A stretch of DNA of 52,254 nucleotides from Candidatus Bathyarchaeota archaeon (GTDB taxonomy: Archaea; Thermoproteota; Bathyarchaeia; Bathyarchaeales; Bathycorpusculaceae): contig PLSP01000145.1 in assembly GCA_003165195.1 (NCBI GenBank), positions 13,598 to 65,851 on the forward strand, in the 5' to 3' direction. How positions within the stretch are numbered: position 1 is the first letter of the stretch; the number at the start of each line of letters is the position of its first letter. Position numbers and translations under genes: made by a program. A model generated the notes under the pieces. That model was not told the origin of the DNA, searched no databases, and was given only the letters and a program-made list of their open reading frames with translations. This document shows positions 1 through 52,254 of this stretch, piece after piece.

Positions 1-276
1 GGTGATGCATTCCTTTTTGGTAACTGACGGTTGCTATCTCAGTAAAAAAGAAATGTGGTGCCTTCGAAAGGTCAAAGGTGAATTTATAGGGCATATAGAC
101 AAAAGCAAAGCATCCCGCAGGCTTAAAAAAATACCGATACTAACCCATCAATGTTTAGGGTAAAGGTACTTTTCAGAGTTTACTGTTACAACACTTTTCT
201 TTTGTAGAAGAAAATGCTAAAGTGTTATCCATGCATGGATCGGCAGGTTCTTTATAAAAGGTATCCGCAAAAATAT
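1..276. other. left-edge region, no secure gene
   Basis: The first 163 bases are open on the plus strand (GTG at 2 or ATG at 5, TAA at 161-163) and would encode about 53 residues rich in Lys and Cys. I do not recognise it, and it may be the tail of a gene cut by the window edge. A TATA-like CTTTATAAAAG lies at 250-260 and a 12-base palindrome TCCATGCATGGA at 228-239, but no plus-strand gene follows them within a sensible distance. Nothing else is seen. Confidence 0.2.
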
Positions 277-296
277 TTTGACTAACGGCAGTCAAA
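277..296 (-). terminator. hairpin downstream of the MoaD-like gene
   Basis: A perfect 7-bp inverted repeat, TTTGACT (277-283) and AGTCAAA (290-296), with a 6-base loop. Read on the minus strand it starts 4 bases past the stop codon of the MoaD-like gene and is followed by a T-rich run (ATATTTTT). It could act as a terminator or as a 3'-end-stabilising hairpin. Confidence 0.5.
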
Positions 297-299
297 GTT

Positions 300-602
300 T
301 TAACCTCCGCCTACTGGTGGCAGAATCGCCAGCACATCTCCATCTTTGAGCTCCGTTTGTAGACCTTTCAGGGTTGAGGTGCTGGTTCCATTGATGAGGA
401 ATTGGAGGAATCCTTTAGGTTGCCCCGTTTCGTCGACGTAGACGTATTTAGTGAAGGAGTCGCCGTACTTTTTGGCGAGGTCTTTTAGAACCAAATCCAC
501 CGTGGTCTTCTCGTCGGCTTGGAACGTGAGGGTTTCTTCGCGTTTGCCGATGATTTCTCTTAAGCTAGTGAAGAAGCGGATTTTAATTTGCACGTTTGGC
601 AC
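300..602 (-). CDS. MoaD/ThiS-family sulfur carrier protein
   Basis: A 100-residue protein of the beta-grasp ubiquitin-like family. The family carries sulfur as a C-terminal thiocarboxylate for molybdopterin, thiamin or tRNA thiolation; in archaea the same fold also serves as a protein modifier (SAMP). The decisive visible feature is the C-terminal tail LPPVGGG, in which the last Gly-Gly would be adenylated by an E1-like (MoeB/ThiF) enzyme. The length is slightly above the usual 75-90, because of an insertion around residues 50-70. The start is GTG (600-602), directly overlapping an out-of-frame ATG. No MoaE, MoeB or tungsten/molybdenum-cofactor gene is adjacent, so the acceptor pathway cannot be told from context. 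The family call is firm; the exact role is open. Confidence 0.85.
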   Translation of the reverse strand: MPNVQIKIRFFTSLREIIGKREETLTFQADEKTTVDLVLKDLAKKYGDSFTKYVYVDETGQPKGFLQFLINGTSTSTLKGLQTELKDGDVLAILPPVGGG

Positions 603-1026
603 ATCAAGTTACAAATAGATGGGCTGTGAAAAATAACCCTTGCGCTTGACTGAACCCGCAAAAACCTTGTTAAGAGGGAGAACCCCTTTTGGGCAAAAGG
701 GGGTTGGGTTGAGGTTCTGGAGCACTTTTAGGAGAAAGTTTGTATAAGCACGGGCAAAATGCAAAACCCGTGAATATTTCTCCAGACCTCAAACCTACAA
801 TTCACAAGATTTACACCATAGTATTTATGTTTTTTTCCAAATTATCACCAAAAAGTCCATAATTTATCTTGTGGGCGCAATCTTGCAAAATAAAAGAGCT
901 AAAAAGCCAGTAAAAAAGAAAAATAGTTAAAAGAAAATCTTGACCCAAACAGTTGAGGAGTTACCCTTAGGTTAACGCGAAAAACTTTAACCGCCGGCTG
1001 CAATATCAACTTTTAGGTTAAAAATA
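603..1026. other. intergenic region with one strong hairpin
   Basis: 424 bases between divergent genes. A perfect 8-bp stem CCCCTTTT (683-690) / AAAAGGGG (695-702) with loop GGGC is the only clear structure. The rest is AT-rich and holds the promoters of both flanking genes. No ORF or RNA gene is recognised. Confidence 0.4.
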
Positions 1027-1488
1027 ATGAATATTGAGCAAGCAAACATCAAAGACTCTGAAGAAATTCTATCTCTCCAAAAACTGGCATACCAAAGCGA
1101 AGCAAAAATTCATGGTGATTTCCAGATTCCGCCGTTAACTGAGACGATGGAAGAATTAAAGGACAAATTTAAGACCCATCTCTTCTTAAAAGCCATTGTC
1201 GACGGCAAAATCGTCGGGTCAGTTCGGGTGGCTCAGAAAGATGGCGCCTGCTATGTAGGCAGGTTGATGGTTCACCCTGATTTCCAGAACCAGGGTGTCG
1301 CAACCAAGCTTCTTTACGAAAGTGAACGCAGGTTTTCAAATTGCAGCCGATTTGAGCTTTTTACAGGTCGAAGAAGCGAAAAAAACATTCGACTATACGA
1401 GAAGCTGGGGTATAAACAGTTTAGAAACGAGCAAGCCGATGATAATTTATATCTTGTATATCTTGAAAAAGTGAAGCAGCCACAATAG
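1027..1488 (+). CDS. GNAT-family N-acetyltransferase
   Basis: A 153-residue single-domain GNAT enzyme, predicted to move an acetyl group from acetyl-CoA to an amine. Motif A, which binds the CoA pyrophosphate, is visible around residues 78-95: a strand ending in GRLMVHPDFQ is followed by NQGVATKLL, matching the family Q/R-x-x-G-x-G/A pattern. The C-terminal motif B, with NIRLYEKLGY, is also typical: Asn and Tyr sit where the family places the cofactor-contacting residues. The start is ATG at 1027. The next gene begins 24 bases after its stop on the same strand, so the two are probably cotranscribed. The substrate (small amine, amino acid or protein N-terminus) cannot be predicted. Confidence 0.85.
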   Translation: MNIEQANIKDSEEILSLQKLAYQSEAKIHGDFQIPPLTETMEELKDKFKTHLFLKAIVDGKIVGSVRVAQKDGACYVGRLMVHPDFQNQGVATKLLYESERRFSNCSRFELFTGRRSEKNIRLYEKLGYKQFRNEQADDNLYLVYLEKVKQPQ

Positions 1489-1512
1489 AAATAGCGGCAG
1501 AGGGAACAAAGT

Positions 1513-2280
1513 TTGAAGTTAAGTTTGTCAAACGGCATCTTCAGCAAATTAGGCATATCAGAGAATTTCGCGACGGTAAAGCAACTGGGCTTTGAAAATG
1601 TTGAATTCAACATGAAGGCAGTCAAGAAAGAGCATGACACTGATGTTTACCGTGAACAGAAGGCGTTGGTCGCGTCTGGGCTTAAGTGTTTAACGCTTCA
1701 TTCGGCAAGCCTGCATGTGAAAGATCAGATTGAGGTTCACCAGGCAGTTTACTTCGGCAAGATTTCGCTTGAATGCGCCCACGCGTTGGGTGCGCCACTT
1801 ATGACTGTACACTCAAACATTGCAAAGAAGCTGCCGCCGAACTTGCGGAAAAAGTGCTTAACTGAGATTTTTAATGATGAAATCAACCCATTTGCCAAGA
1901 AACTGGGCATCAAACTGGCGCTGGAGAACCTGTCTTATACCTCAACTGGGTTTGGCAAGGACGTTGAGGGGCTTGAAGAGGTCTTAAGCGTTATAGACGA
2001 CGGTACTATGGGTATAACTTTTGATTTATGCCATGCACTAGAAACAAAAGAAACCGAGCGCCTTCTTGAGAAGTATGGGCGCCGAGTCTGCAATGTGCAT
2101 ATGGCAGGCAAATCTCATGAGGCCTTTATTGAGCCTAAACCCGAACTGGCTAGTTTTCTATCAAAGCTGCACGGCTACGGGTATACAGGACCAATAACTC
2201 TGGAGCTATCACATAACACATCGTTTGAAGAAATCGCGAAATGCAAAACACTCTTTGATAGGCTCCTAATTGATCTCTAA
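1513..2280 (+). CDS. sugar phosphate isomerase/epimerase-like TIM-barrel protein (AP endonuclease 2 fold)
   Basis: A 255-residue protein of the xylose-isomerase-like TIM-barrel superfamily, which includes endonuclease IV, sugar epimerases and inosose dehydratases. Metal-ligand candidates typical of the fold are seen in order: His in LTLHSA near residue 60, His in MTVHSN near 97, Glu in LALENLS near 137, Asp/His in FDLCHAL near 173, His in NVHMAGKSHE near 195-202 and Glu in ITLELSH near 239. These match the His/Glu/Asp metal cluster of the family. The start is TTG at 1513, 24 bases after the GNAT stop. The protein lacks the extra helices and length of classical endonuclease IV (about 280), so a sugar-converting role is as likely as DNA repair. 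The fold call is secure; the substrate is unknown. Confidence 0.75.
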   Translation: MKLSLSNGIFSKLGISENFATVKQLGFENVEFNMKAVKKEHDTDVYREQKALVASGLKCLTLHSASLHVKDQIEVHQAVYFGKISLECAHALGAPLMTVHSNIAKKLPPNLRKKCLTEIFNDEINPFAKKLGIKLALENLSYTSTGFGKDVEGLEEVLSVIDDGTMGITFDLCHALETKETERLLEKYGRRVCNVHMAGKSHEAFIEPKPELASFLSKLHGYGYTGPITLELSHNTSFEEIAKCKTLFDRLLIDL

Positions 2281-2302
2281 CCTTTTTTCGTAACCGGAGG
2301 TC

Positions 2303-2614
2303 CTAAAATACATATGTGTCTTGAACAGTTACTAAGCCGTTGTCGCCTACAATCCGCTTAAGCTCGGGAAGCAACGGCTCAAGTTTTGCCTGTTCGTCAA
2401 TCACTTCAATAATGAGTGGCATGTTAACCGTGACACCTTCAAGTTTTAGGATGGATTTGCCGCGTTTCCCAAACCCGTCGACGCCTGTCCATGCTGTGGC
2501 GCCGTTGACTCCAGATTTGATAAGAAAGTCCATGATGAGGGGTTCTATCCGTTTGCCGCCGATCTGGTCGTTGCGTTTGAATATGATTTTTAAGCTGTAC
2601 ATTTTGTTTTTCAA
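2303..2614 (-). CDS. DUF190 (PII-like) protein, partner of CrcB
   Basis: A 103-residue protein of the DUF190 family, small ferredoxin-like/PII-like proteins repeatedly found next to crcB. The visible family signature is the segment with G-x-x-G-A-T-A-W-x-G-x-x-G-F-G near residues 36-50, followed by the LPLIIEVID-type strand (here MPLIIEVID near 65-73). The ATG at 2612-2614 overlaps the stop of crcB by 4 bases (ATGA), so translation is coupled and the gene shares the fluoride-riboswitch-controlled transcript. The family has no established biochemical activity; a nucleotide-binding regulatory role for the channel is inference from the PII-like fold and the constant partnership. Confidence 0.85.
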   Translation of the reverse strand: MKNKMYSLKIIFKRNDQIGGKRIEPLIMDFLIKSGVNGATAWTGVDGFGKRGKSILKLEGVTVNMPLIIEVIDEQAKLEPLLPELKRIVGDNGLVTVQDTYVF

Positions 2615-3000
2615 TCCAGAAACCTCGCGGTTAATGCGTTGCCGACTGCTTTGCCTCCAAGCACGGCACCCAAAGATAGGCCTACGTTCATCAAGATGTT
2701 TAGTGCAACAAGGATATAGCGATTCCCATCCATGAGGTTGCTAGTTTCCAAAGCGAAAGAAGACATTGTGGTAAATGCGCCGCAGAATCCAGTGGCGATT
2801 AGTAGGCTATAGTTTGAATCCAAGTTTAACGCTACGGCCAACACTGAAAACAAGCCGAGGATAAAGCTGCCCACGACGTTCACCGCTAAAACATTGATTG
2901 GCAAACCAAGGATGGTTTTGGGGGAAGCAACCATTATGTATCTTAGAAAAGCACCAACTACTGCGCCGGCTGCCAATAGAATGAACTCAATCATTTTCAT
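2611..3000 (-). CDS. crcB: CrcB/Fluc fluoride ion channel
   Basis: A 129-residue four-helix membrane protein of the Fluc/CrcB family, dual-topology dimers that let cytoplasmic fluoride leave the cell. Family motifs are visible: G-A-F-L-R-Y near residues 15-20, N-V-V-G-S-F-I-L-G near 40-48 (the conserved pore Asn and GSF turn), and G-F-C-G-A-F-T-T-M-S-S-F near 71-82, which carries the conserved Phe and the TM3 break that binds Na+. Start: an in-frame codon at 3042 exists, but the ATG at 2998-3000 gives the normal N-terminus. It follows GGTAGG, and the upstream codons lie inside the fluoride-riboswitch leader. DUF190 overlaps its 3' end. Confidence 0.93.
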   Translation of the reverse strand: MKMIEFILLAAGAVVGAFLRYIMVASPKTILGLPINVLAVNVVGSFILGLFSVLAVALNLDSNYSLLIATGFCGAFTTMSSFALETSNLMDGNRYILVALNILMNVGLSLGAVLGGKAVGNALTARFLD

Positions 3001-3006
3001 GTCTAA

Positions 3007-3090
3007 CCTACCTTTGTTTATGTTGGTAGGCATTATCAGCATCCAGAAGGAGCGGTTTTGACGCAGAGGTCAAGGCTAATGCCATAGCCA
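3007..3090 (-). promoter_or_regulatory. fluoride riboswitch (crcB motif RNA) with ribosome-binding-site switch
   Basis: Read on the minus strand, the crcB leader begins with hairpin GGCU-AUGGCAUU-AGCC (3089-3074), then a linker with AAAACCGCUCC, then GGAUGCUGAUAAUGCC (about 3045-3030), the layout of the crcB motif aptamer. The loop GGCAUU can pair with the downstream AAUGCC (3035-3030), giving the family pseudoknot. Immediately after, CCUACC (3030-3025) is complementary to GGUAGG (3012-3007), which sits 6 bases before the crcB ATG. The two pairings share the CC at 3030-3029, so they compete: fluoride-stabilised pseudoknot frees GGUAGG, while its absence hides it. An ON switch at translation is therefore inferred. 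The resemblance to the consensus is by eye. Confidence 0.85.
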
Positions 3091-3115
3091 GATTTAGCCA
3101 AAAAAACAAGCCAGG

Positions 3116-3127
3116 AACTATTATACC
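3116..3127 (-). promoter_or_regulatory. TATA box of the crcB-DUF190 operon
   Basis: Minus-strand GGTATAATAG is centred about 27 bases before position 3095. The transcript would therefore start just ahead of the aptamer hairpin (3089), so the riboswitch would be at the very 5' end of the mRNA. This fits archaeal TATA-to-start spacing. Confidence 0.6.
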
Positions 3128-3344
3128 TGTCGGCTCCGAAAGACATTTTTGCAGTTGATAAAGAAACCTTGACTAAACACAGTTGAGGCTCATTTGCGAA
3201 CTTGTTGGTCGTTATGTTAACCATTGACCTGCTGTTAGGTTAAGTAAGTTGATTTACTCCATCCCGCATAAACATGATTCAGCTGAATCTGCATTTTAGC
3301 GTGTTCCGAAACCTAAAATAAGCTGGCAACAAAATTGTACCCCT

Positions 3345-4613
3345 TTGAGGTTTACAGGCTTGTCATCTATCATTGAGGACCTCATTGCACGAAAGGTTTT
3401 CAATAATCGAGGAGAAGAAACGATAGAGGTCGACGTTATCACAAGCAGCGGCTTCGGAAGGTCAGCGGCTCCCGCTGGGAAGAGTAGGGGGAAAGCTGAA
3501 GTTGTCTACTACCCGCAGGGCGGAGTCGATGCAGCTATCAAGAAAGTTGACGATTTAATCGCTCCAGAGCTTGCAGGATTGAATGCCGATTTTCAAGAGG
3601 AAATCGACAGCACCCTTCACGAGCTTGACGGAACCACCGATTTTAAAAACATCGGCGGAAACACCGCGTTTGCCATCTCTCTTGCCAACGCTGAGGCAGC
3701 GGCAAACAGCCATGGGCTGCTTTTGTTCCAGTTTTTAGGCGGAAACGCGGCAACCACGCTGCCTTACCCTCTGGGTAATTGCATTAGCGGCGGTCAACAT
3801 GCAAGAGGCAAAGCTCCTGACATTCAAGAGTACCTCTCGCTACCGCATGGCGCAGACACATTTTTGGAAGCCCAAACGGCTAACACCCAGATTCATCGTA
3901 AAATCGGTGACTCGCTTAAAAAGAAGAGCAGCCAGTTTAACGGTGGCAAAAGCGACGAAGGCGCTTGGATAGCAAACATCGACACTGTTGATGCGTTTGA
4001 GGTTATTGCTAAAGCCTGCGAGGAAGTTGGCAACGAGTTGGATTTTGAATGCGGCTTTGGCATTGATGTAGCTTCTTCAAGTCTTTGGAAGCCTAAAGAA
4101 GAAAAATATGTTTATGAGAACTTGGGTAAAAAACTCGACACTGCTGAACAGTTGGAGTTTATGCTTGAACTTATCGAAAAGTATCATCTTGCTTATGTGG
4201 AAGATCCCTTCCATGAGGAAGACTATGAAAGCTTCGCTGAGTTAACTCGAAAATCCAGAAACTGCCTGATTTGCGGCGATGATTTGTTTACAACAAATAC
4301 TGAAAGGTTAAATAATGGGATAAAGATAAACGCTGGAAACGCTATCATAATAAAAGTCAACCAGATAGGCACGCTTTCAGATGCTGCTCAAACAATTGAG
4401 ACGGCGCAGAGGCACGGTTACGACCCAGTTGTGTCCCACCGTTCAGGCGACACATGCGACTGGCATATTGCTCATTTGGCTGTAGCTTACAAGTGCCCAA
4501 TCATCAAGACAGGCGTAGTTGAGGGCGCACGCATAGCCAAACTCAACGAGCTAATTCGGATTGAGCATTTCCTTGGCAACAGAGCCAAAATGGCTGACTT
4601 AAAAATACGCTAA
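3345..4613 (+). CDS. eno: enolase
   Basis: Phosphopyruvate hydratase, 422 residues, interconverting 2-phosphoglycerate and phosphoenolpyruvate in the cytosol. Visible active-site elements in order: GGQHARG near 147-153 (substrate-loop His), PDIQEYL with its Glu, SDEGAW (equivalent of the catalytic Glu in GDEGGF), GIDVASSS (first Mg Asp), EDPFHEEDYE (second, Glu), CGDDLF (third, Asp), IIKVNQIG (catalytic Lys), VVSHRSGDT and the later IIKTG Lys. SGDT and SDEGAW depart from the usual SGET and DEGGF, but every catalytic residue is kept. The start is TTG at 3345, placed almost leaderless behind an A/T-rich CCTAAAATAAG at about 3311-3321. Ribosomal protein S2 follows after 13 bases, the classic archaeal eno-rpsB-MEMO order. 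Confidence 0.96.
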   Translation: MRFTGLSSIIEDLIARKVFNNRGEETIEVDVITSSGFGRSAAPAGKSRGKAEVVYYPQGGVDAAIKKVDDLIAPELAGLNADFQEEIDSTLHELDGTTDFKNIGGNTAFAISLANAEAAANSHGLLLFQFLGGNAATTLPYPLGNCISGGQHARGKAPDIQEYLSLPHGADTFLEAQTANTQIHRKIGDSLKKKSSQFNGGKSDEGAWIANIDTVDAFEVIAKACEEVGNELDFECGFGIDVASSSLWKPKEEKYVYENLGKKLDTAEQLEFMLELIEKYHLAYVEDPFHEEDYESFAELTRKSRNCLICGDDLFTTNTERLNNGIKINAGNAIIIKVNQIGTLSDAAQTIETAQRHGYDPVVSHRSGDTCDWHIAHLAVAYKCPIIKTGVVEGARIAKLNELIRIEHFLGNRAKMADLKIR

Positions 4614-4626
4614 CAGAAGTGAAAGT

Positions 4627-5439
4627 ATGTCACAAGACGAAAATAAAGAGAATCAACCGGGAGAAAACGAAGAGGAAAACCCAGAGGAATCACCCTTAGA
4701 AGAGGCAGAGACTCAAGAGATGCCTGAGGAATCTGAGCAGGAAGAAACTGAAACCGAAGAGATGGCACCGGAAGAGCAACCTGCAGAGGAAGAGGCGAAA
4801 CCTCAAGAAGCTGCACCAACCGAAGAGCTTCTTTTACCTAGAGACACACTTCTATCAGCAGGCATTCACATTGGAACCAGGATGAAAACTCTGGACATGG
4901 AACCGTTCATTTATCGTGTACGGCCAGATGGACTATTTGTTTTGGACGTCAAAAAAACAGATGACCGCATTAGAACCACTGCCAAATTCCTCTCACGTTA
5001 TGAACATCCAAAAGTCGCCGTGGCAGCAACTAGATTGTACGCTCAAGAACCAGTAAAGATGTTTTGCAAACTAACAGGCGCAACACCCTTAATCGGGCGA
5101 TTCATCCCTGGTCAACTTAGCAATCCTCAGTATCCAGGCAGAATTGACCCTGAAGTCATTCTCGTATCTGACCCAAGAGCAGACGGCCAAGCAGTCAAAG
5201 AAGCTTCCAAAGTAGGCATACCTATCGTCGCTCTATGCAGCACAGACAACGAATTCGCAGGCGTAGACCTCGTCATCCCCACAAACAACAAGGGCAGACG
5301 CGCACTCGCAGTCATATTCTGGCTGCTGGCAAGACAGGTACTCCGTGAACGAGGCGAGCTAGCAGCAGACCGCGATCCCCCGGCAACCATCGAAGACTTT
5401 GAAGCTAAAGTGACACGCGAAGAGGAGGATGAACCCTAA
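4627..5439 (+). CDS. rpsB: 30S ribosomal protein S2 with long acidic N-terminal extension
   Basis: Small-subunit ribosomal protein uS2, 270 residues. From about residue 70 the sequence is ordinary archaeal S2: LLPRDTLLSAGIHIGTR, then the RPDGLFVLDVKKTDDRI segment, the GRFIPGQLSNP loop and NNKGRRALAVIFWLLARQ near the C-terminus. The first 68 or so residues are strikingly acidic, dominated by Glu, Pro, Gln and Thr with no hydrophobic core, and are most likely disordered. Archaeal S2 usually has about 200-230 residues, so this is an addition and not a different start: the ATG at 4627 follows GAAGTGAAAGT and no better start occurs until residue 42. MEMO1 overlaps its 3' end by 11 bases, implying translational coupling. 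Confidence 0.95.
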   Translation: MSQDENKENQPGENEEENPEESPLEEAETQEMPEESEQEETETEEMAPEEQPAEEEAKPQEAAPTEELLLPRDTLLSAGIHIGTRMKTLDMEPFIYRVRPDGLFVLDVKKTDDRIRTTAKFLSRYEHPKVAVAATRLYAQEPVKMFCKLTGATPLIGRFIPGQLSNPQYPGRIDPEVILVSDPRADGQAVKEASKVGIPIVALCSTDNEFAGVDLVIPTNNKGRRALAVIFWLLARQVLRERGELAADRDPPATIEDFEAKVTREEEDEP

Positions 5440-6295
5440 CCCTTTGCCAACGGTTCGGCGTCCAACTGTAGCCAGTCAATTTTATGAGGGCGACGCCGAA
5501 GCGCTTAGAGCACAAATTAAGGGTTGTTTTCTCCACCCAATCGGACCCCAAAAACTCCCAACAGTAAATTCTCATATCTACCCTCGAAACATAGTGGGTT
5601 TGATTTGCCCGCATGCAGGATACGTCTATTCTGGTCCTGTGGCGGCATCTGCTTTTTACGAGTTAGCTCAAGACGGCAAACCAGAGACTGTTGTTCTTCT
5701 TGGGCCAAACCACACTGGATACGGTAGCGCCCTAAGCGTTATGCGTGAAGGCGTCTGGCAGACCCCGCTCGGAAATGTTGAAATTGACAGTGTAATGGCA
5801 GATGCGCTTCTAAAAGAAACAAGCGTCGCCGAGGCAGATGAGTTTGCACATCGCTACGAGCATTCCATTGAGGTTCAATTGCCTTTCCTACAGTTTCTCT
5901 ACGGCGACACATTCAAGATTGTGCCCATATGCTTTTTAATGCAGGACTATGAAAGCGCGGTTGAGATAGGACGTGCTCTAAATGAAGTTTTAGATGCAAC
6001 TAACTCAGTTGTCATCGCATCCTCAGACATGACTCATTATGAACCAGCGAAAAGTGCCGCATCAAAAGATCAATCGGCGCTCAAAGCAGTCACCGACTTA
6101 GATGCCAAGCGCTTCTATAACATCGTCGAAGAAAAAAACGTATCAGCCTGCGGTTACGCACCTATAACAGCGCTTATCACCTATGCAAACGGCGTTTGCG
6201 CCAAAGCCCAACTTTTAAACTACCATAACAGCGGCGACATTACAGGCGACCACTCAAGCGTAGTTGGCTATGCAGCAGTAAGTTTTAGGAAGTAG
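5429..6295 (+). CDS. MEMO1 family protein
   Basis: A 288-residue member of the MEMO/AmmeMemoRadiSam family, structurally like metal-dependent extradiol dioxygenases. Conserved signatures visible: CPHAGYVYSGPVAA near 52-65 (metal His), LLGPNHTGYG near 87-96 (second His), HRYEHSIEVQLPFL near 133-146 and ASSDMTHYE near 192-200. Archaeal homologues occur in the conserved eno-rpsB-MEMO-mvk block, as here, but their chemical role is unsettled; human MEMO1 binds metals and has been linked to iron and copper handling. The start ATG at 5429 lies inside the last codons of rpsB. Family assignment is firm; function is not. Confidence 0.93.
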   Translation: MNPNPLPTVRRPTVASQFYEGDAEALRAQIKGCFLHPIGPQKLPTVNSHIYPRNIVGLICPHAGYVYSGPVAASAFYELAQDGKPETVVLLGPNHTGYGSALSVMREGVWQTPLGNVEIDSVMADALLKETSVAEADEFAHRYEHSIEVQLPFLQFLYGDTFKIVPICFLMQDYESAVEIGRALNEVLDATNSVVIASSDMTHYEPAKSAASKDQSALKAVTDLDAKRFYNIVEEKNVSACGYAPITALITYANGVCAKAQLLNYHNSGDITGDHSSVVGYAAVSFRK

Positions 6296-6472
6296 GATTT
6301 CGAATTCTATCATAAATCTTGTAGCCTAATCTTACAGCACTTCTAACAAGTTGTGAAAACGGGGTCACATCTTCTTTTCCTCTGCTTGTTTTGGGATGGG
6401 CTTGTTTTTTCAATAAAGGTTAGCGAAGGGGTCTTGACAGGTTTTAGTTAATGTTTCTTTAGTAGCCAAGAT

Positions 6473-7126
6473 TTAAATGGAATCCCATCGGTTGAGCGCT
6501 TCTTTGCGTCGCTTCTCATCTTTTAGATGCTGCATCTCACTGTAGAGTGCCATGGCTTCAATGTATAATGAATTGTACTCTTTGAGGGTGACCTGCATGT
6601 CTATTGACCAGCTGAGGAGATGTGGATAGCAAGGAGTCGTTGCTTTGCTTCCTGGTGCCTGAGCAAACCAATATTCCTGATAGGTGCCTGAGTTGCCGCT
6701 TGCGGTAACGTTGAACTTGTATTCCTGTAGAATGACGCCTAAAACTCCAAGCACTTGTCTAACAGCTCGGTCGAGAGCTTCTGGATACTTGTCCGCCACC
6801 TGCCTATACTGCGTAATCGAGGTTTGAAGCCCAGGGTTCATGTGCCACCACAAGACAGGGGTATCCAACATATCTCTGACCGACATGTCAGTGCTTTTTA
6901 CTATGCTGTTGATTTCGTTTTTCATTTTACCGATCTTAGCCTCACTCATACCTAACGTGACTTCCGGGTACTTCGCAATGTATTGTTTGGCGGTTTTTCT
7001 GTACCATTCAGCGGCGAAGCGGCATGTTTCTTTGATAAATTGTTCTTTAAGTTCTTCCATACGAGAGCGAAGAGGAACAAGATGGTCTTCTTTTTCCTTA
7101 ATTGCTGAATCTATCTCTTCGCTCAC
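6473..7126 (-). CDS. conserved-looking hypothetical protein, helical
   Basis: A 217-residue protein that I do not recognise. The first 50 residues are highly charged and heptad-like (Glu/Lys-rich with regularly spaced Leu, Met and Ile), and the last 40 also look like a coiled coil (Tyr-Ser-Glu-Met-x-x-Leu-Lys-Asp-Glu-Lys). The middle is a mixed region with several Trp and a Gly/Asn/Ser-rich stretch near residues 140-150. There are no transmembrane segments or signal peptide, so it is probably cytosolic. The base usage resembles the neighbours. It lies opposite to, and separate from, the eno-rpsB-MEMO and mvk genes, so the context gives no functional hint. The ATG at 7126 is preceded by GGGGGTATC, a weak ribosome-binding site. 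Confidence 0.7.
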   Translation of the reverse strand: MSEEIDSAIKEKEDHLVPLRSRMEELKEQFIKETCRFAAEWYRKTAKQYIAKYPEVTLGMSEAKIGKMKNEINSIVKSTDMSVRDMLDTPVLWWHMNPGLQTSITQYRQVADKYPEALDRAVRQVLGVLGVILQEYKFNVTASGNSGTYQEYWFAQAPGSKATTPCYPHLLSWSIDMQVTLKEYNSLYIEAMALYSEMQHLKDEKRRKEALNRWDSI

Positions 7127-7582
7127 AGATACCCCCCATTCCCAAAGTTCCTGCTTTCAGTTATAGGTATAAATATCATAAAAAACTATTGCCAAAAGTT
7201 AGAGGTAAATAGTCAACTGGAACCAATAGACAGGTTCCCATAACTTAGCGTTGTAGGTGTCAAGATGTGACAACATTATTTTATATTCCCAAAAAACGTA
7301 GAAAAGCTTAGCCGAGATAAAGAATGCAAGGGGTAGCCAACAAGAGTTGGGCGGTGTAGCTGCTGGCGTTGATAAGGTGCTTTGCCCACCATTTTCTCGC
7401 CTTACGATGCAGGCACAAGGCTTAGCCGACCTAACATCTATTTCTTCTAACCAAAATTCCCAAAAATAAAGTTTTGATTCTAAGCATTCTATAATTGCTC
7501 TAATTTTAGAAGTCGATCACTTAACAAAAGAATGTTTTTATTATAAAATAAACAATAGCATCCATTCAAGGAGCAAATTACA
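7127..7582. other. intergenic region with a structured GC-richer island (candidate ncRNA)
   Basis: 456 bases without a protein gene. The ends are very AT-rich, but positions about 7307-7430 are clearly richer in G and C. That island contains GCCAAC-AAGA-GTTGG (7336-7350) as a perfect short hairpin, and GGGC (7349-7352) that can close a larger arm with GCCC (7384-7387). The near-identical 9-mers GCTTAGCCG (7305-7313) and GCTTAGCCG (7420-7428) flank it as direct repeats. It does not fit tRNA, 5S, SRP or RNase P signatures that I know. The mvk promoter (TTATTATAAAAT, about 7538-7549) lies at the right end. Confidence 0.3.
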
Positions 7583-8521
7583 TTGGGTAAAGGGTCTGGT
7601 TATGGAAAAGTAATCTTATTCGGAGAACACTTCGTTGTATATGGTATGCCCGGCATTGTCTCTGCTATTGACTCTACTGATGCAGAAGTAACAAAGGCGG
7701 TAAAAGGCATAAATATTAAAGACGAGCGGAAAACCGCCAAAGGTTACAGCGAAAAAAAGCGCCTCCAACAAATCGAATCCATAGAGCGAATGCTTAAAGC
7801 AATGGAGGTCGATCCGAAAATCGGTTTGGACATTTGGATAGGCGGCTCCTTGCCGGGCTTTAGCGGTTTAGGCGCTTCGGCGGCAAGTAGCGTCGCCATC
7901 GCTAAAGCCATTGCCCAGGAACTTAGTTTGCAAATCCCGGATGAAAGAATAAACCAAATCGCTTATGAAGCGGAAAAAGCGTACGCTGGCAACCCTTCAG
8001 GTATTGACAACACTGCAGCAACCTACGGCGGGCTGATGTGGTTCAAAAAGAGTATGGCTAGCGGACCCGACACAGTTGAGAAACTGCACATGCGTAAACC
8101 TGTCGAAATAGTCATTGGCAGCACAGGCAAAGTAGCCAACACCAAAGCCATGGTGGAAGGCGTTGCCGAACGCAAAAAGAAAAATCCTCAAAAATACGAC
8201 CCCTTATTTAAACAGGCAGAAAGCTTGGCTGTTGCAGGACGCAGAGCGCTTGAAGCATCCGACCTCAAGAAATTAGGCGACCTTATGAACGAAAACCATC
8301 GTTTGCTCCAAGAAATCGGTATATCTAGTAAAGAACTTGATATGCTTGTAGACTTGGCGCGTAAGCAAGGCGCTTTTGGGGCAAAACTGACTGGGGGGGG
8401 AGGCGGCGGTTGTATGATTGCGTTGACGCCGGGCAAGGATTTGCAAGGTAAAGTTTTAAGCGCCATTAAGAGCCTAGGGTTTGAAGTTCTAGGAACGAAA
8501 ATTGGCGTAAACCCTTATTAA
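7583..8521 (+). CDS. mvk: mevalonate kinase
   Basis: GHMP-family kinase, 312 residues, phosphorylating mevalonate to mevalonate 5-phosphate with ATP; first step after HMG-CoA reductase in isoprenoid lipid synthesis. Motif 1 is VILFGEHFVVYGMPGI near residues 10-25. Motif 2, the glycine-rich phosphate loop, is LPGFSGLGASAASS near 93-106 with the following helix. Motif 3 is LTGGGGGGCMIALTP near 270-284. Length and motif spacing match archaeal mevalonate kinases. The start is TTG at 7583, nine bases after AAGGAG (7568-7573). Motif 3 is encoded by an uninterrupted run of eight G bases at 8393-8400, an unusual homopolymer within an essential gene. It provides the substrate for the dehydratase encoded at 12.07-13.64 kb. 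Confidence 0.94.
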   Translation: MGKGSGYGKVILFGEHFVVYGMPGIVSAIDSTDAEVTKAVKGINIKDERKTAKGYSEKKRLQQIESIERMLKAMEVDPKIGLDIWIGGSLPGFSGLGASAASSVAIAKAIAQELSLQIPDERINQIAYEAEKAYAGNPSGIDNTAATYGGLMWFKKSMASGPDTVEKLHMRKPVEIVIGSTGKVANTKAMVEGVAERKKKNPQKYDPLFKQAESLAVAGRRALEASDLKKLGDLMNENHRLLQEIGISSKELDMLVDLARKQGAFGAKLTGGGGGGCMIALTPGKDLQGKVLSAIKSLGFEVLGTKIGVNPY

Positions 8522-8537
8522 AACTGGAGAAAAAGGC

Positions 8538-8545
8538 TTTTTTTT
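8538..8545 (+). terminator. oligo-T terminator after mvk
   Basis: A run of eight T on the plus strand begins 17 bases after the mvk stop, preceded by GAAAAAGGC. T-rich runs without a stem are the usual archaeal terminator. Confidence 0.6.
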
Positions 8546-8905
8546 CCTTCACTTTCTACCTTGATATTTTGTTTTAGGAAGTTCACTGCGTCATTCTGCA
8601 TGTCCTTATTGGCTAACTATAGAATAGTGGCCGCTTTGCGGAAAACTATTAATCTATTTGGCGTGACCGCTAGTCTGTTGCTAAATTGGCTTTTACGTGT
8701 TAATTCCTCCTCATTTTGAAAGTAAAGTAGCGAATCGAGCCTTCTCTGCTGAGTTCAGCTTGACAGCAGCAACTGCATTTAGAAGCTTAGCAATCAAACA
8801 GAACCAAGAATGCCTTGTAATTCGTCTCAGACTTCTTAATTCGCCGGTTTCTTTGGTGGATAGCCATATTAGGCGGTGTTTACCTGAGTGGCTTAGGTGT
8901 CACCG
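8546..8905. other. gene-free stretch with one hairpin
   Basis: About 360 bases with no convincing gene. A stepped inverted repeat is seen at 8623-8650: AATAGT (8623-8628) and ACTATT (8645-8650) outside, CCGC (8631-8634) and GCGG (8638-8641) inside, loop TTT. Short open frames occur on the plus strand but have no recognisable composition, so this may be decayed DNA leading into the nitroreductase pseudogene. Confidence 0.35.
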
Positions 8906-9440
8906 ATGGAGTTTATGGCTGTTATAACTTCCAGAAAAAGCATACGGCACTTTTTAGATAAACCTGTTGAAGAAGAAAAGTTGATGAAAATTTAGGAGGC
9001 GGCGCGGCGGGCGCCAAGCTGGGCTAACAAGCAGGGCTGCAGATACATCATCGTAAAAGACAAAAGCCGCAATCGAGAAGTTAGCAACTGGGTTTACCAG
9101 CTGGCTAAAAGAGGTGCCGGTTATAATAGCTGTGAGCATTGACCCCAAAGATTCAGGTTCACATAACAGCATGGATTACTATCTTGTCGACGCAGGCATA
9201 TCAATGGAGCATGTTATTTTGGCGGCGACGGATTTGGGGCTTGGAACCTGTTGGATAAGCGGATTCGACGAAGCCACAGTTAAGAAAATTCTGGAGGTGC
9301 CCGCAAGCGTGCGGGTTGTTGCGATGACTCCTCTAGGGTATCCGGCGCTGTTGAGTGAGAAAAACAAGACTATGCGGGAATTTGTTAAAGCATCTCAGAA
9401 AAAGCCGCTGGAGGAGATTGTTCACCGGGAAAAATGGTGA
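8906..9440 (+). pseudogene. nitroreductase-family flavoprotein, disrupted by a stop and a frameshift
   Basis: Translating in sections restores a normal FMN-dependent nitroreductase of about 178 residues. From ATG 8906 the protein starts MEFMAVITSRKSIRHFLD, the family N-terminus with the FMN-phosphate-binding RKSIR motif. It then meets an in-frame TAG at 8993-8995, after MKI, where relatives have Leu (MKILEAA). The same frame continues as EAARRAPSWANKQG and YIIVKDKSR. About position 9070 an extra base shifts the frame, and it resumes as IEKLATGF and VPVIIAVSIDPKDSG. The intact 3' part contains AATDLGLGTCWISGF, MTPLGYP and the closing EIVHREKW. One nonsense and one frameshift mutation make this a pseudogene, unless both are sequencing errors. 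Confidence 0.85.
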
Positions 9441-9528
9441 CTCATTATAGAAAATTCTTTCGCGCTGGCTTTTCCCGAAATCGCACCGATTGCAGCTTAA
9501 TTTTAGTAATCGAGGCGAAAGCGATTAG

Positions 9529-10330
9529 TTACTTCTTTTCCAATTGGCAATTTCTTCTAATCTTGAACTCCAAATGCCATTTCCCATTAAAGTTCTCGAT
9601 GTCTCGCCCGAAGGTTCGCTCGTCATCGGAGGACCCGGGGTTCGTTGCAGGCTCCTTGATGGTGTTTGGCCATTCCTTGTCTTTTTCCTCTTGGGTTTTT
9701 GGTGAACACAAAAGGTATCCAGCAAAGTTGATGAAGAACTCCCCCATCAGATTGTCGTGCTCTCCTGAAATCGACTTTGCGAGATCCGCGATTTGTTTCT
9801 CTAAATCGATTTTCTTTTGTTCCAATGAGCTAACGAGGGCGGAAATGACTTTGACCGTCGCCTTCGTCGCATTTAGCTGGTTAACAACGTCAGCTAATTC
9901 AGCGGTCAATTTGGCCAGCAAATCTATCAGTTCGGTCACCCTTGAGGCTCTATACGCCTGACTGCGAACTGAACAATCCAACCAACACTTGGGATCGGGC
10001 TTGAGAACCGCCATCGGTGCATCGACTATGGTTCTCTTGTTCGTTGGAATCACTTGCCCTGGCGGCACCGTGCGGCCAAGTCTTTTGCTCTCCTGTGCAT
10101 TCCGCTGTCCCGACCACCGAAACGCGATCATCGACAATCCAGCCCGCAAGTTTGCCAAAGATTGGGTCAAAAAATGGGTGGGGTGCGTCTGTATTCTTAG
10201 TAACGGTCACTGCGGTCAGGATCACTGCAACATCTTTACAACAGCACTCCTGCTTCTCGGTCGTTGGAGTGGTTTTATCTTCCTCAGGCTGCTTTCCCTT
10301 GTCTACCTTCTTCTCTCCGCGTTCGCTCAT
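9529..10330 (-). pseudogene. frameshifted unknown gene, coiled-coil centre
   Basis: Two minus-strand frames join into one protein of about 266 residues. The 5' frame starts at ATG 10328-10330 and is highly charged (SERGEKKVDKGKQPEED), then Cys-rich (ECCCKD), then IFGKLAGWIVDDRVSVVGTAE. Near 10085-10100 the coding sense moves by one base into the second frame, which continues with ESKRLGRTVPPGQVIPTNKR, a Leu-rich coiled coil (ELIDLLAKLTAELADVV and LVSSLEQKKIDLEKQIADL) and GEFFINFAGYLLCSP, ending at 9529. I do not recognise the family. There is a TATA-like TTTATG near 10371-10378 upstream. The gene may be dead, carry a sequencing error, or be a recoded gene. It shares a gene-poor stretch with the broken nitroreductase. 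Confidence 0.5.
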
Positions 10331-10428
10331 AAAAAAAACCGCCCTTCACTAAAAGAAAGAAAGGAACTGGGAGGCATAAATCTTTTTTTTCTTTCGAGTT
10401 GTTTGACCTTGCAAAAGCGTCTACTAAA

Positions 10429-10707
10429 TTAGTTTATGAAATGCGGTGCAATTTCGGGACAGAGATGTGTGAAAACTCCTAAATGCTTATATTTGTAGCG
10501 CGCCGCGCAAGCATAAAAAAAGATGTAAATGATTGATAAGGCGAAAATCATGAAGAACAAGGAAGGTACTTTTTGGATCACGCTATGTTCCTCGGTAAAG
10601 ATCCAGTGTTTGTGAACTGAACCATAAACCCCTTCATATATTTCGGGGACAAAGTCAAATACCCTTTTGCCACAAACGTCACAGTTATAACCTGCGCTTA
10701 TGCGATT
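10429..10707 (-). other. small zinc-ribbon plus membrane-segment ORF lacking a usual start codon
   Basis: The minus strand is open from 10707 to TAA at 10429-10431 and gives a plausible protein of about 90 residues. First comes a CxxC knuckle (YNCDVCGKRVFDF), then EGVYGSVHKHWIFTEE, then one hydrophobic helix (SLFFMIFALSIIYIFFYAC) and a short basic tail ending CPEIAPHFIN. No ATG, GTG or TTG precedes the CxxC in this frame; only AAG-AAT-CGC-ATA-AGC follows the upstream TAA, so ATA would have to serve as start. A TATA-like TTTATAAAAG lies just upstream on this strand. It may be the 3' remnant of a larger gene or a gene with a rare start. The reading frame is seen; existence as a gene is uncertain. 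Confidence 0.35.
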
Positions 10708-10708
10708 C

Positions 10709-10717
10709 TTTTATAAA
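10709..10717 (+). promoter_or_regulatory. TATA box for the decarboxylase/aconitase-X operon
   Basis: TTTTATAAAT is a near-ideal archaeal TATA element. With a 25-base spacing transcription would start around 10740, some 15 bases ahead of the TTG start at 10756. The element is partly symmetric and could also serve the minus-strand ORF. Confidence 0.6.
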
Positions 10718-10755
10718 TCTTCAACAGGTTATTTTGGAAAAAGAGGGACTAAAAA

Positions 10756-12063
10756 TTGGGTTTGCGCGCCTTCATTGAAATGCTACAAAAAAACCGTCAA
10801 TTAACCAAAATCACAAAGCCAGTCAGCACCGAGTACGAGTTGGCGGGCGTAATCAACGCTCTAGGGGAAAAGCCAGTCTATTTTGAGCACGTTAAAGAGT
10901 CAATTTACCCAGTTGTGGCAGGACTGGTTTCTTCTAAAGAGCTAATCGCGAACTCTCTTGGTATAGAAAAAGCTTTGTTGCTGCCTAAATTGTCTGGTGC
11001 GATTGAGCATCCTGTGTCGCCGCAGATGGTGAAAAAAGCCATTTGCCAAGAAGTAGTGGAAACAAACGTGGACCTAACTACGCTGCCAATCATGCGCTAC
11101 ACTGAGAAAGATGGTGGAAAATACATCGCCTCAGCCGTTTCAATAATCAAGGATCCTCAGCTTGGCAGAAACATGTGTTTCCACCGCCTTATGCTCAAAG
11201 ACAAAAACCACTTTGTCGTGAGAATCGTGGAAGACCGTGGAACCGACACGGCACTCAAACGATCAGGCGGCGAACTTGACATTGCTATATGTATTGGCAA
11301 CTCGACTGCAGTGTTGCTTGCAGCCGCAACTTCGCTGCGTAAAGGCGTAGACGAGTTGGGGATGGCGAACGCACTTGAAAAAACTGAGTTGGCAAGGTGC
11401 AAGACGGTTGATTTGGAGGTTCCAGCAGACTCCGAGTTCGTGCTGGAAGGCAGAATTACCAAAGAGAAAGCCTCTGAGGGTCCATTTCTGGACTTGACGG
11501 GTGTTGTAGATCGGATCCGCCAGCAGCCAGTAATCGAAATTAAATGCATTACACGCCGCAAAAACCCAATTTATCAAACCATACTTGCAGGCAAAAACGA
11601 GCACAAGTTCCTTATGGGTATGCCAAAAGAACCCACTATCTATAATGAAGTCAACAAGGTGTGTCAATGCAAAGACGTCTACATCACGCCGGGCGGATGC
11701 AGCTGGTTGCACGCGGTCGTGCAAATTAAAAAGCAAAACCCAGATGATGGCAAAAAAGCTATAGCAGCTGCGTTTGAGGGACATAAATCACTGAAGCACT
11801 GCGTGATTGTAGATGAGGACATTAACATTTATGACCCGCACGAGGTGGAGTGGGCGCTCGCGACAAGGTTCCAAGCTGACAAAAACGCTGTAGTGCTCTC
11901 AAACCAGCCAGGCTCATCACTGGACCCTTCAGGCGACCTCTCTGAAGGCAAGAAAGCAACGACTGCCAAAGTAGGCTTAGACGCAACCGTCCCATTAGTA
12001 ACCACTGGTAAGGGTTTCAAAAGAGAAGAATACATAAAAGTTGACCTAAACAGGTATCTGTGA
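10756..12063 (+). CDS. UbiD-family decarboxylase, predicted trans-anhydromevalonate 5-phosphate decarboxylase
   Basis: A 435-residue UbiD-type enzyme, expected to use prenylated FMN made by a UbiX partner (not in this window). Family features: the N-terminal LRAFIEMLQKN segment, RYTEKDGGKYI and the NMCFHRLMLKDKNHFVVRI core near 137-155, LEVPADSEFVLEGRI near 219-233, EGPFLDLTG near 241-249 (acidic residue beside the cofactor pocket) and GCSWLHAVVQIKKQ near 315-328. In the archaeal mevalonate pathway this family removes CO2 from trans-anhydromevalonate phosphate to give isopentenyl phosphate. Direct contact with the aconitase-X genes that make that substrate argues for this role over an aromatic-acid decarboxylase. 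The start is TTG at 10756, and the stop overlaps the next gene. Confidence 0.88.
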   Translation: MGLRAFIEMLQKNRQLTKITKPVSTEYELAGVINALGEKPVYFEHVKESIYPVVAGLVSSKELIANSLGIEKALLLPKLSGAIEHPVSPQMVKKAICQEVVETNVDLTTLPIMRYTEKDGGKYIASAVSIIKDPQLGRNMCFHRLMLKDKNHFVVRIVEDRGTDTALKRSGGELDIAICIGNSTAVLLAAATSLRKGVDELGMANALEKTELARCKTVDLEVPADSEFVLEGRITKEKASEGPFLDLTGVVDRIRQQPVIEIKCITRRKNPIYQTILAGKNEHKFLMGMPKEPTIYNEVNKVCQCKDVYITPGGCSWLHAVVQIKKQNPDDGKKAIAAAFEGHKSLKHCVIVDEDINIYDPHEVEWALATRFQADKNAVVLSNQPGSSLDPSGDLSEGKKATTAKVGLDATVPLVTTGKGFKREEYIKVDLNRYL

Positions 12064-12068
12064 TCAGT

Positions 12069-13268
12069 ATGCAGCTAACAAAGCAAGAACAAAAAATGCT
12101 TGACGGCGCCGAAGGTTACGCTGTTCGCAAAAGCATGGAAATCCTCGTTGCACTTGGCGAGATTTACGGTGCCAAAAGCCTAATTGACGTGGGCAGCGTC
12201 CAGGTTTCAGGCGTATCCTACAACAACCTAGGCGATGCAGGCTTAGAATTCCTTGACGAGTTGGCTAAAGACGGCAAAGTTCGAGTGCTTACCACCCTCA
12301 ACCCGGCAGGTATGGATTTGGAGAACTGGCGGCAACTGGGAATTAGCCCCGAATTTGCCGAAAAACAAAACCTCGTCATAAAAGCCTTCGAAAAAATGGG
12401 GATCATTATTAGTTGCACATGTACCCCCTACTTGATTGGAAACTTGCCGCTTTTCGGTGAACACATAGCATGGTCGGAAAGTAGCGCAGTCACGTTTGCG
12501 AACTCGGTGATAGGCGCAAAAACCAACAAGGAAGGTGGGCCATCTGCATTGGCGGCAGCGTTTGTGGGCAAAACCCCCTGTTACGGCTTGCATTTGGATG
12601 AGAATCGCGTTCCCGATGTCCATGTGAAAGTGAACACTGAACTAACCAAGCTCTCAGATTGGGGCGCCTTAGGGTACGCGATTGGCAAAAAAGTAGAAAA
12701 CAAAATCCCCTACATAACAGGCGTGTCGTCGGCAAATTTGGACGACCTTAAATCGTTCTGCGCTTCGGTGGTAACTTATGGCGCTAAACCGCTTTTCTAC
12801 ATCAAAGGCATGACGCCTGCTTCTGAACAACAGACCCCGCCAAAAGAAACCATCGCAGTTGACCAAGCAGACATAAAAAATGCCTACGATAATATCAACG
12901 ACCAGGTTACCGACATTGAACTTGTTTGCGTTGGCTGTCCCCACTGCTCAATCAATGAAATCGCTAAAGTCGCTGAGTTGGTAGAGGGTAAGAAGGTAGC
13001 AGACGGAACAGAATTCTGGGTCGCAACTTCACGAACTGCAAAGCAGTTGGCGGATAAACGGGGCTACACGGCGGTCATTGAGGAGGCAGGCGGCAAATTT
13101 GCATGTGACACCTGTATGGCTGTGGCGCCTCTTAAGGGCAGGTTCAAGTCTTTGGCGACCACGTCGGCGAAAGGGTGTTTCTACTCGAGGCAGAACCTTA
13201 TGAAAACTAAGATGGGCAGTATAGAGGAATGCGTGCAGGCGGCGGTGTCGGGAAAATGGAACAGTTGA
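12069..13268 (+). CDS. aconitase X large subunit, predicted phosphomevalonate dehydratase catalytic subunit
   Basis: About 399 residues of the aconitase-X (formerly DUF521) family. In archaea the heterodimer dehydrates mevalonate 5-phosphate to trans-anhydromevalonate 5-phosphate using an Fe-S cluster. Cluster-ligand candidates are the Cys in ISCTCTPYLIGN, in CVGCPHCSINE and in KFACDTCMAV, all in the expected order. The MQLTKQEQKMLDG N-terminus is typical, so I place the start at ATG 12069; a GTG at 12060 would overlap the stop of the decarboxylase and adds only three residues. The small subunit overlaps the 3' end. Gene order decarboxylase-large-small supports one operon for two consecutive pathway steps. 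Confidence 0.92.
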   Translation: MQLTKQEQKMLDGAEGYAVRKSMEILVALGEIYGAKSLIDVGSVQVSGVSYNNLGDAGLEFLDELAKDGKVRVLTTLNPAGMDLENWRQLGISPEFAEKQNLVIKAFEKMGIIISCTCTPYLIGNLPLFGEHIAWSESSAVTFANSVIGAKTNKEGGPSALAAAFVGKTPCYGLHLDENRVPDVHVKVNTELTKLSDWGALGYAIGKKVENKIPYITGVSSANLDDLKSFCASVVTYGAKPLFYIKGMTPASEQQTPPKETIAVDQADIKNAYDNINDQVTDIELVCVGCPHCSINEIAKVAELVEGKKVADGTEFWVATSRTAKQLADKRGYTAVIEEAGGKFACDTCMAVAPLKGRFKSLATTSAKGCFYSRQNLMKTKMGSIEECVQAAVSGKWNS

Positions 13269-13642
13269 AAGGTAGAATAATTTACAATGGCAAAGCGCAG
13301 GGTGAAGCGCTAGTAACTAGTCAACCTATATCGTTTTACGGTGGAGTAGACCCCGATACGGGTATAGTTATCGAGAAAGGGCACGAACTGCAGGGACAAA
13401 GCGTTAAAGGCAAAATTCTCGTATTCCCAACAGGCAAAGGCTCAACTGTTGGCTCCTACACGTTGTACCGTATGAAAAAGAACAACACGGCACCAGCAGG
13501 CATGATAAACAAGGAATGCGAAACAGTCGTCGCAGTCGGCGCCATCATCAGCGAAATCCCATGCATAGACAAAATCGACATAGCAAAAATCAAAACAGGC
13601 GACCATATCAGTATTCAAGAAAACAAAATTGAAATAAACTAA
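13256..13642 (+). CDS. aconitase X small (swivel) subunit, predicted phosphomevalonate dehydratase subunit
   Basis: A 128-residue swivelling-domain subunit (formerly DUF126) that completes the active site of the aconitase-X large subunit. The signature KILVFPTGKGSTVGSYTLY near residues 55-74 carries the catalytic Ser region; the preceding SFYGGVDPDTGIV is also conserved. An open frame extends back to 13229, but the ATG at 13256 matches the family N-terminus (MEQLKGRII) and overlaps the stop of the large subunit by 13 bases, suggesting coupled translation. The sequence is complete and ordinary. The gene is followed by a T-rich stretch and a convergent minus-strand gene. Confidence 0.92.
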   Translation: MEQLKGRIIYNGKAQGEALVTSQPISFYGGVDPDTGIVIEKGHELQGQSVKGKILVFPTGKGSTVGSYTLYRMKKNNTAPAGMINKECETVVAVGAIISEIPCIDKIDIAKIKTGDHISIQENKIEIN

Positions 13643-13762
13643 GCTTTTTTCTAAACTGCGGTTTGCTTACCTAATGTTAACAAAACTACCATGTTATTGG
13701 GTCTAGAACAAGTAGTTTTTCACCAAGTTGCAAAGTTTCTAAAGTGATTATTCATCCTGTTG

Positions 13763-14692
13763 TCATTTAATGTTTTTTGTAATCCAGTCACCTACTGCTG
13801 TTTCAGTAGGCGTCCCACGTATTCCATAATTGTCGTTTGCACTATTCCAGTAAACGATCCAGCAGCCTTTAAGTCCCATGCTTTTGAAAAGATTAAGTCC
13901 GCTGATAATGTAGTTGGTCTGTGCAGCACTATTGGTTGTTGACATGCCAAACTCAGTTATTACCACATTTTTGTGGGTTATCGACTGCAAGTTTTGGATG
14001 AAATGCGGAGACAAAACTAGAAAGGAATTCATGTAAATGTCTAACCCGACAAAGTTGAGTTTCTGGCTCAGCACAATTGGTATGTTACTTCGAAGCACAT
14101 AGCCTATTCCAAAATTGGTGTATAACTCAGCCGGTAGATTGTGGGATTCAACAATTGAGTAAATATTGTTAAAGTTAGATATGATTTCATCATCCGTAAA
14201 CAACGCGCCGACATCCCAACCAGAGGACGTTTCAGGTTCATTCATGATTTGAATATACGTCAAGTTACCGCCCCAGCGGTCAAGGTAATAGTTTATCGTG
14301 TCAGCAGACTCATAGTTTTGAATAACAAGCGCGACAGATATCCCATAGTAACTGGTGGCGGCGAAAAACATGTCAGTCATCTGATTGTCAATATCATTGG
14401 GGTCAAGTGGGTTACAGACAAGGTTTATTCGGATAACTTTAAAGCCTAAATCATAGATTTGGGTGACTTGCCCGTAAATTTGGCTGAGGTTATCTTGCTC
14501 ATAAACATAGTGTATGCCAACTTGGAAGCCTGAGTTCGAGTCTCTTGAGGCTGACGTGTAATAGTCATATGGGTAGTAAAGTTGAATGAAGAAAAACATT
14601 ACACAAAGAGTGATAACGATGAGGTTTTTTACCAAACTTTTATTCGTGAACCTAACTAAACCTTGAAGCAGGCTTGAAGATACCTTACCCAT
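13763..14692 (-). CDS. membrane-anchored glycoside-hydrolase-like TIM-barrel protein
   Basis: About 309 residues with one N-terminal membrane segment (VKNLIVITLCVMFFFIQLYY near 21-40) and an external catalytic domain. The domain resembles clan-A glycosidases (cellulase/xylanase-type TIM barrels): IQIMNEPE near 147-153 supplies the acid/base Glu after Asn, and VVITEFGMS near 243-251 supplies the nucleophile Glu at the end of a strand. FKVIRINLVCNP and a C-terminal GCWIVYWNSAND with an active-site-type Trp also fit. The start is taken as ATG 14692: AAATATAAAAAG (14714-14725) is a TATA box that puts the transcript start right at this codon, ruling out the longer frame to 14749. The adjacent divergent glycosyltransferase suggests a role in surface glycans. 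The substrate is unknown. Confidence 0.7.
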   Translation of the reverse strand: MGKVSSSLLQGLVRFTNKSLVKNLIVITLCVMFFFIQLYYPYDYYTSASRDSNSGFQVGIHYVYEQDNLSQIYGQVTQIYDLGFKVIRINLVCNPLDPNDIDNQMTDMFFAATSYYGISVALVIQNYESADTINYYLDRWGGNLTYIQIMNEPETSSGWDVGALFTDDEIISNFNNIYSIVESHNLPAELYTNFGIGYVLRSNIPIVLSQKLNFVGLDIYMNSFLVLSPHFIQNLQSITHKNVVITEFGMSTTNSAAQTNYIISGLNLFKSMGLKGCWIVYWNSANDNYGIRGTPTETAVGDWITKNIK

Positions 14693-14713
14693 AGCTATCC
14701 ATACGCTGCCATA

Positions 14714-14725
14714 CTTTTTATATTT
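14714..14725 (-). promoter_or_regulatory. TATA box, likely leaderless transcript of the glycosidase-like gene
   Basis: AAATATAAAAAG on the minus strand is centred about 27 bases upstream of ATG 14692. It predicts a leaderless mRNA, common in archaea. Confidence 0.55.
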
Positions 14726-14964
14726 AATGAACATTTGACTAAAAATCAAGTAGCATCTTTTGGGACAAGTGCAAAATAATTTTTATTTTAGCTAACTATA
14801 CTGATAACTCGGTGTGTATGAAACGCCTCGTCTACACATAACAGTACTTTTTCATCTGGGAATGTAGTAAATTTCTACTAATCGCGTCCTTAAGCAAGCT
14901 TTTAAGCCTAACCTATGAAAGAATAGCCCGCTTTGGCATCTAATCTTGAAGGGCAGAGAAGCAT

Positions 14965-16599
14965 TTGCAACTGTTCACAAATTGGAAGAGAAGTTTAGGG
15001 ATAAGCTTTCTGCATCGGTTGCGACGGCTTGATAAGTGGCGCCTCTGCTTAATCGTCTACGCAATAACTTACGGCTGCATCCTCGCAATAAACCTGTCCA
15101 GCGCCGCTATGGAGTGGGATGAAGTTTCTCACTTCACAGGAGGGCTTCTCTTATCAAGAGGTCAATTCGGAACGTGGATAACGACAAATTCGTTGTACCC
15201 GCCCATATACGATGTATTCGCAGCATTTTACTATCTAATTATTGGACCAAGTGTTTTTGCGGCAAGACTTGTGGCCGATACTTTTTCAGTGCTATCACTT
15301 TTCGTGGTATTTGAGATTGGAAATAGACTATATGATAAGAGAACCGCTTTGGTTTCCGCTTTATTGTTCAGCGTTATGCCTGGAATAATTTGGCTTTCCA
15401 GACTGGCGATGATTGAAACTATGCTGATTTTCATATTTTCAGTTTCAATGCTGTTCTTCTTTAGCTGGTTAAGAACTAACCAGGAAAGAGACCGCATAAT
15501 CAGTGTAGCCGCATTTGCCGTCGGCGTTGCGGTTAAGTATCAAGTGCTCGTGGTAGTTCCCCTGATTATGCTTCTGGGCATGTTTTTCTGGAAAAGAGAT
15601 TATCTAAAAACGCAGCTAAGAAGTTGTCTACGGCTTCCACGGCTAGCAGTAATAGCCTTGACGATTGGAGTTGCCGCAATCATACTTTATGAGCTTTCCA
15701 CTTCGGGTATCTTGAGTTTGCTGATTTACACAATTCGCGAAGGCACAGCGCAAAAAGCATTTTACAGTCAACAGTACCCCATGCCTATCTTCTACTTCGT
15801 TGAGATGACTTGGTTCAACAATATAGTTCAACCCATTTCACTTCTCTTGTACCTAATAGCACTTGGTGGAATAGGCTTAATGGTTTATAGGCGGAAACGT
15901 GAGGACAAGTTCTTGCTCCTCTGGTTCGCCGTAGTATACGTCGTTTTCACATTGATCCCTAACAAGGATTGGCGGTATGTTACAATCGCGTTCCCAGTTT
16001 TAGCTATCTCAGCCTCCACACTCCTGCTTGCATCCTTCGACAAACTAAAAAAGATCGGGGCAACAGCCGAGAAAAATTTAACAAAAAGAACGGTATCAAA
16101 AATTGGTGCCGGTCTTCTCGTTGCCTTAGTTGCAACGGGATTTGTCTACAGTTGTGTTAACGCCTATAATTGGCAGGTCCAGAACGGGTTCCAAGTCCCC
16201 GTTGAACAAGCAACAAATTTTGCAACGAAGAACTTAAGCGAAAATCAAAGTATTGTCGTCGCTTGCCCAGTTAACAGCTTTAACCAGTATATGGTCTGGT
16301 TCTATTCGTATCTGAAAAACCCAAACCAAAACTATAGCCAAGTCTGGCAGTACCCATCGCTAGCGGCGGACGCCTACACACCAGACTTTAACGTTTCCCA
16401 ATTTAGCATGCTGAGCCAGCAACATAACGTGAAATATGTTTTAATTTATGAATTTGGCGATTTGCAATACTTTGGTTCAACACTTACAGCACAGGATGTC
16501 TGCGGCAGCCTAAACCAAACAGGTAAATTCACCCTTCAAGCAACCTTCGGAAATCAAGCTAACCGAATCTTCATTTATTCATATTCACCGCAAAAATAA
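14965..16599 (+). CDS. GT-C fold glycosyltransferase (dolichyl-phosphate-mannose-type, GT39/ArnT-like)
   Basis: A 544-residue polytopic membrane protein with about 10-11 hydrophobic helices followed by a soluble, outward C-terminal domain of about 140 residues. The first external loop has the acidic WDEVSHFTGG motif near residues 51-60, where GT-C enzymes keep their catalytic Asp/Glu; the protein-mannosyl and ArnT branch has this loop after helix 1. Such enzymes move a sugar from a polyprenyl-phosphate carrier to proteins or lipids on the outer face. The start is TTG at 14965. It diverges from the glycosidase-like gene. Its lipid carrier would be a product of the isoprenoid genes around it, though adjacency need not mean a direct link. 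The sugar and acceptor are unknown. Confidence 0.8.
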   Translation: MQLFTNWKRSLGISFLHRLRRLDKWRLCLIVYAITYGCILAINLSSAAMEWDEVSHFTGGLLLSRGQFGTWITTNSLYPPIYDVFAAFYYLIIGPSVFAARLVADTFSVLSLFVVFEIGNRLYDKRTALVSALLFSVMPGIIWLSRLAMIETMLIFIFSVSMLFFFSWLRTNQERDRIISVAAFAVGVAVKYQVLVVVPLIMLLGMFFWKRDYLKTQLRSCLRLPRLAVIALTIGVAAIILYELSTSGILSLLIYTIREGTAQKAFYSQQYPMPIFYFVEMTWFNNIVQPISLLLYLIALGGIGLMVYRRKREDKFLLLWFAVVYVVFTLIPNKDWRYVTIAFPVLAISASTLLLASFDKLKKIGATAEKNLTKRTVSKIGAGLLVALVATGFVYSCVNAYNWQVQNGFQVPVEQATNFATKNLSENQSIVVACPVNSFNQYMVWFYSYLKNPNQNYSQVWQYPSLAADAYTPDFNVSQFSMLSQQHNVKYVLIYEFGDLQYFGSTLTAQDVCGSLNQTGKFTLQATFGNQANRIFIYSYSPQK

Positions 16600-16782
16600 T
16601 TGGTGGGTATTCTCAGTCTATTCGATCCTTCAAATATCCAATAAAGATTGGTAGCGCTTGTGATTCCGCTAAGTTTTTTAAAAGAATTAGTTGCCTTTCT
16701 ACAAATGGTGCAGAGGTATCTTTTGCCTTTCTCGTAATGCTTTTCAATAAGTGATTGAATATTTCATGTAAGGTGCAGAATA

Positions 16783-17583
16783 TTGAGCGATGCGAAACCA
16801 GTCATCCTAAAAATCGGCGGCTCAGCCATCACTGACAAAACTGGGGAATTAGCCGCGAAAACCGAAATCATAAACCGCTTAGCAGAGGAAATCAAGCGGG
16901 CAGACCTCGACAACCTCATCATTGTACATGGCGGCGGCAGCTTTGGCCATCCCACTGCAGCAAAATACGGTATAAAAGAAGGCTACAAAGATGACCCAAC
17001 ACAGAAACTTGGTTTTGCCGAAACCCATCACGTCATGACTGTCCTCAACGGGTTGGTTATGGATGCACTTATTTGGCATGAAGTTCCGGCCATAAGCATT
17101 GCTCCATCATCTTGTTTCCTAACTGACAACGGTAAAATCAAATTCTTTGACGAAACAGTGCTTAAGCAAATGCAAAAAATGATGTTTACACCTGTTTTGT
17201 ACGGCGATGCCGTCTTAGACGACAAATTAGGCTTCACTGTTCTCTCAGGTGACCAGTTAGTTGCATATTTAGCCATCAGGTATAAAGCCCAAAAAATCGT
17301 GGTGGGCGTTGACACTGACGGCCTTTTTGACGCTGACCCCAAAACTAACCCAAACGCTAAACCCTACAAGCACCTGACACTTGCGGAGCTCAAACAGATT
17401 CAGCCTAAATTGGGCAAAGCTACAGGTACAGACGTGACAGGCGGAATGGCTGGCAAAATTGCAGAGCTTATTCCAGTTGTTGAGCAGGGAATCCACGTCA
17501 CCGTTACGGGCGCCACAAAGGGTCTGTCAATTTACAGAGCCTTAACAGACCAAAGCGTTTTAGGTACGGAAATCGAGAAGTAA
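16783..17583 (+). CDS. ipk: isopentenyl phosphate kinase
   Basis: A 266-residue amino-acid-kinase-fold enzyme converting isopentenyl phosphate and ATP to isopentenyl diphosphate, the archaeal completion of the mevalonate pathway. Diagnostic features: VILKIGGSAITDK near residues 7-19 (Lys and Gly-rich phosphate loop), VHGGGSFGHP near 48-57 whose final His (56) is the residue that distinguishes this family from other kinases of the fold, AISIAPSSCF near 104-113, VLYGDAVLDD near 141-150 and TDVTGGMAGKI near 215-225. The start is TTG at 16783 preceded by AAGGTG. The IPP isomerase gene starts 4 bases after its stop, so these genes form one operon. Confidence 0.95.
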   Translation: MSDAKPVILKIGGSAITDKTGELAAKTEIINRLAEEIKRADLDNLIIVHGGGSFGHPTAAKYGIKEGYKDDPTQKLGFAETHHVMTVLNGLVMDALIWHEVPAISIAPSSCFLTDNGKIKFFDETVLKQMQKMMFTPVLYGDAVLDDKLGFTVLSGDQLVAYLAIRYKAQKIVVGVDTDGLFDADPKTNPNAKPYKHLTLAELKQIQPKLGKATGTDVTGGMAGKIAELIPVVEQGIHVTVTGATKGLSIYRALTDQSVLGTEIEK

Positions 17584-17587
17584 CCGT

Positions 17588-18676
17588 ATGGCTATAGAGA
17601 TAGAGAAACGCAAGGCAGAACACATAGACATTTGCTTAACAAAAAATGTCCAAGCCAAAAAGGTCACTGCCGGCTTTGAAGACATTCGATTCATTCATCG
17701 TGCCCTGCCTGAGATTAATCAACAAGATATCAAGTTATCTACTACCTTTTTGGGTAAAACGCTAAATGCTCCCTTAATAGTCGGCGCGATGACAGGCGGA
17801 ACAGAAAAAGCCACACAAATTAACGCTTCAATCGCAGAAGCGGTTGAGGAACTGCATTTGGGTATGGGGTTAGGTAGTCAAAGGGCAGCCATTGAATATC
17901 CAAAGTTGGAAAACACTTACTCGATAGCCCGAAAAAAAGCGCCAACCGCGTTTCTAATAGCAAACATAGGCGGTGTGCAGCTTGTAAACGGATATGGCTT
18001 GAAAGAAATAAAGAAAGCCGTGGAAATGATAGATGCAGACGCGGTTGCTATCCATTTAAACGCGCTTCAAGAGGCTGTTCAACCGAATGGACAAACAACG
18101 TTTAAAGGCATTTTAGCGAAAATCGCCCAAGTTGCTAGTGGGCTTGACACACCTGTGATTGTTAAAGAAACAGGTGCAGGCATCTCAGCAGAGGATGCAG
18201 AAGCGCTTGAAGCCGCAGGCGTAAAAGCCATAGATGTCGGCGGGACCGGCGGAACAAGTTTTTCGGCCGTTGAATATTATCGTTCAACAAACGGGAAAGC
18301 ATTGGATGAGGCGTTCTGGGACTGGGGAATTCCCACCGCGGCTAGCCTCATAGAAGTTGTAAACACCGTGAAAATTCCAGTGATTGCTTCTGGCGGTGTT
18401 CGAAACGGCTTAGACATAGCAAAATCATTGGCGTTAAATGCTAGATTAGCAAGTGTTTCGTACCCTGCCCTTTCAGCGTCAGTTAACGGGGCAAAGGAAA
18501 CCAAAAATCTGCTCTCTTGCCTAATTGATGAGTTACGCAACGTTATGTTTCTTGTTGGCGCAGGGAACCTTCAAGCGCTCACTAAAGTACCTCTGGTTAT
18601 CGGTGGAAAAACAGCCGAGTGGCTAAACACCCGAGGCTTCAACACAACTAACTACGCGAAGAGAGGAGCAAACTGA
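17588..18676 (+). CDS. fni: type II isopentenyl-diphosphate isomerase
   Basis: A 362-residue FMN- and NAD(P)H-dependent TIM-barrel enzyme interconverting isopentenyl and dimethylallyl diphosphate. Visible signatures: RKAEHIDICL near 8-17, the substrate-binding RFIHRALPEI near 30-40, IVGAMTGGT near 64-72 (FMN), GLGSQRAA near 95-102, NIGGVQL near 125-131, HLNALQEAVQPNG near 156-168 with the conserved Gln-Glu pair, KETGAGIS near 193-200 and GGTGGTSF near 218-225. All are intact and the length is typical. It lies between the isopentenyl phosphate kinase (4-base gap) and GGPP synthase (1-base gap), exactly the order of metabolic use. Confidence 0.96.
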   Translation: MAIEIEKRKAEHIDICLTKNVQAKKVTAGFEDIRFIHRALPEINQQDIKLSTTFLGKTLNAPLIVGAMTGGTEKATQINASIAEAVEELHLGMGLGSQRAAIEYPKLENTYSIARKKAPTAFLIANIGGVQLVNGYGLKEIKKAVEMIDADAVAIHLNALQEAVQPNGQTTFKGILAKIAQVASGLDTPVIVKETGAGISAEDAEALEAAGVKAIDVGGTGGTSFSAVEYYRSTNGKALDEAFWDWGIPTAASLIEVVNTVKIPVIASGGVRNGLDIAKSLALNARLASVSYPALSASVNGAKETKNLLSCLIDELRNVMFLVGAGNLQALTKVPLVIGGKTAEWLNTRGFNTTNYAKRGAN

Positions 18677-18677
18677 A

Positions 18678-19748
18678 ATGGATGTCGAAAGGTTTCTGAC
18701 AGAGAAAGCACTTCAAATAGACAAAGCTATCGAAGAATACATTCCACGCAAGTTTACCAAAGACTCAGTCCTCTTCAAAGTTAACCCGCCAATGTACAGT
18801 TACGGTTTAGAACCGCTAAACAAAGCCATCGCCGACCCCATTTGGGACATGCTTGACCGCGGCGGAAAACGGTGGCGTCCAGCACTTTTTCTTTTGATTT
18901 GCGAAGCCCTTGGAAAAAGTGCAGACTATTGCTTGGACTTCAGTATAATCCCAGAGGTTATCCACAACGGAACATTGGTTGTCGACGACATCGAGGACTC
19001 ATCAGAGTTGCGACGTGGAAAACCATGTACATACAAGATTTTCCAGTTGGACATATCTGTTAACGCGGGCAACGCGATGTATTACTTGCCCCTTTTGCCT
19101 TTGATGGTGCAGAGGGAGAAGTTGTCACCTCAGGTGCAGCGGGACGTTTACGAAGTTTACGTACAAGAAATGATTAATCTCAGCATGGGGCAAGCCATGG
19201 ATATAGCTTGGCACAGAGGCATAGCTAATGCTGACGAGCTCAGCGAAGAAGATTACCTGCAGATGTGCGCATACAAAACAGGCACTCTTGCCCGCATGGC
19301 TGCAAAAATCGCTGCGGTTCTTTCAGGTGCAGATAGGCCACTAGTTGAAAAGCTTGGGCGTTTTGCCGAAAGCATAGGTGTTGCTTTCCAGATGCAAGAC
19401 GATATCTTGGACCTTACAGGTGTAGAGTTTGCCGCAAAAAAAGGTGGCGTAGGGCAAGATATCACCGAAGGCAAAAGAACCCTGCTGGTCATATACACAC
19501 TCAAAAAGGCTAAAGGCGCCGATAGGGCTCGCTTGATTGAAATATTAAATATGCACACTTCCGAGCAAGCCCTCCGCGATGAAGCTATAATGTTGATTCA
19601 AAAGTACGGTGCTTTTGAACACGTTAAACACGCCGCTGAAGGTATGGTTGCCGAAAGCTGGAGTGAAGCTGAAAAACTTTTGCCGACGCCTCTGGCTAAG
19701 GAAAAATTAAAAGCGTTCGCCGAGTTTTTGATTAAAAGAAACAATTAA
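18678..19748 (+). CDS. geranylgeranyl diphosphate synthase (trans-polyprenyl synthase)
   Basis: A 356-residue all-helical prenyltransferase condensing IPP units onto an allylic diphosphate, supplying C20 chains for ether lipids. GGKRWRPAL near 62-70 binds IPP. The first Asp-rich motif is VVDDIEDSSELRRG, with DDxxD at residues 103-107; the second is QDDILDLTG near 236-244. The residue just before the first motif region (HNGTLVVDD) sets chain length, but I cannot rank C15, C20 or C25 by eye. C20 is assumed from the archaeal context. The ATG at 18678 follows the fni stop by one base with AGGAGC upstream. Confidence 0.93.
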   Translation: MDVERFLTEKALQIDKAIEEYIPRKFTKDSVLFKVNPPMYSYGLEPLNKAIADPIWDMLDRGGKRWRPALFLLICEALGKSADYCLDFSIIPEVIHNGTLVVDDIEDSSELRRGKPCTYKIFQLDISVNAGNAMYYLPLLPLMVQREKLSPQVQRDVYEVYVQEMINLSMGQAMDIAWHRGIANADELSEEDYLQMCAYKTGTLARMAAKIAAVLSGADRPLVEKLGRFAESIGVAFQMQDDILDLTGVEFAAKKGGVGQDITEGKRTLLVIYTLKKAKGADRARLIEILNMHTSEQALRDEAIMLIQKYGAFEHVKHAAEGMVAESWSEAEKLLPTPLAKEKLKAFAEFLIKRNN

Positions 19749-19768
19749 TTTCAGTAGGCGTAAACTGT

Positions 19769-21520
19769 TTGGCACTTGAAAACGATAACGACTTGAAAGA
19801 ACTTATTCGCAAAGCTGCGCTGCTTAATGCAGTTTCTCATGATGGTAAGGCCCAGGCAGGCGCCATGGTTGGCAAGATTCTTGGTGAGAGAGCAGACTTG
19901 CGAGCAAAGGTGAAAGAGCTCTCAGGCGTAATCAACACGGTTGTGGGGGAAGTTAACAGTTTATCACCAGCCGAGCAGAAGGCAATTGTAGAGGAAAAAT
20001 GGCCCGAAACCCAGAAAAAAGAGAAGGCTGAAGAGAAGAAACTGCATCAATTGCCTAATGCAGACAAATACAAGCAGATTGTGACGAGGTTTTCTCCTAA
20101 CCCTGACTGCGTGTTGCATTTGGGTTCGGCAAGAGCCATCTTGCTTAGCCACGAGTACGCACGAATATACAACGGTAAATTTATCCTACGCTTCGAAGAC
20201 ACGGACCCCAAAATCAAGAGACCCTCCCTGATTTTCTATGACAGCATTCGTGCAGATTTGAAGTGGCTCGGCTGCAAAATTGACGAAGAATATATCCAAA
20301 GCGACCGTTTGCCAATCTACTATGAGTACACAGAACGGCTAATTGGCGAAGGGAACGCATATGTCTGCGAGTGTCCAGCTGAAGAGTTCCATAACACAAC
20401 CTTAGCTAAACAAGCATGCCCCTGCAGAAACCTATCTGCAACTGAGCAGTTAGAGCGTTGGCACCGCATGCTGAGCGGCGGATACAAAGAAGGCGAAGCA
20501 GTTGTCAGGGTAAAAACTGAACTTGAGCATCCCAATCCAGCGGTAAGAGATTGGCCAGCCTTACGCATAATTGACACCAAAAAGTATCCGCATCCTCGTG
20601 TTGGAAGCAAATATATCCTTTGGCCACTCTACAACCTAGCAGCCGGCATAGACGATCACCTGATGGGCATGACCCACATCATTCGCGGAAAAGAACACTA
20701 CACTAACATGATACGTCAAAAATACATGTACCAGCATCTAGGCTGGGAATACCCAGAAGCCATACATTATGGCAGGCTAAAAATCACGGGTGCTTTTCTG
20801 AGCAAATCAAAAATCGTTCAAGGCGTAAAAGACGGCTCATACGAAGGCTATGATGACCCGAGGCTTGGAACTTTCGCTGCATTACGCAAAAGGGGTATTA
20901 CACCTGAGGCCATTAAAAAAATGATAATCGATGTAGGTATCAAACCCAACGATGTCACGCTAAGTTGGGAGAACCTTTTTGCTTATAATCGCAAGATCCT
21001 CGATGCCACAAGCAACCGTTATTTCTTTGTACCCGACCCTGTGGCGCTTAAGGTTTTTGGGGTGCCGAAAATTTTCCAAGCCAAACTTCCACTGCATCCA
21101 GAACAGCCAGAGCGGGGATTTAGGGAGTACACTGTTGCTCCAGAAGGAGACGAAAAGGCAGCGAGCTTTTGGGTTTCAAAGAAAGACTCGGAGACAGTGG
21201 AAACTGGCAAAGTCATAAGGCTGATGGAACTCTTCAACATAAAAATCGAGGGAAAAACAGGCAGCGAGGTAACAGCGGCCTTCGCCAGCGAATCCTACGA
21301 TGAAGTCCGCAAGATTAAAGCCCAGCTCATCCAATGGATACCTAAAGGCGAAGAGTACCCCTGCCAAGTAATCATGCCTGACGCCTCAGTAACCGAGGGC
21401 TATGCGGAAGCCGCCTGCAAAAAGTTAAAGCCCGACACAATCATACAGTTTGAACGCTTCGGCTTTACACGTGTAAACGAGTTAAACCAGAAAATCGTCA
21501 CTTATTATGCACACAAGTAA
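19769..21520 (+). CDS. gltX: glutamyl-tRNA synthetase (archaeal type)
   Basis: A 583-residue class I aminoacyl-tRNA synthetase charging tRNA-Glu (and, in archaea lacking GlnRS, tRNA-Gln with Glu for later amidation). An N-terminal helical extension of about 100 residues is typical of the archaeal/eukaryal form. The catalytic domain starts RFSPNPDCVLHLGSARA; the HIGH signature appears as HLGS (117-120), a variant in which the last His is Ser. FILRFEDTDP follows, then GMTHIIRGKEH, and KMSKS appears as LSKSK near residue 350. The C-terminal half is the beta-barrel anticodon-binding domain of the archaeal/GlnRS type. The start is TTG at 19769, 20 bases after the GGPP synthase stop. Confidence 0.95.
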   Translation: MALENDNDLKELIRKAALLNAVSHDGKAQAGAMVGKILGERADLRAKVKELSGVINTVVGEVNSLSPAEQKAIVEEKWPETQKKEKAEEKKLHQLPNADKYKQIVTRFSPNPDCVLHLGSARAILLSHEYARIYNGKFILRFEDTDPKIKRPSLIFYDSIRADLKWLGCKIDEEYIQSDRLPIYYEYTERLIGEGNAYVCECPAEEFHNTTLAKQACPCRNLSATEQLERWHRMLSGGYKEGEAVVRVKTELEHPNPAVRDWPALRIIDTKKYPHPRVGSKYILWPLYNLAAGIDDHLMGMTHIIRGKEHYTNMIRQKYMYQHLGWEYPEAIHYGRLKITGAFLSKSKIVQGVKDGSYEGYDDPRLGTFAALRKRGITPEAIKKMIIDVGIKPNDVTLSWENLFAYNRKILDATSNRYFFVPDPVALKVFGVPKIFQAKLPLHPEQPERGFREYTVAPEGDEKAASFWVSKKDSETVETGKVIRLMELFNIKIEGKTGSEVTAAFASESYDEVRKIKAQLIQWIPKGEEYPCQVIMPDASVTEGYAEAACKKLKPDTIIQFERFGFTRVNELNQKIVTYYAHK

Positions 21521-21534
21521 CTGGAGAAAAATAG

Positions 21535-21849
21535 ATGAAGAAACTTGACAAAGCAATAATCTGGCCAGCCTACTTCGACTGCGCCAAAACCAGAAAAGAA
21601 GGACGCAGAGTACCGAAAAATCTTTCAGTACAATCTCCAAAAATCGACGAAATAAAACTGGCAGTCGACCGATTGGGTTTAAAGAACGAAGTCAGGGCTG
21701 AGGCTCGTTTTCCAAAATTCCACTGGGCCAAAACAGGCATGATATTGGTTGAAAAGAAAGAACCCAAAGAAAAGATAATCCAAAAAATCGCTAAACAACT
21801 AGTAAAAATCAAAAACGTTCAGGCAAATAACCTGCCTAAAAGATCTTAA
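21535..21849 (+). CDS. srp19: signal recognition particle protein SRP19
   Basis: A 104-residue archaeal SRP19, which binds SRP RNA helices 6 and 8 and helps load SRP54. The N-terminal IIWPAYFDCAKTRKEGRRVPK is the family signature (the WPxYFD start and the Arg-rich RNA-binding loop), and EARFPKFHWAKTGMILV near 58-74 forms the second conserved RNA-contact strand. The Lys-rich C-terminus is ordinary. It follows gltX by 14 bases and is probably cotranscribed with the ipk-fni-GGPP synthase-gltX operon. Confidence 0.95.
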   Translation: MKKLDKAIIWPAYFDCAKTRKEGRRVPKNLSVQSPKIDEIKLAVDRLGLKNEVRAEARFPKFHWAKTGMILVEKKEPKEKIIQKIAKQLVKIKNVQANNLPKRS

Positions 21850-21927
21850 AACTTAAGCTCGCCTATGTTCTAGTTAACTTCTACTGAACATAATAAGAAA
21901 ACAGTATTAAGTTTAAGATAGAGAAAA

Positions 21928-22323
21928 TTAGGCTTTCTCTTTAGTTATTAGAACAGCGTTGATTACGCCGTCGTTGCCTGGACGACTGGTGACTTTTGCG
22001 GCGCCTAGTGCGGTTTCAATTTCTGCTCCTTTAGTTATGACACCTCTGCGGTTGTAGTCAACATTTGCGCCATTGCGAACTACTCGAGTGATCTGGGTTT
22101 TCTGGGTTGTACCTGTTTTTGGGTCGGTGACTGAAGCGAATTTGTCACCTAAAACTTTGACTTTAGTGTTACCGCCGAAGCCTCTTGTAGTTTTGCGTCT
22201 GGGCTCGCCAAGCGTGGTCTCCGCTGCGTATCCGCCTGATTCATATTTTTTCTTTGATCGGTAGGCTCTTTTCTTGCCGCCTGTGAGTTTTCTTTTACGT
22301 AAAGTGCCATGCCAAACTGACAT
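21928..22323 (-). CDS. rps8e: 30S ribosomal protein S8e
   Basis: A 131-residue archaeal/eukaryal small-subunit protein. The N-terminus SVWHGTLRKRKLTGGKKRAYRSKKK is the S8e signature. The core GEPRRKTTRGFGGNTKVKVL and the C-terminal strands with TRVVRNGANVDYNRRGVITKGAEI match the family, whose archaeal members are about 125-135 residues. It is convergent with srp19 and has its own promoter in the gap before the exported protein gene. It is complete and normal. Confidence 0.96.
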   Translation of the reverse strand: MSVWHGTLRKRKLTGGKKRAYRSKKKYESGGYAAETTLGEPRRKTTRGFGGNTKVKVLGDKFASVTDPKTGTTQKTQITRVVRNGANVDYNRRGVITKGAEIETALGAAKVTSRPGNDGVINAVLITKEKA

Positions 22324-22741
22324 ATTCTACATTCCTTAAAGGTCTAATTTGAGCAGTGACTAAAACAATAGATTTCCATATAAATGTTTGTTTAAACCAA
22401 TATCTTTATCGAGGGTTCATACGAGCCAAGAGGGCTATTATTTATCATAAAACCTCAATGAGGCAATAAAAATGGGCGTTGAGAAAATTAAAAGAAGCAA
22501 TGTGATCGCGTCCTGAGGTAACAACATTATTGTAACACGTTAGCTGGGCAATGCTCCCGCTACTGGAGCCCATTGTTTATTTGTGGTCGCAATCGGGGGC
22601 GCAATGCTAACGAAAAAGTTAGTTGATTTCTTAGCGTTTGTTTGCCTGCTGTCAGAAAGCGCTGGTTTGGAATATCTGCCGAAATGTTTTTATGTACACT
22701 TCGCTTCCGCTATTTCAAAAACTTTCGGAGAAAAAAATTAA
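22324..22741. other. intergenic region with a closed inverted-repeat structure (candidate ncRNA)
   Basis: 418 bases between divergent genes. CGTTAGC (22538-22544) and GCTAACG (22606-22612) form a perfect 7-bp terminal stem around 61 bases. Inside, TGGG/CCCA with CTCC/GGAG can make a further hairpin around 22545-22572, and a second G-rich half follows (GGTCGCAATCGGGGGCG). GCTAACG is also part of an alternative local hairpin CTAAC-GAAAAA-GTTAG (22607-22622). The segment is more GC-rich than its surroundings. The rest is AT-rich promoter sequence. Confidence 0.3.
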
Positions 22742-23557
22742 ATGCACCCTAAAAACTCAAGAAAAATCGTTATTTCTGCCTTTATCTTCTTATTCTCACT
22801 TGCTCTGCTTGCATCCACAATGTTGCCAAACAAGGCTGACCAGGTAAGTGCGCAAACCAATACGCCGACAATTTTAGTCACTGGATCTAACGGGCAATCA
22901 ATAAACTATACTTTAACTCAACTAGAAGCCTTGCCGAGTGTTACATGGTACGGAGGATTCTATCAGCCTAACCAAAAACAAATTAACAGCGGTCTTTGGA
23001 CCGGAGTGGAACTTCTTTATCTATGTGACCAAGTAGGCGGCTTATCCCCAAGTGGAAACGTGACAGTGACAGGTCAAGGCAACAACACCTTCACCTATAG
23101 CATGATCTACGGCGGCTTGAACCTAAACCAACAATACAACACCTATAACAACCAAACGGGCGCCCTTCAAAATCAAACGCAAAGTATAAGCCTAATATTA
23201 GCCTACCGAGTTAACGGCACAGATTTACCAAGCAGCTCACAGCCAGACCCACGACTAGTTATAATTGGACCGGAAGGATTGCTTATTGACGGCTCAGGCG
23301 GAAGAAGCATTACACAAATAACCGTAACCAGCCCCACGCCCTCACCAACCTTGACGCCAACACCCACGACAGCACCAACCGCATCGCCAAGCCCTTCTAC
23401 TTCCCCAACCATTTTGCCTTCGTCAACGCCAACAGTTTCCGCTTCTCCCACGCCTACTGTTCCAGAATTTTCCGGTTTTGGCTCAGCTGTATTTGAAGTC
23501 ATGCTGGTCATCGCTGTAGTGATTGTTGCGGTCAATGTGATCACTAAACGAAAATAG
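22742..23557 (+). CDS. exported protein with molybdopterin-oxidoreductase-like domain and C-terminal anchor
   Basis: A 271-residue surface protein. An N-terminal signal segment (KIVISAFIFLFSLALLAST, near 8-26) is followed by a domain of about 160 residues resembling the sulfite-oxidase-type molybdopterin fold: ITYTL-like strand, LEALPSVTW, GLWTGVELLYLCDQVGG and DPRLVIIGPEGLL. The usual cofactor Cys of sulfite oxidases is not obvious, so it may have lost redox function. A Pro/Ser/Thr linker (about residues 200-238) probably carries O-glycans. The end VPEFSGFG plus a hydrophobic helix and KRK resembles PEF-type C-terminal sorting or anchoring signals. The ATG at 22742 follows TTCGGAGAAAAAA. Domain assignment is tentative; export is secure. 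Confidence 0.6.
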   Translation: MHPKNSRKIVISAFIFLFSLALLASTMLPNKADQVSAQTNTPTILVTGSNGQSINYTLTQLEALPSVTWYGGFYQPNQKQINSGLWTGVELLYLCDQVGGLSPSGNVTVTGQGNNTFTYSMIYGGLNLNQQYNTYNNQTGALQNQTQSISLILAYRVNGTDLPSSSQPDPRLVIIGPEGLLIDGSGGRSITQITVTSPTPSPTLTPTPTTAPTASPSPSTSPTILPSSTPTVSASPTPTVPEFSGFGSAVFEVMLVIAVVIVAVNVITKRK

Positions 23558-23609
23558 GAAAAGAAATTTTCCCTCTCTTTTAGTACCAAAACAATGATTT
23601 AAGACAAAA

Positions 23610-24206
23610 TTAGCCTATTTTCTTTGTTGATGCATTGGTTTTCTCTATCTTCTTGGTTGCTTGATTTGGGAAATGCACATGCTGGATTCTGTTAACTATT
23701 ATAGCTGAGATCGCGCCTCCTGCTCCTCCGAAAATCAAGCTTGAGGTTCCTGCGACTCCTATGCCTGCGATTAGCAGGTTAGTGTTGCTGAAAAGCTGCG
23801 CTGAAATGTAATAGTTAACCAGAGTTTTATCGAAGCTTCCGAAAGCACCTAAGATAATGCCGACTAAAGGGTTCCCCAGATGTCCCCTAAACACCAATGC
23901 TAAAACATCCATAGTGAAACCCATGGCTGTCCACTCAAACACTTCCAGCATTCCCTTGTCTGCCATACCAATCGTTGCCATAAGTAAACCTGAGAGTATG
24001 CCTATGTAGGTGGCTGCGCCAAATTTTTTGGTTAAGCCAATGCCTATAATGTAAGGTATTACCCAGACAATTGCCGTGTGAGCAGGCAACCCGATTGGAG
24101 TTTTAAAGAATGTCTTAAAGATGTAGACTAATGCAGCCATAAGTGAGAGAAAACTGATTTCATATACCAAGAAGTATTTTTTCCAGTTAAATCGAGATAG
24201 GCTCAT
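23610..24206 (-). CDS. polytopic membrane protein, possible ECF-transporter S-component-like
   Basis: A 198-residue integral membrane protein with five or six hydrophobic helices and a Lys-rich cytoplasmic tail. The pattern (SLMAALVYIFKTF, then LPAHTAIVWVIPYIIGIGLTKKFGAATYIGILSGLL, then a Gly-rich helix pair) resembles substrate-binding S components of energy-coupling-factor vitamin/metal transporters, which are about 170-200 residues. No EcfA or EcfT gene is in the window; such orphan S components are known to share a distant energizing module. The start overlaps the stop of the upstream exported-protein gene by 4 bases, so the two are cotranslated. The ligand is not predictable. An unrelated membrane family remains possible. 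Confidence 0.5.
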   Translation of the reverse strand: MSLSRFNWKKYFLVYEISFLSLMAALVYIFKTFFKTPIGLPAHTAIVWVIPYIIGIGLTKKFGAATYIGILSGLLMATIGMADKGMLEVFEWTAMGFTMDVLALVFRGHLGNPLVGIILGAFGSFDKTLVNYYISAQLFSNTNLLIAGIGVAGTSSLIFGGAGGAISAIIVNRIQHVHFPNQATKKIEKTNASTKKIG

Positions 24207-24979
24207 GTCGGTACACTCGACTTTAAGTTTAACTTGAAATCGTTGCCTATTGTGCCGTTAACGGCAATTAAAAGCACAAAATTGTCTTGTGTGCGACCGC
24301 CTGTGAAATCCACATAGAAGGTTCCTGTTTGCCTGCTTGTGGTAGTAACGTTGCCGTCGAGGTTTTTAGGGTCAGCGGTTATGTGTAGGCTATTTAAGCC
24401 GCCGCCCGACTTGTCAAACTTCATGTAATACGTGTTGTTGCCGTAGTCGTTGAAGGCTGCCCCCTCTTTGTTTGAAACTTTAACATAAATGTAGTCAAAG
24501 TTGGGCATAGCTTGAGTGCTAGATAAAACATTAGATGACCCTGCAGGAGCTGTTACGTAAAAGCCGCTTGCTCCCATGCCGTCTGCACGGTTGGTCCACT
24601 GCATTCCGCCGTTGCCTTTGATATATCCGTAAACGTGGAAGGCGGCGGTGCCTTGTAAACCCGTGAAGGCATAGTCAACCCTCACCACTGGGTATGTAGC
24701 GTTCAAATCCGAGGTTGCGTTCAAGTCAACAAACATTACGTAAAAGTTTCCATTGCTGTTTGCATCAACTCCCGGCATTACTGATAGCTTGGATGAGTAG
24801 GGAACCCATGCTTGGGGACCATAAAGAAAACTTGCCTGCGTGAATGTTTCGTCTAAATGGTAGTTTTCCCCCGTGGTGTTTGCTGGCTGGGTGAGGTAAG
24901 CCCATTGAACAGTAAAAACTATCAGAATCAGCAAGCCGAAAACCGCAAAAGCCGCTGCAAGCTTATACTTGAACTGCAC
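24203..24979 (-). CDS. exported single-anchor protein of unknown function
   Basis: A 258-residue protein with one N-terminal hydrophobic helix (LAAAFAVFGLLILIVFTVQWAY near 7-28) and an external beta-rich domain full of Asn, Thr, Ser, Tyr and Gly. Repeated N-x-T/S sequons (for example NATSDLNAT and NNTY) suggest N-glycosylation. No catalytic motif is recognised. It is the middle gene of a minus-strand operon: two bases separate it from the TiaS-like gene upstream and it overlaps the S-component-like gene downstream by four bases. An external binding protein delivering ligand to the membrane protein is an attractive but unproven idea. Confidence 0.7.
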   Translation of the reverse strand: MQFKYKLAAAFAVFGLLILIVFTVQWAYLTQPANTTGENYHLDETFTQASFLYGPQAWVPYSSKLSVMPGVDANSNGNFYVMFVDLNATSDLNATYPVVRVDYAFTGLQGTAAFHVYGYIKGNGGMQWTNRADGMGASGFYVTAPAGSSNVLSSTQAMPNFDYIYVKVSNKEGAAFNDYGNNTYYMKFDKSGGGLNSLHITADPKNLDGNVTTTSRQTGTFYVDFTGGRTQDNFVLLIAVNGTIGNDFKLNLKSSVPT

Positions 24980-24981
24980 GT

Positions 24982-25674
24982 CTATGGCCTCTTAAGAGCA
25001 ACAAAATAGTCTTTCTGTGCCTCCACAAAGAGTACTGCTTTGCCCTGAACAAAAGAGGGCGTAGCATTTTTGAGAATCTGCACTTTGCCCTCACATACTT
25101 TGATTCCTTGTAGGGTTAAGACGTCATCGATGCCTGCATCGATTAACTCGGGAATTGACCGCATACCTTGTAGTTCCCTGTTTTTTCCTTTAAACAGGAA
25201 CCTTCCGTCGCTATGTAGAGATGCTAACCCGATGCCTGCCAATGCGCCTATAATTCCCCCTTGGGTTCCGCCTAAGCCTTCCATGAGTATCTTGCTGTTT
25301 TTAGCCAATTCCCTTGCTCTTTCCTGCGTAACAACCACGATTTTAGCATCTAAACCGAAAGCCACCACAGCAGCGTTTACTCGGTTATCCGATGCTAAAG
25401 CTAATCCAGGGTCGCTTCCCTCAATGAAATCATCAAGCATCAGTCTTTTTGTAGTGTAAAATACTTCATCTATATCTGAAGGGGATGCTTCCACATGAAT
25501 TACGGCACAGCTGTTGTGTGAAGTAAACGGTATGCTTGGGTGCACAAAGAGCTGGTGACGCGTTACACCAAAAATTTGGTATTTGTTTGAAAGGTCTTCA
25601 GCGATGCTTCTGGCAAGCCTACCTGTGCCTCTGGATTCAAGCGTGTCGGTATCATCTAATCCCACATAAATCAA
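24982..25674 (-). CDS. TiaS-like protein (short form)
   Basis: A 230-residue protein. Its N-terminus VGLDDTDTLESRGTGRLAR resembles the 'D-D-T-D' nucleotide-handling start of TiaS, the archaeal enzyme that attaches agmatine to C34 of tRNA-Ile2. The middle has FVHPSIPFTSHNSCAVIHVE and EGSDPGLALA, then GLGGTQGGIIGALAGIGLASL, also reminiscent of that family. True TiaS is about 400-430 residues with an OB-fold and zinc ribbon for tRNA binding; those are absent here. It is therefore more likely a related small-molecule enzyme than the tRNA modifier. It heads an operon with an exported protein and a transporter-like membrane protein, which hints at a role tied to an imported compound. The function is inference. 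Confidence 0.6.
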   Translation of the reverse strand: MIYVGLDDTDTLESRGTGRLARSIAEDLSNKYQIFGVTRHQLFVHPSIPFTSHNSCAVIHVEASPSDIDEVFYTTKRLMLDDFIEGSDPGLALASDNRVNAAVVAFGLDAKIVVVTQERARELAKNSKILMEGLGGTQGGIIGALAGIGLASLHSDGRFLFKGKNRELQGMRSIPELIDAGIDDVLTLQGIKVCEGKVQILKNATPSFVQGKAVLFVEAQKDYFVALKRP

Positions 25675-26247
25675 CTATAATGCCCCAAACCATTCAACGA
25701 TGTGTATTTTTAGGCATAACGCATTTTTATTATTAAAGTTGTTGGAAACCAAGTTTGTTAGCGCCTAACGAAAAAGTTTAGCACTATTTTGGGGAGCAGT
25801 TTATTTCTTATTAAGATACCATTTGAGGTATCCTTTTCTGCGGTTGTCATTGGTTGATCTTTTCCACCCAAACTGTTTTAAACTTAGCCAAAAACTAAGC
25901 GCGTGAAAATACGGCAATGTAGGTATATTTTCTCAACCCACCAAAGAGTCGTATCCACATTTCGACTTCTTTTACGGACATTCAAGACCTTTGAGGAAGC
26001 TTTAGCTTATGTTAAAGAGATGACCGGTTAGCCTGTGGACAAGGGTGGCAGAGGTGTTTTGAAGCTGACATTTAACATGCTTTCATGATTATTCTTGTTT
26101 TCTTATGAAGAAATTCCTATAAGCGTCTAATGTCTCATGTCATAATTATATCGTTTTATTGAATAGGGTTTTTTGTTTCATCACTGTTTCACCGAACTAT
26201 AATATTCTTTCAAACCCCATAGATAAGACAAAGGAAGTAAGTGAAGA
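25675..26247. other. long intergenic region with several hairpins
   Basis: 573 bases. Three hairpins are clear: GTTAG-CGC-CTAAC (25757-25769), GATACC-ATTTGA-GGTATC (25815-25832) and CTTAG-CCAAAAA-CTAAG (25883-25899). Near 25980-26030 the plus strand is open and would encode TFKTFEEALAYVKEMTG before a TAG, either the end of a tiny gene (possible GTG near 25903) or a remnant. The last 90 bases hold the promoter/operator of the Met-rich gene. No known RNA is recognised. Confidence 0.35.
26175..26207 (+). promoter_or_regulatory. GTTTCA-repeat operator with TATA box, upstream of Met-rich gene 1
   Basis: Two GTTTCA copies at 26175-26180 and 26186-26191, starts 11 bases apart (one helical turn), are followed directly by CCGAACTAT and the TATA box CTATAATATT (26198-26207). 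The same arrangement recurs before the next gene (26987-27012). Shared spacing and flanking CGAACTAT argue for one regulator binding both. Confidence 0.6.
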
Positions 26248-26940
26248 ATGAACAAAAAAGCAATAGGTCTAATCGCGGTAGCAGTGGTCGCAATCGCTTT
26301 AGTTGCTACTGGATTAGTCATATTAATGGGTCACCAAGCTGGAAACCCAGCAAGTAACCAAAATCCCTCAACTGGAACAGCGGGGAAAAGCATTGACCAA
26401 GCTACAACAGCAGTTCAAACCTATCTGGGAAAGATGGGTTATTCTAATCTTGGAATAGCAACAATGCAAGAGTACTCTAACATGTATTATGCACAAGTAG
26501 TTGAGCAAACTAACGGAACTGGAGCATTCGAACTAGCGGTCAATAAGACTACTGGAGTCGTGTCACCTATGCAAGGACCAACTATAATGTGGGACACCAA
26601 GTATGGGGTAACCGAATCTGGGATGATGGGTTACTTAACAAGCACAGGTTCAGCTAGTGGAATGATGGGTGGGGGTGGAATGATGACTTGGCTAAGAGGC
26701 ACACCAACAACCAATATGGTAATCAGCATGGAACAAGCAAAGACTTTAGCTCAACAATACTTGGATGCTAACTATACTGGAACAACCGCGGGTCAAGAAA
26801 CAACATATTATGGATATTACACGATGCAAATTCTGAAGGATGGTAATGTTGTAGGAATGATGGGCGTCTATGGAAACACTGGACAAGTCATGAACTACAC
26901 GTGGATGGGAACATTCATGCAACAGAAAGTCTTTGGTTAA
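26248..26940 (+). CDS. exported Met/Gly-rich protein with two PepSY-like repeats
   Basis: A 230-residue protein with an N-terminal membrane segment (AIGLIAVAVVAIALVATGLVILM near 5-27) and an external part. Two domains of about 70 residues look PepSY-like: one begins SIDQATTAVQTYLGKMGY and ends in the ELAVNKTTGVVSP strand, the other begins VISMEQAKTLAQQYLDANY and ends GVYGNTGQVMNY. Both have the helix-strand-strand layout and the 'tG-x-v' turn. Between them lies a Met/Gly run (SGMMGGGGMMTW near 137-148), and Met recurs near the end. Met-rich exported segments often bind Cu(I) or Ag(I), or act as oxidation sinks; which applies is inference. The ATG at 26248 follows AAGGAAGTAAGTGAAGA. It shares an operator motif with the next gene. 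Confidence 0.7.
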   Translation: MNKKAIGLIAVAVVAIALVATGLVILMGHQAGNPASNQNPSTGTAGKSIDQATTAVQTYLGKMGYSNLGIATMQEYSNMYYAQVVEQTNGTGAFELAVNKTTGVVSPMQGPTIMWDTKYGVTESGMMGYLTSTGSASGMMGGGGMMTWLRGTPTTNMVISMEQAKTLAQQYLDANYTGTTAGQETTYYGYYTMQILKDGNVVGMMGVYGNTGQVMNYTWMGTFMQQKVFG

Positions 26941-26964
26941 CCCACAGTCTCACCTTTTTACAAG

Positions 26965-27012
26965 TTGAAATGTGTTTCAAAAAACTGTTTCATTTTTGTT
27001 TCAGCGAACTAT
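26965..27012 (+). promoter_or_regulatory. GTTTCA-repeat operator with palindrome, upstream of Met-rich gene 2
   Basis: TTGAAA-TGTG-TTTCAA (26965-26980) is a perfect palindrome containing one GTTTCA. Two more GTTTCA copies follow at 26987-26992 and 26998-27003 with 11-base spacing, then GCGAACTAT (27004-27012), matching the operator before gene 1. The later CTTNNNAANCC-NATAG pattern is also shared by both upstream regions. Confidence 0.6.
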
Positions 27013-27052
27013 CTTACCCTTCGAAGCCTATAGTATGTTTGAGGTAAAAAAC

Positions 27053-27361
27053 ATGAACACAAAACTAATAGTCACATTAGTCATAGTTGGAGTATTAGCT
27101 GTTACCATCGTAGGATTGGTTTCAGCGCAAATAGTCACTTCAAACCCAAACGGCACAACAACAAATAGTTCACCAACCAATGGCTTCTTCGGCTGGATGG
27201 GCAGATGCTTTGGATTTAGAAGCACACAGTATTCTGGAACTCAATCACCTGTGTATCTAAGTCAACCAGGGAACATAACAGTGACAGACCCATACACGAA
27301 CACGCCAACGACCTATCAAGGGTACTATGGATATGGCGGATGCATGGGATTCAGACCTTAA
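27053..27361 (+). CDS. small exported Gly/Tyr/Cys-containing protein
   Basis: About 102 residues from ATG 27053. The open frame extends back to 26972, but that part lies in the operator, and MNTKLIVTLVIVGVLAVTIVGLVSAQ is a clean signal peptide with a likely cut after Ala. The mature part begins with a Thr/Asn-rich stretch, then GFFGWMGRCFGFRS near 47-60, a beta-like middle, and ends YYGYGGCMGFRP. The two segments WMGRCFGFR and GGCMGFRP look like repeats, each with Met, Cys, Gly, Phe and Arg, and could form a Cys/Met metal site or a disulfide. No family is recognised. Its operator matches that of the preceding Met-rich gene. Confidence 0.65.
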   Translation: MNTKLIVTLVIVGVLAVTIVGLVSAQIVTSNPNGTTTNSSPTNGFFGWMGRCFGFRSTQYSGTQSPVYLSQPGNITVTDPYTNTPTTYQGYYGYGGCMGFRP

Positions 27362-27458
27362 ACCCCACTGACCTTGTTTTTTTAAGATTTTTCCTTTTCA
27401 GGAGTAATCGCGATTCTGCCCAGTAACGCTTAATTCTGCGCTTTCAGGTTTATTATTT

Positions 27459-27581
27459 ATGAGAAGAATACACATCTTTTTCATCATTCTAATTGCAACA
27501 CTCGTTACTTTGTCCATTCTTGCCTTAGTTAGCTGGTTCTTAGCCACTTCATCCCCAGCTTACTATGGGCAAGCTGGATGA
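27459..27581 (+). CDS. 40-residue single-helix membrane peptide
   Basis: ATG at 27459 opens a 40-codon frame ending TGA at 27579-27581. It encodes RRIHIF followed by one hydrophobic helix (FIILIATLVTLSILALVSWF near 8-27) and a short external tail ending SSPAYYGQAG. The positive-inside N-terminus fits an N-in topology. Its stop overlaps the ATG of the next gene (ATGA at 27578-27581), strong evidence that it is translated and coupled. It is too small for routine annotation. It may be a partner of, or a translational leader for, the membrane-bound regulator that follows. Confidence 0.65.
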   Translation: MRRIHIFFIILIATLVTLSILALVSWFLATSSPAYYGQAG

Positions 27582-28111
27582 AACAAATGTGGAGTGGAAC
27601 AGGAAGCAACACAAACAACGGTGGAATGGGTGGCATGATGGGTAACGGAAACACGACTTCAACATCCTACCTATGGATAATTCCTGTAATCTTAGGTGCC
27701 GCAGTCGGATTTGCTGTCATCGGAGTCGCTTTCTATTATGCCTACCCAGAACTCAAATACATCAGAGGAACTAAATGCGATCCTACTCCATCTGACAAGA
27801 AATTTGGGGCTCATTCTGCTGATCAAGCTGCAGAAACAAGCGATCCTTCGACCAGTAATATGAATGTGCAAAACGTCTCAAACAGCTGTGATGTGCTGTT
27901 GAAAACGATGACTCCTGAAGAAAAGAAGGTTTTGGATGTGTTGGTGGCTCATCAGGGGAAGTACTTGCAAAAGTATGTTTCAAAGGAAGCTGGTCTAAGT
28001 AGGCTTAAGACTCATCGAATTGTGGCTCGGTTTGCGCAACGTGGCATCGTTTCTGTTAAAGAGTTTGGGAACACTAATGAGATAGTTGTTTCTGATTGGC
28101 TCAAACGCTAG
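27578..28111 (+). CDS. membrane-anchored winged-helix transcriptional regulator with Met-rich external N-terminus
   Basis: A 177-residue one-component regulator. Residues 1-30 are external-looking and Met/Gly/Asn-rich (GGMGGMMGNGNTT), then one transmembrane helix (YLWIIPVILGAAVGFAVIGVAFYYA near 32-56), a linker with two single Cys (near 67 and 104) and a C-terminal winged helix: MTPEEKKVLDVLVAHQGKYLQKYVSKEAGLSRLKTHRIVARFAQRGIVSVKEFG. The HTH recognition helix is SRLKTHRIVARF. This layout matches archaeal membrane-tethered MarR/DUF-type HTH proteins. The Met-rich external segment resembles that of the gene at 26.2 kb, so sensing the same ligand (a thiophilic metal or oxidant) outside and acting on the GTTTCA operators inside is a reasonable inference. 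Confidence 0.75.
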   Translation: MKQMWSGTGSNTNNGGMGGMMGNGNTTSTSYLWIIPVILGAAVGFAVIGVAFYYAYPELKYIRGTKCDPTPSDKKFGAHSADQAAETSDPSTSNMNVQNVSNSCDVLLKTMTPEEKKVLDVLVAHQGKYLQKYVSKEAGLSRLKTHRIVARFAQRGIVSVKEFGNTNEIVVSDWLKR

Positions 28112-28138
28112 GATGATTAGGCATCAAGCTGAGGGTCT

Positions 28139-28190
28139 GGGTCTTGAAGGACGAAAGGTAGCGGCAACAAGACCCAAATTTAATTTTTTT
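28139..28190 (+). terminator. hairpin and T-run after the regulator gene
   Basis: GGGTCTTG (28139-28146) and CAAGACCC (28168-28175) form a perfect 8-bp stem with a 21-base loop, followed by a T7 run at 28184-28190. It ends the Met-rich cluster transcript before the convergent scpB. Confidence 0.6.
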
Positions 28191-28306
28191 ACCGGTTTTA
28201 TTAAATTGAACGTCGTGTTTTATCGCCACATTTCCATAAGTCATATCAATTTAAAGAAATGTTCTTGCTCGGTAAAACTAAGTAAAGGGCATGGAAAATA
28301 AACTAT

Positions 28307-28909
28307 TTATTCTTGCTCTTTTTCGTCTTTTAACGCTTCGCCGAAAATCTTTTTCAAGTTTTTCTTCATTTCAGTTATGTCGTGGGGCAGGCTGAAGTAG
28401 TCCGCGAAGTCATCGGTGGTTTTCAAAGCCATAGAGCGTCCGCTTTTTTCAGCCGTAATCAATCGCCGTTCCTTTAACTCCTTGATGTGACCGTACGCAT
28501 GCTGGCCTCTAACGTCGATTACACGCTTCTGGGAGATAGGCTGCCTTATTGCTATGTAAGAAAGCGTCTTTAGTGGACCTGACGACAGCAATGGCCTGTT
28601 CACCAGTTTTTGGACCAAGTGAGTGTATTCCGCCTTCACCTGAAGCACGAAACGCTCATCCTTTAGCGCTAAAATTTCCACGGCTGAGTTCCTCGCGCTA
28701 TATTCCTGCATCAACATCCCAGCGTACCTTTGGGCTTTCTTTTTGGAACGGCTGCCGATGACTTGGCATAGCTCATTGATGTCTAAGGGGCGACCAGCTA
28801 CAAACAGCGCTGCCTCCATTAGCGATAGGCAGTGAGCTTTCCGCTCATTATCCTGTGTTTGCTCAGCTTCAGGGTTTGAATTAGCTAGTTGTTCCTTGGG
28901 CTTTTCCAA
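28307..28909 (-). CDS. scpB: segregation and condensation protein ScpB
   Basis: A 200-residue kite subunit of the SMC complex. Tandem winged-helix domains are seen: MEAALFVAGRPLDINELCQVIG (first wing, the family signature near 31-52) and SSGPLKTLSYIAIRQPISQKRVIDVRGQHAYGHIKEL (second, near 110-146). The sequence begins with an acidic, Gln-rich tail of about 25 residues. The ATG at 28909 lies 29 bases inside the end of scpA, so translation is coupled. It is the third gene of the smc-scpA-scpB operon. ScpB dimers bind ScpA and stabilise the kleisin bridge. Confidence 0.9.
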   Translation of the reverse strand: MEKPKEQLANSNPEAEQTQDNERKAHCLSLMEAALFVAGRPLDINELCQVIGSRSKKKAQRYAGMLMQEYSARNSAVEILALKDERFVLQVKAEYTHLVQKLVNRPLLSSGPLKTLSYIAIRQPISQKRVIDVRGQHAYGHIKELKERRLITAEKSGRSMALKTTDDFADYFSLPHDITEMKKNLKKIFGEALKDEKEQE

Positions 28910-29597
28910 CGTTTAGTTTCCCCACAGCAATGTATAATTCTTCAGTTTCCTCGTTCTGCCAAAGGCTCACTAAGCCATCCTGAGCTAAAAACAACAGGTA
29001 AATAAACATTCGCAGCGCTTCCATGCGGGTGGCGCCTTTAGAGAGGGTTGTGAAATCGATTATTCCTGAACCCTTAACTTTTTCGCATAAAATCGCGTAC
29101 AGCTGGTCAACTTGGAGCTCTAGTTCTGCAATGAACTTATCAAACTGGGGAAGCAAATCTGTGACCGAAGGCAAAATCGGGTGCTGCTGGACTGCATGAT
29201 CGAGCCGCAACAGTTTTTCTCCTTTCAATACATCATCAAGGACTTCAAGCAGATGCTGAATAGTCGTGGACGTCAACTCATGGCGTAGCGGCAAAAACAG
29301 AGGCGGCGGAACAAAATCGGTTGGTCCTTTGGGAGGTAGCGTAGGCGGCTCTTGGAGTGTGAGCAGAAGTTTCGACTTCATGAGGTAAATTAAAGCTGAA
29401 GAGTCCAAGGCAACGCCTGAAGCTCGGAAATCCACGTTTTGAGTCTTCTCCATTTCTGATAGAAATGACCGTAACAAGTAGGCTATGTTAACGTTCCATG
29501 GGGTAACTTTTTCAAGTTTGCTTATTTCAAAGAGAATGTTCCATGGCGGACGCAGATAGAACGGTCTTCTTATTGGAGCTGATGAGGATGACGCCAT
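28881..29597 (-). CDS. scpA: segregation and condensation protein ScpA (kleisin)
   Basis: A 238-residue kleisin bridging the two SMC heads. The N-terminal domain (WNILFEISKLEKVTPWNVNIAYLLRSFLSEME near 19-50) matches the ScpA helix that binds the SMC neck, and VALDSSALIYLMKSKLLL near 62-79 is the second conserved helix. The middle is Pro-rich (LQEPPTLPPKGP), and the C-terminal winged helix (GIIDFTTLSKGATRMEALRMFIYLLFLAQDGLVSLWQ near 183-219) binds the SMC cap. Its ATG overlaps the smc stop as TAATG, and its end overlaps scpB by 29 bases. Confidence 0.9.
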   Translation of the reverse strand: MASSSSAPIRRPFYLRPPWNILFEISKLEKVTPWNVNIAYLLRSFLSEMEKTQNVDFRASGVALDSSALIYLMKSKLLLTLQEPPTLPPKGPTDFVPPPLFLPLRHELTSTTIQHLLEVLDDVLKGEKLLRLDHAVQQHPILPSVTDLLPQFDKFIAELELQVDQLYAILCEKVKGSGIIDFTTLSKGATRMEALRMFIYLLFLAQDGLVSLWQNEETEELYIAVGKLNVGKAQGTTS

Positions 29598-32500
29598 TAA
29601 ACAGCTGCCTCCGGTGGGAACTTTGCGGTTACAACGTTGGAGACTCCATTGCGCTCGTAGACTCCATAGACTTTCTGCGCTTTGTTAACCATTTCGGGGC
29701 GTAAGCTTATTACTATAAACTGCATTTTCGCTGCTTCTTCAAGCAGTAACTCAGCAAGCTTGGTTGTGTGATAAGCATCTAAGTGTGCATCAACCTCGTC
29801 AAGAATGTAGAATGATGCAGGGGTGAAGTCTTTAAGCGAAAATATGAAGGCAACTGCTGAAATAGACCGTTCTCCGCCGCTTGCACCGCTAACCACTATT
29901 GACGGTTTGTTAGGAAACATAACATTCATATCTATGCCTCCAAGGAAAGGGTCCTCTGAGTTTTCAAGTTTAAGTGTAGCTTCTCCGCCACCGGTTAGTT
30001 TAGAGAAGTAAACTTTGAGGCTGGTGTTGATTTTTTCGAAGGCGCTCATGAAAACCTTGCGTTTCTTCGACTCAATTTCATCCATAAAGTGCACGATAGC
30101 CTGTTTTTCTTTCTCCAACTCGTTTAACCGGACAGACAGTTCTCTGTAACGACTAATCTGGTCTGAGTAATGGGAAAGAGCAAGCTGGTTTATAGCGCCA
30201 ATTCGCTCCATTTCAAACTGCATCATGCGGATGGTTGTTTCGGCCTCCTCAACCTGCTTTTGGCTTGTCTCCAGCGGCTGCTCATAGCCGAACTGACGCA
30301 GTTGACCCTGAAGCTGCTGCAAGCGCAGTTGGCTGGTTTCCATACTAAGTTGAAGCTGGTTAAGAAGCCTATCTGACTGTTCATACTCTGAATCGAGAGT
30401 TCGCAACTCTGAGTCAATTGAGTCTATTTGGGAGGTGAACTTTTTGGATTCTTCACGGGCGCTAAAAACAGCTTTTGAAAGCTCTACCCGGGATTTCTCT
30501 TGTTCATCAAGATCCTTCTTTATTGCCTCACGTTCCACAAGGGCGTCGGAAACCTCTTTGTCAACTTTCTTCTGTTGTTGCTCAACCTTAACTACCTGTA
30601 TCTTTATGTTTTTGTAACCGTTGCGAAGCACTCTGTCGAATTGTGATTGGTAGGTTGAAATTTCCGTCTGCAGAGAACCAGATTTTTGACGAAAAACGTT
30701 AACATCCTCGCCTATTCTCTCCCGTTGACCTTCCAGCTCCTGGATGTGGGTTACATCGGTTTTCAGTCGTAAGTTGGCGATATCTGTCCGGAGTTTTTGG
30801 TCTTCCTTCAGAATAGAGTTTCGTTCGTTTCGGTACATGCTCATGCGACCTTTGTAAGCTGCCGCCTCACGTTCTAGTTTGCTCCCATATTTCCCTGTGT
30901 GCCTAATGTTGAATTGAGTGCGTTTAACGCCCCGTTTGATCCTGACTATTTCTCTGTCTAATGTGGCGATGGATTCGGTGAGGCGTGTGAACTCAATTCT
31001 GGTTTTATCTATATCCTCAACAATGCCGTCGATATCGCTTCCTCTCTGCGTTAAATGCGTTTGAAGCGCGTTTACTGCTTCATCTAAGCTTTTCAGAGCA
31101 TTCTCGCTTGGAATGATTGTTGAGAAATCTATTGGAGATCGGTAGTAGCCACCTTCGAAAGCGCCTGGCTCATAGAGGTCGCCACTAACTGTAACGGCTC
31201 GGTAGCCTTCGTTTGATAGGGCAAAAGCCGCTTTATCGTTGGAGACTACCATAGTGTCGCCGAAAACATAGTTCACAGCCAACTCAAAGGTACCCTCGTA
31301 CTTCATGAAATTTGAAAGGGCACCAACTACACCTTCCCGATTGGGCGTTGCCTTATTCTTAACCGCGATTGCTCCTTGCAATGGAATAATCTTGATTCTG
31401 CCTAACTTCATACGCCTTAGTGTTTCAGTACAGGTAAACGCGGTGTCCACACTTGATACTACCAAGGCGTCAAGCCAACCTGTCGCCGCTGCTTCAATGG
31501 CTTTCTTATAGTTTTTGTCAATTTTAATTAAATTGCGAAGCCTGCCCTGGATTCCATTTATGGCGCCAACATTACCCATTTCCTCTATACTTCTCAGAGC
31601 CTTCTCTTCCGCAGCAATAGTTGCGGCTAGGTCTCGCTGTGTCGCAAACTCGATAACGGCTTCTTTAGCTGAGATAGCTATTTTTTCTGCTTCGTTAATT
31701 TCCTTTTCGACATTTTCTTTCTGAGCTTTTTTGCGTTCGACAGTGCTTTCAAGGACTTTAAGCTGGGTTTTCTGGTCTCGTTGAACTTGCTCAAGCTCGC
31801 TAAGAGATTTTTCGATTTCAGCTAAGTTAATTTCGAACCTTTCTTTTCGTACATTGAGGTTTTTGATTCGTCCTGTGCATAGACGCAATGCAGCTTTGTC
31901 TTTGGTGTGTTCTGAGCGCAAATACGCTATGCGTTTAACATGATTGTTGATTTCTGTCTGTTTGGCGCGGATTTGCTGGTTGTTATCGTCTAGTCCTCCC
32001 CAGAGTTCAGCTGTTTGTTTTGCCATTTCTTGGTGTTCTGCCTGTTTGATTGCCATTGCCTCGGTAATTTTTGCGAGTTCATTGCGGAAGACTCGGATTT
32101 TTAGGCGATTTTCCCGTATTTCTTTTCGTATGTTTTCTTCTTGTGCTACGTTGTTTTCTCTTACTCGTTTGAGGCTCTCTAAGCTTCCTTGTCCGGAATT
32201 GATTTTGGTGATTAATTCCGTAAGTTTAGATTTTAAGTCGCCGATACTTATTTGGACTTTGAGGACTTGGCTGCCGCCTTCTTCGAGATTTTCGCCGCTA
32301 AGTTTGCGCCAATCCGATTCGATCTCATGTCGTTTAGACCTGCGGAGGCCACGCTGCTCTTTGAGTTTGTCAACTCTTGCTTTCACCTTCGCCATTTGGG
32401 CAGTTGCTTCGTTAACTTTGACGTTTTGATTGGCTATGTCGCTTGAGATTTTGATGGCTTGGAACTTTTTAGTTTCGCTTTGTATGAAGTTGTAGCGTAA

Positions 32501-33148
32501 TAGTTGGTTTCGTTCGCGTTCCAAATCGTCGAGGCGTTTTTGCACCTCGTCAATTCTGCCCATGGCCGTGCGGATTGAAATATCTGCAGCCCGAAGTTTC
32601 TCTTCTGCCTCAGCTTTTTCAGAGTCATATTGGCCTATGCCGACGAGGTCTTCGATGATTTTGCGGCGTTCCACAGGGTTGATGTCAGTTAGCCGCGTTA
32701 GGGTACCTTGGGGGATGATGTTTTGGCTCATGCTGCTGATTGAACTCATAGACAATGTTTCTGTAATGAACTGCCTAGACATGCGTCGGCCGTTCAGTCG
32801 GTAAACGCTCTGGCCGTTACGGTAAACTTCCCTTGAAATCGTCACCGTAGTTGTGTCAACAGGCATGGTGCCGTCGGTGTTGTCAAATTGGATAACGACT
32901 TTAGCCATTGTGGCTTTTTGCTGCCCCGCTTTATCTGAGCCGTGAAAGATAAGTTGCGCTGCACTTTCAGCACGCATCCTCCTCGTACTCAATTCGCCAA
33001 GGGAGAAAAGTACTGCATCCATGATGTTGGATTTTCCGCTGCCATTGGGACCTGTAAATGAAGTAAAACCTTTATCGAGGCCTATTTTTATGGTCTGTGG
33101 CCCAAAAGATTTGAACCCTTTTATTTCAATTTTTTTTATGAAGGGCAT
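29597..33148 (-). CDS. smc: chromosome segregation ATPase SMC
   Basis: A 1183-residue SMC protein, motor of chromosome condensation and segregation. The N-terminal head has Walker A GPNGSGKSN (33-41) and the Q-loop region. A first long coiled coil follows to about residue 510. The hinge begins near MGNVGAINGIQGRLRNLIK and contains WLDALVVSS, GAIAVKNKA and VFGDTMVVS, followed by the Gly-rich EPGAFEGGYY. A second coiled coil runs to about 1010. The C-terminal head has the signature SGASGGERS, Walker B FYILDEVDAHLD and the D-loop. All ATPase motifs are intact and the length is standard. An A/T-rich promoter (AAATAATATAC, about 33181-33191 on the minus strand) and a palindrome CGCATATGCG (33234-33243) lie upstream. 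Confidence 0.97.
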   Translation of the reverse strand: MPFIKKIEIKGFKSFGPQTIKIGLDKGFTSFTGPNGSGKSNIMDAVLFSLGELSTRRMRAESAAQLIFHGSDKAGQQKATMAKVVIQFDNTDGTMPVDTTTVTISREVYRNGQSVYRLNGRRMSRQFITETLSMSSISSMSQNIIPQGTLTRLTDINPVERRKIIEDLVGIGQYDSEKAEAEEKLRAADISIRTAMGRIDEVQKRLDDLERERNQLLRYNFIQSETKKFQAIKISSDIANQNVKVNEATAQMAKVKARVDKLKEQRGLRRSKRHEIESDWRKLSGENLEEGGSQVLKVQISIGDLKSKLTELITKINSGQGSLESLKRVRENNVAQEENIRKEIRENRLKIRVFRNELAKITEAMAIKQAEHQEMAKQTAELWGGLDDNNQQIRAKQTEINNHVKRIAYLRSEHTKDKAALRLCTGRIKNLNVRKERFEINLAEIEKSLSELEQVQRDQKTQLKVLESTVERKKAQKENVEKEINEAEKIAISAKEAVIEFATQRDLAATIAAEEKALRSIEEMGNVGAINGIQGRLRNLIKIDKNYKKAIEAAATGWLDALVVSSVDTAFTCTETLRRMKLGRIKIIPLQGAIAVKNKATPNREGVVGALSNFMKYEGTFELAVNYVFGDTMVVSNDKAAFALSNEGYRAVTVSGDLYEPGAFEGGYYRSPIDFSTIIPSENALKSLDEAVNALQTHLTQRGSDIDGIVEDIDKTRIEFTRLTESIATLDREIVRIKRGVKRTQFNIRHTGKYGSKLEREAAAYKGRMSMYRNERNSILKEDQKLRTDIANLRLKTDVTHIQELEGQRERIGEDVNVFRQKSGSLQTEISTYQSQFDRVLRNGYKNIKIQVVKVEQQQKKVDKEVSDALVEREAIKKDLDEQEKSRVELSKAVFSAREESKKFTSQIDSIDSELRTLDSEYEQSDRLLNQLQLSMETSQLRLQQLQGQLRQFGYEQPLETSQKQVEEAETTIRMMQFEMERIGAINQLALSHYSDQISRYRELSVRLNELEKEKQAIVHFMDEIESKKRKVFMSAFEKINTSLKVYFSKLTGGGEATLKLENSEDPFLGGIDMNVMFPNKPSIVVSGASGGERSISAVAFIFSLKDFTPASFYILDEVDAHLDAYHTTKLAELLLEEAAKMQFIVISLRPEMVNKAQKVYGVYERNGVSNVVTAKFPPEAAV

Positions 33149-33350
33149 TTAACCTATAGTCCTCACAGCAAGCGAAGTATATTATTTTAACATCTCATCA
33201 TCATACGCATAAAAGCTTATTGTATATGATCTGCGCATATGCGATAACGTTGAAAATGACCTTTTCCTAAACATTTGAAAACCTTTTTGGTTTTTTATTG
33301 AAATGCATTGATGGCCCATTAATCGTTATTTCGTTGTATTTAACCCAGTC
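33149..33350. other. smc upstream region
   Basis: About 200 AT-rich bases containing the minus-strand smc promoter and the 10-base palindrome CGCATATGCG at 33234-33243. No gene is seen. Confidence 0.4.
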
Positions 33351-33567
33351 TTAGGTTCCTAATTTCTTTATCTTACCAAACGGTTGTTGCCGCGCTACGT
33401 GAAAATCGTCGTCGACAAAGTGGATCATTTCAAAGTACTTCATTGTTTTCTCAACTCTTTGTGCCTCTGCAATTTTTTTACTGTCAAAACGTTCCGTTAG
33501 TTTAATCAGCGATTATGCTTCCGCGTAGGTATCTGAAGACCTTTATTAAAAATGCATCTAACAACAT
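33351..33567 (-). pseudogene. small unrecognised gene with an internal frameshift
   Basis: ATG at 33565-33567 has a well-placed TATA box (TATAAATC, 33593-33600, about 30 bases upstream). The first frame reads MLLDAFLIKVFRYLRGSIIAD then TAA. A one-base shift at about 33505-33510 continues as LIKLTERFDSKKIAEAQRVEK, then TMKYFEMIHFVDDDFHVARQ and PFGKIKKLGT, ending TAA at 33351-33353. Together this is a plausible 67-residue basic protein, possibly a small DNA-binding or regulatory protein. I do not recognise it. Either the gene is broken or the assembly has a one-base error. Confidence 0.4.
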
Positions 33568-33716
33568 TATTTTTTCATAATTATCTCAAAAAGATTTATA
33601 TTTGACATGATGAGCGTGCCCCTAACTCCCCAAAACGTTATAAGTAGATTGGAACCAAAAGAGGTATTGAACGAGAGCACTTATGCTTTTGTTCAATAAA
33701 TTTTGGAGAAAAAAGA

Positions 33717-36575
33717 ATGCAGACTTTTAAGAGCAAAACTATTGCTATTTCAATTGCTATACTCTTAATGATATCAATAGGAACATCAACAATGCTAGTG
33801 CCGATTACTAGCGCACATTCTCCTCCATGGACCATTACTGACCATGCGTATATAGCTACTCAACCCAATCCAATAGGCGTTGGTCAACCCGTGTTAATTA
33901 CAATCTGGACTGCACAACCGCTAGCAAATTCCGCCATCTCTAATAATATACGAAAAGAGAACTATGTGCTAACTATAACGGCGCCTGACGGAACAAATAC
34001 AACACAATCTTGGGCAGTTGTGGACAACACTGGAGGCGAACTGACTGTTTCATACACGCCATCTCAGGTCGGCAATTATACATTAACGTTCAATTTTAAT
34101 GGAATGACCTATCCAACTTTATCGCAAGTGACTTCGACTGTTCCACTTACAGCAGCTGTTAATGCTTCAATTAATGCTTTTGCCGGTGACATTTTTACGC
34201 CTCAAACAGCAACTATGGCACTTTCTGTTCAGTCTCAACCATTACCCGTGGCAATATCTAGTTATCCACTTCCAACTCAATATTGGACTCATCCTATAGA
34301 GAGCCAGAATACATACTGGTATACTATTTCTTCTAATTGGCTTGGTGCAGGATCCGCACAATTTGGCTCTTACCAAATAGCTAGTTACAATCTTTATCAG
34401 CCAGACGGCATTGGACCTGGCAGCGGTCACATATTGTGGACAAAGCCTATAGAATTTGGCGGTGTTGTAGGAGGAAGTAAAACTGCTGTTCTTGGAGCGA
34501 CCTACTATTCAGGGAGTTCATATGAGAGTAGATTCGTCAACACAATAATCATGAACGGATATCTATATTTCAAAATGCCCTTGAGCGACGCTGGAAGCTC
34601 AATTACTGTGGTGAACGGGATTAATTATGCTGGAGCTTATGTTTGCTTAGACTTGCGCACTGGACAAGTCGTTTGGTCGAATTCTAGCCCTGTATTCGAC
34701 CCAACATGGGGACAACTATACAATGAAATCGATCCCAATCAATCCGGAGTCATCCCGAGCGGTTACTTGCTCCAAGCGTGGACTGTAGCTGCAGCCACTA
34801 CAAATGCCCAAGGCAGTACTGTTCAAATGGCTAACGTGACATGGGAAGCTTTTGACGGATTTACAGGAGACTGGATATTTAACATAACCAATGTTCCGCA
34901 AAGTGTCACCGTTTACCAAGCAAGCAGCAATGGGCTATTGAGCGGTTCAATGCTAAGCGAACAAACTACAATAAATGCTTATGATTCAAGTGGCAGCCTG
35001 CTAATCTATCTGCTTAATTATAACACAACCTCCCAAACCGGATCGTTAGCCCTATGGAACACAACAGCGTTAATTTGGAATCCTGCTGCGCCTTCAGGAC
35101 CATGGAGGCCAGTAGGCCAAGTATTCAATGGAGCCAGCTCAGCTGCAATTAATTGGAACGTGACTATAAACACAAATTTGAATGGGCTCACAGTAAATAC
35201 CACTACTCCTACAGGAGTTTCTCTAACTGGACCAGTCGCCGTCGCAGTTTTCCCAGGTGACGTGCTCTTTGGCGCAAGCGGGACATTAGCTACTAACAGA
35301 CAATATACTCAAAATCCTTTTACAATGTGGGCAATTAATCTGAACGCATCCAATGGGCAAATAGGCAAAGTATTATGGGTCCAAAATGGCACGGCACCTA
35401 ACCCAATGACAGGCAATCCTAGCTTAGGTAGCTACACGCTGAAGTTCGGACCAGTAGACCCAACTAATCGGGTTATAACAATATCGAACGATGAAACTTT
35501 CCAATGGATGGGCTATAGTCTAGATACTGGGCAACTGCTGTGGGGTCCAACAACTACGAATTATGCTTCAGATGCATATGCGTACTTCGCTGGCGGAGGA
35601 GGCCCAGGACAGGAAGCTGTCGATGCTTACGGTAACATTTATACGCAAAGCTATAGCGGAGTAGTTTACTGCTATAACACGGCGAATGGAAATCTATTAT
35701 GGACGTTTGGTAACGGAGGAGCAGGCAACAGCACCTTTGACGGACTTAATACACCGTGGGGTAATCTTCCGATCTTCTTAAATGCTATTTGCAACGGAAT
35801 GGTATACTGCTCAACAGGCCAGCATGGAAACGGCGCTCAATCACCCTACTATAAAAATGAAATGATCTACTGCCTTAACGCTACAACTGGACAACAAATT
35901 TGGAGCATGATGGGCATGACTGGTCAAAGTGGAGGCGGAGGCACTTCAACATCTGTTCTTGCAGACGGTGAGTTTGCCTACTACAATTACTATGACAACC
36001 AAGTATACGCTCTTGGCCAAGGACCAAGCCAAACAACTATTACAGCGCCTAACATAGGCGTAACAACCAGTACACCAATGACCATCACCGGTACAGTGAT
36101 AGATATCTCTGCCGGCACAAAACAAAATGAGCAAGCAGCAGACTTTCCAAACGGTGTTCCATGTGTTTCTGACGCAAGCGAAAGTGCTTGGATGGAGTAT
36201 GTTTACATGCAAAAACCCGAGCCAACCAACGCAACGGGAGTTTTAGTTACTCTTAGCGTTCTTGACTCTAACGGTAACTACAGGCAAATCGGCACAACTA
36301 CGACCGACAGTAGCGGTACATATGCCTTAAATTGGACACCTGACATCGTGGGCAACTACACCGTCATTGCGACGTTTGCTGGTACAAATTCGTACTGGGG
36401 CTCTTCTGCTGAAACACATTTCTACGCTAATTCTCCAGCACCAACAGCCTCACCATATCCAGTGTCCGCACAGCAACCAACTGAAATGTACATCAGCGTA
36501 GCAGCAGTCGCAATAATTATTGCAATCACTATAGTCGGCGTTGTAATAGTAATGATGCTTAGGAAGCGACCATAA
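33717..36575 (+). CDS. giant exported PQQ-propeller surface protein, C-terminally anchored
   Basis: A 952-residue extracellular protein. Signal peptide: KTIAISIAILLMISIGTSTMLV near 7-28, cut near ITSAHS. An N-terminal Ig-like domain (YIATQPNPIGVGQPVLITIW and a later VGNYTLTFNFNG) precedes a SYPLPTQYWTHPIESQNTYW motif. Then come PQQ/quinoprotein-type blades with G-x-hhW tryptophan turns (GQVVWSNS, TGDWIFN, GQLLWGP, GNLLWTFG, GQQIWSMMG). A second Ig-like domain near 820-900 (VTLSVLDSNGNYRQIGTTTTD) follows, then a Pro/Ser linker and the anchor ISVAAVAIIIAITIVGVVIVMML with RKRP. Many N-x-S/T sequons. It is probably an S-layer-associated or polymer-binding protein. The start ATG follows TTTTGGAGAAAAAAGA. 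A paralogue starts at 51418. Confidence 0.85.
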   Translation: MQTFKSKTIAISIAILLMISIGTSTMLVPITSAHSPPWTITDHAYIATQPNPIGVGQPVLITIWTAQPLANSAISNNIRKENYVLTITAPDGTNTTQSWAVVDNTGGELTVSYTPSQVGNYTLTFNFNGMTYPTLSQVTSTVPLTAAVNASINAFAGDIFTPQTATMALSVQSQPLPVAISSYPLPTQYWTHPIESQNTYWYTISSNWLGAGSAQFGSYQIASYNLYQPDGIGPGSGHILWTKPIEFGGVVGGSKTAVLGATYYSGSSYESRFVNTIIMNGYLYFKMPLSDAGSSITVVNGINYAGAYVCLDLRTGQVVWSNSSPVFDPTWGQLYNEIDPNQSGVIPSGYLLQAWTVAAATTNAQGSTVQMANVTWEAFDGFTGDWIFNITNVPQSVTVYQASSNGLLSGSMLSEQTTINAYDSSGSLLIYLLNYNTTSQTGSLALWNTTALIWNPAAPSGPWRPVGQVFNGASSAAINWNVTINTNLNGLTVNTTTPTGVSLTGPVAVAVFPGDVLFGASGTLATNRQYTQNPFTMWAINLNASNGQIGKVLWVQNGTAPNPMTGNPSLGSYTLKFGPVDPTNRVITISNDETFQWMGYSLDTGQLLWGPTTTNYASDAYAYFAGGGGPGQEAVDAYGNIYTQSYSGVVYCYNTANGNLLWTFGNGGAGNSTFDGLNTPWGNLPIFLNAICNGMVYCSTGQHGNGAQSPYYKNEMIYCLNATTGQQIWSMMGMTGQSGGGGTSTSVLADGEFAYYNYYDNQVYALGQGPSQTTITAPNIGVTTSTPMTITGTVIDISAGTKQNEQAADFPNGVPCVSDASESAWMEYVYMQKPEPTNATGVLVTLSVLDSNGNYRQIGTTTTDSSGTYALNWTPDIVGNYTVIATFAGTNSYWGSSAETHFYANSPAPTASPYPVSAQQPTEMYISVAAVAIIIAITIVGVVIVMMLRKRP

Positions 36576-36808
36576 AACCTCGCGACTAAACCAACAACTT
36601 TCCCCTTTTTTAGTCAAGTCCTCCAAAAAACCAGAGAAAATGATTGGGCTGATCGGGCTCTACACTTTAACAATCAGGTGGTCAAAACAATTTATCAAAG
36701 TTTTCTCCTCAATCCACCAAAGTCTCAGCAAACCTAACGTTTCTTTTACGCCTTCTTAGCCGATACTTGATAATGAAAACATAATTTGCACTCACTCAAA
36801 TGAGTTTG

Positions 36809-36816
36809 TTTATAAG
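36809..36816 (+). promoter_or_regulatory. TATA box that decides the ABC-ATPase start
   Basis: TTTATAAG predicts transcription from about 36838-36840. That lies after the possible TTG at 36831 but 12-14 bases before the ATG at 36852, so the ATG is preferred. Confidence 0.5.
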
Positions 36817-36851
36817 AGGGAAGAATCTTTTTGCTCGGTAGAGATGACGTT

Positions 36852-37808
36852 ATGCCAGATACCGATGTTCCCACGTTGGAAGCAGTTAGGCTTACCAAAA
36901 AATACGGTTCCTTCACAGCAGTTTCAGAATTGAACCTCAAGATTGAGGGCTCAAAATGTGTGGGTTTTCTAGGTCCCAACGGAGCAGGAAAAACCACCGC
37001 GCTCAAAATGTTCACGGATTTAATTCGTCCTTCCTCAGGGCAGGCTTTGATAAACGGCATAAACGTTCATACAAACAAAAAAGCGGCTTTGGCTAAAGTT
37101 GCAACCCTGATTGAGACCCCTGAAATTTATCCTTCACTAACACCTCGAGAGGGTCTAAGGATGATTGCGGAAATCAGGGGTGTGCCGTCTAAAGAAATTG
37201 AAAAGAGAATAGATGAAGCCGTCGCCGAAGTTCACATGTCTGAATGGATCGACAAAAGAGTCGGCAGATTCTCTAAGGGAATGAAACAAAGAATTTGCAT
37301 TGCTTCTGCGCTTCTCAGCGATCCTTGTGTTCTTCTTTTGGATGAGCCCACAACTGGACTTGATCCCCGAGGAATGAGCGAAGTTAGAGATATTGTTAAA
37401 TCGCTCAAAGGCAAAAAGCGACTCATTTTCATGAGTTCTCATATTCTTAGCGAAGTTTCAGAAATATGTGACGAAGTAGCTATGATTGATCATGGAAAAC
37501 TCCTTGTTTACGACACCATCTCAAATGTAACAGCCAAATTTTCTCAAGGCACAAACATGGTTGAAGTCGTGCTTTCCCGCTCCTTAGATCCCCAATTAGT
37601 CACACAAAACATTGCTAAATTTACAAACGTAATCTCAGCCGAACAACTGAATGACAAGAACCTGAGGATCAAGTTTAACGGGGGCTTGGAGGTCCAGGAA
37701 AGACTTCTCTCACAACTAGTAAGCCTGAACATTGGAGTCATAAGTTATAGGGCGGCGTCCTCGGAGCTTGAAGACGTCTATCTTAATTTGATCAAGGACA
37801 CGGTGTGA
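36852..37808 (+). CDS. ABC transporter ATP-binding protein (ABC-2/DrrA-type)
   Basis: A 318-residue nucleotide-binding subunit. VGFLGPNGAGKTTALKMF is Walker A, FSKGMKQRICIASALL the C-loop (FSKGM in place of the usual LSGGM), VLLLDEPTTGLDPRGM Walker B with D-loop, and FMSSHIL the switch His. A C-terminal domain of about 90 residues (starting near NVTAKFSQGTNMVEV) is typical of the DrrA/CcmA-like exporters that pair with ABC-2 permeases. An upstream in-frame TTG at 36831 is rejected because it precedes the predicted transcription start. The stop overlaps the permease start (37805-37808). The substrate could be a drug, lipid, antimicrobial peptide or polysaccharide. Confidence 0.93.
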   Translation: MPDTDVPTLEAVRLTKKYGSFTAVSELNLKIEGSKCVGFLGPNGAGKTTALKMFTDLIRPSSGQALINGINVHTNKKAALAKVATLIETPEIYPSLTPREGLRMIAEIRGVPSKEIEKRIDEAVAEVHMSEWIDKRVGRFSKGMKQRICIASALLSDPCVLLLDEPTTGLDPRGMSEVRDIVKSLKGKKRLIFMSSHILSEVSEICDEVAMIDHGKLLVYDTISNVTAKFSQGTNMVEVVLSRSLDPQLVTQNIAKFTNVISAEQLNDKNLRIKFNGGLEVQERLLSQLVSLNIGVISYRAASSELEDVYLNLIKDTV

Positions 37809-38674
37809 TAAGTATGGTTGAAACACTAACGAACTCTGCCAATCAAGTACCAGATAGCATGACCCAAATCGGAATTACGATGAAGTACACTCTTCTAGAA
37901 TACTTTAGGTCACGCAGGTTTCTAGTGCTGTTGATAATAATCCTTGCGATAGCGGTGGTTCTTACCGTCCTTGTCGCACACTATCGGCCAGTAGATTTTC
38001 TATCAACAAACCTGACTTTCTACTCAGATTGGTGGGGCCGCGCAGCACCTTTCGTTATAATACTTTCAGGAATTTTCTTCGGAGGAGACGCTATTTCAGG
38101 TGAATTCCAGAACAAGACAGGTTACTTCGGGATTCCTAACCCAATTAGAAGATCTTCAATATACATCGGCAAGTGGCTATCAGCTTTCTGGGCAGCAACT
38201 GCAATGCTAGCTATATTCGCGGTGATCACTGTCGCCAACGGAGCCTATTATTTCGGTGCGTCAGCTGTGCCATACCAATTTATCTGGTCTTTCCTTTACG
38301 CGTGGTTTTATCTTGCGGCAGTCATGGGATTAACGTTCTTCTTCAGCTCATTGTTTAAGAGCAGTTCCATTTCGATTCTTGTTACTGTCATCCTGTTGCT
38401 ATTCGGGTTCACATTGATTCAAGGGTTAATTTCAGACTTCGCCAACTTTGAACCATGGTTCATTTTGACTTACGGGGCAGGAATAATAGTAAATGTGTTA
38501 TCGCCAACCTATCCGCCGCATTCAATTACAGCAACCACTGTCATACGGCATGTCAGCGTCACAACCACCACTTTCAACGCTTCAATCCCTGAAGGACTCG
38601 CAATAATGGGGATCTACTTTATCGTCACTGCCATCCTAGGATTGATTCTCTTCGAAAGAAAAGAATTCAATTAG
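37805..38674 (+). CDS. ABC-2 type permease
   Basis: A 289-residue integral membrane subunit with six hydrophobic helices. KYTLLEYFRSRRFLVLLIIILAIAVV near 27-52 forms the amphipathic elbow and first helix. A large first loop with the DAISGEFQNKTGYFGIPNPIRRSSIYIGKWLSA coupling segment (E-F-x-x-x-T-x-x, near 97-129) is diagnostic of ABC-2/NatB-like permeases, and the last helix ends LILFERKEFN, the usual F-x-R-x-E tail. It is translated from GTG 37805 overlapping the ATPase stop, or from ATG 37814. Remnants of two related permeases lie just downstream on the opposite strand. Confidence 0.9.
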   Translation: MISMVETLTNSANQVPDSMTQIGITMKYTLLEYFRSRRFLVLLIIILAIAVVLTVLVAHYRPVDFLSTNLTFYSDWWGRAAPFVIILSGIFFGGDAISGEFQNKTGYFGIPNPIRRSSIYIGKWLSAFWAATAMLAIFAVITVANGAYYFGASAVPYQFIWSFLYAWFYLAAVMGLTFFFSSLFKSSSISILVTVILLLFGFTLIQGLISDFANFEPWFILTYGAGIIVNVLSPTYPPHSITATTVIRHVSVTTTTFNASIPEGLAIMGIYFIVTAILGLILFERKEFN

Positions 38675-38697
38675 CAAAAGCGAAAAAAACTAAAAGG

Positions 38698-38738
38698 GTC
38701 AGCTCAATCCGCTGACGCCTATTCTTTCTCAATTTTTT
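38698..38738 (+). terminator. hairpin plus T-run after the ABC operon
   Basis: GTCAGC (38698-38703) and GCTGAC (38711-38716) form a perfect 6-bp stem with a 7-base loop, followed by pyrimidine-rich sequence and T6 (38733-38738). Confidence 0.5.
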
Positions 38739-38838
38739 ATTTCCATTTTATCAGTATCTCTTCTCGGCGAAAAGTAGCCACGCCGAATTGGAATAACGCC
38801 AAATCAACAATCAGGAAAACTCCTGCAATAAGTTTGAT
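38737..38838 (-). pseudogene. C-terminal remnant of an ABC-2 permease
   Basis: The minus strand encodes IKLIAGVFLIVDLALFQFG and VATFRREEILIKWK before TAA at 38737-38739. The last helix followed by F-R-R-E-E-I-L-x-K-W is the C-terminal signature of ABC-2 permeases; the intact permease at 37.8 kb ends similarly (FERKEF). A stop codon lies immediately upstream in this frame, so only about 33 residues survive. Confidence 0.6.
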
Positions 38839-38953
38839 GTTAAATTAACTAGTAAGCCTCCAAACAAAGGGCAATGATCGATTAGACAGAGCCAGCTTAG
38901 ATAAGAGGCAAGCAGTTGCCCCTTTTTTCAGGTTTGATATTTAGACGTTTTGT

Positions 38954-39124
38954 TCACTGCGGATTTTCCGTTTTCTTTCGCGGCTTCCAAACAATCCCAA
39001 CTGAAGCTAACACTACTCCAATTACTGGTATTCCAACAAGCGGCGCCGAAAACCCATTTCTGACTAGTAGAATAGCACCTAATCCGATCAGGATACAGCC
39101 TGCTAAAATCAGTCTTATTTTCAT
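38954..39124 (-). CDS. 56-residue two-helix membrane microprotein
   Basis: ATG at 39122-39124 to TGA at 38954-38956 gives a clean 56-residue frame: basic start KIRLI, helix LAGCILIGLGAILLV, a short loop with RNGFSAP, helix LVGIPVIGVVLASVGIVW, and a basic tail KPRKKTENPQ. This hairpin topology with both ends cytoplasmic is common in small accessory membrane proteins. It starts 33 bases after the end of the decayed permease at 39158, so it was probably the last gene of an ABC-transporter operon. Whether it is still expressed is unknown, since the operon head is degenerate. Confidence 0.55.
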   Translation of the reverse strand: MKIRLILAGCILIGLGAILLVRNGFSAPLVGIPVIGVVLASVGIVWKPRKKTENPQ

Positions 39125-39157
39125 GTTGTCCACATTTTCACTCTCGATTTTTGTCTC

Positions 39158-39463
39158 TCATTCTTTTGGTTCCGCTATTTCCATTTTGTCAATATTTCCT
39201 CTCTGCGGAAAGTGGTTGTGCTGAAAAAATAGAGCAATATCAAGCGCTAAGAGGATACCGGATATTATGAGAATGTTGTTTGCGTCGAGAATTATTATGC
39301 CTATTTCACTGGCTAGATAGATGGCTGAGAAGGGAAAGAACATGAGGATTCCAAAACTGCTTGCGCTACGCACATCATTAACCAGTGATGAAACAATTAT
39401 GCTAAACTCAACACTTAAAACAACAGCGACTGGCACCAAAACCAAAAGTAAAGCAGCGATAGT
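39158..39463 (-). pseudogene. ABC-2 permease C-terminal half, truncated
   Basis: About 100 residues remain. They start YWTIAALLLVLVPVAVVLSVE after an in-frame TGA, then SSLVNDVRSASSFGILMFFPFSAIY, SEIGIIILDANNILIISGILLALDIALFF and QHNHFPQRGNIDKM. The S-S-x-x-x-x-V-R-S-A segment and the last helix followed by a basic tail match the C-terminal half of ABC-2 (NatB-like) permeases. The N-terminal half cannot be found upstream, where only about 190 bases separate it from the divergent gene at 39656. A short independent membrane protein from TTG 39445 is possible but less likely. Confidence 0.5.
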
Positions 39464-39655
39464 CCAATATCAAATACTTCACCGGTGCTTGGCTTCAATT
39501 ACCCAGATTAAGCGCTTATTATATAACTTCTTGCGTAACCGTGTGCTTGCATCCGCTGCTTTCTGCTTTGTTCAACGGGGATTTACTGTAAACTTATAAG
39601 CAGAAAATTAATATCGGACGCTTGTGCATGGATTTAGGAACGTAGGTGATGTTAT

Positions 39656-39880
39656 ATGAGTTTAGGGACTCCTCAAAAAGTTTTCAGCGGTATTCAAGAG
39701 GTGCTGTTTTTAGTGTTAATGCTTGTAACTGTCTTTGCTCTGCTCTACGTTAACATAGACCTTATGTACAAGATAGGTATTGGAGCGATGGTTTTTACCA
39801 TAATGTTCCTAATGATGATGGCAACCCAAATCCTTAACCAGCAAAAAGATGAACGCAAAGCTGCAGCAGGATCCGCGTAA
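39656..39880 (+). CDS. small two-helix membrane protein
   Basis: A 74-residue protein with an amphipathic start (GTPQKVFSGIQEV), two transmembrane helices (LFLVLMLVTVFALLYVNI near 17-34 and IGIGAMVFTIMFLMMMATQIL near 40-60) and a charged C-terminal tail (NQQKDERKAAAGSA). No family is recognised. The ATG at 39656 follows AGGTGATG with good spacing, and base usage looks coding. It precedes, on the same strand, the RadA-like gene with a separate promoter-like gap of 116 bases. Confidence 0.65.
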   Translation: MSLGTPQKVFSGIQEVLFLVLMLVTVFALLYVNIDLMYKIGIGAMVFTIMFLMMMATQILNQQKDERKAAAGSA

Positions 39881-39996
39881 ACCTGCCTTTTCACTTTCAG
39901 TGTACCCTCCCCTGCACCGTATTGCCGTTTCAACGATGTTTTAAATAGTGTAAAGGGCGAACTGCTGCTTTGCCTATGATATAAGGGGAGCAAAAC

Positions 39997-40716
39997 ATGT
40001 CTCAAAAATTAATTATGAAACCAGCGTCGGCTAAGCCGCTTTTTTCGTTAAACATGCCCGGTGTAGATGAGCTTTTCCCCGGATTCGCGCTAGGCGACTT
40101 CGCCGTGCTCTATGGGTCTCCATCAGTTATCTCGGTTACTTCGCTTTTATGTGTCCGAGCTCAGTTGCCAGTGCAGCTTGGAGGTTTAGGAAGCAACGTG
40201 GTCTTCATTGACGGTGGAAACACTTTTAGACTCTACAAAATCAGTCGATTAGCACAGCTTCACCTCCTAAACCCTCGAGAAGTGCTTGAACGCATCTTTA
40301 TTTCAAGAGCATTTACCGCATACCAGTTAACCTCACTTATACTAGACAAAATGGAAGAAACCATAAGGAACTACAACGCCAAACTCGTAGTTATCTCAGA
40401 CATAGCAGGTTTCTTCTTAGACAGCGATATTCCCAATGAAGAAGCTCAAAGTGTCTACAGCCAAGTAGTCAGCTACCTATCAAACTTCGCTAAAAAACAC
40501 CAGATCATCATAATTGCCACTTACCTGCCCTACTCTGACAACAAAAGAAGTAATCTACTTCAAGAAGTAACCTGTAACCGAGCAAGCACCGTGCTATCCT
40601 TCAGCCAAACCCCCTACACGCGGGAAGTAACGCTGGAGAAGCATCCGTCCTATGTTTTAGGCAACTCTGAACTTCCCTCTGAAAACCTGACCTTAACCGA
40701 CTTCATGGGCGTCTAG
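39997..40716 (+). CDS. RecA/RadA/KaiC-superfamily protein with degenerate P-loop
   Basis: A 239-residue protein with the RecA-like core. The N-terminal LNMPGVDELFPGFALGDFAVLYG matches the RadA/KaiC lead-in ('G-x-x-x-L-D-x-l-L-G-G-G-i-p-x-G'). The Walker A position reads GSPSVISVTS (near 48-57), lacking the Lys of GxxxxGK[T/S]. Walker B is present (AKLVVISDIAGF near 129-140), as is the downstream IIIIATYLPY strand and a basic C-terminal hairpin. It therefore probably binds DNA or a partner without hydrolysing ATP, like some RadA paralogues. The ATG at 39997 follows AAGGGGAG. The next gene starts three bases after its stop; the two form a pair. Confidence 0.75.
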   Translation: MSQKLIMKPASAKPLFSLNMPGVDELFPGFALGDFAVLYGSPSVISVTSLLCVRAQLPVQLGGLGSNVVFIDGGNTFRLYKISRLAQLHLLNPREVLERIFISRAFTAYQLTSLILDKMEETIRNYNAKLVVISDIAGFFLDSDIPNEEAQSVYSQVVSYLSNFAKKHQIIIIATYLPYSDNKRSNLLQEVTCNRASTVLSFSQTPYTREVTLEKHPSYVLGNSELPSENLTLTDFMGV

Positions 40717-40718
40717 CT

Positions 40719-41033
40719 GTGGGAAAAACCGTCGAGTCATACCGCATGGCAATTGAAGAGGAGATACGTCGCTGGAACGGGTTCGCAAAGGCACTTCGAA
40801 GAGAAGACAAAGAAGCATTCGACAACCTCCTTGACGCATGCAGAAGCTACGCGTCAGCTGGAAGCAACGCCACCCAACCCTTACCTATTGAACCCATGAT
40901 GATGTCCATGCTGCTTTCTTTGCAAATCCGTTTGCAACAGCTGCAGAGAGAACTCGATGAGCTCAAGCACTCAAGCAACGGCAACGTGGCGATTCATGAA
41001 AATGTCCAAGGCTGCGGCGGAACAACTTATTGA
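40719..41033 (+). CDS. small helical partner protein of the RadA-like gene
   Basis: A 104-residue, mostly helical protein. The N-terminal half is charged (ESYRMAIEEEIRRWNGFAKALRREDKEAFDNLLDACRSYA), and a second amphipathic helix is MMSMLLSLQIRLQQLQRELDELKH near 61-84, likely a coiled coil. It ends in a flexible tail with CGG. The start is GTG 40719, three bases after the RadA-like stop, so it is cotranslated and probably forms a complex with it. No family is recognised. Confidence 0.65.
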   Translation: MGKTVESYRMAIEEEIRRWNGFAKALRREDKEAFDNLLDACRSYASAGSNATQPLPIEPMMMSMLLSLQIRLQQLQRELDELKHSSNGNVAIHENVQGCGGTTY

Positions 41034-41144
41034 AAAGGCATAAAAGCCTATACCAAAAAAGGGTACACCATAAAACTGGTAAGTAAAGCAATTAACGGCC
41101 AACAAGCCATTACCCTGCCCGTTTCTTCGATAATAAATGATGAC

Positions 41145-41381
41145 TTATTCGGGGGCGTCTTTAGTTTCTTCTTCTTTGGCGGCGTCTTTGAGGTCTTTGC
41201 CTGTGAGCTTGTATTTGCGGCCTTGCGTTGAGACGAGTTCATGTTCAAAGAGTTTGCGCAGTGAGCGGAAAATTTTTTTTGTGGTTTCGCCAGTTTTGTC
41301 TGCGATTTCCTGCAGGGATAATTCTTTTCCTTCTGCTTTTAGAGCGCCCACGACTTTTTCGTCGATTTTGTTTAGTTTCAT
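41145..41381 (-). CDS. winged-helix DNA-binding protein, small
   Basis: A 78-residue single winged-helix domain. KIDEKVVGALKAEGKELSLQEIADKTGETTKKIFRSLRKLFEHELVSTQGRKYKLT gives helix 1, the HTH (LSLQEIADKTGETTKKIFRSLRKL) and the wing; an acidic tail follows. I place the start at ATG 41381, preceded by GAGGAT at a normal spacing. The open frame back to 41447 would add 22 residues with no ribosome-binding site. It is probably a general archaeal transcription regulator or chromatin-type factor; its target is unknown. Confidence 0.7.
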   Translation of the reverse strand: MKLNKIDEKVVGALKAEGKELSLQEIADKTGETTKKIFRSLRKLFEHELVSTQGRKYKLTGKDLKDAAKEEETKDAPE

Positions 41382-41498
41382 GGCTTTATCCTCATGCTTT
41401 TCCTTGACTATGAGGCAGAAGGCTTTTTCAATTTTGCGGTTTACCACTCCACAAATCCGTAGTTTTTTCTTTGAGGTTGAGTTTGCGGGATCTCTTTT

Positions 41499-41624
41499 TT
41501 AAGAGCTGCTGGATTGGTCTTCGCAGTGGCTCCATTTGCCTTTGCAGAAACCAATGTAGTCACATGTGACGCATGAGCCTTTCACGCCCAAATCGCAGCA
41601 ATCGTCGATTACACGTTTTTCCAA
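41499..41624 (-). CDS. 41-residue cysteine-rich microprotein
   Basis: TTG at 41622-41624, preceded by AAGGAG at good spacing, opens a 41-codon frame ending TAA at 41499-41501. The protein is KRVIDDCCDLGVKGSCVTCD, then YIGFCKGKWSHCEDQSSSS. Six Cys in a C-C-x7-C-x2-C-x5-C-x6-C spacing, plus one His, in so short a protein is a strong metal-binding signature (Zn or Fe-S). It is read on the same strand as the winged-helix gene, 117 bases upstream of it, and may be cotranscribed. It is not in any family I know. Confidence 0.6.
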   Translation of the reverse strand: MEKRVIDDCCDLGVKGSCVTCDYIGFCKGKWSHCEDQSSSS

Positions 41625-41815
41625 CGTACTCTTCTCCTTATGTAGGAAGAGATGAGACAGCTCACCTTATAAGCAAAATTTCAAGCAGTCAAATATGTCA
41701 AAAACCGTAATATCACTTATAACAGGCAAAACAAACGCAAAAAAACCTTCACACTTCAACTGGTTGCAAGCCTTTTTAAGCCTACACAAAAGATACAGCA
41801 TCAGGTGAAAACGGA

Positions 41816-42877
41816 ATCCGAATAATTTTCCACCTAGACATGGATCACTTCTACACGGCGGTTGAGGAGCGTGAGCGCCCAGAAATCCGAGGCAAACCTG
41901 TCATAGTCGGCGCAGACCCAAAAGGCGGCAGAGGCAGAGGCGTCGTTAGCACAAGTAATTATCCTGCACGCAAAGCAGGCGTTCGCAGCGGCATGCCTAT
42001 CTCGCAGGCTTGGCGGCTCTGTCCTGAAGCAGTGTATTTGCCGCCGAATTTTCCTCTCTACGAACAAGCTTCAAGTGAAATTATGGCGATTGCCCGTGGT
42101 TATGCATGCAAGTTTGAGCAATGGGGCATCGATGAAGCATTCCTTGACGTAAGCTGCAAAACTGGCGACCTATCGGAAGCACAAGATATAGCCAGCAAAA
42201 TCAAGTCAGAAATCAAAGAGAAAGAAAACCTCACATGCAGCATCGGGGTAGGACCAAACAAACTAGTTGCCAAAGTCGCAAGTGACTTCCAGAAGCCAGA
42301 CGGGTTAACGGTGGTGCGTGAAGGGGATGCAGGGGCTTTTTTGGCGCCGTTGCCCGTGCGCAAACTGCTATGGGTTGGACGCAAAACCGAAGCCAAACTC
42401 AAAACGCTCGGAGTAGAAACGATCGGGGACTTGGCGCGGTATGATGCGTCGGCGTTGACCGTGTTGTTTGGGGTTATGGGTGTGCAGATGCATTTGAACG
42501 CTTTAGGCATTGATCGAAGTGAAGTAGAAGAGCGAGCGGGGGTTAAAAGCGTAAGCCATGAAACCACCTTTGAAGAGGACACCTCAGATGCCGTGGTAGT
42601 TCTGCAGGCGTTAGATCGACTCTGCATGGATGTTCAAAAAGAAGCCGAAGCTCATCATTTGCTCTTCAAAACCGTCACTCTCAAGCTTCGCTACGAAAAC
42701 TTTGAGACGCACACCAGAAGCCGAACCCTGCCGTTTCTAACCAATAGGCTACGTGACCTACAGAAAAACGCAAAAGAACTCGCCCAAGGTTACTTGCGCC
42801 CGGACAGAAAAGTGAGGTTAATTGGAGTTCGAATATCACGGTTGGTTTCGGCGGAGAAGCAGAGGACGCTGGTTTAG
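41816..42877 (+). CDS. dinB: Y-family DNA polymerase IV (Dbh/Dpo4-like), non-canonical start
   Basis: A translesion DNA polymerase of about 353 residues. RIIFHLDMDHFYTAVEE carries the first catalytic Asp in HLD, and WGIDEAFLDVS the Asp-Glu pair of the second metal-binding motif. GVVSTSNYPARKAGVRSGMPISQA is the fingers region, GVGPNKLVAKVASDFQKPDG the palm/thumb helix-hairpin, and a little-finger domain follows with HETTFEEDT. The first ATG (41840) would start at MDHFY and lose the catalytic Asp encoded at 41837-41839. No ATG, GTG or TTG lies further upstream in frame before a stop at 41777. AGGTGA at 41803-41808 is spaced 7 bases from ATC 41816, which I take as the likely start; ATA 41822 or ATT 41825 are alternatives. 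Confidence 0.88.
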   Translation: MRIIFHLDMDHFYTAVEERERPEIRGKPVIVGADPKGGRGRGVVSTSNYPARKAGVRSGMPISQAWRLCPEAVYLPPNFPLYEQASSEIMAIARGYACKFEQWGIDEAFLDVSCKTGDLSEAQDIASKIKSEIKEKENLTCSIGVGPNKLVAKVASDFQKPDGLTVVREGDAGAFLAPLPVRKLLWVGRKTEAKLKTLGVETIGDLARYDASALTVLFGVMGVQMHLNALGIDRSEVEERAGVKSVSHETTFEEDTSDAVVVLQALDRLCMDVQKEAEAHHLLFKTVTLKLRYENFETHTRSRTLPFLTNRLRDLQKNAKELAQGYLRPDRKVRLIGVRISRLVSAEKQRTLV

Positions 42878-43038
42878 GGATTTACGATTTTTTGGGGAAA
42901 CAAATTTTTCGCCGAGGGTTTCTTGGCGGCACAGCAGGCAAAAAAAGCATAATTTATCAACAACTTAATATTTGGCGCCCAATGGTTACGCAGTGTTCAC
43001 TAGAGACGTTCGTTTAGAATTTACTGGAGAATATAGGT

Positions 43039-44295
43039 TTGAAAATTGAGGTTCTTGGAGGAGCCCGGGAAGTGGGTGGTTCATGCATCGCCGTCGAAAC
43101 TGACTCAGGCAAGATTGCGTTAGATTACGGTACAAAGCTTGACGGAGAAGTAAAGAAGCTGCCGAAGGATTTTGACGCGGTAATTATTAGTCATGCTCAT
43201 TTGGACCACTCTGGCAGTCTGCTGAGTTTAAGTAAAGAGAATCCCCTTATCATTGGATCTCCGATTACTCGAGAAGTCACCGGCGATCTTTTACGTGACA
43301 TGATTAAGATCCAAAATGAGAAAGGCAACTTCGATTTTGACAACAGCCAAGCCGATAACATTGATGGGTGCTGGCACACAAGCGACTCTTTTGCAGTGCA
43401 CGGCATGAAAATCCAGCTTCAATCTGCAGGTCATGTTGCTGGCGCAAAGATAACTACGATTCAAGCTGAGGGAAAAAAGGTCGTTTATACTGGAGATTTT
43501 TGTTTTCATGATACCGAAATACTGCAAGGATGCAAATATGAAACAATTCCGAAAAAACCCGACGTTTTGATTTCTGAATCTACCTATGGCGGAAAAGTTA
43601 GGCTGCCTAGAAATGAGTTAATTGATCAGTTTCTAAGACAACTGCGGTTTACTATGAAAAATAGAGGTAATGTTTTGATTCCTACCTTCGCTTTTCATAG
43701 AAGTCAGGAGATGGCTAAAAGAATAGATACAGCGATAGATGCAGGTGTCTTGCCGCGTTACAACGTTTATACAATTTCCAACCTTGCCAACCGAATAACA
43801 GGGTACTATAATCGCAATAAACAGTTATTTACAAAGGAAATTAAACAACAAAACAGCCCCTTCAATTACCGTCATGTCAAGCACCTCTACAAAACAGCCC
43901 AAATTCAGGAGCCCGCCATTGTTATTTGCACTTCAGGTTTTGGTCACGCCGGTGCAAGCCTCCGTTTATTAGCTGAATGGGCAGACAACAAAAATAACTC
44001 TGTTATCTTAACCTCCGGGTATCTCCCCCCAGACAGCCCCCTAAAATCTGCAAAAGAAAACCAATGTTTCAAAACCGCCGAAGGCGAAACAATATCGGTA
44101 AAAGCTGATGTCCAACAGATTGAACTCTCAGGACATGCAGATCAACTAGAACTCATTCAATTAATAGCTAAAGTAAAGCCCAAACGAACGTTTCTGGTGC
44201 ACGGAGACATTGAACAAGCGGAAGCACTTTCCGAGAAAATACAGGAAATGACCGACGTTTGTATCCCTAAAGAAAAAGAAATCATTAGCGTTTAA
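43039..44295 (+). CDS. metallo-beta-lactamase/beta-CASP ribonuclease (aCPSF2/RNase J-like)
   Basis: A 418-residue nuclease without a KH extension. The metallo-beta-lactamase core opens KIEVLGGAREVGGSCIAVE, carries SHAHLDHSGS (52-57 metal His/Asp motif), QSAGHVAGA and YTGDF. The beta-CASP insert has PTFAFHRSQEMAKRI (motif A region) and VICTSGFGHAGASLRLLAEW, and ends with LSGHADQLEL and FLVHGD. All metal ligands are present. The archaeal subfamily members act as 5'-3' exonucleases or endonucleases in RNA maturation. The start is TTG at 43039 after CTGGAGAATATAGG. It is followed by the proteasome beta gene and the larger FttA gene, so two beta-CASP nucleases lie almost together. Confidence 0.9.
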   Translation: MKIEVLGGAREVGGSCIAVETDSGKIALDYGTKLDGEVKKLPKDFDAVIISHAHLDHSGSLLSLSKENPLIIGSPITREVTGDLLRDMIKIQNEKGNFDFDNSQADNIDGCWHTSDSFAVHGMKIQLQSAGHVAGAKITTIQAEGKKVVYTGDFCFHDTEILQGCKYETIPKKPDVLISESTYGGKVRLPRNELIDQFLRQLRFTMKNRGNVLIPTFAFHRSQEMAKRIDTAIDAGVLPRYNVYTISNLANRITGYYNRNKQLFTKEIKQQNSPFNYRHVKHLYKTAQIQEPAIVICTSGFGHAGASLRLLAEWADNKNNSVILTSGYLPPDSPLKSAKENQCFKTAEGETISVKADVQQIELSGHADQLELIQLIAKVKPKRTFLVHGDIEQAEALSEKIQEMTDVCIPKEKEIISV

Positions 44296-44597
44296 AAAGC
44301 ACAATAACTCGTCCTTGATCCCTCAAAAATAATTTGCGATTAAGTTGGGTTCATAACACCTGCTTTTTGGAATTTTTTTGCAGTTTAATCAGGAATATCA
44401 TTTGCCCAGCGGGCGTTTGCCAGCAGCTAAACCGCGTTGAACCGCCCAGTCGTCTAAAAGGTTTACGGGAATTTTGCTCTTTACAGTTACGCATTGTAGT
44501 TGGGCGAAACCTTAATAAATTTCACGGGAAGATTACATTCTGCTACTTCCTAGTGGATGGGCATTCCGCGAAACGAAGTTTTAGGGAGCACCAAACT
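44296..44597. other. upstream region of the proteasome gene
   Basis: 302 bases. A TATA-like CTTAATAAATT at about 44511-44521 predicts a transcript start near 44540 and a leader of some 58 bases. Nothing else is recognised; an open frame running through here into psmB from 44334 is not coding-like. Confidence 0.4.
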
Positions 44598-45242
44598 ATG
44601 TCACAAAATAATGTAGCTAGTCAATTAGTCCTTAAAGGAACAACTACTATTGGGGTCGTCTGCACAGACGGCGTTATCTTGGCTTCTGATACCCGAGTAA
44701 CGATGGGCTACTATGTGGCTCATAAATTCGGCAAAAAAGTTTACAAGATCGACGACCACATGGGCATGACCATTGCGGGCACAGTGGCTGATGCACAACG
44801 GGTCGTGGATATCTTGACTGCAAACGCGCAACTCTACCGAATCAACCTCAACAGGCCAATGCCAATCAGTTCAGCGGCGCGGCTTGTTGCTAACTTGCTG
44901 TTTTCTGCACGGTATATTCCATTGGCGACACAAGTTTTGGTCGGCGGCATCGATGACACTGGACCACACGTATACAATCTGGATCCTTACGGCAGCTTAA
45001 CTGAGGAAAAATTCGTTTCAACAGGCTCAGGCTCACCAATTGCTTACGGTATACTTGAAGACAAGTACCGTGAAGGCATGACCATCAATGAAATGTTACC
45101 CACCATTGCCAAAGCGGTTAATGCGGCAATGAAGCGGGACGTGGCAAGCGGAAACAGCTACAACATCATCGTTATCGACAGCGGCGGCTACCGTGACCTA
45201 TCGGACCATGAAAAAAGTTCACTGCTTAAAGCAGGAAGTTGA
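44598..45242 (+). CDS. psmB: proteasome subunit beta
   Basis: A 214-residue beta subunit of the 20S proteasome with a short propeptide, MSQNNVASQLVLKG, cleaved before Thr15 to expose the catalytic N-terminal Thr (TTTIGVVC). Asp in ILASDTR and Lys in HKFGKKVYKI complete the catalytic triad, and SGSPIAYGILED and SGNSYNIIVIDSGGY are also conserved. The open frame extends to 44334, but the ATG at 44598 gives the normal propeptide length and the upstream part has no coding character. The stop overlaps the FttA start. Mature size is about 200 residues, as expected. Confidence 0.96.
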   Translation: MSQNNVASQLVLKGTTTIGVVCTDGVILASDTRVTMGYYVAHKFGKKVYKIDDHMGMTIAGTVADAQRVVDILTANAQLYRINLNRPMPISSAARLVANLLFSARYIPLATQVLVGGIDDTGPHVYNLDPYGSLTEEKFVSTGSGSPIAYGILEDKYREGMTINEMLPTIAKAVNAAMKRDVASGNSYNIIVIDSGGYRDLSDHEKSSLLKAGS

Positions 45243-47170
45243 CTTTGGCGAGAAATCAAGACAAAGAGAAAGACAAGATAGAAATTAGTCAATTTATTTT
45301 GCAGAAAGTTCCACGAGAAGCAGAAGTCACTCGTATTGAATACGAAGGACCTATGCTTGCAGTCTACACTAAAAAACCCGAAATTCTTGTGGACCAGAGC
45401 AGCATAGTAGCGGAAATTGTTGGAGTTATAAGAAAAAGAATAGTTATTCGCCCCGATCCCTCTGTTCGACTGCCTGAGGTTGAAGCTGAAAAAATCGCTC
45501 GGGAACTTATCCCGGCTGAAGCAGAAATTACAGACATAAATTTTGATCCCAGCCTTGGCGAAATAATCATCGACACCAAAAAACCAGGATTAGTTATCGG
45601 AAGAAACGGCGCGGTGCTGCAGGAAATCATACGGAAAACAAAGTGGCGTCCCCATGTTCTGCGTAGCCCACCGATTAAATCCAAGATTGTGACGCACATG
45701 CGCCATTATCTTCACTCCGAGAGCAAAGAGCGGGAAAGAATTCTTCGCACTGTGGGAGAGAGAATTTTCAGGCCGAAAACCTTCGAGGTCGGCGACGTCC
45801 GAATGACAGTTCTAGGCGGTGCTCAAGAAGTCGGGCGTTCAGCATTCCTAGTTAAAACGAGGGAAAGCAGTGTTCTTCTAGACTGCGGCATCAACCCCGG
45901 CTCTAACAGGCCTTTTGAGGGGTTTCCACGGTTTGATTGTCCCGAGTTCCAAATAGATTCTTTGGATGCTGTGGTTATTAGCCACGCTCACCTTGACCAC
46001 TGCGGCTTGGTGCCGTTCCTATACAAATATGGGTACGATGGTCCAGTTTACTGTTCAGCGCCAACATCAAACTTGATGACGATGTTGCAACTGGACTATT
46101 TGGATGTAGCAAGTAAACAGGGTGTTACGCCTGTCTACGACCAAAAAGACGTTCGTGAATGTGTATTGCATACTATTCCGTTAAGGTATGGAGTGGTAAC
46201 TGACATTGCTCCCGATATTCGTTTAACGCTGCATAATTCAGGGCACATTTTGGGCGGCGCAATGGTGCACCTGCACATCGGTGAAGGCTTACACAACATA
46301 GTTTATACTGGCGACTACAAGTTTGCACGAACCATGCTGTTAGAAGCGGCGGCGACCGAGTTTCCCCGAATTGAGACCGTTATCACTGAGAGCACTTATG
46401 GTGGTCCGGATGATGTTATGCCTTCTAGGATTGAAGCCGAAGAAGCGATGACACGTGTCATAAACACAACATTGGAACGCAAAGGCAAAGTTCTCATCCC
46501 CGTCCCAGCAGTCGGACGAGCCCAAGAAATAATGCTAATCATCGACGGCTACATGAAACGAGGCCTCATGAAAGAAGCCCCAGTATTCATCGAAGGCATG
46601 ATAAGCGAAGCAACAGCCATACATACAGCCTACCCCGAATACCTCGGCAGAGAAGTCCGCCACAGTATCCTCCATGAAGGCATAAACCCATTCCAAAGCG
46701 ATTACTTTACCATTGTCGAACACCCAAGCATACGGCAAAGCATCATCGAAGGCGAACCCTGTATTGTGCTTGCCACTTCAGGGATGCTTGAAGGGGGACC
46801 AGTAATTGAGTACTTCAAAAACTGGGCACCAGATGAACGCAACACAATAATCTTTGTCAGCTACCAAATCGAAGGCACCATGGGCAAGCGTGTGCAAAAA
46901 GGCGTTAGCGAAGTTACAATGATGGACAACGAGGGCAAAATGGCAGCGATTTCAGTTAAAATGCATAATGAATCAATCGAGGGATTCTCTGGCCACTCAG
47001 ATAGACGCCAACTTGTTAATTACCTAACACATTTAACACCTAAGCCTGAACGCATCTTTGTCGTGCACGGCGAAAAACAGAAAACCATAAACTTCGCTCA
47101 CTATTTAGACAGCAAAGCAGGCATAAACACAATTGCCCCGGCGATTTTGGAGACTTTCAGGCTGCTGTAG
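45239..47170 (+). CDS. fttA: FttA/aCPSF1, KH-domain beta-CASP transcription-termination nuclease
   Basis: A 643-residue archaeal nuclease that cleaves nascent RNA at U-rich sites and triggers transcription termination. The N-terminal part holds two KH domains, the second with LVIGRNGAVLQEI (GRNG loop at 121-124). The metallo-beta-lactamase domain starts MTVLGGAQEVGRSAFLV and has SHAHLDHCG (249-256 region), NSGHILGGAMVHL, YTGDYKF and ITESTYG. The beta-CASP part has IPVPAVGRAQEIMLII, LATSGMLEGGP and FSGHSDRRQL, ending VVHGEK. The start is TTG at 45239 overlapping the psmB stop, or TTG at 45245. It is convergent with sepF, overlapping by 14 bases. Genome-wide T-rich terminators here would be its substrates. 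Confidence 0.95.
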   Translation: MTLARNQDKEKDKIEISQFILQKVPREAEVTRIEYEGPMLAVYTKKPEILVDQSSIVAEIVGVIRKRIVIRPDPSVRLPEVEAEKIARELIPAEAEITDINFDPSLGEIIIDTKKPGLVIGRNGAVLQEIIRKTKWRPHVLRSPPIKSKIVTHMRHYLHSESKERERILRTVGERIFRPKTFEVGDVRMTVLGGAQEVGRSAFLVKTRESSVLLDCGINPGSNRPFEGFPRFDCPEFQIDSLDAVVISHAHLDHCGLVPFLYKYGYDGPVYCSAPTSNLMTMLQLDYLDVASKQGVTPVYDQKDVRECVLHTIPLRYGVVTDIAPDIRLTLHNSGHILGGAMVHLHIGEGLHNIVYTGDYKFARTMLLEAAATEFPRIETVITESTYGGPDDVMPSRIEAEEAMTRVINTTLERKGKVLIPVPAVGRAQEIMLIIDGYMKRGLMKEAPVFIEGMISEATAIHTAYPEYLGREVRHSILHEGINPFQSDYFTIVEHPSIRQSIIEGEPCIVLATSGMLEGGPVIEYFKNWAPDERNTIIFVSYQIEGTMGKRVQKGVSEVTMMDNEGKMAAISVKMHNESIEGFSGHSDRRQLVNYLTHLTPKPERIFVVHGEKQKTINFAHYLDSKAGINTIAPAILETFRLL

Positions 47171-47696
47171 GCGCCGCAGTAGGCATTGAATCAGTAGGAG
47201 CCGCAGTTTTTTCCCGCCAAATCCTTATGTTTTTGGGGCAAATAACAACACGTTCTTCCCCTAAACGGGCAATGTCTCCGCCGACAGATTCAGCGAATTC
47301 ATAAAGTTGGTTCACAGCAGTTTTTACCTCTTCGATGTTTTTGTTAGCAAGAGGCGTAACCCGAAGAATAATGATGTTGCCGTTCTCAACTTCCTGCTTC
47401 ACATTTTCAATGTCTGTTAATTCTTTAAGCGGCATGGCTTTGAGGTAAGTTTTACAAATTGGTTGAGTTACTTCCTTTTTTTCTTCCTGCATTTCCACTG
47501 GGGAAGCAACGGATTCTTGCGGTATAACGGGTTCAGGAATTGTAGGCTGAGGCGCTGGTTCCGGCTGTAGAGCGATTGCTTCTGATTTGGGCGGTTCTTG
47601 CGGAACAGCAGTTTCTTGTTTGGGTTCTTCTTGGGTAACGACTGGTTTTTCTGGTTCAGGCTGCTGTTTAGGTTTGCGGAATAGGCTGAATTTCAT
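47157..47696 (-). CDS. sepF: SepF-like cell division protein
   Basis: A 179-residue protein of the archaeal SepF family, which tethers FtsZ to the membrane. The N-terminal KFSLFRKPK is the amphipathic membrane-targeting helix, residues 12-85 form a Pro/Glu/Gln-rich disordered linker, and the C-terminal domain carries LKAMPLKELTDIENVKQEVENGNIIILRVTPL and LYEFAESVGGDIARLGEERVVICPKNIRIW, the dimerising beta-sheet that binds the FtsZ tail. A Ala/Pro/Thr tail follows. The linker is longer than in bacterial SepF, as in other archaea. No ftsZ lies in the window. The 3' end overlaps fttA tail to tail. Confidence 0.9.
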   Translation of the reverse strand: MKFSLFRKPKQQPEPEKPVVTQEEPKQETAVPQEPPKSEAIALQPEPAPQPTIPEPVIPQESVASPVEMQEEKKEVTQPICKTYLKAMPLKELTDIENVKQEVENGNIIILRVTPLANKNIEEVKTAVNQLYEFAESVGGDIARLGEERVVICPKNIRIWREKTAAPTDSMPTAAPTAA

Positions 47697-47893
47697 TTTC
47701 CAATCTCAACCTCATATTATTCTGGCTGGGACAGTTAAGCGTTTCTTAATTTTTGCGCGCTTTAGAGTCTCTTACTGCTAATTGATTGGTTTTTTATTTA
47801 TGCTTTACTAATCAGTAATCGCCATATTTGAACAACTTCGGTCTCAACTTCAAAAATTTAGTAAAACCTCAATTGCGTTTAGTCTTAGGTGTC

Positions 47894-48235
47894 TTAACCT
47901 AAGAGGATGATGAGGTTATTTATGACTACTAATGCTAGAAAAGCAATGAGTCCCAAGTAAACAACTTTCAGCCATTTTAGGGACCTCGCAGACGATTTAC
48001 CGGCCTCTTTTGGCATACGCAGTAGAATATGTCTTGATATAATGTAGGTAAATGCGACAAAGATGGTGGCAAAGATTTTGATAAATACGAATGCACCAAG
48101 ATTACTGACTATGCCAACCATGAAGGGGTTTATTTCTTTAGCCCCGTAGTAAACAGTGCCAAGAACCGTGGTTATGCAGTCGATGGCGCCCAGCAGGATA
48201 ACAAGTAAACTGGGGATTAAATCTTTTTTCATCAT
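47894..48235 (-). CDS. DUF5658-like small membrane protein
   Basis: About 113 residues with three hydrophobic helices. SLLVILLGAIDCITTVLGTVYYGAKEINPFMV near 9-40 carries the D...T...E-x-N-P pattern of the DUF5658 family of archaeal/bacterial membrane proteins; two further helices (FVFIKIFATIFVAFTYII and VVYLGLIAFLALVVINNLIILL) follow with a basic loop between. Its function is unknown. I place the start at ATG 48235 (the second of a tandem ATGATG is 48232); an in-frame TTG at 48250 adds five residues. Confidence 0.65.
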   Translation of the reverse strand: MMKKDLIPSLLVILLGAIDCITTVLGTVYYGAKEINPFMVGIVSNLGAFVFIKIFATIFVAFTYIISRHILLRMPKEAGKSSARSLKWLKVVYLGLIAFLALVVINNLIILLG

Positions 48236-48380
48236 AAATGATCCCTTCAATTGCTCTTGATTTAGCGCTGCTGTTTAAAAAAAGCACCTGTCGCTTCTCG
48301 ATATATATCAAGAACGAAGTCATTTTTGCGCATAACCCTTATATTTTAAGGGTTGAACATTTTGCTTGAAGGATTCGCGC

Positions 48381-49454
48381 ATGCACAAAAAACTGTTGAT
48401 TCCTGGCCCAACAGAGGTCAGCCAAGAAATTCTAAACGAACAAACTCACCCCATGATAAGTCACAGAGACAAGGAATTCGTGGAGTTATACACTGGAATA
48501 ACCACTAAAATCGGCAGATACTTTGAGCTGCCATCCGAAGTAAAGCCCACAGTTACAACTTCTTCAGGTACATTGTGGTTTGATATAGTCGGCAGAAGCA
48601 TCGTCCAGAAAAAAGCACTGGCATGCGTTAACGGCGCTTTTTCCCAACGTTGCGCTGAAACTCTGCGAGCATGCGGCAAACAAACAGATTTCCTTGAAGT
48701 AGAGTGGGGTAAAGCTGTCAAACCGGAAATGATTGCAGAGAAACTTGACAGCAACGAATATGACACTTTAACCGTTTGCCACAATGAATCCTCCACAGGC
48801 GTTAGAAACCCGATCGCTGAAATCGGAAAAATAGTCAAAGAAAATTACCCAAACATAATTTATGCTGTTGATGCAGTTTCTTCCATGGCAGGTGACAAAA
48901 CGTTGCCTACCGAAATCGGCTGTGACATAATTTTCGCATCAACTCAGAAATGCTTCGCTTTGCCGCCTGGCTTAGCAGTAGCGTTGGTTAATGACAAAGC
49001 AATCGAGCGGGCAAAAGAAGTGCCGAATAGAGGCACTTACACTGATATGGTTGAAATCTTCGAGTTCGAGAAGAAACACCAAACCCCATTCACCCCATGC
49101 ATCCCGCTGCTTTACGCTTTGAATAAACGCATGGATTTGCTGCTTGACGAAACCTACAGCCGCGTTTACCAGCGTCATTTGCACATGGCTCAGTACACGC
49201 AGCAGTGGGCAAAGAAGCATTTTGAAATGTTCCCAGAGGCAGGATACGAGTCAATAACGGTTAGTTGCATAAAAAACACTCAGAGTAAAAACGTTAAGGA
49301 ACTCAATCAGAAACTCGGCGAAAAAGGCTATATGATATCCAATGGCTACGATAAATTGGCTGACAAAACCTTCAGAATCGGTCACATGGGTGAATGGAAT
49401 CTGCAAGGAATCAAAGAAATCATCAGTTTAATTGACTCAATCTGGGGACTATAA
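48381..49454 (+). CDS. class V PLP-dependent aminotransferase (serine-pyruvate/alanine-glyoxylate type)
   Basis: A 357-residue transaminase. LLIPGPTEVSQEIL near 5-18 is the N-terminal signature of the family, MISHRDKEF near 25-33 the dimer/substrate loop, TTSSGTLWFD near 59-68 the PLP phosphate loop, AVDAVSSMAGD near 162-172 the pyridine-N Asp, and FASTQKCFALPPGLAV near 185-200 contains the Schiff-base Lys (190). NESSTGV near 135-141 also fits. ATG 48381 follows GAAGGATT; the in-frame TTG at 48366 adds five residues. It probably converts serine, alanine or phosphoserine with glyoxylate, pyruvate or 2-oxoglutarate. The specific pair is not determined. Confidence 0.9.
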   Translation: MHKKLLIPGPTEVSQEILNEQTHPMISHRDKEFVELYTGITTKIGRYFELPSEVKPTVTTSSGTLWFDIVGRSIVQKKALACVNGAFSQRCAETLRACGKQTDFLEVEWGKAVKPEMIAEKLDSNEYDTLTVCHNESSTGVRNPIAEIGKIVKENYPNIIYAVDAVSSMAGDKTLPTEIGCDIIFASTQKCFALPPGLAVALVNDKAIERAKEVPNRGTYTDMVEIFEFEKKHQTPFTPCIPLLYALNKRMDLLLDETYSRVYQRHLHMAQYTQQWAKKHFEMFPEAGYESITVSCIKNTQSKNVKELNQKLGEKGYMISNGYDKLADKTFRIGHMGEWNLQGIKEIISLIDSIWGL

Positions 49455-49521
49455 ACATCCCTTCAGATTTAACCTAAATTTTTTTAAAATAGAAGATTGA
49501 GGGAAACTGTAGGATATCCCA

Positions 49522-50772
49522 TTACATTTTCTTTCTTTTTGCGACGAACACGGAGAATGCAACAGACACCAAGGCGGCAACGAATATGAAAGCAAGTACT
49601 TGGTTAGGGAACTCTGGAACTGCGGGTGGAGACGGTTGGGCAACTGTGATTGTGCCGAAAGCGTATATTTTGTCGTCGTTTGAGCCTACGTAGACTACAC
49701 CGTTAGCGATCGCGGGAGAAGCATCTACTATATTGTCTGTTCCGTAAGTCCATATTGTTGTGCCGCTTGTCTCGTTTAAAGCATAAACGTTGTTGTCATC
49801 AGAACCGATGTAGATTACACCGTTAGCGATCGCGGGGGAAGATTCTACAGCGTTATTTGTAAGATAGCTCCAGATTTTGCTGCCAGTCGTGGCGTTCAAA
49901 GCGTAAACGTTGTCGTCTTGTGAACCAACATAAACTACGCCGTTATCAACCGCGGGACAATCAGCCACGTAATAGCCTGTTCCAAAACTCCAAACTTTGC
50001 TGCCTGTGGTTGCGTCCAAGGCGTACACATTATAGTCGTCTGAACCAATATACACTAAGCCGTTTACTACTGTGGGAGAAGAATCCACTTGGTCACCGGT
50101 TCCAAAACTCCATTCTTTAGTGCCTGTTGCAGCATTCAGCGCATAAACATTGTCGTCTTCTGAACCAACATAGACCATTCCGTCAGCAACTGCGGGAGAC
50201 GAAATTACATAGTTACCAGTTCCATAGCTCCATACTTTTGTGCCATTATTTGCATACAAGGCGTAGATCTTGTTGTCGTCTGAGCCAACGTAAACTATGC
50301 CATTGGTAATTGTTGGAGAAGATTCCACCTGTCCGCCAGTTCCGTAGCTCCATATTTTGGCGCCCGTGGTCGCGTTTAACGCATAAACTTTATCGTCTTC
50401 GGAACCAACATATACTACGCCGTTAGCAACTGTTGGGGAAGAATCTATCGCGTTGCCTGTTTTGTAGCGCCAGATTAGTGCGCCATTGGCAGCATTCAAA
50501 GCGTAAAGGTAGTTGTCATCTGAGCCTACATAAACCACGCCGTCCATAACCGCCGCGGAAGAATAATCAACAAGGTTACCAGTTTCATAGGTCCACAGCT
50601 GCCCGTTTGTAAGTGGCGTTGCTGAAGTTGAGACGCCGGTACGAATTAGGTCATGATGTAGTGTAGACCACCAATCAACCGAGGCAGATTCTTGTGCATT
50701 CACGCTCATAAAAACTGAAAGCATCGATAAACATAGAAGCCCGAGAAGGGCCAAAGTTAGTATTCTCTTCAT
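49522..50772 (-). CDS. exported PQQ-type beta-propeller protein with C-terminal PEF-like anchor
   Basis: A 416-residue surface protein. Signal: ILTLALLGLLCLSMLSVFMSVNAQ near 4-27. Residues 35-370 are about eight copies of a ~40-residue PQQ-like blade with consensus V-x-N-G-V-V-Y-V-G-S-x-D-x-x-V-Y-A-L-N-A-x-T-G-x-x-x-W-x-Y-x-T-G, a complete propeller. The tail is VPEFPNQ, a hydrophobic helix and KRKKM, matching the PEF-type end of the protein at 22.7 kb and suggesting a shared sorting or anchoring route. The blades are near-identical at DNA level, hinting at recent repeat expansion. It is probably a ligand- or protein-binding scaffold; the quinone cofactor residues are not evident. Confidence 0.85.
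   Translation of the reverse strand: MKRILTLALLGLLCLSMLSVFMSVNAQESASVDWWSTLHHDLIRTGVSTSATPLTNGQLWTYETGNLVDYSSAAVMDGVVYVGSDDNYLYALNAANGALIWRYKTGNAIDSSPTVANGVVYVGSEDDKVYALNATTGAKIWSYGTGGQVESSPTITNGIVYVGSDDNKIYALYANNGTKVWSYGTGNYVISSPAVADGMVYVGSEDDNVYALNAATGTKEWSFGTGDQVDSSPTVVNGLVYIGSDDYNVYALDATTGSKVWSFGTGYYVADCPAVDNGVVYVGSQDDNVYALNATTGSKIWSYLTNNAVESSPAIANGVIYIGSDDNNVYALNETSGTTIWTYGTDNIVDASPAIANGVVYVGSNDDKIYAFGTITVAQPSPPAVPEFPNQVLAFIFVAALVSVAFSVFVAKRKKM
49660..50600 (-). repeat. tandem ~120-bp coding repeat (propeller blades)
   Basis: The blade-coding unit recurs about every 120 bases. Conserved landmarks on the plus strand are the TTGTCGTC or TTGTCATC trinucleotide stretch followed by TGAACC-type codons (GSDDN-coding) and AAAGCGTAAAC-type codons (VYALNA-coding). 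It is internal to the propeller gene and is not a CRISPR, as there are no unique spacers between perfect repeats. Confidence 0.7.
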
Positions 50773-51417
50773 TTCTATCGCATCTTGAAGGTCGTGTAAT
50801 TTAGGCCAAGCTTTTAAGATTTTCCATTTAGAATTCCCACAAGAGCAAACCGTTTTTATTGTTTGATTTTTGTTTGTTAGGAAAAAATGTGGATTTGTCT
50901 CAACCGTAAACGCGATGAATGCACCTTTAGGGAGTTGAAAGATGGATGTTGATCGGGGTTATTGGCAATCAAACTTGTTGCCTTTGAAATTTTATTTAAA
51001 CAAGCCATGCAAGAAGATTTGGATATGCTAAATGTTTAATAATGGAATCCCGATCTAAAACAAAAATCAATTAAGAAAACGTCGTAAAACGAGATTAAAG
51101 TAACTATAAAATCTCTATGAGTTGAAATTGCAATAAATCATGAATTAATAGAGACTATCTTGAGTCAATTTTGGCTTAAATAAATAGGATCATTCACTCG
51201 CTCCTTTTCTGACTTATTTTCTATAGGTTCCTAAGCATATTTGATCGTCCCCTTTAAAGCAAGCATATCTTTGGAGTTTTCTGCATCTAGTACATTTTTT
51301 GTTAGCTACACCTGTTTTAAAGAAAAGTTTAATAGCAAACTTTGATTAGAAAACGCCATTGAGTTAAGGGCATTTGTGCTTCTTGCTCAAAATAAATTAT
51401 TAGGATAGGAGAAAAAA
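50773..51417. other. long AT-rich intergenic region
   Basis: 645 bases between divergent surface-protein genes. No ORF, hairpin of note or RNA gene is recognised. Near the right end, TAAATTATTAGGATAGGAGAAAAAA precedes the ATG at 51418 and resembles the leader of the 33.7-kb paralogue (AATAAATTTTGGAGAAAAAAG), so these two leaders are probably homologous. Confidence 0.4.
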
Positions 51418-52254
51418 ATGCATATCGAAAAAAATAAAGTTATGACTATTTTGATTGCTTTGATTCTAACATTATCAATGATGGCCACGGTTGCGCTTCA
51501 ACCAGCCGTAGAGGCGCATACACCTCCTTGGTATGTTATAAGCTACGGCTACATCGTTGCAGCACCTCAACCAGTGGGAATAGGCCAACCGATATCAATC
51601 AGTATGTGGGTTGACTATCCCTTCCCAGGGGCAACAATAGGTAACAACATCAGACGCACAGGCTACACACTTACGATAACAGACCCTGATGGCGTAAACA
51701 CCACAGAAAATTGGGCAACTATAAGCGACGCAACAGGATTCCAATCAACAACTTATGTCCCAGAAAAAGTCGGAAACTACACATTCTCCTTCAGCTATGC
51801 AGGTCAAAACTACACTTGGACCGGAAACGGTGACGGAGGTGTTGCAGCCGACACAGGCGACATTTTCTCCCCATGCCAAGCATCAACTACGGTTGTCGTA
51901 CAAGAAAATCCAATTCCAGCGCCCATTGACAGCTATCCAATGCCAACCCAATACTGGACACGACCAATAGAGGGGCAAAACACCTATTGGTACACAATTG
52001 CCTCAAACTGGCTCAGCACACCCTACATAATCGGAGCTAGCCCAGGTACCCACAGTCCAGGTGCAAATCAACCCTATGGTTCAGCGCCAAACAGTGCACA
52101 CATCATGTGGACGCTACCTATCCAGTACGGAGGAGTTGTTGGTGGAAACCTGACTGCAGTTCCAGGTGAAGCATACTATGAAGGTAGCTCATACAACGCG
52201 AGATTCACGAACCCCATAATCATACAGGGAACATTATTCTTCCAAGAACCATGG
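51418..52254 (+). CDS. giant exported surface protein, paralogue of the 33.7-kb gene, truncated by window end
   Basis: The frame is open from ATG 51418 to the last base (279 codons), with no stop, so only the 5' part is seen. A signal peptide (MTILIALILTLSMMATVAL near 9-27) is followed by HTPPWYVISYGYIVAAPQPVGIGQPISISMW, matching the SPPWTITDHAYIATQPNPIGVGQPVLITIW region of the 33.7-kb protein. Further matches are VGNYTFSFSYAGQNYTW, SYPMPTQYWTRPIEGQNTYWYTIASNW, GGVVGGNLTAVPGEAYYEGSSYNARFTNPIII. The similarity is continuous across the first 275 residues, so this is a true paralogue. Ribosome-binding site: AGGATAGGAG. Confidence 0.9.
   Translation, partial: MHIEKNKVMTILIALILTLSMMATVALQPAVEAHTPPWYVISYGYIVAAPQPVGIGQPISISMWVDYPFPGATIGNNIRRTGYTLTITDPDGVNTTENWATISDATGFQSTTYVPEKVGNYTFSFSYAGQNYTWTGNGDGGVAADTGDIFSPCQASTTVVVQENPIPAPIDSYPMPTQYWTRPIEGQNTYWYTIASNWLSTPYIIGASPGTHSPGANQPYGSAPNSAHIMWTLPIQYGGVVGGNLTAVPGEAYYEGSSYNARFTNPIIIQGTLFFQEPW

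Follow-up and report, generated by a model that had tools for sequence, protein, structure and literature searches.

Results

The window, which is the whole stretch of 52,254 nucleotides that was analysed, harbours three adjacent plus-strand genes. The first (26248..26940, +), taken from the ORF list, encodes an exported, Met/Gly-rich PepSY-like protein of 230 aa with the stretch MMGGGGMM, and the second (27053..27361, +), defined from the ORF list and relatives, encodes a small exported protein with the segments FFGWMGRCFGF and GYGGCMGF; its length of 102 aa is counted from position 27053, the most plausible start, while the ORF list holds a longer version from 26972. The third is a regulator gene in two pieces, namely an N-terminal piece with transmembrane (TM) helix 1 (27459..27581, +), recognised by alignment with relatives, and the rest of the protein (27578..28111, +), for which the ORF, Pfam and relatives indicate a Met/Gly-rich outer loop including GGMGGMM, TM helix 2, a linker and a DUF7343 winged helix. 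The winged-helix DNA-binding domain covers residues 111-170 of this 177-aa ORF (27908..28087, +), as judged by Pfam and by motifs in relatives. The preliminary description had listed four genes here, and its PepSY-like protein, its small WMGRCFGF/GGCMGF protein and its HTH ORF with GGMGGMM were all found, the former two as exported ORFs and the latter with a domain passing Pfam DUF7343.

The PepSY-like protein falls below the Pfam cut-off (PF14620, YpeB PepSY; 21.9 bits vs 31.7). Its AF2 model contains two helix + three-strand repeats at a mean pLDDT of 62, the MMGGGGMM stretch being of low confidence, and the best PDB match in Foldseek was the YpeB C-terminal domain 5boi, with an E value of 1e-4 but a TM score of 0.25. 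Sequence searching yielded no convincing solved structure for either protein, and the NCBIfam profile search returned nothing above cut-off. Small exported proteins of a kind similar to that of the second gene sit behind the same operator in relatives.

Where the regulator is intact, as in relatives and in a paralogue from the same genome, it consists of TM1, a Met-rich loop, TM2, a linker and the winged helix. The fourth gene of the preliminary description, a 40-residue membrane peptide, aligns with TM1 of these regulators; three intact relatives have one base more than the window at the junction between TM1 and the remainder, and the two ORFs overlap as ATGA. The peptide was therefore rejected as a gene in its own right, being TM1 of the regulator split off by a one-base difference. 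As TM1 belongs to the regulator in relatives, the Met-rich stretch is normally a loop between two helices, and not the free external N-terminus that had been proposed. Given the one-base split, the window copy may be dead or the split may be an assembly error, and it may be the intact paralogue, encoded elsewhere in the genome, that acts on both operators of the window. One-component TM regulators are defined by a single polypeptide with a DNA-binding domain and one or more TM segments; the intact relatives and the paralogue have both (two hydrophobic helices and a winged helix-turn-helix (wHTH) domain), while in the window copy TM2 and the wHTH remain in one ORF.

All five regulators scanned pass Pfam DUF7343 (PF24034; cut-off 27.6 bits), namely the window ORF at residues 114-170 (31.9 bits), the paralogue in locus L036 (34.3) and the regulators of L119 (37.2), L143 (42.5) and L053 (40.7). 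The motifs GLSRLKTHRI and NTN of the winged helix are conserved in relatives. In the AF2 model built for L114, an intact relative, the wHTH domain is mostly at pLDDT 92-96, and many of the top Foldseek matches to this domain are MarR proteins (E ~1e-3); the Pfam MarR_2 match is below cut-off. According to this model, the DNA-binding domain of the regulator is predicted to adopt a MarR-like winged helix fold.

The preliminary description had placed the same GTTTCA-N5-GTTTCA-NCGAACTAT element before the first two genes, and both copies are indeed present. Operator 1 (26175..26200, +), with the arrangement GTTTCA-N5-GTTTCA-N3-AACTAT, was located by motif search, has counterparts of like arrangement in relatives and lies directly upstream of the PepSY-like gene, the start codon of which begins 50 bases after AAC. 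Operator 2 (26974..27012, +), also located by motif search and immediately preceding the gene of the small exported protein, reads GTTTCA-N7-GTTTCA-N5-GTTTCA-N3-AACTAT, with the shared element itself at 26987-27012 and an extra GTTTCA ahead of it at 26974. The pattern GTTTCA-N5-GTTTCA-N3-AAC has 4 matches in the 3.16 Mb of its own genome, where a simple composition model assuming 45% G+C predicts ~0.003 chance matches per Mb. The bare GTTTCA pair occurs five times (reverse pattern, 1), the fifth copy (contig C73) being without AAC and between convergent ORFs. The extended element is thus not scattered over unrelated promoters of the genome, since all four of its sites lie upstream of genes for exported Met-containing proteins.

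Chance repeats were ruled out by reversed-pattern controls, which gave 3 matches against 37 extended sites in a set of 61 genomes, 3 against 31 in a phylum sample of 398 genomes, 0 against 19 GTWTCA sites (0-3 per genome) in the 22 genomes behind the named loci, and 0 against 4 in a further comparison; in the own genome, too, the reversed pattern had 0 matches against the 4 extended sites. Among the 61 genomes, the element was found in all 14 with a close regulator homologue (E<1e-20) and in 1 of the 47 others (Fisher 7e-13); in the sample of 398 it occurred in 14/14 genomes with a regulator at E<=1e-60 vs 6/384, both thresholds having been chosen after the data were seen. At looser limits the proportions were 14/23 vs 1/38 (E<=0.001, 61 genomes) and 15/20 vs 5/378 (E<=1e-40, 398 genomes). 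Fisher values make the evidence look stronger than it is, as the genomes are related and the data sets overlap: at least six of the 22 genomes have site coordinates identical to those in the sample of 398, the set of 55 named regulator loci shares members with the 61 genomes (e.g. L112, L114, L116, L117, L125, L126, L129 and L134), and most loci were picked for their regulator or operator. Five of 19 strong-regulator genomes (G012, G013, G029, G367 and G405) have no exact site within ~1.2 kb of the regulator, and all five have one elsewhere. Relatives do not lack the synteny, the gene arrangement recurring among them, and the pairing of regulator and operator is well supported by these sequence comparisons.

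Across the 55 named regulator loci, an exact GTWTCA-N5-GTTTCA-N3-AAC was present in 29 (reversed control, 0) and a variant operator in about a dozen more, with one mismatch (L116, L121 and L124), two mismatches (L123 and L128) or another spacing or orientation (L131, L157-L160 and L162); L122 has several irregularly spaced GTTTC copies. The 14 loci with no clear site comprise five with an exact site elsewhere in the genome (L113, L118, L127, L139 and L126, the last corresponding to G029), five whose start lies 525 bases or less from the edge of the locus (L115, L148, L152, L153 and L165), and L132, L161, L163 and L164. The regulator loops mostly contain 7-20% Met vs 0% in the L143-L156 class, the 0% parsed for L128 being meaningless as its start was taken too late, L135 and L138 also being cut short and L165 and L166 not being parsed. 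Operator and target differ with loop class: regulators whose loops lack Met are paired with GTATCA-N5-GTTTCA and with another kind of target, one of four TM segments. GTATCA also occurs outside this class, as GTATCA-N5-GTTGCA in L123 and L128, which have Met loops, and in a GTTTCA-N5-GTATCA copy in L114, L116 and L124, and the four-TM targets of L135, L138 and L154 contain 5-7% Met though their parsed loops contain none. The comparison demonstrates, at the level of sequence, that regulator, operator and target are linked, how far this linkage has spread, and that operator variants largely go with regulator subfamilies.

An ArsR-like ORF directly follows the PepSY-like target in seven loci (L039, L089, L090, L092, L095, L101 and L102), and the L039 protein passes the Pfam ArsR cut-off, which would fit a scheme in which another factor, such as an ArsR-family protein, binds the GTTTCA repeats and the membrane protein merely travels with the cluster. 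However, a tblastn search with the L039 protein found an ArsR-like ORF in only 4 of the 55 regulator loci, far fewer than those with an exact or variant operator; ArsR was rejected as the operator binder for its rarity near regulators, and we regard binding by another factor as improbable.

Sites with identical 60-base cores were counted once, which left 68 distinct sites. Of these, 61 lie ahead of a gene for an exported or membrane protein; in 53 of the 61 the start codon follows the element by 40-60 bases, and in 59 the product has an N-terminal hydrophobic peak; one of the two targets without a clear peak is cut by the locus end. The remaining seven sites are those of L093, L225 and L203-L207, the latter group being set aside by name and residing in genomes without a close regulator. 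The class of other small exported targets comprises the remaining cases, assigned without a signal-peptide program, and for L200 the initial assignment of a PepSY-like target, by a pattern drawn from its own sequence, was borne out by BLAST. The element abuts the BRE/TATA-like AACTAT at a near-fixed distance from the start codon, as would a core promoter element that is specific to the lineage and serves strongly expressed genes of exported proteins. A genome-wide promoter element was nonetheless rejected and appears very improbable, as there are only 0-10 sites per genome over all sets, tied to the presence of one regulator, and as one subfamily shows variation in the orientation of its half-sites (GTTTCA-N5-TGAAAC-N5-GTTWCA), which is what a regulator site would lead one to expect.

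No cupredoxin target was found among the Bathyarchaeia sites, where targets are PepSY-like or Cys/Tyr/Gly-rich, several of the small ones with just 1-3% Met. Met-rich cupredoxin genes adjoin the regulator in six Nitrososphaerota/Thaumarchaeota loci (L119, L120, L121, L123, L128 and L131), and it is this adjacency that lends support to a soft-metal ligand. All six cupredoxins were scanned and pass PF00127 (plastocyanin/azurin; 41.7-56.8 bits vs 21.2), and all have a C-terminal Cys...His...Met, which we take to be a copper-ligand pattern. The same regulator, operator and targets could instead serve oxidant stress, with the loop methionines being oxidised and the exported proteins acting as sacrificial scavengers; bacteria are known to have Met-rich proteins of this scavenging kind, and ORFs that we presume to be peroxiredoxin-like (near the targets in L052 and L096) and OsmC-like (near the own paralogue in L036) would suit such a role. 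Against this stand the six cupredoxin targets with their shared Cys...His...Met, and we consider oxidant stress an unlikely signal. The extracytoplasmic circuit for Cu(I)/Ag(I) or oxidants first suggested for the window hence survives in part: the restriction of the element to genes of exported Met-containing proteins, the synteny and the Met-rich cupredoxins speak for it, while the sensor has become a loop and the membrane peptide is no gene.

Discussion

The locus probably represents a self-contained signalling unit, in which an archaeal family of membrane-tethered one-component regulators with a DUF7343 wHTH senses a soft metal via an outer Met loop and controls exported Met-rich proteins. 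The regulator would sit in the membrane as TM1, a Met-rich extracytoplasmic loop, TM2, a flexible cytoplasmic linker and the MarR-like DUF7343 winged helix, which would bind GTTTCA half-sites that are repeated in tandem at a spacing of one helical turn and lie shortly before the BRE/TATA-like AACTAT, and would so control from one to a few genes encoding exported Met-rich proteins. We infer that the regulator is the protein binding the GTTTCA operator; that it activates rather than represses is a guess. The outer loop would bind a soft metal, for which Cu(I) is the best guess (Ag(I) being chemically alike), and the cupredoxin targets together with the Met loop point to copper as the ligand. As the controlled proteins share the regulator's kind of Met/Gly segments, they would share its ligand outside the cell and so close a feedback loop.

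CueR, CsoR and the archaeal CopR are cytoplasmic copper sensors. The present regulator is presumably like them in binding Cu(I) and in controlling copper proteins, but its presumed sensing residues lie outside the membrane. The two-component systems CusRS and CopRS sense copper extracytoplasmically with Met-rich periplasmic partners; extracytoplasmic sensing (presumed here) and Met-rich exported binders are thus common to both, whereas here sensing and DNA binding would be combined in a single protein and no kinase would be involved. Transmembrane transcription regulators (TTRs; CadC, ToxR and TcpP) unite a DNA-binding domain and a membrane segment in one protein that senses across the membrane (PMC10269533, the main text of which makes no mention of copper, metal, Bathyarchae or Thaumarchae). 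The present regulator likewise joins its DNA-binding domain and TM segments in one polypeptide, yet its wHTH, of the DUF7343/MarR-like type, is C-terminal and preceded by a pair of helices at the N-terminus that enclose a Met-rich loop. The archaeal ArnR is also a TTR. Promoter motifs associated with Cu limitation in Nitrososphaera viennensis, TTCSGSMTTTGWACYANT and RATTTAAABATAGATTTAAATAATAAS, are likewise archaeal and upstream of copper-related genes, but their consensus sequences, as given in PMC7785015, differ from GTTTCA-N5-GTTTCA. The literature search, within the portions of the sources it covered, found no description of the regulator-operator system and no paper on DUF7343.

The family may constitute a widely spread, undescribed class of archaeal extracytoplasmic copper (soft-metal) sensors, although we advance this tentatively. 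Each sensor would be a single membrane protein that detects the metal by way of its Met-rich loop and controls targets bearing the same Met motif; the DNA-binding domain and the operator would have stayed the same, with outer loop and target changing as a pair. The shared Met motif would then amount to one ligand-binding code common to sensor and effector, and the joint exchange of loop and target on a retained DNA-binding domain and operator to a modular sensor chassis.

Little is known of how uncultured Bathyarchaeia and Nitrososphaeria transduce signals. For archaea of soils and sediments, the present analysis offers a compact unit of sensor, operator and target, for which a ligand and a binding site are predicted and which may be recognised by a 15-base pattern. 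The paired exchange of loop and target supplies a natural set of variants by which sensor could be matched to signal and, if copper is confirmed, the family would represent a one-protein route for metal sensing outside the cell in archaea.

The regulator gene and its surroundings

The genome that contains the window comprises 3.16 Mb in 171 contigs (completeness 95.3, contamination 5.5). Both GTTTCA-N5-GTTTCA elements reported in the preliminary description were found before the first two genes of the cluster and extend to GTTTCA-N5-GTTTCA-N3-AACTAT, one (26175-26200) lying upstream of the gene for an exported PepSY-like protein of 230 aa that is rich in Met, and the other (26987-27012) upstream of that for a small exported protein. 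The latter gene is followed by a 40-aa hydrophobic ORF (27459-27581), the end of which overlaps, as ATGA, the start of an ORF of 177 aa that encodes a winged helix (wHTH) of DUF7343. The regulator is a single ORF of 166-228 aa in its nearest relatives, namely L039, L040 and a paralogue in the same genome (L036, contig C2), and in 15 more loci. The 40-aa ORF corresponds to the first transmembrane helix (TM1) of these proteins, and DNA alignment revealed that the window is one base short at the junction of the two ORFs compared to L036, L039 and L040. The supposed separate membrane peptide gene is thus TM1 of the regulator, cut off by a one-base difference, and the Met-rich stretch, previously regarded as an external N-terminus, is instead a loop between two helices in intact relatives. 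The split in the window may be real or an assembly error. In the AF2 model of L114, an intact relative, helices span residues 2-31 and 80-101, confidence is low at 54-73 and 109-139, and the wHTH, at approximately 141-216, is modelled with confidence; its nearest folds are of the MarR type.

At 22742-24979, an exported protein weakly resembling the molybdopterin oxidoreductase fold (PF00174, below cut-off) adjoins a membrane protein weakly similar to ABC_cobalt (PF09819, below cut-off) and an ORF without a family, perhaps constituting a metal or vitamin uptake unit. The minus strand at 28307-33148 carries a row of ScpB (PF04079), a weak ScpA match and what we take to be an SMC-like ATPase. An IlvD-like gene, presumably encoding dihydroxy-acid dehydratase, adjoins the regulator clusters of L041, L042, L049 and L118, a conserved synteny for which the reason is not obvious.

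Operator and regulator co-occur

Among 61 genomes, GTTTCA-N5-GTTTCA-N3-AAC occurs at 37 sites in 15 genomes, against three sites for the reversed control. It is present in 14 of 14 genomes whose regulator homologue scores E<1e-20 and in one of 47 others (G021), while in a 398-genome phylum sample (31 sites, spread over 20 genomes; three for the control) it is present in all 14 genomes with a regulator at E<=1e-60 versus 6 of 384 others; both thresholds were picked after seeing the data, the samples share genomes, and kin genomes are not independent. Five of these six exceptions (G069, G084, G170, G221 and G232) have sites ending in AAAAC or AGAAAC and no listed regulator match in this sample; the sixth, G122, has a match at 4.5e-44. 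The 22 genomes reached via named loci, at least six of which recur in the 398-genome sample, contain 0-3 GTWTCA sites each (present in 15 of the 22; control, none). Of 19 strong-regulator genomes, 14 have an exact site no more than about 1.2 kb away from the regulator, and the other five (G012, G013, G029, G367 and G405) have theirs elsewhere in the genome.

Three genomes of a single genus, f25 g50 (L203, L204 and L205), share a conserved GTTTCA pair with the ending ATAAAAC before a 167-aa ORF, and no regulator match was listed for them. Nor was one listed for G033, a genome of the window's family, which has a lone GTATCA-N5-GTTTCAGCCAAC site (G033:C55:29464, L231).

Predicted target genes and a probable link to copper

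Removal of duplicates left 68 GTWTCA-type sites, 61 of which lie upstream of genes encoding exported or membrane proteins, at a median of 45 bases from AAC to the start codon (40-60 bases in 53 of 61). Classified by sequence pattern, these predicted targets comprise 22 PepSY-like, 23 other small exported and 14 four-TM DUF4064/DUF6114-like proteins and two cupredoxins, the latter being those with an exact site; an N-terminal hydrophobic peak was detected in 59. Ten operator sites in G022 (L086-L094, L106), five before PepSY-like Met-rich paralogues, four before small exported proteins and one before neither, represent a lineage-specific enlargement of the predicted regulon. An ArsR-like gene is located directly 3' of the PepSY-like target in L039, L089, L090, L092, L095, L101 and L102.

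In six Nitrososphaerota/Thaumarchaeota-labelled loci (L119, L120, L121, L123, L128 and L131) a cupredoxin gene adjoins the regulator, convergent to it. All six products pass the PF00127 cut-off and are Met/Gly-rich or Met/His-rich in their N-terminal part, and all six genes sit behind an exact or diverged operator: exact GTTTCA pairs in L119 and L120, a pair with one mismatch in L121, GTATCA-N5-GTTGCA in L123 and L128, and GTTTCA copies at spacings of 12 and 23 in L131. The remaining Met-loop loci of this group are L137, with a PepSY-like target, and L122, where irregular GTTTC copies precede a small Met-rich exported ORF. In L162 (Caldarchaeum) a GTTTCA pair lies ahead of a small exported ORF containing MWGMMPP...CEECYGMMYY.

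Covariation of loop, operator and target

A hydropathy script gave mostly 7-20% Met for loops of the Met-rich class, against 0-5% for cytosolic parts, the exceptions being L115 (5%) and L128, whose loop was mis-parsed. A second class (L143-L156) has loops with 0% Met and a different, four-TM target (DUF4064/DUF6114-like); its operator, GTATCA-N5-GTTTCA, was found in 11 of the 14 loci, and the three without it (L148, L152 and L153) start less than 525 bases from the locus edge. GTATCA-N5-GTTTCA-N-C-N-AAC is confined to four genomes of the 398-genome sample, three of them from one family (f16), two of which carry a Met-free-loop regulator. Judged from sequence, this operator, its DUF7343 regulator and the target form a sister system that takes in L135, L138 and L166 as well. 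Counter to a simple rule, GTATCA is the first half-site in the Met-loop loci L123 and L128 and the second in operator copies at L114, L116 and L124, while the four-TM targets of L135, L138, L154 and L166 contain 5-8% Met despite parsed loops free of Met in L135, L138 and L154. Overall, these comparisons have shown linkage and geometry, together with operator variants that for the most part track regulator subfamilies.

In a third class (L053-L055, L157-L160) the loop is short, with a single Met, and the operator reads GTTTCA-N5-TGAAAC-N5-GTTWCA. Here the half-site in the middle is inverted but the 11-base phase is preserved, an arrangement suggesting that one wHTH recognises GTTTCA as its unit.

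Proposed mechanism

Transmembrane transcription regulators form an established class, known from both bacteria and archaea (PMC10269533). The copper-limitation motifs of the archaeon Nitrososphaera viennensis (PMC7785015) are unlike the GTTTCA operator in sequence. Our literature search found no paper on DUF7343 and no description of this regulator-operator-target system, which is not proof that none is in print.

We propose that the wHTH would bind GTTTCA half-sites and the outer Met loop a ligand, which would be Cu(I)-like. Our guess is that the regulator activates its targets, as the sites do not cover the presumed BRE/TATA but sit directly upstream of it; it may instead repress them by blocking TFB. 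The resemblance of the sensor loop motif (GGMGGMMG) to that of the target (MMGGGGMM) suggests negative feedback, in which sensor and target would compete for the ligand.
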